DNA from: Pseudomonadota bacterium
Lineage (GTDB): Bacteria; Pseudomonadota; Alphaproteobacteria; UBA2136; JASBTF01
Length of the DNA stretch: 64,000 nt
Direction of reading: 5' to 3'
Assembly: GCA_030148545.1 (NCBI GenBank)
Contig: JASBTF010000003.1
Span: 1 to 64,000, forward strand
Shown: positions 1-64,000 of the stretch, piece by piece
How the letters are laid out: the number at the start of each line of letters is the position of its first letter
Numbering within the stretch: position 1 is the first letter of the stretch
Program-made: the position numbers and the translations under genes
Notes under the pieces: model-generated
What the model saw: the letters and a program-made list of their open reading frames with translations, nothing else
What the model was told of the DNA's origin: nothing
Database searches by the model: none

Positions 1-1656
1 GCCAACTTCGATCGCGTTTGCGAGCAGATCCGTAACCGTCTGGGCGCCAAGGTTGTACCGATCCAGTACAACATCGGTGCGGAAGACGATTTCAAGGGTG
101 TTGTCGATTTGCTCCGGATGAAGGCTATCTTCTGGAACGAAGACGACATGGGTATGACCTACGAAGAAAAGGACATCCCGGAAGACATCAAGGGTCGTTG
201 CGACGAGCTGCGTGAGCAGATGGTTGAAGCGGCTGCTGAAGGCTCCGAAGAGCTGATGGAGAAATACCTGGAAGAGGGTGATCTCTCCAACGACGATATC
301 AAGGCGGGTCTGCGTCAGCAGGTTCTGGCCAACGAAATCGTTCTGGCTCTGAACGGCTCTGCGTTCAAGAACAAGGGTGTTCAGGCGCTGCTGGATGCGG
401 TGATTGAATTCCTGCCGGCTCCGGATGAAGTAAAAGCCATCCAGGGTGTTCTGGATGATGGCGAGACCGTTGAGTCCCGTGAATCTTCTGACGATGCGCC
501 GTTCTCTGCGCTGGCGTTCAAGATCGCTACTGACCCGTTCGTAGGTTCTCTGACCTTTATTCGTGTGTACTCCGGTGTTCTGAACTCCGGTGACAGCGTG
601 ATGAACTCTGTGCGTCAGAAGAAAGAGCGTGTGGGTCGTCTGCTGCAGATGCACGCCAACTCCCGTGAAGAAATCAAGGAAGTTCGCGCTGGTGACATCG
701 CTGCCTGTGTTGGTCTGAAGGACATCACCACTGGTGACACCCTGTGTGACCTGAACAGCGTGATCGTGCTGGAGCGTATGGAATTCCCGGATCCGGTAAT
801 CTCCGTTGCCGTTGAGCCGAAGTCCAAGGCTGACCAGGAAAAGATGGGTCTGGCGCTGGGCCGTCTGGCTCAGGAAGATCCCTCCTTCCGTGTGAAGACC
901 GACGAAGAATCCGGGCAGACCATCATCTCCGGTATGGGTGAGCTGCACCTGGACATCATCGTTGACCGCATGAAGCGTGAGTTCAAGGTGGAATGTAACG
1001 TGGGTGCGCCGCAGGTGGCCTACCGTGAAACCTTCACCAAGGGCGCCGACGTTGACGGCAAATTCGTCAAGCAGTCTGGTGGTCGTGGTCAGTACGGTCA
1101 CGTCAAGGTTCGCTTCGAGCCTATCGACCGTGATGAAGAGTTCCAGTTCGCTGAAGAAATTCACGGTGGTACCGTTCCGAAGGAATACTTCGGTGCCGTA
1201 CAGAAGGGTATCGATGAGCAGCTCAAGGCCGGTGTTCTGGCGGGCTACCCGATCCTGGGCGTGAAAGCGACCCTGTACGATGGTTCCTACCATGAGGTGG
1301 ATTCCAACGAAAACGCCTTCCGTATGGCGGGTGCTCTGGCTGTTAAGAATGCAGCCAAGGAAGCCGGTGCGGTACTGCTCGAGCCGATCATGAAGGTGGA
1401 AGCGGTAACTCCGGAAGACTACATGGGTGACGTGATGGGCGACCTGAACCGTCGTCGCGGTATGGTACAGGGCATGGAAGACACCATGGCCGGTAAAGTG
1501 ATCCGCGCTGAGGTTCCGCTCTCCGAGATGTTCGGTTACGCTACTGACCTGCGTTCCATGTCTCAGGGTCGTGCCAGCTACTCCATGGAGTTCCTGAAGT
1601 ACTCTGAAGCACCGAAGAACATCGCTGAAGAAGTTATCAGCGGCAAGAAATCTTAA
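1..1656 (+). CDS. fusA: Elongation factor G, C-terminal part (5' truncated by window edge)
   Basis: Frame 1 is open from base 1 ([38 protein letters not shown]...); EF-G motifs [34 protein letters not shown] and [28 protein letters not shown]. Confidence 0.97.
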
Positions 1657-1688
1657 ATTTACGGTTAATTTGTTAAGGGTATAGAGCC

Positions 1689-2879
1689 GTGGCAAAGGAA
1701 AAGTTTGAACGTAATAAACCGCACGTAAACGTAGGCACCATCGGTCACGTTGACCATGGTAAAACTACTCTGACCGCTGCGCTGACTCGCGTATGTGCGG
1801 AAGTATGGGGCGGTTCTGCCGTTGCCTTCGACGGTATCGACAATGCTCCGGAAGAGCGTGAGCGTGGTATCACCATCGCTACCTCCCACGTAGAGTACGA
1901 TTCCCCGACTCGTCACTACGCACACGTAGACTGCCCCGGGCACGCTGATTATGTGAAAAACATGATCACCGGTGCTGCCCAGATGGACGGCGCGATCCTG
2001 GTATGTTCCGCAGCTGATGGCCCGATGCCGCAGACTCGTGAGCACATCCTGCTGTCCCGTCAGGTTGGCGTACCTTACATCGTTGTGTTCCTGAACAAAG
2101 CGGACATGGTTGACGATGAAGAGCTGCTCGAGCTGGTAGAGATGGAAATTCGTGAGCTGCTGAGCGACTACGATTTCCCGGGCGACGACACTCCGATCAT
2201 CAAGGGTTCTGCCCTGAAAGCTCTGGAAGGCGACACCAGCGACATCGGTATGCCTGCCGTACAGAAGCTGGTAGAGACTCTGGACGAGTACATCCCGGAG
2301 CCGGAGCGTGCCGTAGATCAGCCGTTCCTGATGCCGATCGAAGACGTATTCTCCATCTCTGGTCGCGGTACTGTAGTAACCGGCCGTGTAGAGCGTGGCA
2401 TCATCAAGGTGGGCGAGGAAATCGAGATCGTGGGTATCCACGACACCACCAAGACCACCTGTACCGGTGTTGAAATGTTCCGCAAGCTGCTGGACGAAGG
2501 CCGCGCTGGTGAGAACGTTGGTGTTCTGCTGCGTGGTACCAAGCGTGATGAAGTTGAGCGTGGTCAGGTTCTGGCCAAGCCGGGTTCTATCAAGCCGCAC
2601 ACCAAGTTCGTTGCCGAAGTCTACGTACTGAGCAAGGATGAAGGTGGTCGTCACACCCCGTTCTTCAACGGTTACCGTCCGCAGTTCTACTTCCGTACCA
2701 CTGACGTCACCGGTGCTTGCACCCTGCCGGAAGGTACTGAAATGGTAATGCCGGGCGACAACGTTCAGATGGACGTTGAGCTGATCGCTCCGATCGCCAT
2801 GGAAGACGGTCTGCGCTTCGCTATCCGCGAAGGTGGCCGTACCGTTGGTGCCGGTGTTGTATCCGAGATCACCAAATAA
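1689..2879 (+). CDS. tuf: Elongation factor Tu
   Basis: [32 protein letters not shown]...; GTPase motifs [24 protein letters not shown]; directly after fusA. Confidence 0.99.
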
Positions 2880-2896
2880 GGACTGACCGGTCCGAT

Positions 2897-2922
2897 AAAA
2901 CCGCCCTTCGGGGCGGTTTTTT
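2897..2922 (+). terminator. Rho-independent terminator after tuf
   Basis: AAAACCGCCC TTCG GGGCGGTTTTTT. Confidence 0.9.
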
Positions 2923-2925
2923 AGT

Positions 2926-3014
2926 ATGCTCTTACCTTGGCAAAGCCAAGGCACGGCACCAGGAAGTATCCTGGACCTCCGCCAACCAAGTCGCGCTGCG
3001 ACCTTGGGATGGCG
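2926..3014 (-). repeat. Dispersed structured repeat, copy A
   Basis: Reverse complement CGCCATCCCAAGGTCGCAGCGCGACTTGGTTGGCGGAGGTCCAGGATACTTCCTGGTGCC...GGCTTTGCC...GAGCAT matches copies at 7027 and 16848. Confidence 0.9.
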
Positions 3015-3112
3015 GTATATTCAAATTACCCTTGCCAATTCGTATACATATTGATATACAAGAGCCAATCTCATTAATTTGCCGTTTATGGTATTAGTTT
3101 CCAGGAGGGGCT

Positions 3113-4285
3113 ATGGAAATTTTCAACTTCATTGGCGCTTTCTTTGCGCCATTGGCTGACTTTGTTGGTTATATTCTCACTGCTTTAGGTGCTGGAAGTT
3201 TGTGGCTATTTACCAAGCTTTCTGCACCATTATTGGTATTACGTGTTGCTTTTCAAAACTTGACTGGCCAGTCGGTAAGGTTACTGGCTAAGCGACATAT
3301 TGCTAAGGTTTCTCAGCTTCGCATTTATACACTCCATGATTTGAGTGGTGATTTTAAGAATGCTAAAGATAACGCTGATGAAGCTGCATTTCGGCATTGC
3401 CGTAAAGCTGAACCTCGGCAAGAGAAACAACAATCCCTTAACGATGTTTATGCGCTGTTGATAACGTTAGCATTTGAATTAGCGTCTGAAGATCGAGAAA
3501 CACGCCGTTTGTATAAACGTTTGCTAGACCAATGTGACCGTGCTTATGCTTCGATGGAAAAGTTGCTTAACCGCTATGTGCAATATGCTGCTGAGTGGGA
3601 CGCACAAGAACGTGTAGCAAATAAGGTACTTTGGCGTATCAAAGCGTTAGGCTGGCGTAGTTGGGTACCTTTGACTGCTGAATCAAAAAAGCGTAGCGAA
3701 CTGCAGCGTGAATATCGTGTAAAATTAAAGCAGCTGTTTCAACAGCGTAAAGCCAATCTGAAGCGGCTAAACCGCCGCTTCCGTTACATTCAAAAGATTG
3801 TGAAACACTTAGAAAAGCAGATTGGTGAGTTCTTACCAATTTATGAAACTTTGTGGAAATCACTTAAGCTGTCAGTGCAAACAGGTCGTATTTTGCGTAT
3901 GCTTTGTGCACCAAATGAGCGTGCTCGTGATATTCGGCGGCGTTATTATCTGGATAACCTTCCGGAGTTACCTGTTGCTTCACAGCATGGCGATATTGAC
4001 ATGCAGCATGGGCAGCTTGATCAATGGCTGCGTGATAACCTGTCGTTTAAAACGACAGATCAGGCTTTGGTTCGAGAACTTAAGTATATGCTGTGGAATA
4101 CTCTTGGTCCCCATGCAGATCTTGAGGAAAAATTCGAGCGTTGGTTGCGCATTCACTGTGCGATTTATGAGCCTGAAAATATTACGCGAGCGTGGGTATT
4201 GCAGTTGCCACTGTCTAACAGTGAGCAAATTGCAGTGACTTCACTGCAAAGTAGGCAGCAGCTGATTGACGCTAAACGCCTGTAA
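3113..4285 (+). CDS. Hypothetical protein with N-terminal hydrophobic segment(s) and long basic coiled-coil-like region
   Basis: 390-aa ORF with upstream AGGAGGGG Shine-Dalgarno and a terminator just downstream; no family recognised. Confidence 0.75.
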   Translation: MEIFNFIGAFFAPLADFVGYILTALGAGSLWLFTKLSAPLLVLRVAFQNLTGQSVRLLAKRHIAKVSQLRIYTLHDLSGDFKNAKDNADEAAFRHCRKAEPRQEKQQSLNDVYALLITLAFELASEDRETRRLYKRLLDQCDRAYASMEKLLNRYVQYAAEWDAQERVANKVLWRIKALGWRSWVPLTAESKKRSELQREYRVKLKQLFQQRKANLKRLNRRFRYIQKIVKHLEKQIGEFLPIYETLWKSLKLSVQTGRILRMLCAPNERARDIRRRYYLDNLPELPVASQHGDIDMQHGQLDQWLRDNLSFKTTDQALVRELKYMLWNTLGPHADLEEKFERWLRIHCAIYEPENITRAWVLQLPLSNSEQIAVTSLQSRQQLIDAKRL

Positions 4286-4292
4286 AATACTT

Positions 4293-4327
4293 AAAAGGCC
4301 CGTTCCATTGGAACGGGCCTTTTTTTA
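4293..4327. terminator. Bidirectional Rho-independent terminator
   Basis: AAAAGGCCCGTTCCATTGGAACGGGCCTTTTTTT. Confidence 0.9.
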
Positions 4328-4573
4328 TGCGGTATTGAAGTGAATATAGCGGCGCTTGCGCAGGCCGCCGCTTTTGCCACACTTGCCGGTGCGGTGAGTG
4401 CGCAAGGTTTTCTGCTTGCTGCGGCTAGACGCATACCAACGATAGGGAATGGTAGAGCCAATGCAGTCAAGCCAGCCATTAGCAAGGGGCGTATGTTCGC
4501 GATGACCGTTACAACGGGCAACGGCAGAACGCCAGCTAACAGGGCCTTTGTGGTGAGGACGGTTCTTGGCCAT
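4325..4573 (-). CDS. Small basic hypothetical protein (82 aa)
   Basis: ORF with AGGAG about 7 nt upstream of ATG; ends at the bidirectional terminator. Confidence 0.45.
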   Translation of the reverse strand: MAKNRPHHKGPVSWRSAVARCNGHREHTPLANGWLDCIGSTIPYRWYASSRSKQKTLRTHRTGKCGKSGGLRKRRYIHFNTA

Positions 4574-4728
4574 GGGAATGCTCCTGAAGACAGGTAGCGA
4601 TGGTGCTACCTATTCGTTCAATAGCACGGCCATGCAGGCAGTAGGGTTTGGGCATGAAGGCCTCCAAAAGCTATGTAATAAATTTTTTGTATACTAATTG
4701 CGTTGTGGGGTCAATGAATAAGTGAGGG

Positions 4729-4802
4729 GCTCCTAGGGGGATCGCAGCCCGTTAGGGCTGGCACCCCTAGGAGCTAGCGGCGGCTTTGCTGACCGCAATG
4801 CG
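4729..4802 (+). repeat. Diverged relative of the dispersed structured repeat (copy D)
   Basis: GCTCCTAGGGG...CCCCTAGGAGC 11-bp arms enclosing CAGCCC-GTTA-GGGCTG, then GCGG-CGGCTTTGCTGA-CCGC, like the third hairpin of copies A-C. Confidence 0.5.
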
Positions 4803-4813
4803 AATCTAAATAA

Positions 4814-4889
4814 TGGCAGGGGTGAAAGGATTCGAACCCTCGACACCTGGTTTTGGAGACCAGTGCTCTACCAGCTGAGCTACACCCCT
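4814..4889 (-). tRNA. tRNA-Trp (anticodon CCA)
   Basis: Minus strand AGGGGTGTAGCTCAGCTGGTAGAGCACTGGTCTCCAAAACCAGGTGTCGAGGGTTCGAATCCTTTCACCCCTGCCA; cloverleaf with loop CTCCAAA and encoded CCA. Confidence 0.95.
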
Positions 4890-4973
4890 ACGTCGGATGG
4901 ATTATGTACCGAGTTTTGGCCAGAAAAGCAATTTTTAATTTACCTTATCGGGTGGTTTACCTACACTGCGGCC

Positions 4974-6392
4974 ATGGTTACCCACGTTAAGCTTTACAAT
5001 ACGCTACATCGCGAGAAAGAAATTTTTACACCACGTACTGATGGTGAGGTGCAAGTTTACACCTGTGGGCCTACTGTGTACCACGATGCGCATATTGGGA
5101 ATATGCGCGCATTTATGACTGCAGATATTCTTAAAAAAACGTTGAAGCTAGCGGGTTACACGGTTCACCATGTGATGAATATTACCGATGTTGGTCACTT
5201 AACCGATGATGGTGATGCCGGTGAAGATAAAATGTTGGTGGCGATGCGTCGTGAAGGCAAAACCGCAGCTGAAATTGCAGAATTTTACACCGAGCGTTTT
5301 GTTACTGATGCTGAAGTATTAAATATTGATTTGCCGCAAGGGAAGGACATGCCCCGTGCGACGGCGTATATTCCGCAACAGATTGAGATGGTGCAACAGC
5401 TGGAAGCTAAAGGTTATACTTACCAAACAAGCGATGGCGTGTATTTTGATACCTCTAAGCTGAAAGATTACGGCAAGCTGGCCAAATTAGATTTGGAGAA
5501 CTTAAACGCTGGTGAACGTGTATCGATAGGGGAGAAGCGTAACCCAACCGATTTTGCGCTTTGGAAGTTAAGCCCAACCAATGCTAAGCGTGATATGGAA
5601 TGGGATAGCCCGTGGGGTAAGGGTTTTCCTGGCTGGCATATTGAGTGTTCTGCCATGAGCCGTGCCATTTTTGGTGATGTGTTTGATATTCATACCGGTG
5701 GAATTGACCATATTCCTGTGCATCATACTAATGAGATTGCTCAGTCAGAGGTCGCTTGTGGCTGCGAAAAACACGTCAACTATTGGCTACATAACGAATT
5801 TGTGGTGCTAGGGCAGGGCGCTAAAATGAGTAAATCTAGCGGTAACTTCCTTACCGTGGCAGGCTTGCAGGAGAAAGGTTTTCACCCGTTAGCGCTACGT
5901 TATTTATATTTGCAAACCCATTACCGCAAGAGCGTTAAATTTGATTGGGATATTTTGGCGGATGCTCAAACAGCGCTCAAGCGCTTATGGCAACGTTCCG
6001 CAGGTGTTGATTTCAATACACGTAACCAAACAGCTCAGTTGAGCGAAGTTATTCAAATAGCGTTGTGTGATGACCTTAATACAGCTGAAGCGCTAGCCAA
6101 GCTGTGGGATGGTTTAAAACAACTAGAGGGCGCAGAGCTTGCTACTATGCTGTGGCAGGCGGAAGAGGTGTTATCACTCGGGTTGGCCAATGCACAGCAA
6201 ATGCTGGATGAGTTGGCTAAGCTCACTGCTGTGGATGACGTGTCAGCTGAGTTACAAGAACTGTTGGCACAGCGCCAGCAAGCGCGTGCTGCTAAGGATT
6301 TTGCACAGGCAGATGCATTGCGTGATAAAATTTTAGCGGCTGGCTATAAGGTAGTCGATACTGCTGACGGCGCTAAATTAGAACGTATTTAA
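4974..6392 (+). CDS. cysS: Cysteinyl-tRNA synthetase (start placed at the internal ATG; the longer ORF overlaps the tRNA)
   Basis: MVTHVKLYNTLHREKEIFTP..VYTCGPTVYHDAHIGNMR; KMSKS as AKMSKSSGN. Confidence 0.97.
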   Translation: MVTHVKLYNTLHREKEIFTPRTDGEVQVYTCGPTVYHDAHIGNMRAFMTADILKKTLKLAGYTVHHVMNITDVGHLTDDGDAGEDKMLVAMRREGKTAAEIAEFYTERFVTDAEVLNIDLPQGKDMPRATAYIPQQIEMVQQLEAKGYTYQTSDGVYFDTSKLKDYGKLAKLDLENLNAGERVSIGEKRNPTDFALWKLSPTNAKRDMEWDSPWGKGFPGWHIECSAMSRAIFGDVFDIHTGGIDHIPVHHTNEIAQSEVACGCEKHVNYWLHNEFVVLGQGAKMSKSSGNFLTVAGLQEKGFHPLALRYLYLQTHYRKSVKFDWDILADAQTALKRLWQRSAGVDFNTRNQTAQLSEVIQIALCDDLNTAEALAKLWDGLKQLEGAELATMLWQAEEVLSLGLANAQQMLDELAKLTAVDDVSAELQELLAQRQQARAAKDFAQADALRDKILAAGYKVVDTADGAKLERI

Positions 6393-6407
6393 ATAAGGAA
6401 AAGAAAA

Positions 6408-6662
6408 ATGGCGAATGTTGTGATTTATAGTAAGGATTATTGCCCGTATTGCGTGCGTGCTAAGCAGCTGATGGAAACGCTAGGGCAGGATTATAACGAG
6501 ATTGATTTAGGCAAAAACCCTGAGCTGGTGATGGAGGTTGTACAGAAATCTGGCGGGATGCGCACCGTGCCACAAGTGTTTATTGACGATAAACACATTG
6601 GCGGTTATGACGACCTAGCTGCATTACATGAAAAGGGTGAGTTAGAGCCGTTGCTTAAATAG
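6408..6662 (+). CDS. grxC: Glutaredoxin 3
   Basis: 84 aa with CPYC active site, TVPQVFIDDKHIGGYDDL. Confidence 0.95.
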   Translation: MANVVIYSKDYCPYCVRAKQLMETLGQDYNEIDLGKNPELVMEVVQKSGGMRTVPQVFIDDKHIGGYDDLAALHEKGELEPLLK

Positions 6663-6757
6663 TTTGCCATTGCGCACAATTTTAGGTAAACAGAGTGCCT
6701 CGGCATTGGGCCGGGGAAAACATGAACCAGATACTTCTTAGAAGGTGGTGATAACGC

Positions 6758-6958
6758 ATGATCAAGGTAGATGTCCGCGATAATGATGTGGAACAGGCGA
6801 TTAAGCGACTCAAAAAAGTTTTGAATCGTGAAGGCGTGTTTCGCAAAATGCGTGAGAAAGAGTTCTTCGAGAAGCCGTTTGAAGCGCGCAACCGTATGCG
6901 CCGCGAGGCTGTTCGTCGCTCTCGTAAGTCTGAGCGTGAACGTCGTTCACAGCTGTAA
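6758..6958 (+). CDS. rpsU: 30S ribosomal protein S21
   Basis: MIKVDVRDNDVEQAIKRLKKVLNREGVFRKMREKEFFEKP; AGAAGGTGGTGAT upstream. Confidence 0.95.
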   Translation: MIKVDVRDNDVEQAIKRLKKVLNREGVFRKMREKEFFEKPFEARNRMRREAVRRSRKSERERRSQL

Positions 6959-6974
6959 GCCTTTACAAGCGTTT

Positions 6975-7001
6975 AAAAATCCCGCGTTTGCGGGATTTTT
7001 A
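6975..7001 (+). terminator. Rho-independent terminator after rpsU
   Basis: AAAAATCCCGCGTTTGCGGGATTTTT. Confidence 0.9.
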
Positions 7002-7026
7002 ATATCGATATAGTAGTGGTTAAAAT

Positions 7027-7116
7027 CGCCATCCCAAGCTCGCTGTGCGAGTTGGTTGGCGGAGGTCCAGGAAACTTCCTGGTGCCAACCAGCGGCTTTG
7101 CCGACTGGTTGAGCAT
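7027..7116 (+). repeat. Dispersed structured repeat, copy B
   Basis: CGCCATCCCAAGCTCGCTGTGCGAGTTGGTTGGCGGAGGTCCAGGAAACTTCCTGGTGCCAACCAGCGGCTTTGCCGACTGGTTGAGCAT. Confidence 0.92.
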
Positions 7117-7123
7117 ATATCAA

Positions 7124-7438
7124 TTATGCTGCAGTTTGCGGTGCTTTAACCACAAAGCTGGTGGCATATTGCTGATTAGCGCGGTCGAACGCACATAGGC
7201 GAATATGCGCAAAGGGGAAGCGCTTGGCACAGGTATCAATTTGGCTCATCACCCAGTGCGTGGTTAGTTTGGCTTGGCGCGGTAGTGGCCATAATTTCCA
7301 ATAAACTTCATCTGGTGCTGGGTTTTCAGCAAACTCAATTAGTGGCAATAGGTCATGTTCCAACATATTTTCTACCTGAGACTCAATTTGCCCAGGAGAG
7401 AGTGGTGGTAGGAATGAGAAAGTTTCAAAGCGTGACAT
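7124..7438 (-). CDS. rbcS-like: RuBisCO small-subunit homologue
   Basis: MSRFETFSFLPPLSPGQIESQVENMLEHDLLPLIEF...VYWKLWPLP...DTCAKRFPFAHIRLCAFDRANQQYATSFVVKAP follows the RbcS pattern (FSYLPPLTDEQI..., YW.lW.lP, C...FP..YIRv.aFD, SFIV.RP). Starts 22 nt after the large-subunit-like ORF. Confidence 0.92.
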   Translation of the reverse strand: MSRFETFSFLPPLSPGQIESQVENMLEHDLLPLIEFAENPAPDEVYWKLWPLPRQAKLTTHWVMSQIDTCAKRFPFAHIRLCAFDRANQQYATSFVVKAPQTAA

Positions 7439-7460
7439 AATAATTAATCCTTATTAAACC

Positions 7461-9146
7461 TTATTTGTCGCGGTCGCCATCAATAGAGCGTAGCGTGGTT
7501 TTTGTTTTTGGCTTTTTAGCTGCTTTTTCCTGCACTACGGTGCCACTAACGCCGTCTTTCTGGTCACCTAAAATAACACCAAACAGGAAGGATTCTTCAG
7601 CCCAGTATTCCAATGCTACCTTTAGCTCAGGCGCATATTTTTGTGCATGGGTAAGAATTTGTTTGCTTTCTACAGTTAGGTTGCGGCCTTCACCACGGGC
7701 TTGCATCACAGCTTCAATAGCGGTGCGGTTGGCAGTGGCGCCAGCAGCACTACCCCATGGGTGGCCCATAACACTACCACCACATTGAATAATTAGGTCT
7801 GGCCCTAAAGCATCTACCAAACGTGGGAAGTGCCATGGGTTATGCCCACCACCCACAGCGGGGAGGCTAGTTGCATGGTTAGCAAAGGACTGGGCATAGC
7901 GTAGGCCTGTTTCCATCTCTACTTCAATGTGTTGCTGCGTAAGTGCAGAGGTAACCCCACGTACAGCACGGCGGCCACTTGTGCCACCACGTAGCGGACT
8001 TGCGGTACTCACAACATCGGCACCGGCAAGGCGCAATAGTTTAGCTTGCACTTGCTCGGTTAAAATATCGCCACTCAAGGTACGGCTACCCATGGCACAG
8101 AGAATCATATCGTTTTGGCGGCACCATGTAGCTAGCGATTGCAATGCAATCCACCCAATTACACTGCTATCCACCAAAATCATGTTGAGACCGAGCTGTT
8201 TCACCAACTCAGCGCGTTGTAGCATGCCTTCTATTGTTGGGGCTGTTACGTTGGCAGCATGGCATTTAAACTCGTTTGTGTCGGCTTGGGCACTGTGCAC
8301 GGCATCGGCCAAGTATTGGAAACGTTCGCGCCATTGGTTGCTAGGAATACTGTGCAGCAACGTTGGGTCGGCCGTAATATCTACACCGCCTTTTAATGTT
8401 TCAAAAGCAGCACGGCCGTACATGCGTGGGGATAGGCCCATCATAGGGCGCATGGTTACGCTGAGTAGAGGGCGGCCAAACTTGCCTGTAAAATCGCGCA
8501 GGCCATTGCTGCCAAAAGCAGGGCCTGGGAAGGTGCGCAGAAGTAAATCTGGAATACGAATATCTACCAGCTTAGCATCGGTACTGGTGGCGGCAGAGCC
8601 GAGCACGGCGAGTAAGCCAACAAGTGAACCATCTTCTACCATGCCATGTGGGAAGGCGAGGTCTACCTCTACACGGCGGTTACCTGTTTGGCGGCTATCT
8701 ACCGCAATGGGGCGTGGTGTTTTGGCTTTATCTACAAATTGTTCGGTCCATGCTTCAATCCAAGCACCGTGAGCGGCGTTTTTCAGCAGTTGCGCTGCTT
8801 CGGCAGGGCTGCGGTCGGTGTCGGGAAGTACGTAGGTGGCAAGCACATCGGTTAGGTCGCTGTTGCTTTGTGTCGCTTGGCTTTCGGTTTCCTTAGTGCT
8901 GGTGGTTACAGCAGCTGGGCCATTGGTGGTTAGGCCTGTTAGTGCATCTAGGCTGATTTCCAGTACTTGGGCAATTTTCACCATATTACTAATGGATGGG
9001 TTTACTTGCCCAGAGAGAATACGGCTGAGAGTGGCAAGGGATACGCCTGATTTTTCAGCAAGTTCTGCTGCGGTCATGTCCTGCTGTTGCAGCGCTGTTT
9101 TAAGGGTATTGCCAAGTTGTTGGGATTCGTTAGTGGGCGTACTCAC
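7461..9146 (-). CDS. XRE-type HTH domain fused to a catalytically degenerate RuBisCO large-subunit-like protein (GTG start)
   Basis: N-term LGNTLKTALQQQDMTAAELAEKSGVSLATLSRILSGQVNPSISNMVKIAQVLEISLDALTG is a canonical XRE/Cro HTH. Residues after about 95 align with RbcL over its length: GRPLLSVTMRPMMGLSPRMYGRAAFETLKGGVDI, WRERFQYLADAVHSAQADTNEFKCHAANVTAPTIEGMLQRAELVKQLG, LPAVGGGHNPWHFP, IIQCGGSVMGHPWGSAAGATANRTAIEAVMQARGEGRNL. Confidence 0.93.
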   Translation of the reverse strand: MSTPTNESQQLGNTLKTALQQQDMTAAELAEKSGVSLATLSRILSGQVNPSISNMVKIAQVLEISLDALTGLTTNGPAAVTTSTKETESQATQSNSDLTDVLATYVLPDTDRSPAEAAQLLKNAAHGAWIEAWTEQFVDKAKTPRPIAVDSRQTGNRRVEVDLAFPHGMVEDGSLVGLLAVLGSAATSTDAKLVDIRIPDLLLRTFPGPAFGSNGLRDFTGKFGRPLLSVTMRPMMGLSPRMYGRAAFETLKGGVDITADPTLLHSIPSNQWRERFQYLADAVHSAQADTNEFKCHAANVTAPTIEGMLQRAELVKQLGLNMILVDSSVIGWIALQSLATWCRQNDMILCAMGSRTLSGDILTEQVQAKLLRLAGADVVSTASPLRGGTSGRRAVRGVTSALTQQHIEVEMETGLRYAQSFANHATSLPAVGGGHNPWHFPRLVDALGPDLIIQCGGSVMGHPWGSAAGATANRTAIEAVMQARGEGRNLTVESKQILTHAQKYAPELKVALEYWAEESFLFGVILGDQKDGVSGTVVQEKAAKKPKTKTTLRSIDGDRDK

Positions 9147-9173
9147 GGGATAGCTAACCTTATACTTATTTTT

Positions 9174-9213
9174 CAGATATGATATTCATAGCGAATATCT
9201 TCCATATCTGCAA
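9174..9213 (-). promoter_or_regulatory. Putative sigma70-type promoter overlapping a composite palindromic operator upstream of the HTH-RuBisCO gene
   Basis: Plus strand CAGATAT GATATTC atagc GAATATC ttcc ATATCTG. Minus strand TTGCAG-N17-TATGAA (9208-9213 / 9185-9190). Confidence 0.6.
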
Positions 9214-9228
9214 GTGATACGTAAGAAA

Positions 9229-9339
9229 TTAATGCGCTGGTAAAATGAATTTAATAGCATAGCTAAGGGCGGTGACACTTAAAATACCACCGCACCATAG
9301 TGCTGCAAACCACAACCATTGTTTGGTGTGCTTACTCAT
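9229..9339 (-). CDS. Small single-TM cytochrome bd-associated protein (DUF2474/CydP-like), 36 aa; not in the ORF track
   Basis: MSKHTKQWLWFAALWCGGILSVTALSYAIKFILPAH; ATG overlaps the cydB stop codon (TAATG). Confidence 0.75.
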   Translation of the reverse strand: MSKHTKQWLWFAALWCGGILSVTALSYAIKFILPAH

Positions 9340-10364
9340 TAATACATACTTTCTTCGGAGCTTTTGCCACGGAAAATCCAGTAGCAGTAAGCTGTATAAG
9401 CCAGAATAATTGGCAACATAAGTAGCGCACCAACTAACAATAGTGAGAGTGACGTACTAGCGGCAGCAGCATCCCACAGGGTGTACTCAAATGGAACAAT
9501 CCATGGCCACAGGCTAATGCCTAAGCCAATATAGCCAAGTAGGAAGAGTACCATGGCAAGTATAAAGGGGCGAATTTCTATATCGCGGTTTAAATCCTTC
9601 CACAGCCAAATACACACACCAAGGGTGAGCAATGGCACAGGCAACAATAGGAAGAAGTTTGGTAGGCTGAACCATAGCTCTGCAATGCGGGTATCAATAA
9701 ATGGCATGCTGAGGCTAACAACACCCATGAACACCACAACAAATAGCAAGATATAGCGCGCAGCTTGGCGTGCCCAGCTTTGGAGCTTACCGTCGGATTT
9801 CATAACAATCCACGTTGCGCCAAGTAGAGCATAACCAAAGATAACAGCAATACCAGTAAGCAATGCAAAGCCGTTAGCCCAGTCCAGCGGGCCGCCACCG
9901 TATTCACCATTAGCAACTTCTACACCTTGTACAAAGTTACCCAAGATAATGCCTTGCATGAGGGCCGCAAACAGGGAGCCAAAGTGGAAGGTAGCATCCC
10001 AAAATGCGCGAGATTTTGCAGTATCGGACTTGAAGCGGAATTCAAACGCTACGCCACGGCAAATAAGCCCAAGTAGCATGAGAATAACGGGTAGGTACAG
10101 TGCGGGTAGCAATATGGCATAAGCTTTGGGGAAGGCAACAAAAAGTCCGCCACCACCAAGTACAAGCCATGTTTCATTAGCATCCCAAAAGGGTGCAATG
10201 GCATTCATCATACGGGCGCGTTCTTTATGGTCTCCAGCGAAGGGGAATAGAATACCCACACCCAGGTCAAAGCCGTCGAGCCATACATACATAAATACAG
10301 CTACTGCTACTAATACGCCCCAAATTAAAGGGAGGTCTAGCCATGTTCCAAAATCAAACATCAT
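9339..10364 (-). CDS. cydB: Cytochrome bd ubiquinol oxidase subunit II
   Basis: 341 aa, WLDGFDLGVGILFPF, WDANETWLVLGGGGLFVAFPKAYA. Confidence 0.96.
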   Translation of the reverse strand: MMFDFGTWLDLPLIWGVLVAVAVFMYVWLDGFDLGVGILFPFAGDHKERARMMNAIAPFWDANETWLVLGGGGLFVAFPKAYAILLPALYLPVILMLLGLICRGVAFEFRFKSDTAKSRAFWDATFHFGSLFAALMQGIILGNFVQGVEVANGEYGGGPLDWANGFALLTGIAVIFGYALLGATWIVMKSDGKLQSWARQAARYILLFVVVFMGVVSLSMPFIDTRIAELWFSLPNFFLLLPVPLLTLGVCIWLWKDLNRDIEIRPFILAMVLFLLGYIGLGISLWPWIVPFEYTLWDAAAASTSLSLLLVGALLMLPIILAYTAYCYWIFRGKSSEESMY

Positions 10365-10366
10365 GG

Positions 10367-11764
10367 TTATGCATCTCCTTTGGTGAGTGTACTTGTCACG
10401 GCAGATTCTCGCCCTGGCTTATGTAAACGCTGAGGTTTCTTATTCACCGCTGGGCCTTTATGTACCAGCTTAATGATGTAGAACAGCCCGGCGCCAAACA
10501 GCAAGCTATACACAATAATAAAAGCCAGTAAGGAGATAGCCACTTGCTCAGGGATAACGGGAGATACACCATCGCTTGTGCGCATCATGCCGTAAACAAG
10601 GTAAGGCTGGCGGCCAACTTCGGTTACAAACCATCCGGCAAGTAAGGCCACAAAGCCGCTTGGGCTCATCAACAATACCCAACGGTGGAATAGGCGGTTT
10701 TCAAATAGTTGCTTACGGAAGTAAAGTACCGCACCAATAAGCCCTGTGAGGATCATTAATAGGCCTAAACCGACCATAATCCGGAAAGAATAGAAAGTAA
10801 TAGCAACCGGTGGGTGCTCTTCCTCTGGCCAGTTTTTAATACCTTTTACTTCACCATCCCAGTGATGGGTTAGCACGTAACTCGCCAGTTTAGGTATAGC
10901 TATTTCATAGTGGTTGGCTTGGTTTTCTTGGTCTGGTACTGCAAATAAGCGCAGGGCTGCACCTTGTTCATTTTCCCAAATACCTTCCATAGCTGCTACT
11001 TTGAGCGGTTGGTGCTCAAGTGTGTTGAGGCCGTGCATATCACCTACAACCATTTGAGCTGGTGCAGCAATAGCGGCCATAATAGTTGCCATACCCAGCA
11101 TGATTTTAGCGTGTTCTTTGTATTTTTTGCGTAGTAGGTACAATGCACCAACGCCACCAACCACAAATGCAGTGGTGAGGTAGGCGGCTAAAATCATGTG
11201 TATGAGGCGGTAAGGAAAGGATGGGTTGAAGATAATAGCAAGCCAGTCAGTTGGGTATAATAGGCCATCGGCACCTACTTCAAACCCTGCTGGTGTTTGC
11301 ATCCAGCTATTTGCAGCCAAAATCCAAAATGCTGAAATAAGTGTACCAACAGCTACAATAACGGTAGAGGCAAAGTGCATCCGCTTGCTCACACGTCCCC
11401 AGCCAAACAGCATAATACCTAAGAATGAGGCTTCAAGGAAGAACGCCGTAAGCACCTCGTAACCTAAAAGAGGGCCAATAACGTTGGCAACATGCTCGGA
11501 GAAAAAGGACCAGTTGGTACCAAATTGATAGGCCATAACCACGCCAGAAACCACACCAAGTCCAAAGGATACGGCGAAGATTTTAATCCACTGGCGGTAA
11601 ACTTGCTCATAAACTGGGTTGCCAGTTTTTAGCCAACGCCATTCTACAACAGCCAGCCAGCTGGCAAGGCCAATGCTCAACGCAGGGAAAATAATGTGGA
11701 AAGAAATGGTAAAGGCGAATTGGATGCGGGCTAAGAGCACGCCGTCTAGTTCAAATGGGAGCAT
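10367..11764 (-). CDS. cydA: Cytochrome bd ubiquinol oxidase subunit I
   Basis: 465 aa, LARIQFAFTISFHIIFPALSIGLA, short Q-loop form, GWFVTEVGRQPYLVYGMMRTSDGVSP. Confidence 0.97.
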   Translation of the reverse strand: MLPFELDGVLLARIQFAFTISFHIIFPALSIGLASWLAVVEWRWLKTGNPVYEQVYRQWIKIFAVSFGLGVVSGVVMAYQFGTNWSFFSEHVANVIGPLLGYEVLTAFFLEASFLGIMLFGWGRVSKRMHFASTVIVAVGTLISAFWILAANSWMQTPAGFEVGADGLLYPTDWLAIIFNPSFPYRLIHMILAAYLTTAFVVGGVGALYLLRKKYKEHAKIMLGMATIMAAIAAPAQMVVGDMHGLNTLEHQPLKVAAMEGIWENEQGAALRLFAVPDQENQANHYEIAIPKLASYVLTHHWDGEVKGIKNWPEEEHPPVAITFYSFRIMVGLGLLMILTGLIGAVLYFRKQLFENRLFHRWVLLMSPSGFVALLAGWFVTEVGRQPYLVYGMMRTSDGVSPVIPEQVAISLLAFIIVYSLLFGAGLFYIIKLVHKGPAVNKKPQRLHKPGRESAVTSTLTKGDA

Positions 11765-11806
11765 TTTAGTACCCTATAAGCTATTGTTTATAAACAGAAA
11801 ATAGGC

Positions 11807-13084
11807 TTATAGGTTTAATTGTGCAACTAGTTTTTTAAAGTGATTTCCACGTTCTTCAAAATTATTATACTGGCCAAAGCTGGGGCAACCGGGAGAGAGT
11901 AGTACCACTTCCGCATCATCAGTTACGGTGTGTTGAATAGCTTGTTGTAAATCTTCACACGCCGTTGCGGGGAGTTGTTGGTCTGACACTTCTTGTGCTA
12001 AGCGGCTACCATTGTGCGGTAGTGTGTAAACATGAGTTTGGCCGTGCTCACGTAGCGCTTGGTATAAGGTGTCAAAATTTTGTTCTAGCTCTTGCCCACC
12101 ACAAATCAGCGCAAGCTTTTTACCGTTAAAGGCGCGAACCCCCGCAGCAGATGCCTCGGGCGTGGTGGCAATGCTATCGTTATAGAATTCCGTGGTGCTT
12201 GCGTGTGGTACGCGCTCTAGGCGGTGTGCTAGTGGTTGGTAGCTTGCTGTGTGTTGCAAGGCATCTTTAGCATTTAGGCCAATAGCATCAATAATGGTGA
12301 GCGCAGCTGCCAAGTTATGTAGCTGGTGTTCGCCGGGGAGAGGAAAATCTACGTCAAACGCTTGCTCAGAAAGGCGTAGCTGGCCACTTTGAACATGCCA
12401 GCCATTGGTTTGGTTAAACCACTGTGTATTGCCGCGGTTAGTAAAGTTGCTGGTAAAGTATTCATCCTGAGCGTTAAGCACTCCTAATGGCGCAGGTTGT
12501 AGGTTTAGCGGTGCAAATTTCTCCTGTCCATAAGCTTCAAAAGTGCTGTGCCATTTAATGTGAGCATCAGCGTGGGTAAGGTTAAGCCCGCAGAACACTG
12601 TAGGGGCATGGGTCATATCCGCTGCCATGTAGGATGATACTTCAATAACTGTCCAGTCTTTGCCGGGTGTGGTAGCGAGCAGTGGTTGGCCAATGTTGCC
12701 GGCAATAGCTACACCTTGCCCAAGTTTTTGTAGCAAATGTGCTAGCAAGCTGGTGGTGGTACTTTTGCCTTTGGTGCCAGTAATGGCAATGGTTTTGGCG
12801 TTAGGGTGTTGTTCCATCCACAGGTTTAAGCTGGTGGTGATAGGCGTGCCAAGTTCACGTGCACGTTTTAGCGTTACATTATGGGTGGAAACACCAGGGC
12901 TTTTAATAATCAGGTCAAATTCTTTACGTTCAATAGCTTCTGCTGCTTGTTCTTCACTTAGCTGTTCTGCTGTTGGAGCTTTATCAATCACAGTAATTTG
13001 TGCACCAGCATAGTGTTGCTGCGCCCATGTTAGTGTGGCACTTCCTTCCTTACCTAGGCCCCAAATAGCAATGTGTTGTGTCAT
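11807..13084 (-). CDS. murD: UDP-N-acetylmuramoylalanine--D-glutamate ligase
   Basis: Mur ligase ATP motif GTKGKSTTTSLLAHLL; MTQHIAIWGLGKEGSATLTWA N-terminus; LLSPGCPSFGQYNNFEERGNHFKKLV. Confidence 0.9.
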   Translation of the reverse strand: MTQHIAIWGLGKEGSATLTWAQQHYAGAQITVIDKAPTAEQLSEEQAAEAIERKEFDLIIKSPGVSTHNVTLKRARELGTPITTSLNLWMEQHPNAKTIAITGTKGKSTTTSLLAHLLQKLGQGVAIAGNIGQPLLATTPGKDWTVIEVSSYMAADMTHAPTVFCGLNLTHADAHIKWHSTFEAYGQEKFAPLNLQPAPLGVLNAQDEYFTSNFTNRGNTQWFNQTNGWHVQSGQLRLSEQAFDVDFPLPGEHQLHNLAAALTIIDAIGLNAKDALQHTASYQPLAHRLERVPHASTTEFYNDSIATTPEASAAGVRAFNGKKLALICGGQELEQNFDTLYQALREHGQTHVYTLPHNGSRLAQEVSDQQLPATACEDLQQAIQHTVTDDAEVVLLSPGCPSFGQYNNFEERGNHFKKLVAQLNL

Positions 13085-13130
13085 ACGCGTCAGCATAGCG
13101 TTAAAGCGTGGAGCATGCTATAGCTGGGGC

Positions 13131-14492
13131 ATGAAAAAAATTCACTTCATGGGCATTGGTGGTAGCGGTTGTTCAGCAGTAGCACAGCTGGCGCATGCTC
13201 GTGGGTATCAGGTAACGGGGTGCGATGCCTCGGGCAGTAGAGGTTACTTGCCAGCAGACAGCACTATTGTTATTGCGGCAGAACATAATGTTGATCATGT
13301 AGCCGAGCAGGATGCGGTGATTATTTCTCCAGCTTTATTAACAGCTAACCCTAAGCCTGAAGAACTGGCAGAGGCGGAGGTACAAGGCATTGCACAAACG
13401 TGGCAGCAGTTTTTGGGTGAACAGATCTATACTGGTGACAAGCGTTTGGCGGTCGCTGGCAGCCACGGTAAAAGCACCACAACTGGCTTGTTAGGGCTGT
13501 TGTTAGAAGCAGCAGAGCTAGACCCAACGGTAGTATTAGGTGCCAAAGTACCAGCATGGCAAACCAATGTCCGTATTGGTGGTAATGCGGTGCAGCTGGT
13601 GGAAGCGGATGAATATAACCGTAACTTTATGCACTATACGCCGCATTTGGTGGGGTTAAACAATGTGGATTATGAACACCCAGAGTTTTTTGAAAGTGCC
13701 GAGGTGTATGAACAGGCATTTATTGCGTTTTTAAAACGTATTCCTGCTAATGGCACTTTGGTATTTAATGCGACAGATAAAGGTGCCCAAGAGGCTGTGA
13801 GTCGCCTAAATCGGCAAGATATTGATGTAATTACTTTAGGAACTTCACAAAGCGAGTGGCAGTTATTAGCACGTGAGCCACAGGCTGATGGCCAAGTGCT
13901 AACAGTGCAAACACCAGTGGGTAAGGTGCGCTACCAACAAGCATTACTGGGTGAGCATAATGCTATGAATGCATTGTTAGCTATTGCATTAGCACATTAT
14001 GCTGGGGCGAATATTCGGAGTGAAGCTGTTCATAAAACCATGCGTAACTATGGTGGTGTGGGTCGGCGTTTGCAGCAAGTGGCGCAGCATAATGGTGTAA
14101 CCTTGTACGATGATTATGGCCACCACCCTACCGAAATTGGCGTAACACTACGCAGCTTGGCTGAGCACTACCCAAATGAACAGCTGGTAGCTGTGGTCGA
14201 GCCACACCAAGTGAGCCGTTTGCAAAAGTTTTACGATGATTGGGTAACTGCGCTGCAGCCTGCAACGCGTGTGTTTATCACCAAGGTGTTTGAGGGGCGG
14301 GAAGGTCACTTAGAAGTGCCTGATTTGCTGCCGCTATGTAGCCAATTGGGCGAAGGTAAGGCCGCCGTGCATCACTCGTTTGAGGAAACCAGTCGTGAAG
14401 TATTGGCTAACTTACAAGCGCCGGCACGGGTGGTGGTGTTTGGTGCTGGGCAAAGTGTTCAGCTAACTGAAATGATCAAAAAGTCTATTTAA
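13131..14492 (+). CDS. Mur ligase (MurC or Mpl type)
   Basis: MKKIHFMGIGGSGCSAVAQLA; SHGKSTTTGLLGLLLEAA; VEADEYNRNF; DDYGHHPTEI. Confidence 0.88.
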   Translation: MKKIHFMGIGGSGCSAVAQLAHARGYQVTGCDASGSRGYLPADSTIVIAAEHNVDHVAEQDAVIISPALLTANPKPEELAEAEVQGIAQTWQQFLGEQIYTGDKRLAVAGSHGKSTTTGLLGLLLEAAELDPTVVLGAKVPAWQTNVRIGGNAVQLVEADEYNRNFMHYTPHLVGLNNVDYEHPEFFESAEVYEQAFIAFLKRIPANGTLVFNATDKGAQEAVSRLNRQDIDVITLGTSQSEWQLLAREPQADGQVLTVQTPVGKVRYQQALLGEHNAMNALLAIALAHYAGANIRSEAVHKTMRNYGGVGRRLQQVAQHNGVTLYDDYGHHPTEIGVTLRSLAEHYPNEQLVAVVEPHQVSRLQKFYDDWVTALQPATRVFITKVFEGREGHLEVPDLLPLCSQLGEGKAAVHHSFEETSREVLANLQAPARVVVFGAGQSVQLTEMIKKSI

Positions 14493-15801
14493 GGCTTTCA
14501 ACTAAATCAGCCTTAGCAATTTCTTGCTGTTCGCCTGTGTGTAGGTTTTTGAGCTGTACATTGCCCGCAGCAAGTTCATCCGCATTGGCGAATATGATGT
14601 ACTGAAAACCTTTTTTATCGGCGTATTTTAGCTGTTTGGGGAGCTTTTTAGGCTCCAAGAACATCTCGGTAGCAATGCCTGCTTCGCGTAGTATGGTGGC
14701 AAGTTCAAAGTAGGCGGGCAGGGCTTCGCGCTCTTGCACCGTTACCAATACTTTGGCCATGGTTGCGCCGTGAAGCGGTACCTTATCAGCTTCTAACAGT
14801 GGCAGCAGTAGGCGGCTAATACCAATGGAAATACCCACACCTGGTAATGGTTTGTTGGTGAATTTTTCGGCCAAATTATCGTAACGGCCACCGCTACACA
14901 CGCTACCTAGTTCTGGGTAGTCGTGCAGCACAGTTTCGTAAATAGTGCCGGTGTAATAACCAAGGCCGCGGGCAATAGCAGGGTCTACCTTAAAAGCATC
15001 ATCTGGCACACCAAGGGTGTATAGGGCGCCAACAACGGCCTGCAGCTCAGCCACACCTTGCTTAAATACGTCGTTTTCAGCAATTTTCTCCAGCTCTGTT
15101 AGCCAAGCTTGGTTGTCATGGCTTTGAGCGAAGAAATTGAGGGTATGGTCAGCATTATCAGCAGACATTAGCGTGCTGAGCTGTGCTAAAACCTTTTCGC
15201 GTGGCATTTTTTCCAAGTCGTCAATCACGCGCATGGCAGCGGCAATATTTTCTGTACCTTCCACGCCTTGTTGCGCCATAAAACCTTGCAAAACTTTGCG
15301 GTTGTTAAGGCGAATGGTGAACTTACCCAGCTCTAGCTTGGTGAAAATTTGGTAGATAATCGCCGGTAGTTCAGCATCATGGTACAGGTCCAGTGTGCCA
15401 TCACCAATAACGTCAATATCGGCTTGGTAAAACTGGCGGTAGCGGCCTTTTTGTGGGCGTTCACCACGCCACACTGGGCCAATGTGGTAGCGGCGGAAAG
15501 GGAAGTTAAGCTGCCCGTAATGCTGTGCTACATAACGTGCCAATGGCACGGTTAGGTCAAAACGTAGTGCTAGTTCTTTCGCACCTTCATCTTCAGCCTG
15601 AATACGACGTAGGCCGTAGATTTCTTTTTCTTCAGCACCTTTAGCCAGCAGTGTATCAACACGTTCCACTGCTGGCGTATCCAGCGGGATAAAACCAAAG
15701 CTTTGGTAGGTGGAGCTAATAATATTCAGCGCGTGGTTAAACGCAACTTGCTCAGCTGGCAATAGCTCAGGAAAACCGGATATAGGCGCAATTTTAGACA
15801 T
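14485..15801 (-). CDS. hisS: Histidyl-tRNA synthetase (start placed at MSKIAPISGFPELLP)
   Basis: Class II aaRS; RYHIGPVWRGERPQKGRYRQFYQADIDVIG; GLGYYTGTIYE. Confidence 0.96.
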   Translation of the reverse strand: MSKIAPISGFPELLPAEQVAFNHALNIISSTYQSFGFIPLDTPAVERVDTLLAKGAEEKEIYGLRRIQAEDEGAKELALRFDLTVPLARYVAQHYGQLNFPFRRYHIGPVWRGERPQKGRYRQFYQADIDVIGDGTLDLYHDAELPAIIYQIFTKLELGKFTIRLNNRKVLQGFMAQQGVEGTENIAAAMRVIDDLEKMPREKVLAQLSTLMSADNADHTLNFFAQSHDNQAWLTELEKIAENDVFKQGVAELQAVVGALYTLGVPDDAFKVDPAIARGLGYYTGTIYETVLHDYPELGSVCSGGRYDNLAEKFTNKPLPGVGISIGISRLLLPLLEADKVPLHGATMAKVLVTVQEREALPAYFELATILREAGIATEMFLEPKKLPKQLKYADKKGFQYIIFANADELAAGNVQLKNLHTGEQQEIAKADLVESLK

Positions 15802-15826
15802 AGTGATGTTATAAACCGCAGAGAGG

Positions 15827-16756
15827 TTAGAAGCAACTACCAGCGTGGCTAAAGCACACAGAGGCAGAGAAAGGCGGTTCACCACGGCCAGTTACATTGG
15901 ACTGGTAGTAAAGCGTACGCTGCCATGGGTCTACTGCATAACTGGCTGGTAAGCCAATGTCACGCATGAGGCGTTCCATATCAATTGGGTCACCTGCAAT
16001 GTATTGCTCGCTGCCACCAGTAGCTTCGGAGTAGTAGGTCACATCTTCATTACGGTCCAAATCAGAGCGGGGGTAGTAGTTAAATTGGCGGTAATTAATA
16101 CCACCTTCTTCTTCACACCAGCTTGGGCCATCACTCGCGCAGGAGCCATCAGCTTCCAAGTAACGTGCCTGTTCGTAGCTGGAGAGTTTGTCAACAATGA
16201 GGCGTGCCTGTGCTTTAAAATCATCCACACGCTGGCGTTCAATATTGATCGTACTGAATTTGGCACCAATATCGTCGTTGAGAGGTTCCCACAGGGCGTA
16301 GTCGCGCTCGCCACCAATAATAAGTGAATCGGCAATACCGTCTTTACCGGCGGAAACAACAGTGGCCATGTTGACATTCACTTCGGTAGACTGCACCTGC
16401 AGTGGCACGTTAATGCGAATGTAATTCCATGGCTGTCCCCATGGGTCTAGACGTAGGCTGGGGTTATCAATGTAGCCAGAGTCAAAAAGTTCGTTAAGAG
16501 TTTCTGGTAGTTCTAGCGCATTGTGGCTACGATACCAGTTGGCTAGTGCATCACGAATAAGCTCCACACCAACTTCAGCAGCTTCTACTTTACTGCGCTC
16601 TAGGCGAGACATAATGGTAAGACCACCAACAGCAGCAAGTACGCTGGCAACAATCAGCGCGATACGGGCATCTACCCCGAACATGGCACCACGTTGATTT
16701 AACAGAAAATTCTTCATATTCCTCATCGTACTGATTTTAGGCATGATGTCCAACAA
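15827..16756 (-). CDS. Prepilin-like protein in type IVb-like pilus cluster
   Basis: N-terminal LLNQRGAMFGVDARIALIVASVLAAVGGL hydrophobic helix after a QRGA junction; last gene of the overlapping cluster. Confidence 0.6.
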   Translation of the reverse strand: MLDIMPKISTMRNMKNFLLNQRGAMFGVDARIALIVASVLAAVGGLTIMSRLERSKVEAAEVGVELIRDALANWYRSHNALELPETLNELFDSGYIDNPSLRLDPWGQPWNYIRINVPLQVQSTEVNVNMATVVSAGKDGIADSLIIGGERDYALWEPLNDDIGAKFSTINIERQRVDDFKAQARLIVDKLSSYEQARYLEADGSCASDGPSWCEEEGGINYRQFNYYPRSDLDRNEDVTYYSEATGGSEQYIAGDPIDMERLMRDIGLPASYAVDPWQRTLYYQSNVTGRGEPPFSASVCFSHAGSCF

Positions 16757-16847
16757 AACTACTGATAGTAAGTTATTTTTTCAGCGTGTGTGTTGTGTGG
16801 GCGGGTAGCTTTATTTTTCTTCATATTCGAACAATATTAGAAAGCTT

Positions 16848-16937
16848 CGCCATCCCAAGCTCGCAGGGCGAGTTGGTTGGCGGAGGTCCAGGATACTTCC
16901 TGGTGCCTTGCTGCGGCTTTGCCGACAGCAAGAGCAT
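16848..16937 (+). repeat. Dispersed structured repeat, copy C
   Basis: CGCCATCCCAAGCTCGCAGGGCGAGTTGGTTGGCGGAGGTCCAGGATACTTCCTGGTGCCTTGCTGCGGCTTTGCCGACAGCAAGAGCAT. Confidence 0.92.
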
Positions 16938-16938
16938 G

Positions 16939-17700
16939 TTAATTACCGCGGCGGAGATCAAGGTCATGAGAATGGGTGTAGCCCCATGGTGTGGTGAACT
17001 CTAGCTGGCCAAAGTCATCTTCTAGGTAAAAGTAGTCAAATGGGCGGCCCCATGTATCGGTTAGGGAAAGCTGACCTTCAATTTCATCAATATATTCGTC
17101 TTTGTAGGGCATGCGCAGCTCGTTAGCATAAAATCCGTAAACTATTTCTGCTACTTGTTCTAAGCGAGCAATGGATGTTTCAACTTGTTCGCGGCGTGCA
17201 GCAGAGCTGTCGAACAGCACAACATTACGGTCGCTAGGTCCGGCAAAATCTTGCAATGCTTGGCCATCGGCTAGTTGTTCCATTTGTGCGCGCAGTAATG
17301 GGTCATCGCTCATGGTGATCAAAGCTTGCTTGCTGCGCAGGCCATATTCTTCTTTACCTTCGCGTACTACTACGTGGAGGTCTTGCCCACCGCGGGTACG
17401 CACGCCAGCACCTTCGGCATAGGTGAGAGCACGGTTAAGGTCTAGGTCAGCGCTAAATTCTGTGCCTTCAGCTAGAATAGAATATTCCAACGCTTGGCGT
17501 ACATCTTGAGCACGAGCTTGTTCTAGCGCCATACGGCGTTCTTCTAGCTTTTCTAGCTCTCTGTCAGCGTAGATACCAATGTTAGATGAAAACAGGGTTA
17601 ACCCCATGAGCAAACCAAACATGAATGGAGAAAAGGCACCACGCTGTTGTTTAAGCCAGCGTAGCAGTTTTTTACAAGACAATACGTAGGGAGAGCACAT
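16939..17700 (-). CDS. Second prepilin/pseudopilin-like membrane protein
   Basis: LKQQRGAFSPFMFGLLMGLTLFSSNIG: same QRGA-plus-hydrophobic-helix arrangement as the next gene. Confidence 0.5.
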   Translation of the reverse strand: MCSPYVLSCKKLLRWLKQQRGAFSPFMFGLLMGLTLFSSNIGIYADRELEKLEERRMALEQARAQDVRQALEYSILAEGTEFSADLDLNRALTYAEGAGVRTRGGQDLHVVVREGKEEYGLRSKQALITMSDDPLLRAQMEQLADGQALQDFAGPSDRNVVLFDSSAARREQVETSIARLEQVAEIVYGFYANELRMPYKDEYIDEIEGQLSLTDTWGRPFDYFYLEDDFGQLEFTTPWGYTHSHDLDLRRGN

Positions 17701-18544
17701 AGTCCACCCCGTCTACGTTCAATACCACCTGGCGAGAAGCAATTGATTCTACAGTAACGTAGAGCTGATGGCGTTGCATAAATTTGTTGGGGTTTTCTTG
17801 GCGATCTTTTTTATATTCTTCTAGCACTTCATCGCGAATAGTCAGCAGCTCTTGGTAGGTAGAAAAAGGCACACTTTGCTGTGGCGGTAGTGCTTGCTCT
17901 AATAGTGCTTCAATAATTTCAATGTCTGGAATGTAATTTACGGTGAGGGCAAAGCGGTCACCTTCGGCATAACGTATGTTATTGATAATGGCATATTTAA
18001 CAGGAGCTGTTACTACGCTTTGTAGCGCCAAATTATTCATTTGGCGCTGAACACTCTGTTCGCTTACCGGCGTATCTTTCAAAGCATCGCTATTTGTTAG
18101 TAGCTCTGTTAGGTAGTTTTTAAATTCGCTTAAGTCGGTATTAGGTTGGGTAGAGCTGGTGGCGCTACTTAGTGTAATGGTTTGGGTAAAGTCGGTGGCA
18201 TCAAAACTGCTTACATTGGCACTAATACGTTTAGGGCCACGGCCTGCAGTTTTACCGGTTGTGCTGCCAGAGCTAACGGGTGAGCCAATACCAAGCGGGT
18301 CCAGCAGTGTTTTACGGAACAGTTGCTTAGTATCGCCAATTTGTACGGCAATACCTGTTTCCGTTTGGCGGCGTTCAAAATCGGCAATTACTTCCTCGCG
18401 GGTGAAGTCAAAGTCAGGCTGGCCAGTAAAGGTATTAGGCCATGCTAAGCGGCTCTGCTGCTGGGCACCAGCGGCAAGAGTAAGTGCAAGGACGCACAAA
18501 GCGCTACAGCAATGCCGGGTCATGTACATAAATATATCCTTCAA
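17672..18544 (-). CDS. Exported hypothetical protein of pilus cluster
   Basis: Signal-peptide-like N-terminus (CCSALCVLALTLAAGAQQQ); overlaps neighbours. Confidence 0.6.
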   Translation of the reverse strand: MKDIFMYMTRHCCSALCVLALTLAAGAQQQSRLAWPNTFTGQPDFDFTREEVIADFERRQTETGIAVQIGDTKQLFRKTLLDPLGIGSPVSSGSTTGKTAGRGPKRISANVSSFDATDFTQTITLSSATSSTQPNTDLSEFKNYLTELLTNSDALKDTPVSEQSVQRQMNNLALQSVVTAPVKYAIINNIRYAEGDRFALTVNYIPDIEIIEALLEQALPPQQSVPFSTYQELLTIRDEVLEEYKKDRQENPNKFMQRHQLYVTVESIASRQVVLNVDGVDYVLSLRIVL

Positions 18545-19001
18545 TCAGTACCATTGCCAAATTATCGGCAGTGCCTTTTGGTGTTTTGCTACAGCCATAG
18601 CAAAAACGGTATGGGGCAAATCCTGGTAGTTCTGCCATTTTCTTAATCACGTTGTTCATCTGCTCGTATGTAGCAGGGCCAGTAATACGGAAAATGTGGC
18701 GATACAAACCTTGGTTACTCACCAATGGGCGAGGTTGACCAATAAAGCGTAGAGTAAGCCCTGGGTCGCCAATATCTAACGTACGCTCAATCGTAAATTT
18801 TTGGTCGTCACCTTGTAGCATGGTGTTTTGTTTTACATCGGCCAGCATACCTTCTAGGCGGAGCGCTTCATCGCGGCGCCGGTCGGCTTCGCTCACGGCA
18901 CGTTTACGCACTTCAATAGTTTGCTGGTTTTGCACAAACTGGAATGTACCAATAATGAGGGTGAAAGCGATAATCGCAAGGCCAAGAGTAAAGCGGAGCA
19001 T
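18504..19001 (-). CDS. Single-TM pilus assembly protein, hypothetical
   Basis: MLRFTLGLAIIAFTLIIGTFQFVQNQ TM helix; shares a boundary base with the next gene. Confidence 0.6.
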   Translation of the reverse strand: MLRFTLGLAIIAFTLIIGTFQFVQNQQTIEVRKRAVSEADRRRDEALRLEGMLADVKQNTMLQGDDQKFTIERTLDIGDPGLTLRFIGQPRPLVSNQGLYRHIFRITGPATYEQMNNVIKKMAELPGFAPYRFCYGCSKTPKGTADNLAMVLIEGYIYVHDPALL

Positions 19002-20107
19002 TAGCGTTGTCCTCCTTGAATAGCATCTTGGATGCGTTGATCTTCTTCATAAAGGCGTATTTGCTCACGTAGTAAACGCAAGTCAACCAAGCCTTCTAGT
19101 TTAAAGTCCGGCCCTGGTGGTTTACGGATACCACGTAGTGTAGAGCTTTTTGCTAGTACATTTTTGGCAATAGGTTCTTCCTGCAGCCAACCTTTATACA
19201 CATCGCGCTCGGCACTAATAGTAGCCAGCATAGCTTGTGGAGGCTCTTGCGGGTTTACATTACGTACTTCAATACTTTCTACCTGCATGCTGGCTTGCTG
19301 CGTAGCAATAGCAACATCTTGCGCCAGTAGTGGTAATAAGTCGCGGTATTGCATTTGGCGCTGCTGTTCGTTCACAGCTCGGAGCATTTCGGGCACGTTA
19401 CCGCCACGTGGCATAGCGCTTTCAATACGTCGTGCTTGGGTGGTGTAGTGGCTAATTTGTTGGTTTTGCCAAAAGGTCATCGCAAAGGCGGTACCAGCCA
19501 TAATGAGTGATGCAAGCAATACCAACATGCCGTATTTTTCTTGGAATGTGGGCATGTTGAGCCATGTAGCCGTTTCCAGCGGCATTTCCAAAGCTGGTTT
19601 TACATTGGCATCCAGCTCGGCAATTTTTTCTCTATCCCAGTTGGTGTAGATGTTCTTTTGCGAGGTTCGTGGGTAGGATTTAAAAATTTGCTGCAAATCG
19701 CGCACCCAAGTAAGTGGGGTAGTGGGCTGAATGTAAGAATCGTTCATATCCCAGTGGAAAATCACATCGGCAGCTACCAAAATATTTACTTCGTTTGCTT
19801 CACGAGATTTCATGCGGCAAAGGTCGAGCAGGGGCATATCACCAAAAGTTTGTGCCGCAATTTGCATGGCCTTATGGTCGTCTTCGTCAATCTCTTCCTT
19901 CAGAATATATTGGTAAGGGTTAATGTGTTCGCCATCAATACTACGTGGGGCAAAAAAGCACAGAGAAAGGTGTTTACGGCTTTGCTCACTGGTTACCTCT
20001 TGCCATGTCTCGGCAAAAATGGAGGTTTCTTCCCCTTGAGGGAAGTATTCCACCCGCTCCAAGCCAACGAAGCAGATGTTTTTAAAGGTGTTGCCAAGTG
20101 TCTTCAT
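19001..20107 (-). CDS. Pilus assembly protein, bitopic (R64 PilO-like by position)
   Basis: Cytoplasmic N-terminal domain, central TM (YGMLVLLASLIMAGTAFAMTF), periplasmic region; located between the GspF-type and PilP-position genes. Confidence 0.5.
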   Translation of the reverse strand: MKTLGNTFKNICFVGLERVEYFPQGEETSIFAETWQEVTSEQSRKHLSLCFFAPRSIDGEHINPYQYILKEEIDEDDHKAMQIAAQTFGDMPLLDLCRMKSREANEVNILVAADVIFHWDMNDSYIQPTTPLTWVRDLQQIFKSYPRTSQKNIYTNWDREKIAELDANVKPALEMPLETATWLNMPTFQEKYGMLVLLASLIMAGTAFAMTFWQNQQISHYTTQARRIESAMPRGGNVPEMLRAVNEQQRQMQYRDLLPLLAQDVAIATQQASMQVESIEVRNVNPQEPPQAMLATISAERDVYKGWLQEEPIAKNVLAKSSTLRGIRKPPGPDFKLEGLVDLRLLREQIRLYEEDQRIQDAIQGGQR

Positions 20108-21216
20108 GATTGCGTCAACACGATTGATAACATATCAAGCAGCATTACCCCACCCCCAAGTACCCAAAAACTGGAGGAAGTTACACTTACAAAGCGTGTA
20201 TTGGCATCGTTCAGCATGCGTTCCAAAATACCGTAGGCGTGGTGCATCCCTTCAATCATCACGTCGTTAATGCCTTCATCGCTGCTGGTGTAGTTCTCAG
20301 CAACCGATACTGGCGTTACAACAATGTCAGGGAAACCGGCTTTTTTCATCGCTTCACTCATTTGGCCACCACTGGTAATCACGGCGTTAAAGCCATCAAT
20401 TTTTTGTTTAAGCACTAAGTTGGTGGAGAGCGCTTCCATAATAGGAATCATCTGTTTGGGTTGCACACCACTGGCAATCAGGTGAGGGAAGTACAGCAAC
20501 ATGGAGCTATACGTTTTATAGGTAATAAATTTACCCAAAATCGGCATATCTAGCATGAACTGGTCTACCCACAGTTTACCATCACGTGAGCGCACTAGGC
20601 TGAACAGAATGACAATACCAATCACAAAAATGGTGAGAATAATATACCAGTTGTCCGCCATCACTCCGGTAAAGTCCATAATCATTTGCGGGACAATACC
20701 AACAGGCTTACCCTGTGCTTCGCGCAGCTTTACCATAACGGGTAGGGTGTTTAGGCCTGTATTAAATAGAGAGGCAAAGCTGAGCAGTAGCAATGCCATT
20801 GGTGTAAGAATTTCTGCCATGCCAGCACGGCCAGATTGAATTTTCTTATCTTCTAGCTGACGCAAAATTTGGAAAGCTTGTTCCATTTGGTTGGATGCTT
20901 CACCAGCCATAACCGCAGCACGGTGAATATCGGTAAACAGCTTTGGCTCCATCTCCATAGCTTTACTGAGCGATTTACCTTGGGCTACTTTAGCGGCAAT
21001 AGCGTGCATTGCCTCTGAGATATCTTCTTTCTTCTCGCTTTGGAATGCTTTACCTACCGCACGGCAAGCTTCAACAGTTGTATTACCAGAGCGCAGCATC
21101 ATCCCCATAAAAAAGAACAAGCGCTCACGGTCGCGCGCTTTAACCTCGGTAACCCGAGGCCCAAGCAAACCAGGCGTTTTAGGCCCGCCACTAAGCAAGT
21201 TGTTCAAGGTCTGCAC
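20104..21216 (-). CDS. GspF/PilC-family inner-membrane platform protein (PilR-like)
   Basis: T2SF-type repeats: FFFMGMMLRSGNTTVEACRAVGKAF; GEASNQMEQAFQIL; SSMLLYFPHLIASGVQPKQMIPIMEAL. Confidence 0.85.
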   Translation of the reverse strand: MQTLNNLLSGGPKTPGLLGPRVTEVKARDRERLFFFMGMMLRSGNTTVEACRAVGKAFQSEKKEDISEAMHAIAAKVAQGKSLSKAMEMEPKLFTDIHRAAVMAGEASNQMEQAFQILRQLEDKKIQSGRAGMAEILTPMALLLLSFASLFNTGLNTLPVMVKLREAQGKPVGIVPQMIMDFTGVMADNWYIILTIFVIGIVILFSLVRSRDGKLWVDQFMLDMPILGKFITYKTYSSMLLYFPHLIASGVQPKQMIPIMEALSTNLVLKQKIDGFNAVITSGGQMSEAMKKAGFPDIVVTPVSVAENYTSSDEGINDVMIEGMHHAYGILERMLNDANTRFVSVTSSSFWVLGGGVMLLDMLSIVLTQS

Positions 21217-22918
21217 TAAAGAATTTCTCCAGTTCGTCCAGGCTGGTTATGCCTTTTTGCACGTGGTACATGCCTTGGTAAAGCATATCACGCATGCCAG
21301 ATGTAAAGGCTTGTTCACGCACAATTTCTACCCAGTCCGGGCGCAGTTTGGTACCCGCCCATACATTTTTGGTAATATCTTTGCGCCATAGCTCTAGCAC
21401 TTCTTCCATCGCAATACGGCCGCGGTAGCCACGGTAGCCACAAGCCTCACAACCACTGTGGTTGCCGCGGTAAATTACATCACCAGCTTTAAAGTTCATG
21501 TCGCGTACGCTGTTCATTTTGTTGGCTAGTTCAACATCTAACTCTAACGGTGTTTTACACTTATTACATAGGCGGCGCACTAAACGCTGCGCAACAACAC
21601 CACGTACGTTACTAAAAATCTGTTCAGCTGGCACACCACGCTGTAGCAAACGGTCTAGTGTCATAAAGGCATCGTTAGCGTGGAGGGTGGTAATAACTAA
21701 GTGACCAAGGTTACCGGCGTCAATACAGTCACGGGTATCTTCTGGGGTACGAACTTCCCCAATATATACCACGTCTGGGTCACCACGAAGCGCACCACCT
21801 TTAATGTAGCTTTTCAGCGTTAGGCCTGCTTGTGGGTCACCTTCGGTTTGAATCACGTTGGCCATACGTTCTTCAATTTGGTCTTCAAATGATACAATGT
21901 TTTGGCCAGGGCGTTGGTTACGGCGCAACATTACACGTGCCGCGGTAGATTTACCCATACCGGTCGGTCCGCTAAACATTACCACGCCTTCTTCAAAGCG
22001 GAACAGCTGGTCAATCTTGTTAATGTTCTCACGCGTGTAGCCAAAGTTGTCCACGTTACCTTCAAACGGTTTCAAGAAACGCAGGGCAATTTTAGCCGTA
22101 TTCTCAAGCGAGATAGGGATAGACGTATAACGAATATCAATCTGTTGGCGGTTGGTGAGGTCGAAAGTCATACGACCGTATAAAATCTGTTTAAAGTTAT
22201 CGGCACGTACACCAGCCATGTGGCGCAAACGACCAATCACACGTTCGTACACTTCAATAGGGAGGCTTACCAATTCTTCTAGCTCACCATCAATACGTGC
22301 CATCACGGTTGGTTTACGGTTCAAAATCTCAATGTGAATATCCGAGGCGCCGTTTTTATAACCGGTACGAATAACCTCATCAGTGAGGGAAATAATACTA
22401 TCGTCGTTACCTGCACTAATTTGTGCGTAAGCATTTTCTACAAGGAATTTTAGTGAGTGGCCTTCGCGCTTGTTCATGCGCTCAATGGCAGATTCAATTG
22501 CACGTGGGCTTGCCCATACAAATTCATGACGGCTCTTGCGGTGGCGCAGTACAATTTCGCTCTGTAAACGTTTGTTAGGCAAATCAGCAGCTGCCCAAAT
22601 AATAGCGCCACGACCTAGCTCAATAGGGCAGGTGGTGTAGTACTGCATAAATTCGCGGTCTACGCCTTCCACCACATGTGGGGTAATGCGGGCCATATCT
22701 TCATCGGCACGCATGGGGAAGTCGTAAGCGATGGCACGATAGCGAGATTGCTGTTCGTTAGTCAGCTTACCGGATTTACCCAAGGCTTCAATTAGCGCAT
22801 CAGGGTCTTTCTGTACGGTTACGGGCAGATTTTGCAGGTCACCAATGTTGATGATCTGATCAGATATCATCAGGTCAACAATGTCCATTACTGGCTCCCG
22901 TAGTGTTGGTTCACGCAA
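21191..22918 (-). CDS. GspE/PilB-family secretion ATPase (PilQ-like)
   Basis: Walker A GPTGMGKSTAARVML; DPDVVYIGEVRTPEDTRDCIDAGNLGHLVITTLHAND; CNKC...CEACGYRGYRGR zinc motif. Confidence 0.93.
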   Translation of the reverse strand: MREPTLREPVMDIVDLMISDQIINIGDLQNLPVTVQKDPDALIEALGKSGKLTNEQQSRYRAIAYDFPMRADEDMARITPHVVEGVDREFMQYYTTCPIELGRGAIIWAAADLPNKRLQSEIVLRHRKSRHEFVWASPRAIESAIERMNKREGHSLKFLVENAYAQISAGNDDSIISLTDEVIRTGYKNGASDIHIEILNRKPTVMARIDGELEELVSLPIEVYERVIGRLRHMAGVRADNFKQILYGRMTFDLTNRQQIDIRYTSIPISLENTAKIALRFLKPFEGNVDNFGYTRENINKIDQLFRFEEGVVMFSGPTGMGKSTAARVMLRRNQRPGQNIVSFEDQIEERMANVIQTEGDPQAGLTLKSYIKGGALRGDPDVVYIGEVRTPEDTRDCIDAGNLGHLVITTLHANDAFMTLDRLLQRGVPAEQIFSNVRGVVAQRLVRRLCNKCKTPLELDVELANKMNSVRDMNFKAGDVIYRGNHSGCEACGYRGYRGRIAMEEVLELWRKDITKNVWAGTKLRPDWVEIVREQAFTSGMRDMLYQGMYHVQKGITSLDELEKFFSADLEQLA

Positions 22919-23033
22919 TACATCACCCGATACTCTATAGCTAAACCCTTAAGCTGCCTAGCCTTGCGCACAATATATAGGGTGGTAATGGCACATAGGT
23001 GCTACACATAGTGGCGCGTAAGTCACAAAAATA

Positions 23034-23072
23034 AAGACCCCGGCATTCTCTGTGGTGAGAAGCCGGGGTATA
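23034..23072 (-). terminator. Rho-independent terminator
   Basis: ACCCCGGC-ATTCTCTGTGGTGAGAA-GCCGGGGT with A/T tract, after the 60-aa minus-strand ORF. Confidence 0.75.
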
Positions 23073-23077
23073 GTAAT

Positions 23078-23260
23078 TTAATTTGTATTAGCTGCTACCA
23101 AGAAAGGTGGCGGTGCTGCGCAATAATCGAAGGGCGGAGGTAGTTCAGGCGAGGGCTGCATCTGTTCGTGCATTGCCCTTAGTAGAAAAATATTTCTTTC
23201 CACCAGTGTCATTGCATCATCTACTAGTTCTTGCGGTGGTTGAGCAGAATTAGAACTCAT
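23078..23260 (-). CDS. Small hypothetical protein (60 aa, Pro-rich C-terminus)
   Basis: ATG preceded by GGGGAG; terminator directly downstream. Confidence 0.5.
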   Translation of the reverse strand: MSSNSAQPPQELVDDAMTLVERNIFLLRAMHEQMQPSPELPPPFDYCAAPPPFLVAANTN

Positions 23261-23435
23261 CGTGCATACTCCCCAGTTTGCACAAAAATTTAACTAAAAA
23301 CGAACGTAACGAGACAGTTATAAACATCAAATAGATATGTCTCGTCAACAGAAAAGTACTTGACGCCCGCGCTGCATTGCCGTATACGGGGCGCCTACAA
23401 CGAAATTGTAAGTATATAAATATTAAGGTGACGCT

Positions 23436-23570
23436 ATGAAACGCACATACCAACCAAGTAAACTGATCCGCAAACGCCGCCACGGCTTTATGAAGCGTAT
23501 GGCTGACCGTTGGGGCCGCATGGTACTCAAGCGTCGTCGCGCTAAAGGCCGTAAGCGTCTTACTGTATAA
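23436..23570 (+). CDS. rpmH: 50S ribosomal protein L34; not in the ORF track
   Basis: [44 protein letters not shown] (44 aa). Confidence 0.95.
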
Positions 23571-23589
23571 TTCAGTTACTGAGTTTTGA

Positions 23590-23615
23590 AAGCCGCCCCT
23601 TAGGGGCGGTTTTTC
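23590..23615 (+). terminator. Rho-independent terminator after rpmH
   Basis: AAGCCGCCCCTTAGGGGCGGTTTTTC. Confidence 0.9.
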
Positions 23616-23652
23616 ATTGCTGTTTTGTGTTGTTTTCTGCTATCACAGCGGC

Positions 23653-24306
23653 ATGGTTGCGGTATCCATTCAACAGGTAGAAGAACAGCTGGCACAAACG
23701 CAGTGCACAGAATGTGGCTATAACGGCTGTGCGCCTTATGCTCAGGCTATTGTGGAAGAAAGTGCGGCTATCAACCTGTGTCGCCCAGGTGGTGAGCGTG
23801 TGGTGGCTAAGTTAGCTGACCTGCTTGACCAACCAATTATTGCGCCAGCGCAGCAGCCTGAAAAACCTCAGGTAGTGAATATTACAGCGGCGGATTGCAT
23901 TGGCTGCACGCTGTGCATTCAGGCTTGCCCGACCGATGCCATTATTGGTGCGCCCAAACAGCTCCATGTGGTGGATGCTGACCGTTGTACAGGCTGTAAA
24001 CTGTGCCTTAAACCATGCCCGGTAGATTGCATTACGCTACACCTAGGTGAGAGCTACCGTGATATGGCAGCACGTACGCTAGATATTGCCAATTGGGTGA
24101 AGAGCCGCAACACGCGCTTAGCATCGCAAGGTAAGCGCTTTCGTGCGGAGGCACAGCAAAAAGCTACGGTAAACCGCAAAAACGTATTACCAGCTGAGCT
24201 ACAAGCCCGTATTGAAGCGGCGCGCCAGCGTAACCAACAAAAATACGCAGGTAAGGAAATTCCCGCACCACAAGCCTTGCGTAATCAGCAAAATTCAGGA
24301 GAATAG
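23653..24306 (+). CDS. RnfB-like electron transport protein (4Fe-4S ferredoxin)
   Basis: QCTECGYNGCAPYAQAI cluster motif plus CIGCTLCIQACPTDAI and CTGCKLCLKPCPVDCI. Confidence 0.85.
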   Translation: MVAVSIQQVEEQLAQTQCTECGYNGCAPYAQAIVEESAAINLCRPGGERVVAKLADLLDQPIIAPAQQPEKPQVVNITAADCIGCTLCIQACPTDAIIGAPKQLHVVDADRCTGCKLCLKPCPVDCITLHLGESYRDMAARTLDIANWVKSRNTRLASQGKRFRAEAQQKATVNRKNVLPAELQARIEAARQRNQQKYAGKEIPAPQALRNQQNSGE

Positions 24307-24310
24307 GGGT

Positions 24311-25426
24311 ATGACTCAAAAACTAGGCGTTCTCCCACACCAAGAGCTTGAAACATTAATCCAGCAGCAAGTTATCTACGCTGATACCCCGGTAACAGAA
24401 GAGCAAGTACAACCTGCTAGCTTAGATTTACGCTTGGGTAAGGTTGCGTATCGGGTTCGTGCTGGTTTTATGCCCAGTAAGCACGCCACAGTGGCCGAGC
24501 AAGTGGCAGGGTTGGCACTGCATGAGCTAGACCTCACGAAGGGTGCTGTTCTGGAGCAAGGTGCGGTGTATTTGGTACCATTGCAGGAGAGCTTGCGCCT
24601 GCCAGCAGAAATTAGCGGTGCTGCTAGCCCTAAGAGCACGACAGGTCGTTTGGATATTTTTACCCGCTTGTTAACAGACCATGGTGACCGTTTTGATGAT
24701 GTAAAAGCTGGCTACGAAGGCTCACTGTGGTTAGAAGTTGCGCCAAAATCTTTTACAGTAATTGCACGTACTGGTGATAAGTTAAACCAGCTACGTTTGC
24801 GCTATGGTACACCCATGCTGAGTGATAGCGCTTTGCAGGAGCTGAATGCTCAAGCGCCATTGGTATATGGCCCAAATGGTGACGCAGAAACACCGCATTT
24901 GCACAATGGTGTATGGCTAACGCTAGACTTAGAAAGCAGCCACGATGGTAACAACATTATTGGTTATCGCGCGCGCCCCTATAGTGGTTTGATCGACTTA
25001 CAAAATATTGCTCATTACAGCTTGGATGAGTTTTGGGAGCCAATTTACAAAACGTCTCAACCATTCATTCTTAACCCAGATGATTTTTATATTATGATTT
25101 CACGCGAGCGCCTGCGCGTGCCCATTGGCTATTCATCGGAGATGATGCCGTTTGACTTAGGTGCGGGTGAGTTGCGTGTGCATTACGCTGGCTTTTTTGA
25201 TCCAGGTTGGGGTTGCCCTGACTGTGGTAACCCAACAGGTGCGCCAGGTGTGTTGGAGGTACGCGCGCATAACGTGCCGTTTGTGGTGGAGCATGGGCAG
25301 CCTATTTGTCGCATGGTTTATGAGCACATGGCACAGGAGCCTTTGGTGCCGTACGGTGCGCAGCTTAATTCTAACTATAGCAAGCAGGGTCTTAAGCTTG
25401 CAAAACAGTTTAATATGGGTAAATAA
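24311..25426 (+). CDS. dcd: 2'-deoxycytidine 5'-triphosphate deaminase (long form)
   Basis: QPASLDLRLG; ISGAASPKSTTGRLDIFTRLLTD; TGAPGVLEVRAHNVPFVVEHGQPICRMVYE. Confidence 0.9.
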   Translation: MTQKLGVLPHQELETLIQQQVIYADTPVTEEQVQPASLDLRLGKVAYRVRAGFMPSKHATVAEQVAGLALHELDLTKGAVLEQGAVYLVPLQESLRLPAEISGAASPKSTTGRLDIFTRLLTDHGDRFDDVKAGYEGSLWLEVAPKSFTVIARTGDKLNQLRLRYGTPMLSDSALQELNAQAPLVYGPNGDAETPHLHNGVWLTLDLESSHDGNNIIGYRARPYSGLIDLQNIAHYSLDEFWEPIYKTSQPFILNPDDFYIMISRERLRVPIGYSSEMMPFDLGAGELRVHYAGFFDPGWGCPDCGNPTGAPGVLEVRAHNVPFVVEHGQPICRMVYEHMAQEPLVPYGAQLNSNYSKQGLKLAKQFNMGK

Positions 25427-25440
25427 CTCGCTGTATAAAT

Positions 25441-26568
25441 ATGTATAACTTACTTTACGAAGCTTGCCCGTGGCACAGCCGTGTCGCCCTATTTGACGGG
25501 GAGGGTAAGTTGCTTATGCTGCGGGTGGATGATGCAAGCCGCCCGTATATTAGTGGTTCTGTTGTGCTTGGCCGTGTGCGTAAGGTGAATTTGGGGCTAG
25601 ATGCAGCATTTATTGATATTGGTGACGTGGTAGACGGCTTTTTACCATTGCGTACACTCCCTAAAGAAATTGAAAAGCTGAATGAAGGCCAAGCGCTGCC
25701 TGTGCGTGTTACACGCGGTTGGGTAGGTAGCAAAGGTGCGCGACTAGATGCACGTGTTGCTACCAAAATGCCGGACCCGTTACCACAGGCCCCAGCGCTG
25801 ATAAAGCGCGCGCCATCATCATTACTGCGTGGTTTGCAGGATGCAGGGGATAACGCAGTAAAAGTGTGGCTGGTGAACGGCACGCACCGCGCCACCGTGT
25901 TGGAGCACATTCCTGAAGAGCATTTATATCAGCTTAATGAACATCCAGACGTGGAGTTGATTGAAAGCCTAGAAGAAGAGCTAGAGCGTTTACAGACGCT
26001 GCAATACCCCTTAGCGGGCGGTGGCCAATTGCTGGTGGACCACACTAACGCACTAACGAGTATTGATGTAGATGCTGGTGCCTTTAGCGGTAAAAATCGC
26101 GAACAAGCTATGTTGACGATGAACCTATTTGCTGCGGAAGAAATTGTACGTTTATGTCGCGCGCTTGATCTTGGCGGGAGCATTATTGTGGACTTCATTT
26201 CTCTACGTAGTAAAAGGGACCGCAACCAAGTGGTGAAGCATTTGGAGGCGTTGTTTGCTCAGGTAGACGCACGCACAGTAGAAGTACTGCCTATGTCACG
26301 CTTTGGCTTGGTGGAAATTAACCGCGAGCGTGGCGGCATGCCGCTAAGTGAGCTACTGCAACAGCCAGCCTTTATTGCGGGGCGCATTGGGTTGGAGTTA
26401 TGGCGCCAATCTTACGGCCATACGGCGAATAGTGTGCGTGTCCACCCGGAGGTGGCTATTATTCTTAAGCAGCAACTCACTGCAGAAGTTTCTCAAGCAG
26501 GGTTGGGTAAAGCTGTTGCTGTAGAGGCAGATCCAAGCTTGCGTTTGGATCAATATCGCTTTAATTAA
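25441..26568 (+). CDS. Ribonuclease E/G family protein
   Basis: GSVVLGRVRKVNLGLDAAFIDIG (S1-like), SIDVDAG, GGSIIVDFISLRSKRDR. Confidence 0.88.
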   Translation: MYNLLYEACPWHSRVALFDGEGKLLMLRVDDASRPYISGSVVLGRVRKVNLGLDAAFIDIGDVVDGFLPLRTLPKEIEKLNEGQALPVRVTRGWVGSKGARLDARVATKMPDPLPQAPALIKRAPSSLLRGLQDAGDNAVKVWLVNGTHRATVLEHIPEEHLYQLNEHPDVELIESLEEELERLQTLQYPLAGGGQLLVDHTNALTSIDVDAGAFSGKNREQAMLTMNLFAAEEIVRLCRALDLGGSIIVDFISLRSKRDRNQVVKHLEALFAQVDARTVEVLPMSRFGLVEINRERGGMPLSELLQQPAFIAGRIGLELWRQSYGHTANSVRVHPEVAIILKQQLTAEVSQAGLGKAVAVEADPSLRLDQYRFN

Positions 26569-26571
26569 GCC

Positions 26572-28755
26572 TTATTGCTGAGCTTGCTGCTTTAGCTGTT
26601 GCTGTAACTGCGGTAGCAGTTGCTCTAGCGGAATACGTACTTTCCCCGGGTTTTTGGCGTCGGTATTCTCAAATACATAGGCGCCGCCACTTAGCTTAGC
26701 TTGTGCCAAATTGCGGCCACCAATAGCAGGGGTGTAGGTAGGGTCTAGCTCTAGCGCTTTATTAAAGTTGGCAATAGCGGTTTTATACTTTTGTTCGGTT
26801 AGTGCCATAAGCCCAGCAACCCCCCAAGTATGTGGGTTTTTAGGGCCAATAACATATAGCTCATCAACAATTTTGCGCATCTCGTTCAATAAAGGTTTAG
26901 CTTTTTCTGGCTGACCGAGCGATTGGTATTGCTGTGCCTCTTTAAAGTAAATGCCTGCTAGGTTTACTAGGTTGTTGGCGGCATAAGGGTCTTCCTTTAA
27001 ACCGGCCAGAACAGCTTGTTTAATAGTGTCACGACTTAGCTGGCGGCTACCACGGTAGTTACTATAAATAACCGATTTAAACTCCAGCGCACGCTGGTTA
27101 TAGGGGTATAGCTCAACCGAGCGCGTAATGTAGTTTAAGGTATGGTCATTAAAAATGCCGGACATGGTGAGCGACATAGCAATTTTTAGATCCTTAGCAG
27201 CGGTACGGCGTGCAAGGTTATCGGCAGTAATGCCAACAAAAGCTACCAGAGCTAGCAACGCGGTAATGCCATAGACCACTCGTGGCATTTGCAATGGTGT
27301 TTTAGGGCCGTGCAATGCACCTGGATGGTACAGTACAAACAGACCAGTCATCATCCCCATGAGTGCCCACAGCGTACCTGGTGCGGTTGGCATTTGTAGA
27401 GGGAAGTCCAGCATAGCGTTGACACATAAACCAGCAATACCAGTGGTGAGGAACACAGGCAGTAGGCCAAGCTTTTCAGCATGTTCATCTCGGGAGAGCT
27501 GCCACGCCATCCATGGCATACTAAAGGCAATAAGGAGCATGAGCACACCACCCGGCACGCCAAGCTCAATAAAAGCTTGCATTAAATCGTTGTGGGCACG
27601 CTGCGGGCGCGCAGCAATGTTATAGCCGTGATGCGGTGTTTCCATTTGTGCATCGTGGTATTGAGGGTAAATAGCATGAAAAGCACCAACGCCTACGCCA
27701 TTAAACCAGTGGTCTTTCACAATGTGTAAGCCATTTAGGTTATAGGCAATACGAGGGCCAAAGTCTTTTTTGCTGCGTTCGCTATCAGTTACAATCAAGC
27801 TGCTAAATTGCTCGGCAACGCTTTTATCTACCGAGTGCACGCCACGCAGTGGAGAGGTAAACTGCGCACTGGCAATAACCAAAGCAATAGCTGCAGCAAA
27901 CCAGCCTAGTAGAGCAGGTTTAACGCGCTCAACCAATAGCTTGCGGTGTACAGGGTTAAGGGCAAACCAGCCTGCCATAAACACAATCATGAAAATAATA
28001 GCAACCCAGCTTGCGCGGGAGCGGGTGTACATGAGCGCCATGCCGGCTAGAGCAAATAGTAATGCGCTTAATGCTTGCAACACACGTGTGCGGGAGGTCA
28101 GCATAAACCACATGGTAAGCGGGGTAAGCAATACCAACCATGACGCTAATAGGTTCTTATTAGCAAAGGTACCAGCTGGTGGTGCCGATTGTGGGAAAGA
28201 GGCGCGCCATTCATCAAAAAAGCCAATATGCTGCCAGAATGGAATGAAGTTAAGCATGGCATCGCGGATATCAAAAAACTGTAGCGTGGCGAGTAGCGTA
28301 TTAAAGGCAATAGGAATGACCAATAGCCAACATATGTGCCGATACCACAAGTGGTGGCGCAAAATATACATAAAGCTAAATAAGCCTACATAGCCCATAA
28401 AGTGTTTAAAGAAGAACCAGCTACGGAACATGCTCAACCCATCTATGAGCGATACCATGGTCCAAATTGTGAGCCCAAAGGCAAACCAACCGGTGAGGGG
28501 CCATAACGTATCAAACGGGCGTTTACTTTGAAAACGCGCCACAACCCAAAGCAAGAGTAATAGCCCGCTAGAAAACTGCATGAGGTACCAGCGTGGGTCA
28601 CCAGCTACTTCGGGGACTTTAATATCATACGTAAACGGAAGCAGTAGTAGCGTTAGGCCAATAATTAGGCGACCAAAGCGATAAAACCATTTTGGATTTT
28701 CATCTTTATGCGTAGGCATTAAAAACTCAGTAATACGGCTAAAAAACTGCTGCAT
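26572..28755 (-). CDS. O-antigen ligase/polymerase-family membrane protein with C-terminal TPR repeats
   Basis: Polytopic; GVGVGAFHAIYPQY...HNDLMQAFIELGVPGGVLML Wzy/WaaL signature; C-terminal TPR KTAIANFNKALELDPTYTPAI. Confidence 0.85.
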   Translation of the reverse strand: MQQFFSRITEFLMPTHKDENPKWFYRFGRLIIGLTLLLLPFTYDIKVPEVAGDPRWYLMQFSSGLLLLLWVVARFQSKRPFDTLWPLTGWFAFGLTIWTMVSLIDGLSMFRSWFFFKHFMGYVGLFSFMYILRHHLWYRHICWLLVIPIAFNTLLATLQFFDIRDAMLNFIPFWQHIGFFDEWRASFPQSAPPAGTFANKNLLASWLVLLTPLTMWFMLTSRTRVLQALSALLFALAGMALMYTRSRASWVAIIFMIVFMAGWFALNPVHRKLLVERVKPALLGWFAAAIALVIASAQFTSPLRGVHSVDKSVAEQFSSLIVTDSERSKKDFGPRIAYNLNGLHIVKDHWFNGVGVGAFHAIYPQYHDAQMETPHHGYNIAARPQRAHNDLMQAFIELGVPGGVLMLLIAFSMPWMAWQLSRDEHAEKLGLLPVFLTTGIAGLCVNAMLDFPLQMPTAPGTLWALMGMMTGLFVLYHPGALHGPKTPLQMPRVVYGITALLALVAFVGITADNLARRTAAKDLKIAMSLTMSGIFNDHTLNYITRSVELYPYNQRALEFKSVIYSNYRGSRQLSRDTIKQAVLAGLKEDPYAANNLVNLAGIYFKEAQQYQSLGQPEKAKPLLNEMRKIVDELYVIGPKNPHTWGVAGLMALTEQKYKTAIANFNKALELDPTYTPAIGGRNLAQAKLSGGAYVFENTDAKNPGKVRIPLEQLLPQLQQQLKQQAQQ

Positions 28756-28869
28756 GTGGCGAACTTACTTCTATTGTTCCAATAAATTTACGCCGCAGCT
28801 TACGCATTAGTGGCGTTATATGCAATCTGCTTATAGCGAATCTCCAGAAAAATTGCTAAGGTAGCCGCC

Positions 28870-30150
28870 GTGTATAAATATTTAGCAGTTTTATGTTGTG
28901 CAACGCCGGCCTTTATGTGGGCACAGGAGTACGTTTCGCAGATTATTCTGCTTAATGACGAGGCGCGCTATAGCGGTGCCCCCGCTCAAGAAGATTTAGA
29001 GAAAACCGCTGCGGCTATTGGTATCTCGTGGACAATGCCACGGGCAGAGCTCATGCCCAAAGCGCCTGATAGTTTATTTCGCCCTATGGCACAACCTGTA
29101 CAAGTGCGGGAAGAGCAAGCGCAAGAGCTAGACTTAGGCATTAGCGAAGAAGCGCGTAAAATGCTAGGTGTAACCACAGCTGAGCGTAAAACGCCTCCGG
29201 CAGCACCGGCAGAGGATGTGCCAAGCCTTATTCCAGGTCCTGTGGTGCAGGTACAGCCACCTGTGGTGCCACAGGCTCCGGTACTGGCGCCTGTAAGCAC
29301 AACCATGAACCTGCAGGACACCATGGCACTGGCTGAGGCAAAAAAAGAGCCTATGCTTATACGTGAAGAAGCAACGGCAATTGCACCCACACCACAAGCA
29401 CCAGCGGTTATGCGTGTAAGCCGTACGCAGCCAGCACCACGGCCCATGCCAAAGCGTGGTGTTATTCGTGTATTGCCCGATGAAACCTTTGTGGTGATTC
29501 CGTTTGAATTACCAATTGAACAAGGCACTGTGCGCCCAAGCGACATTTTGGCAGAGCCCGAAACAATAGAAGGGCGCCAATCAATACCTAATATGGCGAT
29601 GACGCCAACACCACCAAGTGAGCCCATTGCGCCTCCAGCTGCGGGTGATGTGTTGAGCATTGCGCTAGAAGCACGCCGTGCGGAACGGGTGGTAGAAGAT
29701 AAGCCCGTAGAACCAAAACGACCAGAGCCAAAAGCTATTGAGAACTTCCTGACCATTGCGGGGTTACCACGCACATTGGGTGCTGTAGCGTTGCCAGTGA
29801 GCACACCATTTTTGGAAGGTGTGGAGGGCACAGCACGCGCTAGTGTCTCGCTCAAATTCTTAGCGGATTTAGAAAACCCAACATTATCGTCACTGCAAGA
29901 TTTCACAACATTTATTAGTTATCTTGTGGGGCACAAAATTTACCATGCACGGGTGGTTATCTACACCCATCCGGAGCCTCAGCTTAATAGTGGTGGTGGT
30001 GACTTAGAGCTGGCGCAACGTCGCTTGCAACGCCTGCTGAAAACACTGGAAGTAAACCAAGTAGAACTACCTGAAGAAAACACCAGCGTGTTCCGCATGC
30101 TCACCGACCGCAACCAACGTATTGAACTAATGGTCGGCGTACGGGATTAG
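28870..30150 (+). CDS. Exported Pro-rich protein with OmpA-like C-terminal domain
   Basis: Signal-like N-terminus, long Pro/Ala linker, C-terminal VVIYTHPEP...GDLELAQRRLQRLLKTLEVNQVEL...DRNQRIELMV. Confidence 0.55.
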   Translation: MYKYLAVLCCATPAFMWAQEYVSQIILLNDEARYSGAPAQEDLEKTAAAIGISWTMPRAELMPKAPDSLFRPMAQPVQVREEQAQELDLGISEEARKMLGVTTAERKTPPAAPAEDVPSLIPGPVVQVQPPVVPQAPVLAPVSTTMNLQDTMALAEAKKEPMLIREEATAIAPTPQAPAVMRVSRTQPAPRPMPKRGVIRVLPDETFVVIPFELPIEQGTVRPSDILAEPETIEGRQSIPNMAMTPTPPSEPIAPPAAGDVLSIALEARRAERVVEDKPVEPKRPEPKAIENFLTIAGLPRTLGAVALPVSTPFLEGVEGTARASVSLKFLADLENPTLSSLQDFTTFISYLVGHKIYHARVVIYTHPEPQLNSGGGDLELAQRRLQRLLKTLEVNQVELPEENTSVFRMLTDRNQRIELMVGVRD

Positions 30151-30171
30151 ATGTGAAGATGTATTAAAATT

Positions 30172-30198
30172 AAAAACCGCCCCATAGGGCGGTTTTAT
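30172..30198 (+). terminator. Rho-independent terminator
   Basis: AAAAACCGCCCCATAGGGCGGTTTTAT. Confidence 0.85.
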
Positions 30199-30204
30199 AA
30201 ATCG

Positions 30205-30281
30205 TGGCGGGAGTGACGGGGCTCGAACCCGCGACCTCAAGCGTGACAGGCTTGCACTCTAACCAACTGAGCTACACCCCC
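30205..30281 (-). tRNA. tRNA-Asp (anticodon GTC)
   Basis: Minus strand GGGGGTGTAGCTCAGTTGGTTAGAGTGCAAGCCTGTCACGCTTGAGGTCGCGGGTTCGAGCCCCGTCACTCCCGCCA; loop CTGTCAC, discriminator G, encoded CCA. Confidence 0.95.
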
Positions 30282-30350
30282 ACGGACGGTCGGTTTAATA
30301 CCAACCCCAGCGCGCAAACGCAAGTACTTTTTGCGTTGTGAGTGCATTTA

Positions 30351-31850
30351 TTATTCGTAGTGGCTTTCTACATTTCCAGCATAATCGTGGAATGTGGTTG
30401 TCTCAGGCTGGAATTGCAGGGTTACGGCGCCCGTAGCGCCCTTACGGTTTTTACTTACCAATAGTTCGGTAAGGCCTTTTACTTTTTCCAAACGCTCTAG
30501 CTGTTGTTGTACTTTTTCATCACCAGCCTCTGGCTGAGCACCCAGCTGTTTCTCCAAGTAGTAATCTTCACGGTAGAGGAACATCACAATATCGGCATCC
30601 TGCTCAATAGAGCCACTTTCGCGTAGGTCGCTCAGCATCGGGCGTTTGTTATCACGGCTTTCCACAGCACGAGAAAGCTGAGATAGCGCAATAACAGGCA
30701 CGTTGAGCTCACGCGCAATGGCTTTGAGCCCTTGTGAAATATCGGAGATCTCCTGCACGCGGTTAAAATCGTTCCCGCGGCCGTTACCACGCATCAGCTG
30801 CAAGTAGTCGACCACAATCATGCCCACATTGTGCTGGCGCACCAAACGGCGCGCACGGCCACGTAGAGCGTTAATGTGCAGCTGTGGTGTGTCGTCAATA
30901 AATAGAGGCATTTCAGCCAGCTCGTTACTTACGGCAACCAAGCGGCCAAAGTCCTGCTCGGTTAAGTTACCTTGTTGTAGCTTGTTGGAATCAATACCGC
31001 TGGCAGAGGAAAGAATACGCGCCGCCAGTTGGTCGGCCGACATCTCCAGCGAGAACACGGCAACACCAGCCCCCCCTGGTTTTTGTAGCTGTAGCGCTTG
31101 CGCAGCATTGGTTGCTACGTTAACCGATAGCGCTGTTTTACCCATACTTGGGCGCGCTGCCAAAATAATTAGGTCCGAGTGCTGGAAGCCGCTAATCATT
31201 TTATCGAGGTCTTTTAGGCCGCTGGTTACGCCCGTAAGCCAGCTGTCGCGCTGTTTGGCTGCTTCTGCGCGTTCGATCACCTCCTTAAGAGGGTTTTTTA
31301 ATTGCTGTGCTGTACGTTGGCTCTGGCCGCTTTCAGCAAGGTTGAATAGTTTACCTTCGGTGGTGGTTAAAATATCGAGTGTTTTTTCCCAGTCGCCACC
31401 GCGTTGAGCTTCGCCTGATAGCTCTTGCCCTACGGCCAGTAGTTGGCGCTGCATGTAGGTGGCTAAAATAATACTAGCAATACTGTTCAGGTCTTCCGGC
31501 ATGTAGCTTTGGCTGAGCAGTTTATCTAACAGTGCATTTACATCTTGCCCTGGGGCTAAATCTTCTTTATTGCTCAGGTTTTCACTAACGGTGAGGGGGT
31601 TAGCCTCAAATCCTTTGGCTACTAGTTTATCAATGGTTTCAAAAACATGACCATGGAACGGGTGGTAAAAATGCTCAGGGTGCAGGCGGCCTTCTAGTTG
31701 GTCTAGTAGGTCATTATCTAGCAGAATACTCCCCAGCAGCGTTTGTTCAGCCTCTAGGCTATGAGGCAAGTTGCTGGTTGTTGTGTTCAACGCGGGTGTA
31801 GATTGGGCTGCTGCAGTCATAGGTCTTAACCTATACAACAGCTTTATCAT
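30351..31850 (-). CDS. dnaB: Replicative DNA helicase
   Basis: LPHSLEAEQTLLGSIL; Walker A AARPSMGKTALS; IVVDYLQLM; DLRESGSIEQDADIVMFLYR. Confidence 0.97.
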   Translation of the reverse strand: MIKLLYRLRPMTAAAQSTPALNTTTSNLPHSLEAEQTLLGSILLDNDLLDQLEGRLHPEHFYHPFHGHVFETIDKLVAKGFEANPLTVSENLSNKEDLAPGQDVNALLDKLLSQSYMPEDLNSIASIILATYMQRQLLAVGQELSGEAQRGGDWEKTLDILTTTEGKLFNLAESGQSQRTAQQLKNPLKEVIERAEAAKQRDSWLTGVTSGLKDLDKMISGFQHSDLIILAARPSMGKTALSVNVATNAAQALQLQKPGGAGVAVFSLEMSADQLAARILSSASGIDSNKLQQGNLTEQDFGRLVAVSNELAEMPLFIDDTPQLHINALRGRARRLVRQHNVGMIVVDYLQLMRGNGRGNDFNRVQEISDISQGLKAIARELNVPVIALSQLSRAVESRDNKRPMLSDLRESGSIEQDADIVMFLYREDYYLEKQLGAQPEAGDEKVQQQLERLEKVKGLTELLVSKNRKGATGAVTLQFQPETTTFHDYAGNVESHYE

Positions 31851-32002
31851 TCTGTGTACTGATTTTACACTTAAATATCATTTAATTTATGAGATATAGA
31901 CTTTATCTATCTGTTAGTTAAACTAAAACATAAATAATTCTTGAGCTTTTTAAACAGGCCTGCCTACACTTAATCATTACCAACCAACGGAGAATATGAC
32001 GC

Positions 32003-32545
32003 ATGAGCCTAACCGCACAGGATGAAAACTGGTATTTTCTATCGGCACATCAAGCATTGTGCTGGAGTACCGAAGTACTGCGCCACAAACGCCATCCGAA
32101 TATCAGCTCACTCTATCAAGAAATTCCTAGCCAGCTGGATACGAACCTAGATCCAGACTGGAGCTTAGATTGGCCACATCTGCCAAGTGATGGACAGGAG
32201 CGGGTAGAGCTAGCACAAACAGTGCAGGCGTTCCTGCGCTATTGTAGCGCTGATGAGCAGGATTTGTTGCAAAAAATTTATTGGGGAGACTACCACCACC
32301 CGCAGCATTTAGCGCGTAGCCTATATGTTCAGGAAACATTGCGCCAAAAGGGTGTACGGGCGCATGTTAAAATGCGTTACAACCACAAACAACTAGCGGA
32401 AATGCTGCAAGTTCACCCGCGTACTATTAGCCGACGTTTAAAAATTGCGCAGGATAAAATAGCAGAAAAGCTACAGCTTAAAGGCCTGCTGCCCAGCGTT
32501 GCGTCAACAACCATAGTTGAGAGCGCCCATAACGTTGTTGTTTAA
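32003..32545 (+). CDS. Putative HTH (sigma region 4-like) regulator
   Basis: C-terminal HKQLAEMLQVHPRTISRRLKIAQDKIAEKL resembles sigma/LuxR-type HTH. Confidence 0.5.
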   Translation: MSLTAQDENWYFLSAHQALCWSTEVLRHKRHPNISSLYQEIPSQLDTNLDPDWSLDWPHLPSDGQERVELAQTVQAFLRYCSADEQDLLQKIYWGDYHHPQHLARSLYVQETLRQKGVRAHVKMRYNHKQLAEMLQVHPRTISRRLKIAQDKIAEKLQLKGLLPSVASTTIVESAHNVVV

Positions 32546-33053
32546 CCAGTTCCAGCTGTTCAGGAATATCTAGCGTGGCACCGGTGGCTGTTTCTAGCAG
32601 CCACCATGTTTTGGGGTGGCCCCATAGTGTGGCTTGGTCTAGCACATATTGGCCTAGCGTGGTGTCATACGGTGGGTCAGCAATAATCACATCAATTGGT
32701 TGGTCTGGCTGCCATTGGTTTACGGGGGAGGTAATTAAATCGCACTGTAGTGGCGTTACTTCCAACGTTTGTAGCAGGTCACGTACATGGCTGGTGTTGG
32801 TATCTACAAAGCTAACGTGAGGTGTACCGCGGGAGAGCAACTCTAAGCCCCAGGCACCGCTACCACAGCACACATCGGCTGCACGTGCTTGGCTGAGGTC
32901 AACACGGCTTGCTAGCATATCTAGCCCAGCTTGGCGGACCATTTCTTTAGTGGGGCGAAGTTCGTTAGTAACGGGTAATGGCAGTTTGCGACCACGCCAC
33001 TGCCCAGCGGTGATGGTGAAGGTAAAGTCCGGTTTTGTTTGCCGTAGTCCCAT
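32478..33053 (-). CDS. rsmD: 16S rRNA (guanine966-N2)-methyltransferase
   Basis: ITAGQWRGRKLPLP...LRPTKEMVRQAG; DVCCGSGAWGLELLSRG; IIADPPYD. Confidence 0.9.
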   Translation of the reverse strand: MGLRQTKPDFTFTITAGQWRGRKLPLPVTNELRPTKEMVRQAGLDMLASRVDLSQARAADVCCGSGAWGLELLSRGTPHVSFVDTNTSHVRDLLQTLEVTPLQCDLITSPVNQWQPDQPIDVIIADPPYDTTLGQYVLDQATLWGHPKTWWLLETATGATLDIPEQLELVKQQRYGRSQLWLLTQRWAAGL

Positions 33054-33224
33054 TCAGTGCTCCAAACACATTATTTAATTTACGCAGTTCATTTCTGCTA
33101 GAGCGCTTATTTGTATCATGGCAAATTTTACCTGTCACGCATTGTATTCACTTTTGCATAAAATACATCTTACAATAGAAAATCTTAACCAACCCTGATG
33201 AGCAAGGCTGGTATTTTTCAACCT

Positions 33225-33812
33225 CTAAGGTCGAAAATTCCAGTTCACCACGTCCCAGTGTCCAGCTTTACCACGCAAATGGCCAATAGCGCCGGTTTTT
33301 AGCTTAGGCATGGTTGCGGCAGTACTGGTGAGCACATTGGCAAAGCGTGCGGTGCCGTTACTGGTCACAGCCACAGTGCAGGGTGTTTGTGCGGCATTAG
33401 CCACTTGTTGCCAGCCTTGTTGAATAGCAGGGATATCAACCTCCCAGTTTGGGGGTACTATAGCGTCTTGGTCCCATGCAGTTAGGGTGGCACTGCCTAG
33501 GCGTTCTAGCACAGCAGCTTCGGGCTGGTTTTCGTCTGGGCCGTAGTTAATTTCGCGCAGGTTATGAATTTCTTGAATATCAGCAGTGTAGCCGCAAGCT
33601 TCGGCAAGGCCTGTTGCCATTTGCTGGTGGCGTAGTAGGGGGCCACGCACAACCAAGGCAGGGGTATAGCCATTTTCTTTGAGCCATGTACCCACAGCTG
33701 TGGCTTGCTCTAAGCCTTTTTCTACCAGTGGAATATCGGTATCACTGCCTACACGACGCACAACGTCGTTAGGGCCAAACGTATTCCCGTGACGAACAAT
33801 AAATAAATCCAT
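33225..33812 (-). CDS. Histidine phosphatase family (phosphoglycerate mutase-like)
   Basis: LFIVRHGNTFGPNDVV...LVEKGLEQA. Confidence 0.85.
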   Translation of the reverse strand: MDLFIVRHGNTFGPNDVVRRVGSDTDIPLVEKGLEQATAVGTWLKENGYTPALVVRGPLLRHQQMATGLAEACGYTADIQEIHNLREINYGPDENQPEAAVLERLGSATLTAWDQDAIVPPNWEVDIPAIQQGWQQVANAAQTPCTVAVTSNGTARFANVLTSTAATMPKLKTGAIGHLRGKAGHWDVVNWNFRP

Positions 33813-33823
33813 AGAGCTCTATA

Positions 33824-34660
33824 CTAAGCTGCAATGCCACTACGACGTAGCAGAGACTCTACCCGTGTGAGATCTTCAGGCGTATCCACACCAGACATAC
33901 TTGGGCGGCCAGCATAGTCTACCTCAGCCACTTGTAGCGGCACGCCATGTTCCATAAAGCGCAGTTGCTCCAAGCCTTCTAAACGCTCGTAAGTGCTTTC
34001 TGGCCAGCTGAGGAATTTTTCCAGCCCTTCCATGCGGTAGGCGTAGAGCCCTACATGGCGAAATACCGGCGACTTAGCGGTGCTGCGGTCTTCCTTACGC
34101 ATGAACGGAATAATCTGCTTAGAGAACCATAAGGCACGGCCGTTTTCGTCCATGGTTACGGTGGTGCCACTGGCAGGAGAGTCCTGCTTTTGCAGGCGTA
34201 GTGCGTCTAGCTCTTGCCAGCTTAGTTGGGTTGCTACAGTACCTACCAAAGCTTCTGGGGCGTTGTGCATGGTTTCAATAAGTTTACTCACAAAATCAGG
34301 TGGGGATAGTGGGGCATCGCCCTGCATGTTCACAATAACCTCTGGTGTGGTGTCCAGCTGTTTAACTGCTTCAAAAGCGCGGTGCGTACCGTTTAGGCAT
34401 TCAGTGCCTGTCATGGCTACGGTTACGTCGTAGTCGCTGGCTGCTTCGGCAATACGTTCATCATCAGTGGCTACAATAACGCCTGTATCACCAACCGATT
34501 CAGCAGCACGTTGTGCCAGTTCAATTACCCAGTGCACCATGGGTTTGCCCAAAATAGGCGCAAGTGGTTTACCAGGAAAACGTGTAGAGCCGTAGCGGGC
34601 AGGAATAACAATGACATTTTTCATAGCCCGTAACTTAAGCCAGTGCCAATAGTTGCGCAA
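33824..34660 (-). CDS. kdsB: 3-deoxy-manno-octulosonate cytidylyltransferase
   Basis: VIPARYGSTRFPGKPLAPILGKPMVHWV; VNMQGDAPLSPP; RHVGLYAYR. Confidence 0.95.
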   Translation of the reverse strand: MRNYWHWLKLRAMKNVIVIPARYGSTRFPGKPLAPILGKPMVHWVIELAQRAAESVGDTGVIVATDDERIAEAASDYDVTVAMTGTECLNGTHRAFEAVKQLDTTPEVIVNMQGDAPLSPPDFVSKLIETMHNAPEALVGTVATQLSWQELDALRLQKQDSPASGTTVTMDENGRALWFSKQIIPFMRKEDRSTAKSPVFRHVGLYAYRMEGLEKFLSWPESTYERLEGLEQLRFMEHGVPLQVAEVDYAGRPSMSGVDTPEDLTRVESLLRRSGIAA

Positions 34661-34687
34661 GAGCCTTATTGGCGGTAAGTTAGCGCC

Positions 34688-35062
34688 ATGATTTATGGAC
34701 TTGGCCTCGACTTATGCCAAATTGAGCGGATGGCAAATCTCTCCGCCCGCTTTGGGCGTCGTTTGGCGAACCGTATTTTAACCGATGAAGAACAAGCTAA
34801 TATTGCTATTTCACCACGCCAATTGGCAAAGCACTTTGCGGTGAAGGAAGCGGTGAGCAAATGCCTTGGTGTTGGCATTGGTCGCCAGCTAAGCTTTCAG
34901 GACATTACATTGCGCCACACCCCTGCTGGGCAGCCTTATGTAGTTCTGTCGGAGCAAGTGGCACCCACACTGCGCCAACCACGCCTGCATATTACTATTA
35001 CGGATGACGCTGGCATGATGGCTGCCATGGCCGTAGCTGAGAAAGTAGAACAACAGTTATGA
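34688..35062 (+). CDS. acpS: Holo-[acyl-carrier-protein] synthase
   Basis: MIYGLGLDLCQIERM; FAVKEAVSKCLGVGI. Confidence 0.95.
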   Translation: MIYGLGLDLCQIERMANLSARFGRRLANRILTDEEQANIAISPRQLAKHFAVKEAVSKCLGVGIGRQLSFQDITLRHTPAGQPYVVLSEQVAPTLRQPRLHITITDDAGMMAAMAVAEKVEQQL

Positions 35063-35331
35063 GCACACCTGTAGAACGCCGAGTCACGGTGACAGTGGCT
35101 TATGGTAGCGCTAATAGCCTTTTCCAGCGTGAGGTAACATTGCCTAAAGGCGCTACTGTAGAGCGCGCTATTCATGCTAGTGCGTTGTTGCCGCAGTATC
35201 CAGAAATTGATTTATCCACAAATAAAGTGGGCATTTTTAGTAAAATTGTGGCATTAGACACGCTCCTGCAAACTGGTGACCGTATAGAGGTGTACCAGCC
35301 AGCGCAGGGGAAACGCAAAAAAGGTGAGTAA
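35059..35331 (+). CDS. rnfH: RnfH/UPF0125 family protein
   Basis: VTVTVAYGSANSLFQREVTLPKGATVERAI...GDRIEVYQPAQGKRKKGE. Confidence 0.85.
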   Translation: MSTPVERRVTVTVAYGSANSLFQREVTLPKGATVERAIHASALLPQYPEIDLSTNKVGIFSKIVALDTLLQTGDRIEVYQPAQGKRKKGE

Positions 35332-36097
35332 AAACAGTATGTTTAAGTTTAAAGGTTGGGTTAGCGAACTGGTGTGGACAGCCGCCGCAATTCTTATTGC
35401 GCTCACAATTCGTGCTTTCATTATGGAGCCTTACCGTATTCCTTCCACCAGTATGGAGCCAACGCTGCATGTGGGTGATTTTGTGTTTGTAAGCAAATAT
35501 ATGTACGGCCCGCGTATTCCTTTTAAAACTGAACATGCTCTGTGGGAAAATAACGTACAGCGCGGCGATGTTGTTGTCTTTAAGCGTGAGGCGGAAAACC
35601 TACCAGGCAGCCTGTTTGGTGTGGGTAGTACCTTCTTCATCAAGCGTGTGGTGGCTGTACCGGGTGACCGGGTGAGCCACATTAACAAGCGCCTGTTTGT
35701 TAATGGCCAGCAAGTGCCAACGCAATACCAAAGCGATATTACATACCAACTGGCCAGTGGCGAAAGCCGCAGTGCTCAGCAGTTTACAGCAACAATGCCC
35801 GAGCACCGCCAGCACGATATTTTGCTAACGCCATATCGCCCATCGCCAAACTTGCCAGAAGTACAAGTGCCAGAGGGGTACTATGTTGTTGTTGGTGATA
35901 ACCGTGATAACAGCCACGATAGCCGTTTTTGGCAGCTTGAACCACAAGCGGAAGAAGTTGTAAAAGGCTCGCCATGGCGCTTTGTACCACGCAGCGATAT
36001 TATTGGCCGTGCTGAGTTTATCTTGTTTAGCGTTGGCCCAGGCTGGAACTTCCGCCTTAATCGTATTGGCCGTAATGTGCAGCCAAACGAGGTGTAA
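35324..36097 (+). CDS. lepB: Signal peptidase I
   Basis: YRIPSTSMEPTLHVGDFVFVSKY; FFIKRVVAVPGDRV; VVGDNRDNSHDSRFW. Confidence 0.97.
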   Translation: MSKNSMFKFKGWVSELVWTAAAILIALTIRAFIMEPYRIPSTSMEPTLHVGDFVFVSKYMYGPRIPFKTEHALWENNVQRGDVVVFKREAENLPGSLFGVGSTFFIKRVVAVPGDRVSHINKRLFVNGQQVPTQYQSDITYQLASGESRSAQQFTATMPEHRQHDILLTPYRPSPNLPEVQVPEGYYVVVGDNRDNSHDSRFWQLEPQAEEVVKGSPWRFVPRSDIIGRAEFILFSVGPGWNFRLNRIGRNVQPNEV

Positions 36098-36099
36098 TT

Positions 36100-36753
36100 G
36101 TGGTTAAGGCACTTCAACACACCTTTACCGATGCAGCGCTGCTGCAACTAGCATTGCGCCACCGCAGTGCTGATGCCGCTCAACATTACGAGCGTTTGGA
36201 GTTTTTGGGTGACCGTGTATTAAACCTTGCTGTGGCAGAGGCGTTGTATAAGCGCTACCCACAAGCGCAGGAAGGTGAGCTCGCAAAACGCCATGCCGCT
36301 TTGGTACGAGAGGAAACATTGGCACAAATTGCGCGCGCGTGGGAACTTGGCCAACATATTGAAATGAGTGACGCCGAAGCCGCCAGTGGTGGGCAGGATA
36401 AAAACTCTATTTTGGCCGATGCGGTGGAATCTGTATTAGCAGCCTTATATTTAGATGCTGGCATGGCACCTGTACAGCAGTTGATTGAACAGTACTGGAC
36501 ACCTTTATTTGAGTCGGTCCCCTTGCAAGATCCAAAAACTGCCCTACAAGAATGGTTACAAGCTAAAGGCGCGCCGCTACCAGTTTACACGCAGGTAGAT
36601 GCACAGGGAGCCCTGCATGAACGTGAGTTTACAATGCAAGTAGCAGCCGAAGGCTTTGGTACAGCACAAGGCATGGGGCGCTCCAAACAAGCGGCCAGCC
36701 AACAAGCAGCGGCAATGCTGTTGGAACAGATTAAAGAAAGTGAGAACACTTAA
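36100..36753 (+). CDS. rnc: Ribonuclease III
   Basis: ERLEFLGDRVLNLAVAEALY; DAVESVLAALYLDAG; C-terminal dsRBD. Confidence 0.96.
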   Translation: MVKALQHTFTDAALLQLALRHRSADAAQHYERLEFLGDRVLNLAVAEALYKRYPQAQEGELAKRHAALVREETLAQIARAWELGQHIEMSDAEAASGGQDKNSILADAVESVLAALYLDAGMAPVQQLIEQYWTPLFESVPLQDPKTALQEWLQAKGAPLPVYTQVDAQGALHEREFTMQVAAEGFGTAQGMGRSKQAASQQAAAMLLEQIKESENT

Positions 36754-37683
36754 ATGACTGAACAAAAATGCGGTTTTGTGGCCCTAGTTGGCGCACCAAA
36801 CGCGGGTAAATCAACATTGCTTAATGCTCTGGTAGGGCAAAAATTGGGTATTGTAACCCACAAGGCGCAAACGACGCGTCGTAACGTGCGTGGTGTGTGG
36901 ACCGAGGGCGATACCCAAATTATTTTTGTAGATACCCCAGGTTTGCTGGCTGATAGCCCTACACGCATGCTGGAAACACAAATGACCAAGCAGTACCAAA
37001 CTGCGCTTGCCGATGCCGATGCGGTGGTGTTTGTACTCGATGCTAGCCTTAATGCCGCTAAAGTGGAACGACATGCTGAACGGTTCTTTTCTGTGCTGCA
37101 AAATGCCGAAAAGAAGAATAGCAAAAAAACGCCAAAAATCTTCCTTTGTTTAAACAAGGTAGATCTTGTAAAACCACGTAGCAATATGTTGCCACTTATG
37201 GAGCTGGTTAACGGTTTGGGCGATTTTGAAGAAGTGTTTGCTATCTCCGCGTTGAAAGATAAAGGTTTGGATAAAGTTCATGAAAAACTGAAAAAAGCCA
37301 TTCCTGCTGGAAATTTCCACTTTGATGAAGATGAAGTAACGGACGTACGTAGTCGTGATCTTGCAGCAGAAATCACCCGTGAGCAAGCGTTACAGCTACT
37401 TCATGATGAAGTGCCGTATGATTTAGCGGTAGAAACAGTAGCCTATAAAGAGCAAGAAGATGGCTCTGTGCGTATTGACCAAAATTTGGTGATTCAGCGT
37501 AACAGCCAAAAACGTATTGTCGTGGGTGAGGGTGGTAGCAAAATCAAAGAGATAGGCACAAAATCCCGTAAGCAAATTATGGATGCCTTGGAGCAGCCAG
37601 TGCACCTATTTCTTAAAGTAAAAGTACGTCCTAAATGGGCAGATAACCCGCAATTTTTGGCCGAGCAGGGGCTGGCCCGCTAG
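36754..37683 (+). CDS. era: GTPase Era
   Basis: GAPNAGKSTLLNALVGQKLGIVTHKAQTTRRNVRG; C-terminal KH domain GEGGSKIKEIGTKSRKQI. Confidence 0.97.
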   Translation: MTEQKCGFVALVGAPNAGKSTLLNALVGQKLGIVTHKAQTTRRNVRGVWTEGDTQIIFVDTPGLLADSPTRMLETQMTKQYQTALADADAVVFVLDASLNAAKVERHAERFFSVLQNAEKKNSKKTPKIFLCLNKVDLVKPRSNMLPLMELVNGLGDFEEVFAISALKDKGLDKVHEKLKKAIPAGNFHFDEDEVTDVRSRDLAAEITREQALQLLHDEVPYDLAVETVAYKEQEDGSVRIDQNLVIQRNSQKRIVVGEGGSKIKEIGTKSRKQIMDALEQPVHLFLKVKVRPKWADNPQFLAEQGLAR

Positions 37684-37685
37684 CT

Positions 37686-38384
37686 ATGCAACTGAGTGGC
37701 GAAGGCCTTATTCTCCATGCAAAAAAGCATGCAGAACAAGGGGTTATCGTCACACTATTCACAGCAGAGCATGGTCTGTTAAAGGGCTATTTACGTGCTT
37801 CTCGCAAGCTTGTGCCCCAACTGCAACCTGGTAATAGCGTACAGTTCACACATTCGCGCCGTCTAAACAACCAGTTAGGTACACTCACTTTAGAAATTAC
37901 GGCACAACCACTAGCTTTGTGTAGCAGTGGTGCAGCGTTGCAATGTGGGCGTTATATAACGGAGATTTTGGCGCAATGTCTGCCAGAGGAAAACCCTTAT
38001 CCACCTTTATATAAACGAACTGTGAACTTTATAAATGGGCTAGAAAAACCTGATTTAGCGGAACGTTTGGCTTTATATGAGTTAAAGCTGTTGGTTACAT
38101 TGGGGTATGGTTTGGCGTTAGATGCTGAATCCGCGGTGCCGTGCCCACAAAAAAGCCCACTGGCATTTATTTCTCCAAAATCTGGCCGTGCGGTACCACA
38201 GGAAGTAGGGCGCCCGTATGAAGATAAACTGCTACCATTACCTAATTTGTTTGGTGGGTTGGAATGTTCTGATAAATCAAAAGATTATCAGGATGCTTTT
38301 AAGGTAACAGGTTATTTTCTCAACCAGCTTTCCGATAAAAAATTACCAATGAGCCGGGAAAGTGTTATTTCTGCGCTAATTTAA
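37686..38384 (+). CDS. recO: DNA repair protein RecO
   Basis: GEGLILHAKKHAEQGVIVTLFTAEHGLLKGYLRASRK; position after era. Confidence 0.85.
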   Translation: MQLSGEGLILHAKKHAEQGVIVTLFTAEHGLLKGYLRASRKLVPQLQPGNSVQFTHSRRLNNQLGTLTLEITAQPLALCSSGAALQCGRYITEILAQCLPEENPYPPLYKRTVNFINGLEKPDLAERLALYELKLLVTLGYGLALDAESAVPCPQKSPLAFISPKSGRAVPQEVGRPYEDKLLPLPNLFGGLECSDKSKDYQDAFKVTGYFLNQLSDKKLPMSRESVISALI

Positions 38385-38704
38385 GCAGCTACTTGCTCAT
38401 CCAGCATTTGTTGAAGCTCGCCAGCTTTAAACATTTCTACAGTAATGTCGCAGCCGCCAATAAACTCGCCATTAATGTAAACCTGTGGAATTGTTGGCCA
38501 TTCGCTGTATTCTTTAATACCTTGGCGAATTTCTTCATCTTCCAGCACATTTACATGGTGAAAATCTTGCTCCAACAAGGAGAAAACTTTAGCCACTTGC
38601 GCGCTAAATCCACACATTGGAAAGTCAGGGTCACCCTTCATAAACACCATAACAGGTGCTTTGTTAATTTCTGCTTCAATGCGTTGTTTTAGCTCAGGTG
38701 ACAT
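38381..38704 (-). CDS. grxD: Monothiol glutaredoxin, Grx4/GrxD type
   Basis: VFMKGDPDFPMCGFSAQVAKVF (CGFS), WPTIPQVYINGEFIGGCDI. Confidence 0.95.
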   Translation of the reverse strand: MSPELKQRIEAEINKAPVMVFMKGDPDFPMCGFSAQVAKVFSLLEQDFHHVNVLEDEEIRQGIKEYSEWPTIPQVYINGEFIGGCDITVEMFKAGELQQMLDEQVAA

Positions 38705-39323
38705 TGCTCAATAATCCTTCTTGTTTTACGTATTCACGTAATGTTGTTTTACCATCAGCTAACCATGAGTTGTCAAGAAAATCCGCGAGTAGTTCTGGGT
38801 TTTCTAACTCATTTTTAAGGTGGTTGGTAATGCGTGTAATGTAGGCTGTGTCTGGTAAAATATCATCGCAGTACACTGGCCCATCATAATTATGTTTTTG
38901 TCGAATTTCTGCCCATATCTGTGTGCTGCGTTCGCTGCAACGTGCGATGTAATCTTCCTCATTTTTAAAAGAAATGCAGGTTAACGCGCTAATAGTACTT
39001 CCATCAGTTAATTTTACTGTAACATCGGTAAAGTCATAGTCATGTTCGCGACGAAAATAATGATCCAGCTCATCCTCAGGAATATCAATGAGAGCAACTT
39101 GAGTATTTATGCCTGTAGCTGGGCGAATAGTTACGGCTGCACTACGTTTTAAGCAGGGCAGGGTGCTCTCAGTTTCCAGCAAAAATGGGTGCACTTTGTT
39201 AAATATACGTTGCCAGTTTGGCAATATGCCTAAGCGATAATTTTTTAAACTAGGACAGCTTGTTTTGGCTGATGGCTCACTTAGTAATGAGCCATAGCCA
39301 GCAACCGTTACATATTGTGTCAT
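38694..39323 (-). CDS. Gamma-glutamylcyclotransferase-like protein
   Basis: N-terminal VAGYGSLLSE (YGSL) and EDELDHYFRREHDYDFTDVTV resembling the catalytic-Glu segment. Confidence 0.6.
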   Translation of the reverse strand: MTQYVTVAGYGSLLSEPSAKTSCPSLKNYRLGILPNWQRIFNKVHPFLLETESTLPCLKRSAAVTIRPATGINTQVALIDIPEDELDHYFRREHDYDFTDVTVKLTDGSTISALTCISFKNEEDYIARCSERSTQIWAEIRQKHNYDGPVYCDDILPDTAYITRITNHLKNELENPELLADFLDNSWLADGKTTLREYVKQEGLLSNVT

Positions 39324-39559
39324 GCCGCCTCAGTTGGGGTGAGCGTGGTAATTTTTAGCGCATGCAAACGTTCGGCAAAGGCATCGCCCAGTGCGCTATA
39401 CACCATACGGTGGCGCTTAATGCGGGGCATACCCTCAAACTCAGAGCTGATGATACGCGCTTCTAAGTGGGTCATATCCTGCTGTGGGTCGCTCACTTCA
39501 ATAGTGGCGTTGGGCAGGCCTTGCTCCAGTAGGTTTGCTATTTCTTGCGCGCTAATCAT
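39320..39559 (-). CDS. bolA: BolA family protein
   Basis: HLEARIISSEFEGMPRIKRHRMVYSALGDAFAERLHALKI. Confidence 0.92.
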   Translation of the reverse strand: MISAQEIANLLEQGLPNATIEVSDPQQDMTHLEARIISSEFEGMPRIKRHRMVYSALGDAFAERLHALKITTLTPTEAA

Positions 39560-41103
39560 GCTGCTTCTTCCGCATTTTCTACCTTGGTGAGGTTGATTTG
39601 CTCTGGTGTTTCTGGACGCTGGTGAGGGAATAGCAATACATCGCGGATGCTAGGGCTGTTGGTGAGCACCATTACCAAACGGTCAATACCAATACCAATA
39701 CCACCGGTTGGAGGCATACCGTACTCTAGGGCACGAATATAATCGTGGTCATAAGGCATAGCTTCATCGTCACCAGCTTTGGCTTGTTCTACCTGGGCAG
39801 CAAAACGCTCAGCTTGGTCTTGTGGGTCGTTCAGCTCGCTAAACATATTAGCCAGTTCCCAGGTATGAACGTATAGCTCGGAACGTTCGGCCCACTCTGG
39901 GCGATCATCGTAAGTACGTGCTAGTGGAGATGTGCTTTTAGGGAAATCGTAAATGAAGGTAGGCTGAATCAGCTTTGGCTCACACAGTTCTTCAAACAGA
40001 GTAGCAAATTTATGGCCGTAGTCCGCCCATTGCTCCAGCTTAATGCCACGTTTGGCTGCTAACGCATCTAGTGTTTGCTCATTCTCTAGATCCGCATCAG
40101 TTGCGCCACCTAGCTCAATCAGTGCTTCACGCATGGTCATACGCTTGAATGGAGCGCTAAAGTCTAGCTCATGCTCGCCGAAGGTGAGGGTGGTTGTACC
40201 AAACACGCGCTTTACTACTTCGCTAATGAGTGTTTCAGTGAATTGCATGTTTTCCTGCAATGTCCAGTAAGCTGCGTAGGACTCAAACATGGTGAATTCT
40301 GGGTTATGGCGTGTTGATACACCTTCGTTACGGAATACGCGTGCCATTTCATACACACGGTCAAAACCACCTACTACAAGGCGTTTTAGGTGGAGCTCTA
40401 GTGCAATGCGCAGGTTAAACGGCATGTCTAGTGCGTTATGTTCAGTAATAAATGGCTTTGCTGTGGTACCGCCTGCTTGGTGGTGTAGCACAGGTGTTTC
40501 CACTTCCATAAAATCTTCTTCGGTCATGATTTGGCGGATGGTGCTCAAAATCTGGCAACGTTTTTGGAATGTATTGCGAGACTCATCGTTTACAATCAGG
40601 TCCACATAGCGTTGACGATAGCGCTGTTCAACATCGCTTAGGCCTTGCCATTTATCAGGGAGAGGGCGGATAGACTTGGTCAGCAATTCATAGCTGGTTA
40701 CCGCAATGGTTAGCTCACCCTTGTTAGTGCGTGTCATGGTGCCGTTAACACCAACAATGTCACCAATATCCAACATTTTATCGACAAACTTAAAGCCATC
40801 ATCACCCAAAGCGTTCACGGTGAATTCTAGCTGAATGCGGCCAGTTTTGTCTTGTAATTGGAGGAATGCGAGCTTACCAAAAGCACGCTTGAGCATAATA
40901 CGACCTGCTACACATACTTCATGTGCCGCGGCTTGTAAGGCTTCTTTATCTTGTTCGGCAAATTTTGTGTGTAGATCCGCAGCAAAGTCGCTTGGTTTAA
41001 AATCGTTCGGGAAAGGGTTTACACCCTGTGCGCGGAGCTCTTCAATTTTTTGGCGGCGTTGTTGGATAACAACAGGTAGGTCGGTGCTTGTATTTTGTGT
41101 CAT
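39556..41103 (-). CDS. lysS: Lysyl-tRNA synthetase (class II)
   Basis: FMEVETPVLHHQAGGTTAKPFITEHNALDM; RVYEMARVFRNEGVSTRHNPEFTMFE; GIGIGIDRLVMVLTNSPSIRDVLLFP. Confidence 0.98.
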   Translation of the reverse strand: MTQNTSTDLPVVIQQRRQKIEELRAQGVNPFPNDFKPSDFAADLHTKFAEQDKEALQAAAHEVCVAGRIMLKRAFGKLAFLQLQDKTGRIQLEFTVNALGDDGFKFVDKMLDIGDIVGVNGTMTRTNKGELTIAVTSYELLTKSIRPLPDKWQGLSDVEQRYRQRYVDLIVNDESRNTFQKRCQILSTIRQIMTEEDFMEVETPVLHHQAGGTTAKPFITEHNALDMPFNLRIALELHLKRLVVGGFDRVYEMARVFRNEGVSTRHNPEFTMFESYAAYWTLQENMQFTETLISEVVKRVFGTTTLTFGEHELDFSAPFKRMTMREALIELGGATDADLENEQTLDALAAKRGIKLEQWADYGHKFATLFEELCEPKLIQPTFIYDFPKSTSPLARTYDDRPEWAERSELYVHTWELANMFSELNDPQDQAERFAAQVEQAKAGDDEAMPYDHDYIRALEYGMPPTGGIGIGIDRLVMVLTNSPSIRDVLLFPHQRPETPEQINLTKVENAEEAA

Positions 41104-41153
41104 GTTGACAATTTATACGTGGTTTTGCTGGCTATGCAAGCCTTTGCAGCGAA

Positions 41154-42071
41154 TTATTTGCTGTAATGGTTGCTGAGGTATTTAAGCCCGGTGTCGCAGA
41201 AGAAGGTGAGCACGGTTTTAATATCGGGGTTTTGGGCACGAATTTTGTGCGCTGCAAGCCAGTTGGCAGCGCTGGTTGGGCCAACAAAAGTTCCAAACTT
41301 GGCAGATAAGGTGGGCATGGTCGCCAAGGCTTCCTCATCATCCACTAGTACAATGTCGTCAATAGTGTCTTTATTGCGTTGCACAATGTCGGGGATAAAG
41401 CCGTCACCAATGCCTTCTAGCGCATGTTCTTCAAAAATGCCTTCTTTAAGGGTTGGGGCTTTGCTGGGTTCTAGAGCAAATACTTTTAGGTCGGGGTTAT
41501 TATGCTTACGGAGCTCTTGGCCCACGCCAATCAGCGTACCGCCGGTGCCAATGCCTTGCACAATAGCATCCACCCGAGTGCCGTAAGGGAGTTGTAGAAT
41601 CATCTCGCGGCCAAGCCAGCTGCGGTTGCTTTCAATATTCCACTCGTTGTCGAATTGGCCAGGGTTCCACCAGCCTTCTTGCTGGCCAAGCTCGTGAGCG
41701 AGGTTTTTAGCATCGGTTACATCAAACCCTTCGGTAAGGCGTACCTCGGCACCAAATGCTTTGGCAATGTTTACCCGTTCCATGCTGAAGGCATTGGGCA
41801 TCACCATCACCATGTTATAGCCTTTGGCAGCGGCAACCATGCTCAAGGCATTACCTGTGTTGCCAGATGTAGCCTCTACAATGGTATCACCGGGTTTAAT
41901 CAGCCCTTCGCGTTCGGCGCGGTCTACCATGAATTTGGCAATACGATCCTTAATAGAGCCTGTAGGGTTAAGGAATTCGCATTTAATAAAAATACCATCC
42001 GCTAGCTCGAGCAGGGGGGTATTCCCAATAGAGCCGAGTAGCGAATGGTTGAGTCTGGTTGGTACAGGCAT
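41154..42071 (-). CDS. Cysteine synthase family PLP enzyme
   Basis: GNTPLLEL; NPTGSIKDRIAKFM; EATSGNTGNALSMVAAAKGY; GIGTGGTLIGVG. Confidence 0.93.
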   Translation of the reverse strand: MPVPTRLNHSLLGSIGNTPLLELADGIFIKCEFLNPTGSIKDRIAKFMVDRAEREGLIKPGDTIVEATSGNTGNALSMVAAAKGYNMVMVMPNAFSMERVNIAKAFGAEVRLTEGFDVTDAKNLAHELGQQEGWWNPGQFDNEWNIESNRSWLGREMILQLPYGTRVDAIVQGIGTGGTLIGVGQELRKHNNPDLKVFALEPSKAPTLKEGIFEEHALEGIGDGFIPDIVQRNKDTIDDIVLVDDEEALATMPTLSAKFGTFVGPTSAANWLAAHKIRAQNPDIKTVLTFFCDTGLKYLSNHYSK

Positions 42072-42095
42072 GTCCGTTAGAATACCTGTTTGGTG

Positions 42096-42578
42096 CTAAA
42101 CCTCAATGGCTTTAAACGCAACTTCGATAATTTCGTAATTACGTGTGCCCCCAGGAGCACGCACAATAGCTTCGTCGCCTTCTTCCTTACCAATAAGAGC
42201 ACGGCCAAGTGGGCTGGTGACGCTAATAAGGTTTTTTTCGCTATCTGCTTCTTCCGCACCTACTAGAACAAAAGTGTGTTCTTTATCGTCGTCGTCAGCA
42301 ACGGTAACGGTGGCGCTGAGCTTGGCAGTGCTGCCGTTTTGTTCGGTAGGGTCAATCACTTGAGCACGACCTGTTACGCTTTCTAGCTCTTGAATACGAC
42401 CTTCGTTAAAAGACTGCTGTTCCTTAGCGGCGTGGTATTCCGCGTTTTCGGAAAGGTCGCCGTGGGCGCGCGCTTCTTCAATTGCGGCAATAATTTGTGG
42501 GCGCACGGTTTGCAAGCGGTGCTTTAGTTCTTCCTGCAGTACGTTGTAACCGCGTGAAGTGAGGGCAATACGTTCCAT
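42096..42578 (-). CDS. greA: Transcription elongation factor GreA
   Basis: [38 protein letters not shown]-type coiled coil; [23 protein letters not shown]. Confidence 0.96.
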
Positions 42579-42855
42579 GTTTCTGCTCCTTTGTTTGGCT
42601 GCCGGTTAAGGCAAAATTTCCTATCATGCCTTTATTAAGCATGTTTTTTTTCCTATGTGTGCTGTGGGGTAGGGTGTTTTTTCCTTATTTTCCTTGTGGT
42701 AAAACCACAGCAACCCCCTTTTGGGGGTAGTCTTTTAAATTTATGCGTGTTATAACCTTCGTGTCAAGCATGTTGAGCGCAAGTACTAGAAAGGCGTCAG
42801 CATGAGGTGTGGCGCCAGGGTGACACAGTAATTTTAGGCAGTATTCGCATAACAA

Positions 42856-44574
42856 ATGCATAACGACGTTATTGAGCAGATTAAGCAGCGCGTGTCGCTG
42901 GTGGATGTTGTGCGCGCTAAAGCACCGTCTATGAAGCGTAAAGGACGTGACTGGTGGGCTTGCTGCCCGTTCCATCAAGAGAAAACACCTTCATTTAGTG
43001 TTAATGAGGAAAAAGGCTTCTACCACTGCTTTGGTTGTGGTCTGCATGGCGATATTTTTAGCTTTGTTCAAGAACAAGAAGGTCTGAATTTTCCCGAAAC
43101 ATTGAAAAAATTGGCAGATATGGCGGGCGTACAGCTGCCAGAAGAGCCAATGCAGCAGCAGCGACAAGATGAAAAAGCTAAATTTTATGCAGCTATGGCG
43201 GCGGCGCAGGGGATGTTCCAAGGGCAATATAAACACTCTAGCGCTGCGGCATATGTTGAAAAACGCGGTTTGAGTCCAGAGGCTATTGCCCATTTTGGGT
43301 TGGGATATGCACTAGATAGCTGGGAAAACTTAAATACCAATTTGCAAGGCCAAGGCTTTAAGCCAGATACACTGCGTGAGGTAGGGCTAACTAAGCCAGG
43401 CAAACAAGGCCGGGGCGACTACGATGCGTTTCGTAACCGTTTAATGTTCCCTATTTACGATATGCAAGACCGTGTGGTGGCGTTTGGTGGTCGTGTATTG
43501 AGTAAGGATGATGAGCCAAAGTATTTAAATAGCCCTGAATCCCCGGTTTTTTATAAAGGCCGCCAGCTGTACAACTTGAATGGCGCGCGCACGGCGATTC
43601 GTGAAACTGGCGAAGCTTTAGTAGTAGAAGGCTACACCGACGTTATTGCGCTGTGGGAACATGGTTATAAGCATGCTGTGGCACCACTGGGTACAGCCAT
43701 TACGCCAGAACAAGTGGAAACATTGTGGAAGCATTGCCAGCTTCCAACCATTTGCTTGGATGGGGATAAAGCAGGGCAGCGTGCTGCGGCCCGGGTTGCA
43801 GAGCGTGTGCTCCCTATTTTAAAGCCTGGCTATAGCCTTAAATTTGTATGGATGCCGCAAGGAAGTGACCCAGATACGTTGCTGCGTAGTAAAGGCGCTG
43901 GCGGACTAGAGAAGGTGCTGAGTGGTGCACAATCGTTAGAAGATGTGTTGTGGCAAGGTGCTCAGCAAGCTGGCGAGATGAATACTGGTGTGGGCCGTGC
44001 AGCGGTAGAGCAGGCAATTCAAGACATTGTAAAACAAATTAAACATGCCGATGTGGCCAAACATGTGCGCCAAGTACTGAAAGATCAGCTATGGCGCGCG
44101 ACACGCCAAAATGGCAAAAAACAAAGATTCAGCAACAAAAAACAGGACATACCCGAGGTCACAGGCGTGCCGTTGGAACGGCTCTTGCTTATTAGCGCCT
44201 GTCACCACATTGAGGTGGCGCGACAGTATGAAGAGGAGATTGCTGAATTGGCCTTCCACACGGGGCCAGAGCTAACAGTGCAAAAAAAATTGTGTGAATT
44301 TTTAGTGGCGGGGCTTGCAGATGATGCATGGCCTCCCTACCTAGAAGATAGCGGGACGGAACAACTGTTGGCAGAGCTAAGTGCTGCCACCTTGATCGAT
44401 CAGATCATTACACCCGCAACAGAGGTAGCTGAGTGGTGGGCCAATACGTACCGACAATATCGGGTACGGCGCCAGGGTCCTGCACAAAGGGTAGCAGCTT
44501 TAGCAGCTTTTAAGGCTAATCCTAGTAAGGAAAACTTAGAGCTATTAAAACAAGTACAGCGACGTAAGTCGTAA
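42856..44574 (+). CDS. dnaG: DNA primase
   Basis: [58 protein letters not shown]. Confidence 0.97.
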
Positions 44575-44608
44575 ACGTAGTTTAAAAAACGGAACGGAGC
44601 ATAGCGCG

Positions 44609-46603
44609 ATGAGCAACGTGGTAGAAGAAACAAAGCCAGCAATGAATGCGGCAGGTATTAATGAGAATGTTTCAGCTGAAGAGCTGGACCAGGCTAAAGG
44701 TCATGTAGAACCTGTTATTGAAGAAGATGACGATGATGGTGCTGCGGTTACTGGCCTAGTAACTAGTGGTGAAGGCAAAAAATCTTCTGATGAAGATGGC
44801 GATGGTGCCATTCTTTCTGCACACCCTGACTTTTTCGGTAAAGGTGATGCGCCACGTACAGCTACTACTAAGCCAAAAGCAAGTAGTGAAGATTATGGCC
44901 GTACCGACGACCCAGTACGTATGTACCTACGTGAAATGGGTAACGTTGAGCTACTGACCCGTGAGGGTGAGGTAGCTTTGGCTAAGCGTATTGAAGCTGG
45001 TAAGCTGAAAATGAATGATGGCCTATTTACTATGCCATTAACATACAGCCTCATGGCTAAATGGTTTGCCGAAGTGCAGCAAGATGAGCGCTTTTTGCGT
45101 GATGTAATTGAGCTAAATGCTGCGATGGGTCAGCAAGGTGAGTTAAGCGATGAAGAGCTAGCCGCAGCTGAAGAAGAAGAGCAAGAAGTGATGGCTGAAG
45201 GTGCAAATGAAGGTAGCGCCGAGCAGAAAGAAGCTGATGGCGAAACTAAAGAAGCAAGCAAAGAAGAAGGTGCTGAAGCTTCTGCAGAAGGCGAAGATCA
45301 AGAAGATGAAAATGACGGCTTGGATGATGATGAGGAAGATATCCTATCACTAGCTGCTCAAGAAGAAATGCTCATGCCACGTATGACAGAGATTTTTACC
45401 GAGATCTCTCAAGCGGCTGAGCTGTTGAGCGAGCTGGATGCTAAGCGCATGCAGATGGATTCTGACAATAAAGAGTTTGCTAAGCTAACCAAAGAGCACG
45501 ACAAAACCATTAACAAGGTAAAAGAGTTAATGAATGAAGTGCCATTAACACCAAACCGTATTGATGATTTGGTTGGTCCGCTATATGGCACCTCTAAGAG
45601 CATGACCAAACTGGAAGCTGGTTTGCTGAAAAAAGCTATGGCTGCTGGTGTAAACCGTATTGAGTTCCTAGAATTATTCAGCAAAGAAGGTTTGAACGCT
45701 AACTTTGTTGAGCTTGCTAAAGCTAAGGGTGATAGTTGGAATGCGTTTGTAAGTGCAAACGAGGCCGATGTAGCTGCTGTACAAACTCAAGTAACTGATA
45801 TGTGCCAAAAATTGGGCTTAACTGTGGCTGAGTTTAAAGCACTGCTAAAGCAAGTACGCCAAGGTGAGCGCGAAGCACGCACTGCGAAGAAAGAAATGGT
45901 AGAAGCTAACCTGCGTTTGGTGATTTCTATTGCTAAGAAATACGTAAACCGTGGTTTGCAGTTCCTAGACTTGATTCAGGAAGGAAACATTGGCCTGATG
46001 AAAGCAGTAGATAAGTTTGAATATCGCCGTGGGTATAAGTTCTCTACTTATGCAACATGGTGGATTCGCCAAGCGATTACGCGTTCTATTGCTGACCAAG
46101 CACGTACCATCCGTATTCCTGTGCACATGATTGAGACGATTAACAAGCTTAACCGTACTCAGCGCCAAATGATGAACGATTTGGGTCGTGAACCAACGCC
46201 AGAAGAGTTGGCTAAGGTGCTCGACATGCCGGTAGATAAAGTACGTAAGGTGCAAAAAATTGCTAAGGAGCCAATTAGCCTTGAAACCCCAGTGGGTGAT
46301 GAGGAAGATAGCCACCTAGGTGACTTTATTGAGGATACCAACGCGGTTATGCCACTAGATGCAGCGGTGCAAACCAACCTGCGTGATAGCGTAACAACTG
46401 TGCTGGCAAGCCTAACCCCGCGTGAAGAGCGTGTGCTACGTATGCGCTTTGGTATTGGTATGCCAACCGACCATACGCTGGAAGAGGTGGGCCAACAGTT
46501 TAGCGTAACGCGTGAGCGTATTCGCCAAATTGAAGCCAAGGCGTTGAAAAAGCTGCGCCACCCAAGCCGCGCTCGTGTAGTAAAGAGCTACTCTGAGCAA
46601 TAA
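44609..46603 (+). CDS. rpoD: RNA polymerase sigma-70 factor (RpoD)
   Basis: [104 protein letters not shown]-terminal region 4. Confidence 0.98.
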
Positions 46604-46615
46604 GCTCAAGGTTGC

Positions 46616-46643
46616 TAAAAGGCCCTCGCAAGAGGGCTTTTTG
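46616..46643 (+). terminator. Rho-independent terminator after rpoD
   Basis: AAAAGGCCCTCGCAAGAGGGCTTTTTGG. Confidence 0.85.
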
Positions 46644-46749
46644 GTGCAGTTTTTATAGGCAGATAGACTGTTTGTATGATGACGATAGATTGACACAAAT
46701 AGGTAACTCACTTACCGTTGCAGCATATTTTAAGAAAAGGAGTTTTAAC

Positions 46750-47070
46750 GTGAGTGTGACAAACACAACCGATACAAATTTTGAGCAAGATGTACTGCAA
46801 GCTGGCACTCCTGTGTTGGTAGACTTTTGGGCAGAATGGTGTGGCCCATGTAAGCAAGTTGCCCCAGTATTGGACGAGCTAGCAACCGAAATGGGTGACA
46901 ATGTAAAAATTGTTAAAGTGAATATTGATGAAAACCCAGAAACGCCTGTTAAATACGGTGTGCGTGGTATTCCAACCCTCATGCTGTTTAAAGACGGCGA
47001 ACTGGCAGACACCAAAGTGGGCGCCTTGCCAAAAAGCCAGCTAAGCGAATGGCTAAGTAGCCAAGCTTAA
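46750..47070 (+). CDS. trxA: Thioredoxin (GTG start preceded by AAGGAG)
   Basis: [37 protein letters not shown]. Confidence 0.97.
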
Positions 47071-47087
47071 GTAAGCTAAAGAACTTT

Positions 47088-47114
47088 AAAAGCCGCCGTT
47101 TGGTGGCTTTTATT
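47088..47114. terminator. Rho-independent terminator between convergent genes
   Basis: AAAAGCCGCCGTTTGGTGGCTTTTATTTT. Confidence 0.75.
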
Positions 47115-47388
47115 TTAGGTTGTGACGTTTATCAAGTTCTTGCTTTTCGCGTATAAATTTTTCTTTTAAACGCTTTTCTACAGTAGATTTCATAACCTGT
47201 TTAACTCCGCTACTAGCTCGGTAGTAATTGGGGTTTTTATAAAGCTTGTTTAAAGCTTCAAAACGTTCTTCTGCTTGTTGCAGCTTCAGGGCACCAATAT
47301 CTTTTTGGTAAGCTTTAGATGGTATTGCTGATGCAGCCAATGCTGAGATTGGTAATATGGTAATGAGCAGTAATTTAAGGCCTAACAC
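47110..47388 (-). CDS. Exported small hypothetical protein
   Basis: 92 aa, signal-like N-terminus, charged C-terminus. Confidence 0.5.
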   Translation of the reverse strand: MLGLKLLLITILPISALAASAIPSKAYQKDIGALKLQQAEERFEALNKLYKNPNYYRASSGVKQVMKSTVEKRLKEKFIREKQELDKRHNLK

Positions 47389-47461
47389 GCCTGTTTATGA
47401 GGCTAAGCTTTAAAAATAGTGCTTGTTAAATTGCCAGTTCTTATAAACTGACAATAGAGCA

Positions 47462-48127
47462 CTACGGATTAATAACTGGTGGTGGTGCAGGGCTCGGAAT
47501 AGGCTGTGGCGCAGCAGGGTTTGGTACTCCTGGTGCTGGGTTAGGGTTAACTCTTAAGCCATCGTCAGGCTGTGATGGCGTATTAGCAGGTGTCCAACCA
47601 TTATACCTTGCTTCACATAGAGCAATAGCAGATATATCTGTCAGGTGTGCACACTGTGGTACTGTTTGTGGACCGCCAACAGCTGGTACATGAGTGCCGG
47701 TGCCTGTTGGCTCTCCTGACCCTGTGGAAGGATCATAGCCAGAGTAAGGCGTAAAACCATCGCTAGGGGTGCAGGTATCTGCTTCTCTCAATACACCAAT
47801 ACCATTCGGGCGTAGCGAGCTAGTTACATCGGCCATGTATTGTAAGCCGCTCTGGTAAATTTGTGGAATAGCAGTAAGTGATGTGCCAATTAAAACCATG
47901 ATAATTCCCATGCTTTTACCATCACCGCTAAAGAACATAAAAGCGCCTGCCGCAGCAATAGCAATACCCAATAGCAAGCCAAGGTTACCGCTAAGTACAT
48001 TTTGTACAGAGCAGTATAACTGTCGGCCATAGTCTGCACCATGTGCCGCAGCAGGGTCGGCACCAACTTGTGCAATAGCCATTGTTGAAAAACCTAAAAC
48101 CAATAAAGAAAGTATTAAACGCACCAT
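47462..48127 (-). CDS. Exported protein with VirB2/TrbC-like two-helix core and Pro-rich tail, hypothetical
   Basis: Signal peptide; NLGLLLGIAIAAAGAFMFFSGDGKSMGIIMVLIGTSLTAIPQIY; tail rich in N/P. Confidence 0.5.
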   Translation of the reverse strand: MVRLILSLLVLGFSTMAIAQVGADPAAAHGADYGRQLYCSVQNVLSGNLGLLLGIAIAAAGAFMFFSGDGKSMGIIMVLIGTSLTAIPQIYQSGLQYMADVTSSLRPNGIGVLREADTCTPSDGFTPYSGYDPSTGSGEPTGTGTHVPAVGGPQTVPQCAHLTDISAIALCEARYNGWTPANTPSQPDDGLRVNPNPAPGVPNPAAPQPIPSPAPPPVINP

Positions 48128-48302
48128 ATATTTATAATGTAGGGCGCAAATGCGGTGGACGCAAGTGCTGAGTTAGCGTATAACCTCCCGGTAAGACAGC
48201 AATTATACGGAGCCCACGTTGTGAGTGGGGCGGCATGAAGCGGATGAGCGGATTCCCCGTGGCGGCTGTGAGAGATAACAATAGATAAAGGATCAATACA
48301 CC

Positions 48303-50543
48303 ATGTTTAACGTGTATTCCAAAACTGTACAGTGGGGCGGTCAAGAGCTCAAACTAGAAACTGGCCGCGTTGCTCGTCAGGCTGATGGCGCTGTGATGGC
48401 TACATACGGCAACACAACTGTGCTTGCTACAGTATGTTTTGCTAAGCAAGAACGCCCAGATATGGACTTTTTCCCACTAACCGTTAACTACCAAGAGAAA
48501 TTCTACTCAGCTGGTCGTATTCCTGGTGGTTTCTTCAAGCGTGAAGGTCGCCCAACTGAGAAAGAAACACTGACAAGTCGTTTGATCGACCGTCCAATTC
48601 GTCCACTATTTACCAAAGGTTTTAAAAACGAAACTCAGGTAGTAACAACTGTACTAAGCACTGATGGTGAGAATGATGCTGATGTTGTAGCAATGGTTGC
48701 AGCAAGTGCTGCGCTGGCTATTTCTGGTGCACCATTTATGGGCCCAATTGGTTGTGCTCGTGTAGGCTACATTAATAACGAGTTTGTTTTGAACCCAACC
48801 ACTGCTCAGCGTGAAGAGAGCGCTCTGGACATGGTTGTTGCCGGTACAGATGAAGGCGTACTGATGGTTGAATCTGAAGCGAGTGAGCTAAGCGAAGAAA
48901 CCATGCTGCAAGCTGTTAACCTGGCGCATGAAGAAGGTAAAAAAGCAATTAACGCTATTAACGAGCTGGCTAAAGAAGCTGCTAAAACGGCGTTTGAAAT
49001 GCCTGCACAGCCAGATAATAGCGAGCTAGAAACTAAGCTGCGTGACCAGTTTGGTACTGCTATTACCGAAGCTTACAAAATTCAGGAAAAGCAAGCACGC
49101 CGCACTGCATTGGATGAAGTGAAAACTCAAGCTCTAACCGCTATTTGTGGTGCAGATGAAGAAGCACGCGATGCCGCTGAAGTGAAAACTGTAAGCAGCA
49201 TTGTTAAAGGCCTAGAAGCTGATGTATTGCGTGGTGATGTTTTGACCACCCAAAAACGTATTGATGGCCGTGGTACTGCCGATGTTCGCCAAATTAAGGC
49301 GGAAGTAGATGTGCTGCCAACTGTTCACGGTAGTGCTTTGTTCACCCGTGGTGAAACTCAAGCGTTGGTAGTAACCACTTTGGGTACCGGCTCTGACGAG
49401 CAAATTATTGATGCACCAACAGGTGAGTTTAAAGACCGCTTTATGCTGCATTACAACTTCCCTCCATTTAGTGTGGGTGAAACTGGCCGTATGGGTTCAC
49501 CAGGTCGCCGTGAAATTGGTCACGGCCGTTTGGCCCGTCGCGCTATTGAGCGCATGCTGCCAGATGCGGAAGAATTCCCATACACCATGCGTATTGTGAG
49601 TGAAATTACCGAATCTAACGGTTCTTCCTCCATGGCTACCGTATGTGGTACCAGCATGGCGCTAATGGCTAGTGGTGTACCAATGGCTAAGCCAGTTGCC
49701 GGTATTGCTATGGGCTTGGTGAAAGAGAACGATGATTACGTGGTTCTTTCTGACATCATGGGTGATGAAGACCACCTAGGTGATATGGACTTTAAAGTAG
49801 CTGGTACTTCCGATGGTATTACCGCCCTGCAAATGGACATTAAAATCACCTCTATCACCAGCTCTATTATGCAAGAGGCCTTGGCTCAAGCTAAGGATGG
49901 CCGTTTGCACATTTTGGGTAAAATGGCTGAAGCAATTACTGAAGGTCGCTCAGGTGTATCCGATACTGCTCCAGTTATGGAACGCATCCAAATTGATAAA
50001 GATAAGATCCGTGTGGTGATTGGTTCTGGTGGTAAAACTATCCGTGAACTCGTTGAAACTACTGGCTGTACTATCGATATCGACGATGAAGGTATTGTGA
50101 CTATTGCTGGTGTTGGTGAGCAGAAGGTTGAAAATGCAATTATGACCATTGAGCGCTTACTGCAAGACCCTGAAGTTGGTGAAATGTACGAGGGTACGGT
50201 AACCAACATTGTGGACTTTGGTGCTTTTGTTAAGTTCCTACCACAGCACGAAGGTTTGCTACACATTAGCGAGCTGGTACCAGTACGTGTTGGTAATACT
50301 ACCGATATTCTGGAAGAAGGCGATACTGTACAGGTTAAAGTGGTTGGCTTTGAGCGTGGTAAAGTACGCTTGACCATGAAGGACATTCCACAAGATACAC
50401 CTGTTGCTGAGCGTGTAGCTTCTGTAATTGAGCAGGGCGGTACCGCAAGCAGTGACGATAACAACGGTGGTGAGCGCAAAGAGCGTAAAGACCGTGGCGA
50501 TCGTAAAAAGAGCGGTGGCCGTGGCCCACGTCGTGCTGCGTAA
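48303..50543 (+). CDS. pnp: Polyribonucleotide nucleotidyltransferase
   Basis: [35 protein letters not shown] ([15 protein letters not shown]) and S1 domains. Confidence 0.98.
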
Positions 50544-50560
50544 CTGGTAGTATCACTACA

Positions 50561-50591
50561 CAAAAAGGTCTGCTTTTGCAGGCCTTTTTTA
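50561..50591 (+). terminator. Rho-independent terminator after pnp
   Basis: AAAAAGGTCTGCTTTTGCAGGCCTTTTTT. Confidence 0.85.
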
Positions 50592-50626
50592 TTGACCATA
50601 ACCCTTGTGTGGCGTAGGTTTTAGCT

Positions 50627-51061
50627 ATGTTCTCATTCTTGCAGTCGCGTAAGCTCAGCTTTAAATTTGGTGACCAACCTAGTCCAATTACCCTTGCTGA
50701 AGCATTAGCTGGCCGTGCCGGTACAGTTATTATGGGTAGCGAAGGCGTGCGCTTGTGGACACCAGCTAGTGGTGCTGAAGGTCAAACTTATATGGAAATG
50801 GTTTGTGATACACGCTTTGAACCACTGAGTGAAAAAACTTATGAGAAATTTGCCGAGGCTGCACAAGGCTGTAACCTTACCGCACATGTTGTGCTCTTCC
50901 ATGGTACACGCCCTGAAAAGATAGATATGGCGCTTGAGTGGTTTGATTATGTGTTGGTACCAAGCTTTAAAATAAAGAACACAGAAAAAGATATTCTTAA
51001 CCGTGTGCTGGGGTATGAACCTCAGCGCCCATTCCGCCCACGCGAAAAAAGTAATTTTTAG
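50627..51061 (+). CDS. Hypothetical protein (144 aa)
   Basis: ORF just upstream of the bi-domain oxidoreductase gene (10-bp gap). Confidence 0.65.
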   Translation: MFSFLQSRKLSFKFGDQPSPITLAEALAGRAGTVIMGSEGVRLWTPASGAEGQTYMEMVCDTRFEPLSEKTYEKFAEAAQGCNLTAHVVLFHGTRPEKIDMALEWFDYVLVPSFKIKNTEKDILNRVLGYEPQRPFRPREKSNF

Positions 51062-51070
51062 GAGAACATC

Positions 51071-53224
51071 ATGAAACAAGTGATTCAAAACATGCGCTCT
51101 GGTGAGCTTTCTGTTGCAGATGTGCCAGCACCGCAGTGTGGCGCTGGTGAAATACAGGTAGCGTTGGAGGCATCGCTGATTTCCGCAGGTACCGAACGTA
51201 TGCTGATTGATTTTGCTAATAAATCTTTACTTGGCAAAGCCCAAGAACGCCCAGATTTGGTACGCAAAGTGATGGATAAAATGCAGCGCGATGGCCTGCA
51301 AGCCACTGTAGAGAGTGTGTTTAACCGTTTAGATGAACCACTACCGCTTGGCTATAGCGCTGCGGGTAAAGTGCTGGCTGTGGGTGAACGTGTACGCCAT
51401 AAATACCAAGTTGGTGAGCGCGTAGCTGTGGCAGGCGCTGGCCTTGCTAACCATGCAGAGGTAGTAACTGTACCGCAAAATTTAGTGGTGCCTGTGCCCG
51501 CAGAACTACCGGCTGAGCAAGCTTGTTTTGCTACGGTAAGTGCCATTGCTATGCAGGGTTTTCGTAATAGTGGTGCCGTGCTGGGTGACCGTGTGTTGGT
51601 GCTTGGCCTTGGTTTGGTTGGTCAGTTGGTATTGCAGCAAGCTGTGGCGGCTGGTTGTCGTGTTGCTGGTGCAGACTTTGATGCCGGCCGTATTAGCTTA
51701 GCGCAAGAGCAAGGCGCACACCTTACACTCAATTTGGGTAAAGGTGATGTTACCAACAGTATTGCAAGCTTTACCGATAACCGTGGCTTTGACACTGTGA
51801 TTATTTGCGCTGCAACCGATAGCGATGAGCCTGTGCGTAACGCTGCGGACTGGGCTCGAGACAAAGCTCGTATTGTGCTGGTAGGTAAAGTAGGTATTAC
51901 ATTGCCATATGCTGATTATATGAAGAAAGAGCTGGAGTTTGTTATCTCCCGTTCTTACGGTCCAGGCCGTTATGACGATAATTATGAGCGCCGTGGGCAG
52001 CAATATCCAGCTGGTTTTGTACCGTGGACTGAGCGCGATAATTTGGCCGAGTCTATTCGCCTTATGGCGCAAGGGCAGGTGGATGTAGCGCCAATGGTGA
52101 CCCACCGTTACCCTATTGAAGAAGCTGAGGAAGCTTATGGCCTAATTACCTCTGGCAAAGTGCCTCATTTGGGCGTGGTGCTTACCTATAACCGTGCCGT
52201 GGAAGAGCGTTTAAACCCTAAGATTAGCCTTGCCGAAGCACCGTTTGAAGCCACAGAGAGCGAGACACTAGGTATTGGTATGATTGGTGTGGGTGGCTTT
52301 TCGCGCAGCGTGTTACTGCCCAAGCTAAAGCAGCAAACAGGTACTATGCTTACTGGCATTATGAGCAAAGGTGGCATGCAAGCTGCGCATAGCGGTAAAA
52401 AATATGGTTTTGCCTATGCAGCTGGTGAAAGCGCAAGCTTGTATAACGATGCGGAAACACATGCCGTTGTGGTTGCTACGCGCCACGATACTCATGCGCA
52501 ATATGTGCAAGAAGCTTTAGGCGCTAAAAAGCACGTGTTTGTGGAAAAACCATTGGCGATGACACTAGATGAGTTGGAAGCTGTACAAAAAGCGCACCAA
52601 AAAGCCGGTAAAGTGCTTATGGTGGGCTATAATCGTCGCTTTGCGCCACTTACTCAGGAACTACAAACAGCATTTGCTGATCACACGGGTGCACGGCAAG
52701 TGTTTATTCGTGTTAATGCGGGGCGTTTACCTGAAGAAAATTGGCAAAACGACCCAAGCGAGGGCGGTGGCCGCTTGATTGGTGAAGTGTGTCACTTTAT
52801 TGATTTGGCTTATGCTCTAGCAGGCTCTGAGCCAACCAGCTTTGTTATTCAGCAAGGTGAGGGGCAGGATGTATTTGCTATTACCCTGAAGTTTGAGAAC
52901 GGTGGCGTGGCACAAGTGTTCTACACCAGTGAGGGTGATACCAGCTTTAGTAAAGAATATGTAGAAGTTTACGGTGGCGGTAAAATTGGCGTGATTGATA
53001 ACTTCCGCCTTGGGTGGGTAACCGAGAACGGCCGCAAGCGTAAACTACACCAAGGTATTATGCCAACGCAGGATAAGGGCCATAGCGCAGAACTCGCGGC
53101 GTTTATTGCTGCTTGCCGTGGCGAACAAGAGGCACCCATTGCAGCGCAAGAGCTCTTTACTTCGGCCAAGTTGACGCTGCTAGCGCCTGAGGCGCTCAAA
53201 ACTGGTACAGCATTGGAACTGTAA
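51071..53224 (+). CDS. Bi-domain oxidoreductase: Zn-alcohol dehydrogenase-like plus GFO/IDH/MocA-like
   Basis: VLGDRVLVLGLGLVGQLVLQQAVAAGCRVAGADFD; second Rossmann region IGMIGVGGFSRSVLLPKLKQ with HVFVEKPLAMTLDELEAV. Confidence 0.88.
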   Translation: MKQVIQNMRSGELSVADVPAPQCGAGEIQVALEASLISAGTERMLIDFANKSLLGKAQERPDLVRKVMDKMQRDGLQATVESVFNRLDEPLPLGYSAAGKVLAVGERVRHKYQVGERVAVAGAGLANHAEVVTVPQNLVVPVPAELPAEQACFATVSAIAMQGFRNSGAVLGDRVLVLGLGLVGQLVLQQAVAAGCRVAGADFDAGRISLAQEQGAHLTLNLGKGDVTNSIASFTDNRGFDTVIICAATDSDEPVRNAADWARDKARIVLVGKVGITLPYADYMKKELEFVISRSYGPGRYDDNYERRGQQYPAGFVPWTERDNLAESIRLMAQGQVDVAPMVTHRYPIEEAEEAYGLITSGKVPHLGVVLTYNRAVEERLNPKISLAEAPFEATESETLGIGMIGVGGFSRSVLLPKLKQQTGTMLTGIMSKGGMQAAHSGKKYGFAYAAGESASLYNDAETHAVVVATRHDTHAQYVQEALGAKKHVFVEKPLAMTLDELEAVQKAHQKAGKVLMVGYNRRFAPLTQELQTAFADHTGARQVFIRVNAGRLPEENWQNDPSEGGGRLIGEVCHFIDLAYALAGSEPTSFVIQQGEGQDVFAITLKFENGGVAQVFYTSEGDTSFSKEYVEVYGGGKIGVIDNFRLGWVTENGRKRKLHQGIMPTQDKGHSAELAAFIAACRGEQEAPIAAQELFTSAKLTLLAPEALKTGTALEL

Positions 53225-53228
53225 GCCT

Positions 53229-56200
53229 GTGACGGCGAACTTCATCCACCTTAACTGCCATACCAGCTACTCCTTGCTGGAGAGCTCGATTAAGGTTGGT
53301 GACTTGGTTAAAAAAGCTGAGGAATTTGGCCAACCCGCCATTGGCATTACCGATAGTAATAACCTGTTTGGCGCGGTGGAGGTAGCAACCAAGCTACCTG
53401 ACGCCGGTATTCAACCCATTATGGGGATTCAGCTAGGCGTGCAAACCGATGCAGGTGCATTGGGACATGTACACCTATTAACGCAAAGTGAAGCTGGTTG
53501 GCATAACCTGCTAACGCTCTCCAGCCAAGCCAGTATGGACCGTGAAGGTACAGAAAAGCCTTTTGTAAGCGTAGAGTTTTTATGTCAGCACGCCGAAGGG
53601 CTTATTTTGCTCACAGGTGGCTTACAAACAGGCTTGTTAAGCAAGGTGTTTGACCATGCCGAGGGTGATAATTCTCCCGCTCAGCAGTTGCTAGAAACGC
53701 TGAAAAATTCTTTTACTAATCGGCTATATATTGAGATCCAGCGCCATGATTGGCAGGATGAGTATAAGCATGAACAGCAAGCTTTAAAACTTGCAGAGCA
53801 GTTGAATTTACCGCTGGTGGCTACTAATGCACCGCATTTTATGGCGGCCGATGGCTATGGCGCGTTGCAAGTTTTACAATGTATTGGCCAAGGCTTAACG
53901 ATTGATGACCCGGCTAAACGGGTGTTGAGTGGGGAGCATTATTATAAATCTCCTGCGCAAATGCTGGAGCTATTTAGCGACTTGCCAGAGGCCTGCGCCA
54001 ACACCGTAGCTATTGCTCAGCGCTGCGCACACTGGATTGAGCGTATTAGCGTTAAAGAGATGTTTATGCCCAAGTGGCCGATTGCTGAAGGTGAGGCAGA
54101 TGTGCCAACGCAGCTGCGTGAGCAATCTCAGCAAGGGTTGGATGACCTGTTTGAAATGCGGGTGATACCAAGCTATCCAGGTGATACAAACTTTGAAGAA
54201 TTACGTGTAAGTTACCAAAAACGTTTGGATGATGAACTAGAGCTTATCATCAGCATGGGGTTTGATGGCTACTTTTTGATCACCTCCGACTTTATTAAAT
54301 GGGCTAAAGAGCAAGATATTCCCGTAGGCCCTGGGCGTGGTAGTGGTGCTGGTTCATTAGTGGCGTGGGCGCTTTCCATTACCGATTTGGACCCTATTAA
54401 GTGGGATTTGTACTTTGAGCGCTTTTTGAACCCCGAGCGTGTAAGCCTGCCAGACTTTGACGTCGACTTTTGCCAAGAGCGCCGTGAGGAAGTGATTCAA
54501 TACGTGCGTGATAAGTATGGTAACGACCACGTGGCCAATATTATCACCTTTGGTACGCTCAAGGCGCGGGCATGTATCCGTGACGTAGGCCGTGTGCTGC
54601 AAATGCCATTTGGGCAAGTAGGGCGCATTGCAGCGTTTATCCCCGATGGGCAAAATCCTCCACCAATTAGCCAAGTGCTGGAGGAAGATGAACGCCTGCG
54701 CGAGCAGTACGACACTGAGGAAGATGTAAAGCGTTTGCTAGATATGGCGCTGAAACTGGAGGGGTGTTATCGCCATGCTTCCACTCACGCGGCTGGGGTA
54801 GAAATTGCTGACCGGCCAATTATGCAGGTTTGCCCACTGTACAAGGACCCACGTACTGGGGATTTAATGACCCAATGGCCATGGATGGATGCAGAATTTG
54901 CTGGTTTGGTTAAGTTCGACTTCCTAGGGCTAAAAACGCTTTCTGTTATTAAAATGGCGGTAGATTTGCTGAAAAAGCGCGATATTGAAGTAATCCCCGA
55001 AATGCTACCGTTTGATGATGAGCCCGTATTTGAAATGCTGCGTGCTGGGCATACGGTAGGGGTGTTCCAAATTGAATCAGCCGGTATGACCGACATGATC
55101 AAAAAAATTGCACCACAGAAAATTACTGACCTGTCGGATGCTATTGCGCTGTTCCGCCCAGGGCCCTTGGGGTCGGGCATGGTGGATGACTTGATTGAAT
55201 GTCGGCATGGTCGGCAGGAGCCAAACTACCCACATGAGCTGTTACAGCCTGTGCTGGAGGAAACATTTGGGGTACCAGTGTATCAGGAGCAGGTGATGCG
55301 AATGGCGCAGGTAATGGCGGGTTACACGCTAGGTGGTGCGGACATGCTACGTCGTGCGATGGGTAAGAAAAAACCAGCAGAAATGGCACGCCAACGTGAG
55401 ATTTTTGTGGCTGGTGCTGCCGATGTAAATAATATTCCAGCCGAAAAAGCGAATGAAGTGTTTGACCTGATGGCGCACTTTGCAGGCTACGGTTTTAACA
55501 AAGCGCACACCATGGCTTATGCGGTGGTGAGTTACCAAACAGCATGGCTTAAGGCGCACCATCCGGCAGAGTTTATGGCTGCCTCCATGACATTTGACCG
55601 TGGTAATACCGATAAGTTGGTAACCTATAAGCAAGAGTTGGTGCGAATGAACATGCCGCTGTTGCCGCCAGATGTAAACCACAGCCAAGTGATGTTTGAT
55701 GTTGAGCCAGCGCAAACAGAAGAAGGCGAGGATGTACTAGCCGTACGCTATGCTTTAGCAGCTTTAAAAGGGGCAGGGACTGAAGCCATGCGCGAGTTGG
55801 TACAAGAGCGTGAGCAGAATGGTAAGTATGCCGATATTTGGGATTTAATGGCACGCCAAAACCCTCAGGCTATGAACCGCAAACAGCTGGAAACACTTAT
55901 TGCTGCTGGCGCTTTGGATAATTTTGGCCACACACGCGCTACATTGCACGAGGCTATTCCAATTCTATTAGGCCATTGCCAAGCGGCGCATGAGCAAAAA
56001 ACCAGCAACCAAATTGGCTTGTTTGGTGGAGAGGCGGTGGAGCTGCCAACACCGCACATTGCCCAACTGGCGGAATGGGACTTGTTCACCCTGCTGGAGC
56101 ATGAGCAACGTGTGCTTGGTTTTTACTTGTCGGCTCACCCGCTGGAGGCTTATGCAGAATCGTTAGCTAAGCAACCTGCTATTGCACCAATTAGCCAACT

Positions 56201-56693
56201 TACAGAGGGCTTGGGAAGTAAACCAATACAGCGCAAAGTAGCTGCTGTAGTGCTTGGGCGACGTGAGGTGAAGACTAAATCAGGTAATCGTATGGGTATT
56301 ATTACGATTAGCGATACCAGTGGTCAAAACGAGATTGCCATTTTCCCTGAGACATATGCCCAGGTAGCACAGCTGCTAGATGAAAGCCAAGCACTGTGCA
56401 TTCACGTTAATGCCAGTATTGACGGCGAGCGCATACGCATGAATGCAGAAGCCATTATACCTTTAGAGCAGCAACTTAAAGCCCCTAATGATTTAAACTT
56501 ACAGGCTGAGAATGTAGTGGTGTTAGAACAGCTAAAAGAGCGCTTGCAAGACTTACCTGCCGGGCAAACTTGTTGCCGCATTAGCTGCCCAGTAGAGAAG
56601 GTGGGTATTATTACTTTTACATTACCGAAGAAGAAAATTGGCCAACGTGAGATATACTCGCTGCGCCATACTGAGGGTGTCATACTCAACTAG
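53229..56693 (+). CDS. dnaE: DNA polymerase III subunit alpha
   Basis: PHP domain FIHLNCHTSYSLLESSIKVGDLVKKAEEFG; VGPGRGSGAGSLVAW; PDFDVDFCQERREEVIQYVRDKYG; FNKAHTMAYAVVSYQTAWLKAHHPAEFMAA. Confidence 0.98.
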   Translation: MTANFIHLNCHTSYSLLESSIKVGDLVKKAEEFGQPAIGITDSNNLFGAVEVATKLPDAGIQPIMGIQLGVQTDAGALGHVHLLTQSEAGWHNLLTLSSQASMDREGTEKPFVSVEFLCQHAEGLILLTGGLQTGLLSKVFDHAEGDNSPAQQLLETLKNSFTNRLYIEIQRHDWQDEYKHEQQALKLAEQLNLPLVATNAPHFMAADGYGALQVLQCIGQGLTIDDPAKRVLSGEHYYKSPAQMLELFSDLPEACANTVAIAQRCAHWIERISVKEMFMPKWPIAEGEADVPTQLREQSQQGLDDLFEMRVIPSYPGDTNFEELRVSYQKRLDDELELIISMGFDGYFLITSDFIKWAKEQDIPVGPGRGSGAGSLVAWALSITDLDPIKWDLYFERFLNPERVSLPDFDVDFCQERREEVIQYVRDKYGNDHVANIITFGTLKARACIRDVGRVLQMPFGQVGRIAAFIPDGQNPPPISQVLEEDERLREQYDTEEDVKRLLDMALKLEGCYRHASTHAAGVEIADRPIMQVCPLYKDPRTGDLMTQWPWMDAEFAGLVKFDFLGLKTLSVIKMAVDLLKKRDIEVIPEMLPFDDEPVFEMLRAGHTVGVFQIESAGMTDMIKKIAPQKITDLSDAIALFRPGPLGSGMVDDLIECRHGRQEPNYPHELLQPVLEETFGVPVYQEQVMRMAQVMAGYTLGGADMLRRAMGKKKPAEMARQREIFVAGAADVNNIPAEKANEVFDLMAHFAGYGFNKAHTMAYAVVSYQTAWLKAHHPAEFMAASMTFDRGNTDKLVTYKQELVRMNMPLLPPDVNHSQVMFDVEPAQTEEGEDVLAVRYALAALKGAGTEAMRELVQEREQNGKYADIWDLMARQNPQAMNRKQLETLIAAGALDNFGHTRATLHEAIPILLGHCQAAHEQKTSNQIGLFGGEAVELPTPHIAQLAEWDLFTLLEHEQRVLGFYLSAHPLEAYAESLAKQPAIAPISQLTEGLGSKPIQRKVAAVVLGRREVKTKSGNRMGIITISDTSGQNEIAIFPETYAQVAQLLDESQALCIHVNASIDGERIRMNAEAIIPLEQQLKAPNDLNLQAENVVVLEQLKERLQDLPAGQTCCRISCPVEKVGIITFTLPKKKIGQREIYSLRHTEGVILN

Positions 56694-56704
56694 TTATACA
56701 TATT

Positions 56705-56732
56705 AAAAAAGCGCCCGTTTGGGCGCTTTTTG
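56705..56732 (+). terminator. Rho-independent terminator after dnaE
   Basis: AAAAAAGCGCCCGTTTGGGCGCTTTTTG. Confidence 0.85.
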
Positions 56733-56744
56733 TTGAGTTGTTGC

Positions 56745-57890
56745 TTAGAACTTCTCAATTGTTACTGGCTTACCGCCTTGCACTTGTGTGAAGTAAATTC
56801 GGTTAAGTGCTTGGTGGTTATCAGCAGAGAACTTAACTGGCAGACCACCTAGGTCAAAGTCCAACTGGTTCAAGGCAGCACGTAGGCTGTCGCGTGTTAG
56901 GTCTGTACCAGCAGCTTTTAGAGCTTCATGGAATACAGCAGCTTGCACATAACCTTCTAGGCTTGTGAACTCAGGCTGTTTACCAGCAGCAGACATATCA
57001 GCACGGTATTGTTGAACAATAGCCAGGTCAGAAGTGAATGGGTTAGGCATCACTTGTGAAATGTATGACCCTTCACCAGCTGCGCCAGATTCTTTAATCA
57101 GAGCAGAGGTACCAACAAATGAGATGTTGATAAAGTCAGGCTTGTAGTCAGCAGCGTGAGCTTCTTTCATGAAAGCAGATACAGCTTTGTAAGCACCAAC
57201 CATAATCACAGCTTCAGCGCCTGAAGCTTTTAGAGTTTCTACAGCAGCAGAAACGTCGGTTGTATTACGCTCGTATGTACCCAAACCAGCAAGCTCTAGG
57301 CCATGCTTTTCTAGGCCTTTTAGCACACCAGATTGACCAGCTTTACCGTAACTATCGTTCTGCATAAGCAGACCAATTTTACTGTAGCCTTTGTTTTCTA
57401 CCAGCTGGTCAACAATACCAACGGTTTCATCAGTGTAGCTTGCACGTACGTTAAATACGTTTTCATTTACAGGATTACGTAGGAAACCAGCGCCAGTAAA
57501 TGGTGCAAAGTAAGGCACACCAGTACGTACAGCAACTGGCATCACAGCTTTAGATGTTGGGGTACCAACATAACCAATCAGTGCAAACACTTTGTCCTGC
57601 TTAATTAGAGTCATTGTATTTTTAATAGCACGTGGTGGCTCGTAACCATCATCGTAAATTTTTAGTTCTATTTGACGACCATTTACACCGCCGGCGGCGT
57701 TCACTTTGTCAAAGTAAACTTGAATACCTTCGGTAACACCTGTACCCAGAGCTGAAGCAGGGCCAGTTTGTGCATTGGAAATACCAAGTAGAATATTGCT
57801 ATCTGTCACGCCATCTTCGGCGTGGGATGTGCTAGACATAGCCAACATAGCAAAGCTGCTTGCGGCTAAGAGTAGTTTAGTAAATTTCAT
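56745..57890 (-). CDS. Branched-chain amino acid-type periplasmic substrate-binding protein (LivK-like)
   Basis: Signal peptide; ILLGISNAQTGPASALGTGVTEGIQVYFDKVNAAGGVNGRQIELKIYDDGYEP. Confidence 0.9.
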   Translation of the reverse strand: MKFTKLLLAASSFAMLAMSSTSHAEDGVTDSNILLGISNAQTGPASALGTGVTEGIQVYFDKVNAAGGVNGRQIELKIYDDGYEPPRAIKNTMTLIKQDKVFALIGYVGTPTSKAVMPVAVRTGVPYFAPFTGAGFLRNPVNENVFNVRASYTDETVGIVDQLVENKGYSKIGLLMQNDSYGKAGQSGVLKGLEKHGLELAGLGTYERNTTDVSAAVETLKASGAEAVIMVGAYKAVSAFMKEAHAADYKPDFINISFVGTSALIKESGAAGEGSYISQVMPNPFTSDLAIVQQYRADMSAAGKQPEFTSLEGYVQAAVFHEALKAAGTDLTRDSLRAALNQLDFDLGGLPVKFSADNHQALNRIYFTQVQGGKPVTIEKF

Positions 57891-57989
57891 GATGAAGAAA
57901 CTCCCTATTAATTGTTATTGTTATCGTTAACCAATTCGCATAGAATAATTGTTGTAATTAATAAAAAAAACAATAAGAAAATTAATTAA

Positions 57990-59780
57990 ATGCGCGTTAG
58001 TCACAAAGTTTTACTAGGCTCTACTGTATTATTGCTACTCATTATATTGGCAGGTGTATCTTCAACTATTTCACTTAATCGTGTTGGCACGGTGGTTGAC
58101 CAGTTCTTCACGCTATCTGAAGAAACGCAGTCTTCTGAACAAATTTTTGCTACTGTGCAAAAAATTGCCAATGATACAGCTAATTATGTCATGGCTTCTA
58201 ACGAAGAGCTGGCGCAGCAAATCAAAAGCGATATTTCTGTACTGTATTACCTGATTGAAGACTTAGAGAGCAAAGTATCTGATGAATCGCGCATGGCTTC
58301 TGTACAAACCCTCTATGAACAAGAGGAGGCGCTCGCCAACTACTTTGATAAACTATATGAATATTTAACCGAGCGTGAAGCTACATTAAAAAATGAAGTT
58401 TTTGCACCGAGTGATAAAATTATGGCGATTCTGGATGATGTAGGTGAGGCTACGGCTTTAAGCGGTGAATCTGACCCTGCACTAGCGTCTGCAAATGTAC
58501 GCGGTAACTTTTTGAAAGCTTTGATTAACTTAAATATTTATTTGCGTACACATGAGTCTGCTGCATTTGTTAATTACACCAATGCAATTTCGGCTTTCCA
58601 GGAAGAGGAAGAACTTTTGGAGTTTTACCTGACGAATGAAAGCCATATTGAGAAAGTGTCTGCAATTTCACCATTGCTGGAACAGTTTAAAAAAGGTTTT
58701 ACCAAAGCTGATAGTCGCTACGAAGATATTAAAAAGCTTGATGCTAAATTAAAAGAATCTATGGCATATTTGAATCAAACTGTTTATGAGCTTAATAAAA
58801 GTGTTAAAGATGATGAAAATGCTTACCGCGACGTTGTTGGCAATGATATTTCTTTCTCCACTAAACTAAGCTGGATCATTATGGCTGTTGGTGCTGCTAT
58901 GGCCGTGGCAATTACCGCCTATGTAAGCTTGTCTACTAACTCTGTTATTCGCAAAATGGCACAAGGCTTTAGTGGTACGTTCGATGCTATTAAATCAGTT
59001 GGCGTAAACTCAGCTGACGTAGCAAGCCGCTCCACACAAATGGAACAATCTGCCCAATCGGCACACCAAAGCAGCAGCTCTGCTAGCCGCAACATGCAAG
59101 AGCTGACAACTAATGTGAACGAAGTAAGCACCTCTATTGAAGAAATGGATGTGTCTATTTCTGAAATTGCTTCACGTGTCGGCCAATCAGTGAAACTAGT
59201 AACTGATGTGGCAAACCATGCTGCAACAACAACAGAAGTTGTGAACCAGCTCGAGAAAAATTCTCAACAAATTAACGATGTGATCGACCTTATTAATGGC
59301 CTTGCCGACCAAACTAACTTACTTGCGTTGAATGCTTCTATTGAAGCAGCACGCGCTGGAGACGCTGGTGCAGGCTTTGCTGTGGTAGCCGAAGAGGTTA
59401 AAAAGCTCGCTATTGAAACAACAAATGCAACAGGCTCTATCAGTAAACAAATTGATGCAATGCAAGCTGTATCTAAAAAAGCTGTAAGCTCTATTGCCGC
59501 TATTAGTAACTCTGTAAAAGAAACTCAAGAAATCTCCTCAGCTATTGAGGTATCTATTCAAGAGCAACGGGAAGCTGCATCTGTGATTAGTAACAACATG
59601 GTTTCTGCCTCTCAACGTACGACAGAGGTTAACGGTGAAATGTCTGGCATTCAAAAAGTGATGACAGACACAGGGGAAAGCTCAAGCGTTCTAATGCGCG
59701 CTGCACAAGATATGCAGCAGCAATCTAAAACAATGGAACAAAACGCCGCTGACTTCCTTGCACGCCTAAAGAAAATTTAG
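57990..59780 (+). CDS. Methyl-accepting chemotaxis protein
   Basis: N-terminal TM, periplasmic helical domain, second TM, signalling hairpin [40 protein letters not shown]. Confidence 0.95.
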
Positions 59781-59863
59781 AGAGATACCTTCTCCATCAG
59801 GTAAACGATAGCACTTTTCTTTAGAGTAAGATTTACGACATTGGGTATCAGTTAACGGCACTG

Positions 59864-60400
59864 TTATTTGCCTTGCTGGAGTTTCTTGATAATTTTATCT
59901 ACACCTATGGCAGCGTAATATAGTAGCTGTATTACTAAAAATAGGCATAGCGATACAAGCCCTAATAACATCATAGTTAATTCAGTACCAAAGTATGGAT
60001 CTTGCCACCCTCCGGATAGTGTAAAAAAGCCAAAAACTATAGTAAGTGAGCAAGCAAACGGTACAAGTACAGCATGTAAAGATTTAACCTTGATGATTAT
60101 CAGCGTCATTAATAGTGTCGTTAAAGTTGAAAGGATTAAGGAATAAATATTTTCAGTTACACCAGTGCTTAAGTGAATTATCCATAGGAAAGATAAATAG
60201 GAGATAAAAAACACTAAAGGGGCATAAAACGTTAGAATACAAGCAGGCCAAAGGTATTTGAGTATAATCTTCTTTAGAGACATTCCTTTAAAAGTAGCCA
60301 TTAATTCCATTTTGGGGGCTCCGTATTTTGGTGGGTTATAGAAAATGGGGGCTTCGGCACTAATGTGCCCCCAAAAGCTCTGGATGTGGTTAAATCTCAA
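59864..60400 (-). CDS. Hypothetical membrane protein (true start probably internal)
   Basis: Several hydrophobic segments; no family recognised. Confidence 0.45.
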   Translation of the reverse strand: MRFNHIQSFWGHISAEAPIFYNPPKYGAPKMELMATFKGMSLKKIILKYLWPACILTFYAPLVFFISYLSFLWIIHLSTGVTENIYSLILSTLTTLLMTLIIIKVKSLHAVLVPFACSLTIVFGFFTLSGGWQDPYFGTELTMMLLGLVSLCLFLVIQLLYYAAIGVDKIIKKLQQGK

Positions 60401-60577
60401 TGAACCTTATTGGACGCAAGAAGCATTGTATATGGTGAAAAACAAAGAGTCCAGCGGATGTCGCTGGACTCTAACGGATAATTAATTGGCTGCACATGCT
60501 GGATGCGATTGGAACAAATCATTACACCGACCTTGTGCAGATTAAACCTATACTGGAAGCTGTTTGTGAAGACTTAG

Positions 60578-60961
60578 GCATTTACCTTCCGTGGGCTGAT
60601 TACCTGTGCCCATTGCGGTTCGGTTTACACAACTGAACAAAAAAAGGGCAAATATAACTACCTGTTCTGCACCAAGAACAAAGATAAGAACTGCCCAGCC
60701 CCACGCATGAAGGGGGAAGATGTGTTTGCACAGGTGGCGGATGTGCTGGATAAGGTTGCCATGCCTGAACATGTGCTGCTGGAACTGGTGCAGAATGCTG
60801 GAAAACTTTTCCATTCGGCCACGATTGAACAAAAACGCAAAATCCTCAAACTCGTTTATTGGAACTTGGAGTTGGAGGATGGAAAGCTGCGTTACGCTTT
60901 AAGAAAGCCCTTTGACCTGTTCCTTGAACCGACCAAAAGTGAAAAATGGCTGGGGTGGTAG
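60578..60961 (+). pseudogene. 3' fragment of a large serine recombinase
   Basis: In-frame FTFRGLITCAHCGSVYTTEQKKGKYNYLFCTKNKDKNCPAPRMKGEDVF... is recombinase zinc ribbon plus C-terminal helices. In-frame stop immediately upstream; catalytic domain missing. Confidence 0.7.
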
Positions 60962-61021
60962 GATTCGAACCTACGCATGACGATACCAAAAACCGTTGCC
61001 TTACCGCTTGGCTACACCCCA
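60947..61021 (-). tRNA. tRNA-Gln (anticodon TTG)
   Basis: Minus strand TGGGGTGTAGCCAAGCGGTAAGGCAACGGTTTTTGGTATCGTCATGCGTAGGTTCGAATCCTACCACCCCAGCCA; loop TTTTGGT. Confidence 0.95.
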
Positions 61022-61113
61022 GCAGGTGCTTTGTCAGCGCCGGGGAAGGTAGCGAGAAGGCGACCAATTGTCAACCCAACTTAATAAATATTTACTAAAT
61101 TTTATGAAGTAAT

Positions 61114-61142
61114 AAAAAAGCCTAGCTAATAGCTAGGCTTTA
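61114..61142. terminator. Rho-independent terminator-like hairpin
   Basis: AAAAAAGCCTAGCTAATAGCTAGGCTTTA. Confidence 0.75.
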
Positions 61143-61239
61143 AAGTGGTTGTGTATGCGTTACACCGAAACAAATACTCTAAATGATTAGAAAAAAGCTG
61201 GTGAATTTTTGCTCTACCAGCTTCTTTTATCTTCATATT

Positions 61240-61614
61240 TTAGTGAGCATGGTTACCGTGATTACCATCCTCTTTCATGATTTTGGTGATGCGATAAATT
61301 TTATCGTCACCAAGTTCAATATGGAATTTAATCTTTTGTCCTGATGATAATCCTTTTAGATCTACACCTTCAGCGACACCTAAATCCATTGTCATTTCAG
61401 GCCAATTCAATGCAGGGATAGGTGCATGTGTTAAGTTGATTTTATTGTTCATGCGACTAACACTGTGAATAACACCAGACCCCATAATGGCTTCTTCATG
61501 CTGCATGGCTTCATGTTGGTGGCCGCCGTGATCATGCCCTGAACTTTCTGCATGAGCAGCTATAGGTAAAACTAATGCTGATGCTAATAATAAGGTTTTA
61601 AATGTATTTTTCAT
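61240..61614 (-). CDS. CusF-like periplasmic copper-binding protein with His-rich N-terminal region
   Basis: Signal peptide, HDHGGHQHEAMQHEE, GVIHSVSRMNNKINLTHAPIPALNWPEMTMDLGV (CusF W/M motif). Confidence 0.88.
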   Translation of the reverse strand: MKNTFKTLLLASALVLPIAAHAESSGHDHGGHQHEAMQHEEAIMGSGVIHSVSRMNNKINLTHAPIPALNWPEMTMDLGVAEGVDLKGLSSGQKIKFHIELGDDKIYRITKIMKEDGNHGNHAH

Positions 61615-61637
61615 GGTTTTCTCCTTTTGATTAAAGA

Positions 61638-62198
61638 TTAATGTGCATGGTCATGACCATCATGACCGTTTTGTTTTTGTTGAATTTGCTTCTGATTTCC
61701 ATGACCGTGACCATCTGCATGTTCATGGTCGTCATGCCCCCCAGCATTGCTTGGAATTGCCATCACACCCATGCCATAACGGTAAACAAGCTCTCCACCT
61801 TTAAATGCAGTTGTTGCTAGAATGCCTGTAGAGATAATCAAAACGGTTAAAAATACCATTCCAACTTTTGCTTTAGCAAAGGTTCTAAAAGACCATAGCG
61901 TGATCAGAGCAAAGAGTGCGGCTGTACCAAACGCCCAATTTCTGTGATCTGTCATTGCTAAATGGGATGGTGCATCATGATTAACGGTATTATAGGCATA
62001 TAAACCGGCTGCAATGGTGGCAATGGTTGCCAACGCACCAAGCCATAAATTAATATGTGCTGCTTTCAGAATGATTTTTGCCCATTCTTTTTTGCCAGCA
62101 ATTGTTCCTAAAATAAACAATCCGGTGGCTGTGCTAAACAATGCCACGGTAAAATGGACAAAGATAGGATGCCAGTTAGGGATGATTTCAACGATCAT
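61638..62198 (-). CDS. DUF2231-type membrane protein with His-rich tail
   Basis: IPNWHPIFVHFTVALFSTATGLFILG; C-terminal HDDHEHADGHGHGNQ...HDGHDHAH. Confidence 0.75.
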   Translation of the reverse strand: MIVEIIPNWHPIFVHFTVALFSTATGLFILGTIAGKKEWAKIILKAAHINLWLGALATIATIAAGLYAYNTVNHDAPSHLAMTDHRNWAFGTAALFALITLWSFRTFAKAKVGMVFLTVLIISTGILATTAFKGGELVYRYGMGVMAIPSNAGGHDDHEHADGHGHGNQKQIQQKQNGHDGHDHAH

Positions 62199-64000
62199 GT
62201 AGTTTCTCCTTTATTTAAGTTTTTAAAATGTCTGCCTTCCCATAGGTAATAAACAACGGGAATAACAATGAGGGTGAGGATGGTGGTGCTGGTCATACCG
62301 CCAAGCATTGGTAATGCGATACGGCGCATCACATCTGAGCCAAGCCCTTCGGTGATGAAGATAGGAGCAAGACCAACAAATATGGTCAGCACCGTCATCA
62401 ATTTTGGACGCACCCTGAGAACCGCGCCATGCACAACGGCATCAAACAGTTCTTTTAGATCTTTTGGTGGGTGTTGGCGCACTTGATGATCGATATATAA
62501 AAGCATCACAACGGCTGTTTCTGCGGCTATACCGCCCAGCGCGATAAAGCCAACGCCTACGGCTACCGAGAAGTTATATCCTGCCAAGTATAACGCCCAT
62601 ACACCACCAATTAAACCGAATGGTAATGAGAGCATCACCATCAATGTGCGATCCAACCTGCCAAAATGCAGCATCAGTAACACAAAGATAATCATGATGG
62701 CGGACGGTACGGCAATTCGCATACGGGATTCTGCTTCAAGCATTTGCTCAAATTGCCCTGACCATTCAACCGCATAACCGGCTGGCAGTTTGACTTTATT
62801 AGCAACAACTTTTTGTGCCTCATCAACATATGAGCCGATATCCCGATCCGCGATATCAACAAATACCCAACCAGTAAGCCTTGCATTTTCCGACTTAATC
62901 ATTGGTGGGCCTTCCACAAATTCAATCTTGGCAAGCTCACCCAGCGGAATATGCTGACCTAGCGGTGTTGGTACTAAGATATTGGCAAGATCTTCTGGAT
63001 GCTCACGGAAAGGTCGTTCATAACGCAACATGATATTGTAACGCTCACGCCCTTGTACGGATTCTGATATTCTCATACCGCCAAGCGTGGTTTGTATTAC
63101 CTGCTGGAACATACCTAAATCAATATTCTGCCGCGCCAGTTCACCCCGATCAGGCGTGATTTCCAGATATTTCCCGCCAATCACACGATCTGCAAAGGCT
63201 GAACGTGTGCCTTCCACATCTTTCACGGCAGCTTCCACATCTAGCGCAATACGGCTGATTTCATTTAAATCTGCGCCGGATATCTTGATACCTGCCGGTG
63301 TACGAATACCGGTTGATATCATATCCATGCGGATTTTGATGGGATAGCCCCAGCTATTGACCAAGCCTGGAAGCTTCACAGCCTTATCCAGTTCTTTAAT
63401 TAGATCTTCAACGGTTAAGCCTTTGCGCCACTCATCCTTGGGTTTGAGCTTAATCCAGCTTTCAATCATGGAAATTGGTGCGGGATCTGTCGCTGTATCT
63501 GCACGACCAACCTTACCAAATACATGATGGACTTCCGGTACGGTTTTAATCAGTCGGTTGGTCTGCGATAGAATTTCCTTGGATTTGGTAATTGATACAC
63601 CTGGCAATGTGGTTGGCATATAAAGCAACTCACCTTCATACAAAGCTGGCATAAACTCCGAACCGGTACGCCATAAAGGAATTGCCATGCTAGCAAGCAA
63701 TGCACCGGCAACAGCGATAGTAACGAATTTACGGCGTAAGGCTGCATTCAACACCGGCTTGTAGATATGCACAAACCAGCGATTAATCGGATTATCTTCC
63801 TCGCGCTTGATTTTACCACGTACCAGCCACAGCATCAGCACCGGCACAACGGTCACTGACAGAATAGAGGCAAACGCCATGGCATAGGTTTTGGTAAAGG
63901 CCAATGGTGAGAATAAGCGGAAAGATTGGCCTGTAAGTGCAAATACTGGCAGAAATGACACGGTGATGATCAGCAATGAGAAAAATAGTCCTGGACCAAC
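62195..64000 (-). CDS. cusA: CusA/CzcA-family heavy-metal RND efflux pump (5' end beyond window)
   Basis: RND permease: GVSITKSKEILSQTNRLIKTVPEVHHVFGKVGRADTATDPAPISMIESWIKLKP; TSTTILTLIVIPVVYYLWEGR; frame remains open to base 64000. Confidence 0.93.
   Translation of the reverse strand, partial: VGPGLFFSLLIITVSFLPVFALTGQSFRLFSPLAFTKTYAMAFASILSVTVVPVLMLWLVRGKIKREEDNPINRWFVHIYKPVLNAALRRKFVTIAVAGALLASMAIPLWRTGSEFMPALYEGELLYMPTTLPGVSITKSKEILSQTNRLIKTVPEVHHVFGKVGRADTATDPAPISMIESWIKLKPKDEWRKGLTVEDLIKELDKAVKLPGLVNSWGYPIKIRMDMISTGIRTPAGIKISGADLNEISRIALDVEAAVKDVEGTRSAFADRVIGGKYLEITPDRGELARQNIDLGMFQQVIQTTLGGMRISESVQGRERYNIMLRYERPFREHPEDLANILVPTPLGQHIPLGELAKIEFVEGPPMIKSENARLTGWVFVDIADRDIGSYVDEAQKVVANKVKLPAGYAVEWSGQFEQMLEAESRMRIAVPSAIMIIFVLLMLHFGRLDRTLMVMLSLPFGLIGGVWALYLAGYNFSVAVGVGFIALGGIAAETAVVMLLYIDHQVRQHPPKDLKELFDAVVHGAVLRVRPKLMTVLTIFVGLAPIFITEGLGSDVMRRIALPMLGGMTSTTILTLIVIPVVYYLWEGRHFKNLNKGETT

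Follow-up and report, generated by a model that had tools for sequence, protein, structure and literature searches.

A conserved 14-bp palindrome as the predicted autoregulatory operator of a gene encoding a helix-turn-helix–RuBisCO fusion protein

Upstream of a gene that joins an XRE-type helix-turn-helix (HTH) to a RuBisCO large subunit, the window (the whole stretch of 64,000 nucleotides analysed here) carries a nested palindrome. The locus raises the question of whether this gene is controlled by its own product, through which DNA element this could happen, and whether the same element is used elsewhere in the chromosome. The palindrome at positions 9174-9210 of the plus strand, CAGATAT-GATATTC-ATAGC-GAATATC-TTCC-ATATCTG, agrees letter for letter with the original prediction, in which it was taken for a single, probably autoregulatory operator. 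In its full form it is found a single time in the 1.14-Mb genome. The same genome contains, however, about 1,230 perfect 7-bp inverted repeats with loops of 3-8 nt, and about 55 nested pairs of this kind, overlapping positions included. Since such repeats are frequent, the composite palindrome is only mildly unusual as a bare palindrome and proves little on its own.

The gene in question (7461-9146, minus strand, GTG start) encodes a protein with matches to Pfam HTH_3 (5.4e-15) and RuBisCO_large (6.3e-63), comprising an XRE helix-turn-helix at about residues 10-70, a flexible linker at about 71-98 and a RuBisCO large-subunit fold at about 99-520. With 55.6 bits against a Pfam cutoff of 23 for HTH_3, the N-terminal domain qualifies as a curated Cro/C1-type HTH. 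The AlphaFold2 monomer model is of moderate quality (pLDDT 71, pTM 0.64) and consists of a helical HTH, a low-confidence linker at residues 71-98 and a RuBisCO body that, among PDB structures, matches form I large subunits best. Residues K175, K177, K201, D203, E204, H294, H327 and K334, present in all seven form I references, are absent in all 17 orthologues, and the fusion protein does not possess the catalytic residue set of a functional RuBisCO. Kept in the fusion protein are R295, G380, G381 and G403. The score of 319.5 bits against the NCBIfam large-subunit model NF003252 is below the cutoff of 438. As judged from its sequence, the gene product combines an XRE HTH with a RuBisCO large subunit that is form I-like and predicted to be catalytically dead.

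Directly downstream of the fusion gene lies a RuBisCO small-subunit gene (7124-7438, minus strand; Pfam RuBisCO_small 7.4e-25), which stands beside the fusion gene in 15 of the 17 genomes having the fusion, in keeping with a form I architecture. It was not found in family f3 (G002 and G007), where the fusion gene persists. The fusion gene itself is present in 17 of the 18 genomes analysed from the order to which the window belongs, spread over six families, the copies being 42-57% identical to that of the window across their aligned parts; the sole genome of these without a match is 54% complete. Matches outside the order begin at residue 99 or later, or span the HTH region only, which makes the fusion appear specific to the order. 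A scan of genome contigs returned no HTH-RuBisCO of the order, solely ordinary form I RuBisCOs; judging by the closest relatives, the window's organism probably belongs to the Alphaproteobacteria. That an XRE HTH on a dead RuBisCO, together with a small subunit, is encoded order-wide (7124-9146, minus strand, in the window) is more surprising than the palindrome.

Conservation upstream of orthologues, the test named in the original prediction, was examined by comparing the upstream DNA of the 17 orthologues with 150,528 palindromic patterns, each 10-22 long in total and defined by five fixed bases among half-site positions one to seven. The best patterns, TTNCATNNATGNAA and TTNCANATNTGNAA, gave 14 mismatches summed over the 17 upstream sequences; in 12 dinucleotide-shuffled sets, the respective best pattern had 38-42 mismatches. 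When the window was excluded, TTNCATNNATGNAA had 13 mismatches over 16 orthologues, versus 49.3 ± 3.0 in shuffles. The conserved element is a self-palindromic 14-bp site with two-fold symmetry. It is kept upstream of the 17 orthologues in the six families, the weakest matches being those of L011, L014 and L015, and its length is as expected for an XRE dimer. Thus, a conserved short palindromic operator at the own promoter, as belongs to XRE membership, was found here. In the window the site is present twice, 29 bp apart. Copy 1 is strong (9200-9213; TTCCATATCTGCAA on the plus strand, TTGCAGATATGGAA in gene sense) and ranks third in the whole genome when scored with a PWM built without the window, and copy 2 is weak (9171-9184; TTTCAGATATGATA on the plus strand, TATCATATCTGAAA in gene sense). 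Both fall within the 82-bp gap at 9147-9228, between the small ORF that ends the cyd operon and the GTG. Several other orthologues also have two copies, at distances of 17, 18 or 21 bp. We consider it probable that this element is the operator of an autoregulated HTH-RuBisCO gene, as predicted from its conservation.

The arrangement of a candidate promoter around the two copies is compatible with such a role. On the minus strand, a candidate -35 hexamer TTGCAG (9208-9213) lies inside operator copy 1 and a candidate -10 hexamer TATGAA (9185-9190), weak when taken alone, lies between the two copies and ends 38 nt before the GTG at 9146. This pair, TTGCAG-N17-TATGAA, had been named in the original prediction and is present in the sequence, but it is weak as a promoter: a simple consensus promoter scan does not list it, and at least two other candidates upstream of the HTH-RuBisCO gene score higher. 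What speaks for the putative promoter is comparative, namely that locus L004 has TTGCAT-N17-TATATT with the operator on the -35, in the same layout as in the window. When the best-scoring sigma70-like promoter of each orthologue is considered, its -35 or -10 coincides at least in part with the operator in 10 of 17 cases and is free of it in the other seven, a count that is biased because the operators themselves contain promoter-like hexamers. Altogether, the promoter geometry would favour autorepression. The part of the original prediction that concerned a probable autoregulatory operator at this promoter is supported by the conserved 14-bp palindrome and by these overlaps.

We propose that an XRE head dimer would read the 14-bp palindrome TTNCA-N4-TGNAA. 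The candidate -35 is contained in copy 1, and copy 2 follows closely downstream of the candidate -10; protein bound there would therefore block RNA polymerase, and the outcome would be autorepression. In this scheme we infer that the fusion protein is the binder, that it acts as repressor, and that it forms an L8S8-like oligomer.

The position of the motif at the fusion gene's own promoter in every family points to the fusion protein as its predicted binder. It could instead be that a different regulator, another XRE or an FNR-like protein, reads the motif and controls the HTH-RuBisCO gene along with further genes, the fusion protein binding elsewhere. We regard this as unlikely. It is true that the window's genome contains four other XRE genes and that some genomes outside the order also have more copies of the motif than of its control; the recognition helices of those four XREs, however, are of other kinds (FQQIQKYE type or ISEAQLYRYR) and a strong site is absent from their own promoters, while the site is found at the fusion gene's own promoter in all six families. 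Furthermore, the closest HTH found outside the order, that of the XRE-cupin L024 (G033:C38; 38% identity, helix VSVSTLSK), has the same motif upstream of itself, in the copy TTGCATATGTGAAA (TTTTTGCATATGTGAAAATAA) 111 bp before the HTH match. Upstream of seven XREs with other helices no strong motif site was found. L024, although one case, would link this helix type to the motif independently of RuBisCO. As to the excess outside the order, the motif compared with its reversed control numbers 13 versus 1 in G108, 11 versus 1 in G066, 18 versus 3 in G057 and 10 versus 1 in G107, all genomes of the same class; therefore other proteins read similar sites there.

If the fusion protein reads the motif, the sites away from its promoter become relevant. 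The genome-wide scan for operator-like sites that the original prediction had envisaged was carried out on the 1.14-Mb genome with a PWM made without the window. The count of strong matches was just moderately above that of permuted-PWM controls, and single matches are therefore not trustworthy. Among the top 40 sites, 8 pairs lie within 300 bp of each other (30 permutations: mean 0.53, maximum 2). The clusters fall largely within genes: hemE-polA (close to the GC-skew minimum), recR, an epimerase gene, a nucleotidyltransferase gene, and a TsaE-phosphotransferase gene with the neighbouring flavoprotein gene. Clusters were located at C3:120811-121418, C3:133788-136566, C1:47568-50385 and C3:193619-193674 (loci L155, L114 and L158), with site pairs 21 or 41-42 bp apart. 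In G003 (family f4; 1.16 Mb), scanned with a PWM made without f4, 6 pairs were found within 300 bp (controls 0.40, maximum 2) and 25 within 3 kb (controls 4.6, maximum 8), and the clusters again include polA, near parB. The spacings of 19 close pairs from the window's genome, G003, G004 and G008 are concentrated at 21, 31, 42 and 63 bp and follow a 10.5 bp period (Rayleigh R 0.69, p about 1e-4), in a set that includes a few pairs shared as orthologues by G003 and G008 and in which the G004 and G008 stretches were chosen for containing a site. The sister species G008 and G003 have 81% identity over their aligned DNA but 94% within the sites, of which 12 out of 13 are retained; control 14-mers from permuted motifs have 78% identity. 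Clustering, phasing and within-genus conservation are three differing tests, and together they point to functional, multivalent binding at the predicted sites.

That these additional sites are chance matches, with the promoter site alone functional in ordinary local autoregulation, seems improbable to us on the same evidence. Permuted PWMs also give many single strong matches, and clustering was not found in the 400-kb origin region around parB of G001 (family f2), scanned with a PWM made without f2; the clustering, the 10.5-bp phasing and the conservation of intragenic sites nevertheless all exceed their controls. Family f3 (G002 and G007) shows no surplus of perfect motif sites. In G007, perfect motif sites closely flank the fusion gene on both sides (C16:46502 and 48262). 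An origin-centred distribution of the sites was also considered for the window's genome. The origin 105 kb contain 6 sites versus a control mean of 2.4 and a maximum of 7, the rest of C1 contains 3 versus 12.2 (depleted) and C3 contains 13 versus 6.8 (enriched). In this set of unordered contigs, the distribution is suggestive only.

Very little speaks for the clustered sites being the parS centromeres of this lineage, bound by ParB, with a merely coincidental copy at the HTH-RuBisCO promoter. Some clusters are indeed near the origin (hemE-polA beside gidA-parA-parB in the window's genome, polA in G003), clusters fall largely within genes, and the half-site TTTCA is similar to parS. Yet the spacing of the half-sites differs from the parS consensus TGTTNCACGTGNAACA, and parS-like sites exist apart from the motif: canonical or near-canonical ones beside parB in G003, G002 and G007, and two-mismatch ones beside gidA-parA in the window's genome (C1:53050 and C1:55851). 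Because the parS-like sites beside parB are separate from the 14-bp motif, ParB is an unlikely binder. In addition, the window's gene has its site despite lying on a terminus-side contig, where the GC skew turns over. Canonical parS was not found in the window's genome; the two parS-like sites on C1 lie near the GC-skew minimum, beside gidA-parA-parB.

It is hardly credible that one composite operator of nested 7-bp repeats, as originally predicted, is at work, for although both repeats are perfect in the window, neither is conserved upstream of the 16 orthologues, and the genome is rich in perfect inverted repeats of 7 bp. The inner repeat GATATTC/GAATATC has a mismatch sum of 90 over the 16 upstream sequences, versus 91.8 ± 3.0 in shuffles, and the outer repeat CAGATAT/ATATCTG likewise 90, versus 93.1 ± 3.1. 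With the 14-mer conserved and these repeats at shuffle level, the significant unit is the 14-bp site, present twice. The outer repeat arises because two self-palindromic 14-mer copies flank the centre, its arms lying inside the two copies; the inner arms (9181-9187 and 9193-9199) are not conserved. The supposed single operator is in this way resolved into parts of two 14-bp copies.

Returning to the fusion protein as reader of the motif, we hypothesize that the RuBisCO body, together with its small subunit, would tie several HTH pairs into one multivalent particle. This particle would bind pairs of sites on one helix face and perhaps bridge distant sites in the manner of EspR. The retained pocket (R295, G380, G381 and G403) might, speculatively, sense a sugar phosphate. 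Judging by the predicted sites alone, we only tentatively suggest an EspR-like multivalent chromosome binder built on a dead RuBisCO. Equally tentative is the wider proposal that RuBisCO was exapted in one order, its shell arraying HTH dimers on phased, largely intragenic clusters of the 14-bp site and regulating its own gene via that site, perhaps with a sugar phosphate as the signal.

EspR of M. tuberculosis has an N-terminal HTH and a C-terminal dimerising domain that allows multimers, binds at its own promoter as well as inside and between genes, and bridges and loops distant sites (PMC3315491). The fusion would resemble it in combining an HTH with an oligomerising part, in a predicted binding site at its own promoter and in predicted sites within and between genes, which are clustered in the window's genome and G003 and not in the f2 region scanned. 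In contrast to EspR, the oligomerising part would here be a whole RuBisCO with small subunit, and the EspR motif TTTGC[TC][GA] is unlike the 14-bp palindrome. The 434 repressor, HipB and SinR are XRE-family autorepressors with short palindromic operators. The HTH of the fusion matches HipB and SinR, and it shares with this group the HTH_3 domain and, as predicted, a short two-fold operator over the own promoter; these repressors differ in operator sequence and have no RuBisCO body. With the XRE-cupin L024 the fusion has in common a TLS[RK] recognition helix and the same motif upstream of the own gene, whereas L024 carries a cupin-like sensor domain (recognised by eye) in place of RuBisCO. Form I RuBisCO (L8S8) is similar in fold, in the small-subunit gene and in sequence, with 32-38% identity to proteobacterial large subunits, but in the fusion all eight catalytic K/D/E/H residues are replaced and an N-terminal HTH and linker are added. 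Form IV RuBisCO-like proteins share with the fusion the RuBisCO fold and an incomplete complement of carboxylase residues. To our knowledge they have neither a small subunit nor a DNA-binding domain, in contrast to the fusion, which has a DNA-binding domain and a small-subunit gene.

RuBisCO is among the best-studied enzymes, and in the open-access literature searched we found no report of it acting as a DNA-binding protein; the literature searched on HTH-RuBisCO or XRE-RuBisCO likewise contained nothing relevant. The fusion protein probably controls its own gene and may also bind where similar sites cluster in other parts of the chromosome. An order-wide fusion with lost catalytic residues, a mostly kept small subunit and a conserved operator offers a case, open to direct testing, of an enzyme complex converted into a scaffold that regulates genes or the chromosome. 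Such testing can start from the operator, which specifies a precise DNA sequence for use in binding assays and predicts other sites.

A minor observation concerns the upstream operon. It encodes the cytochrome bd oxidase with cydA (10367-11764) and cydB (9339-10364), both on the minus strand and assigned by Pfam, and ends with a small single-helix ORF found by eye in the sequence (MSKHTKQWLWFAALWCGGILSVTALSYAIKFILPAH; 9229-9339, minus strand). This ORF of 36 aa starts at the end of cydB and limits the operator-holding intergenic gap to 82 bp; it probably encodes a CydX-like small subunit of this oxidase.
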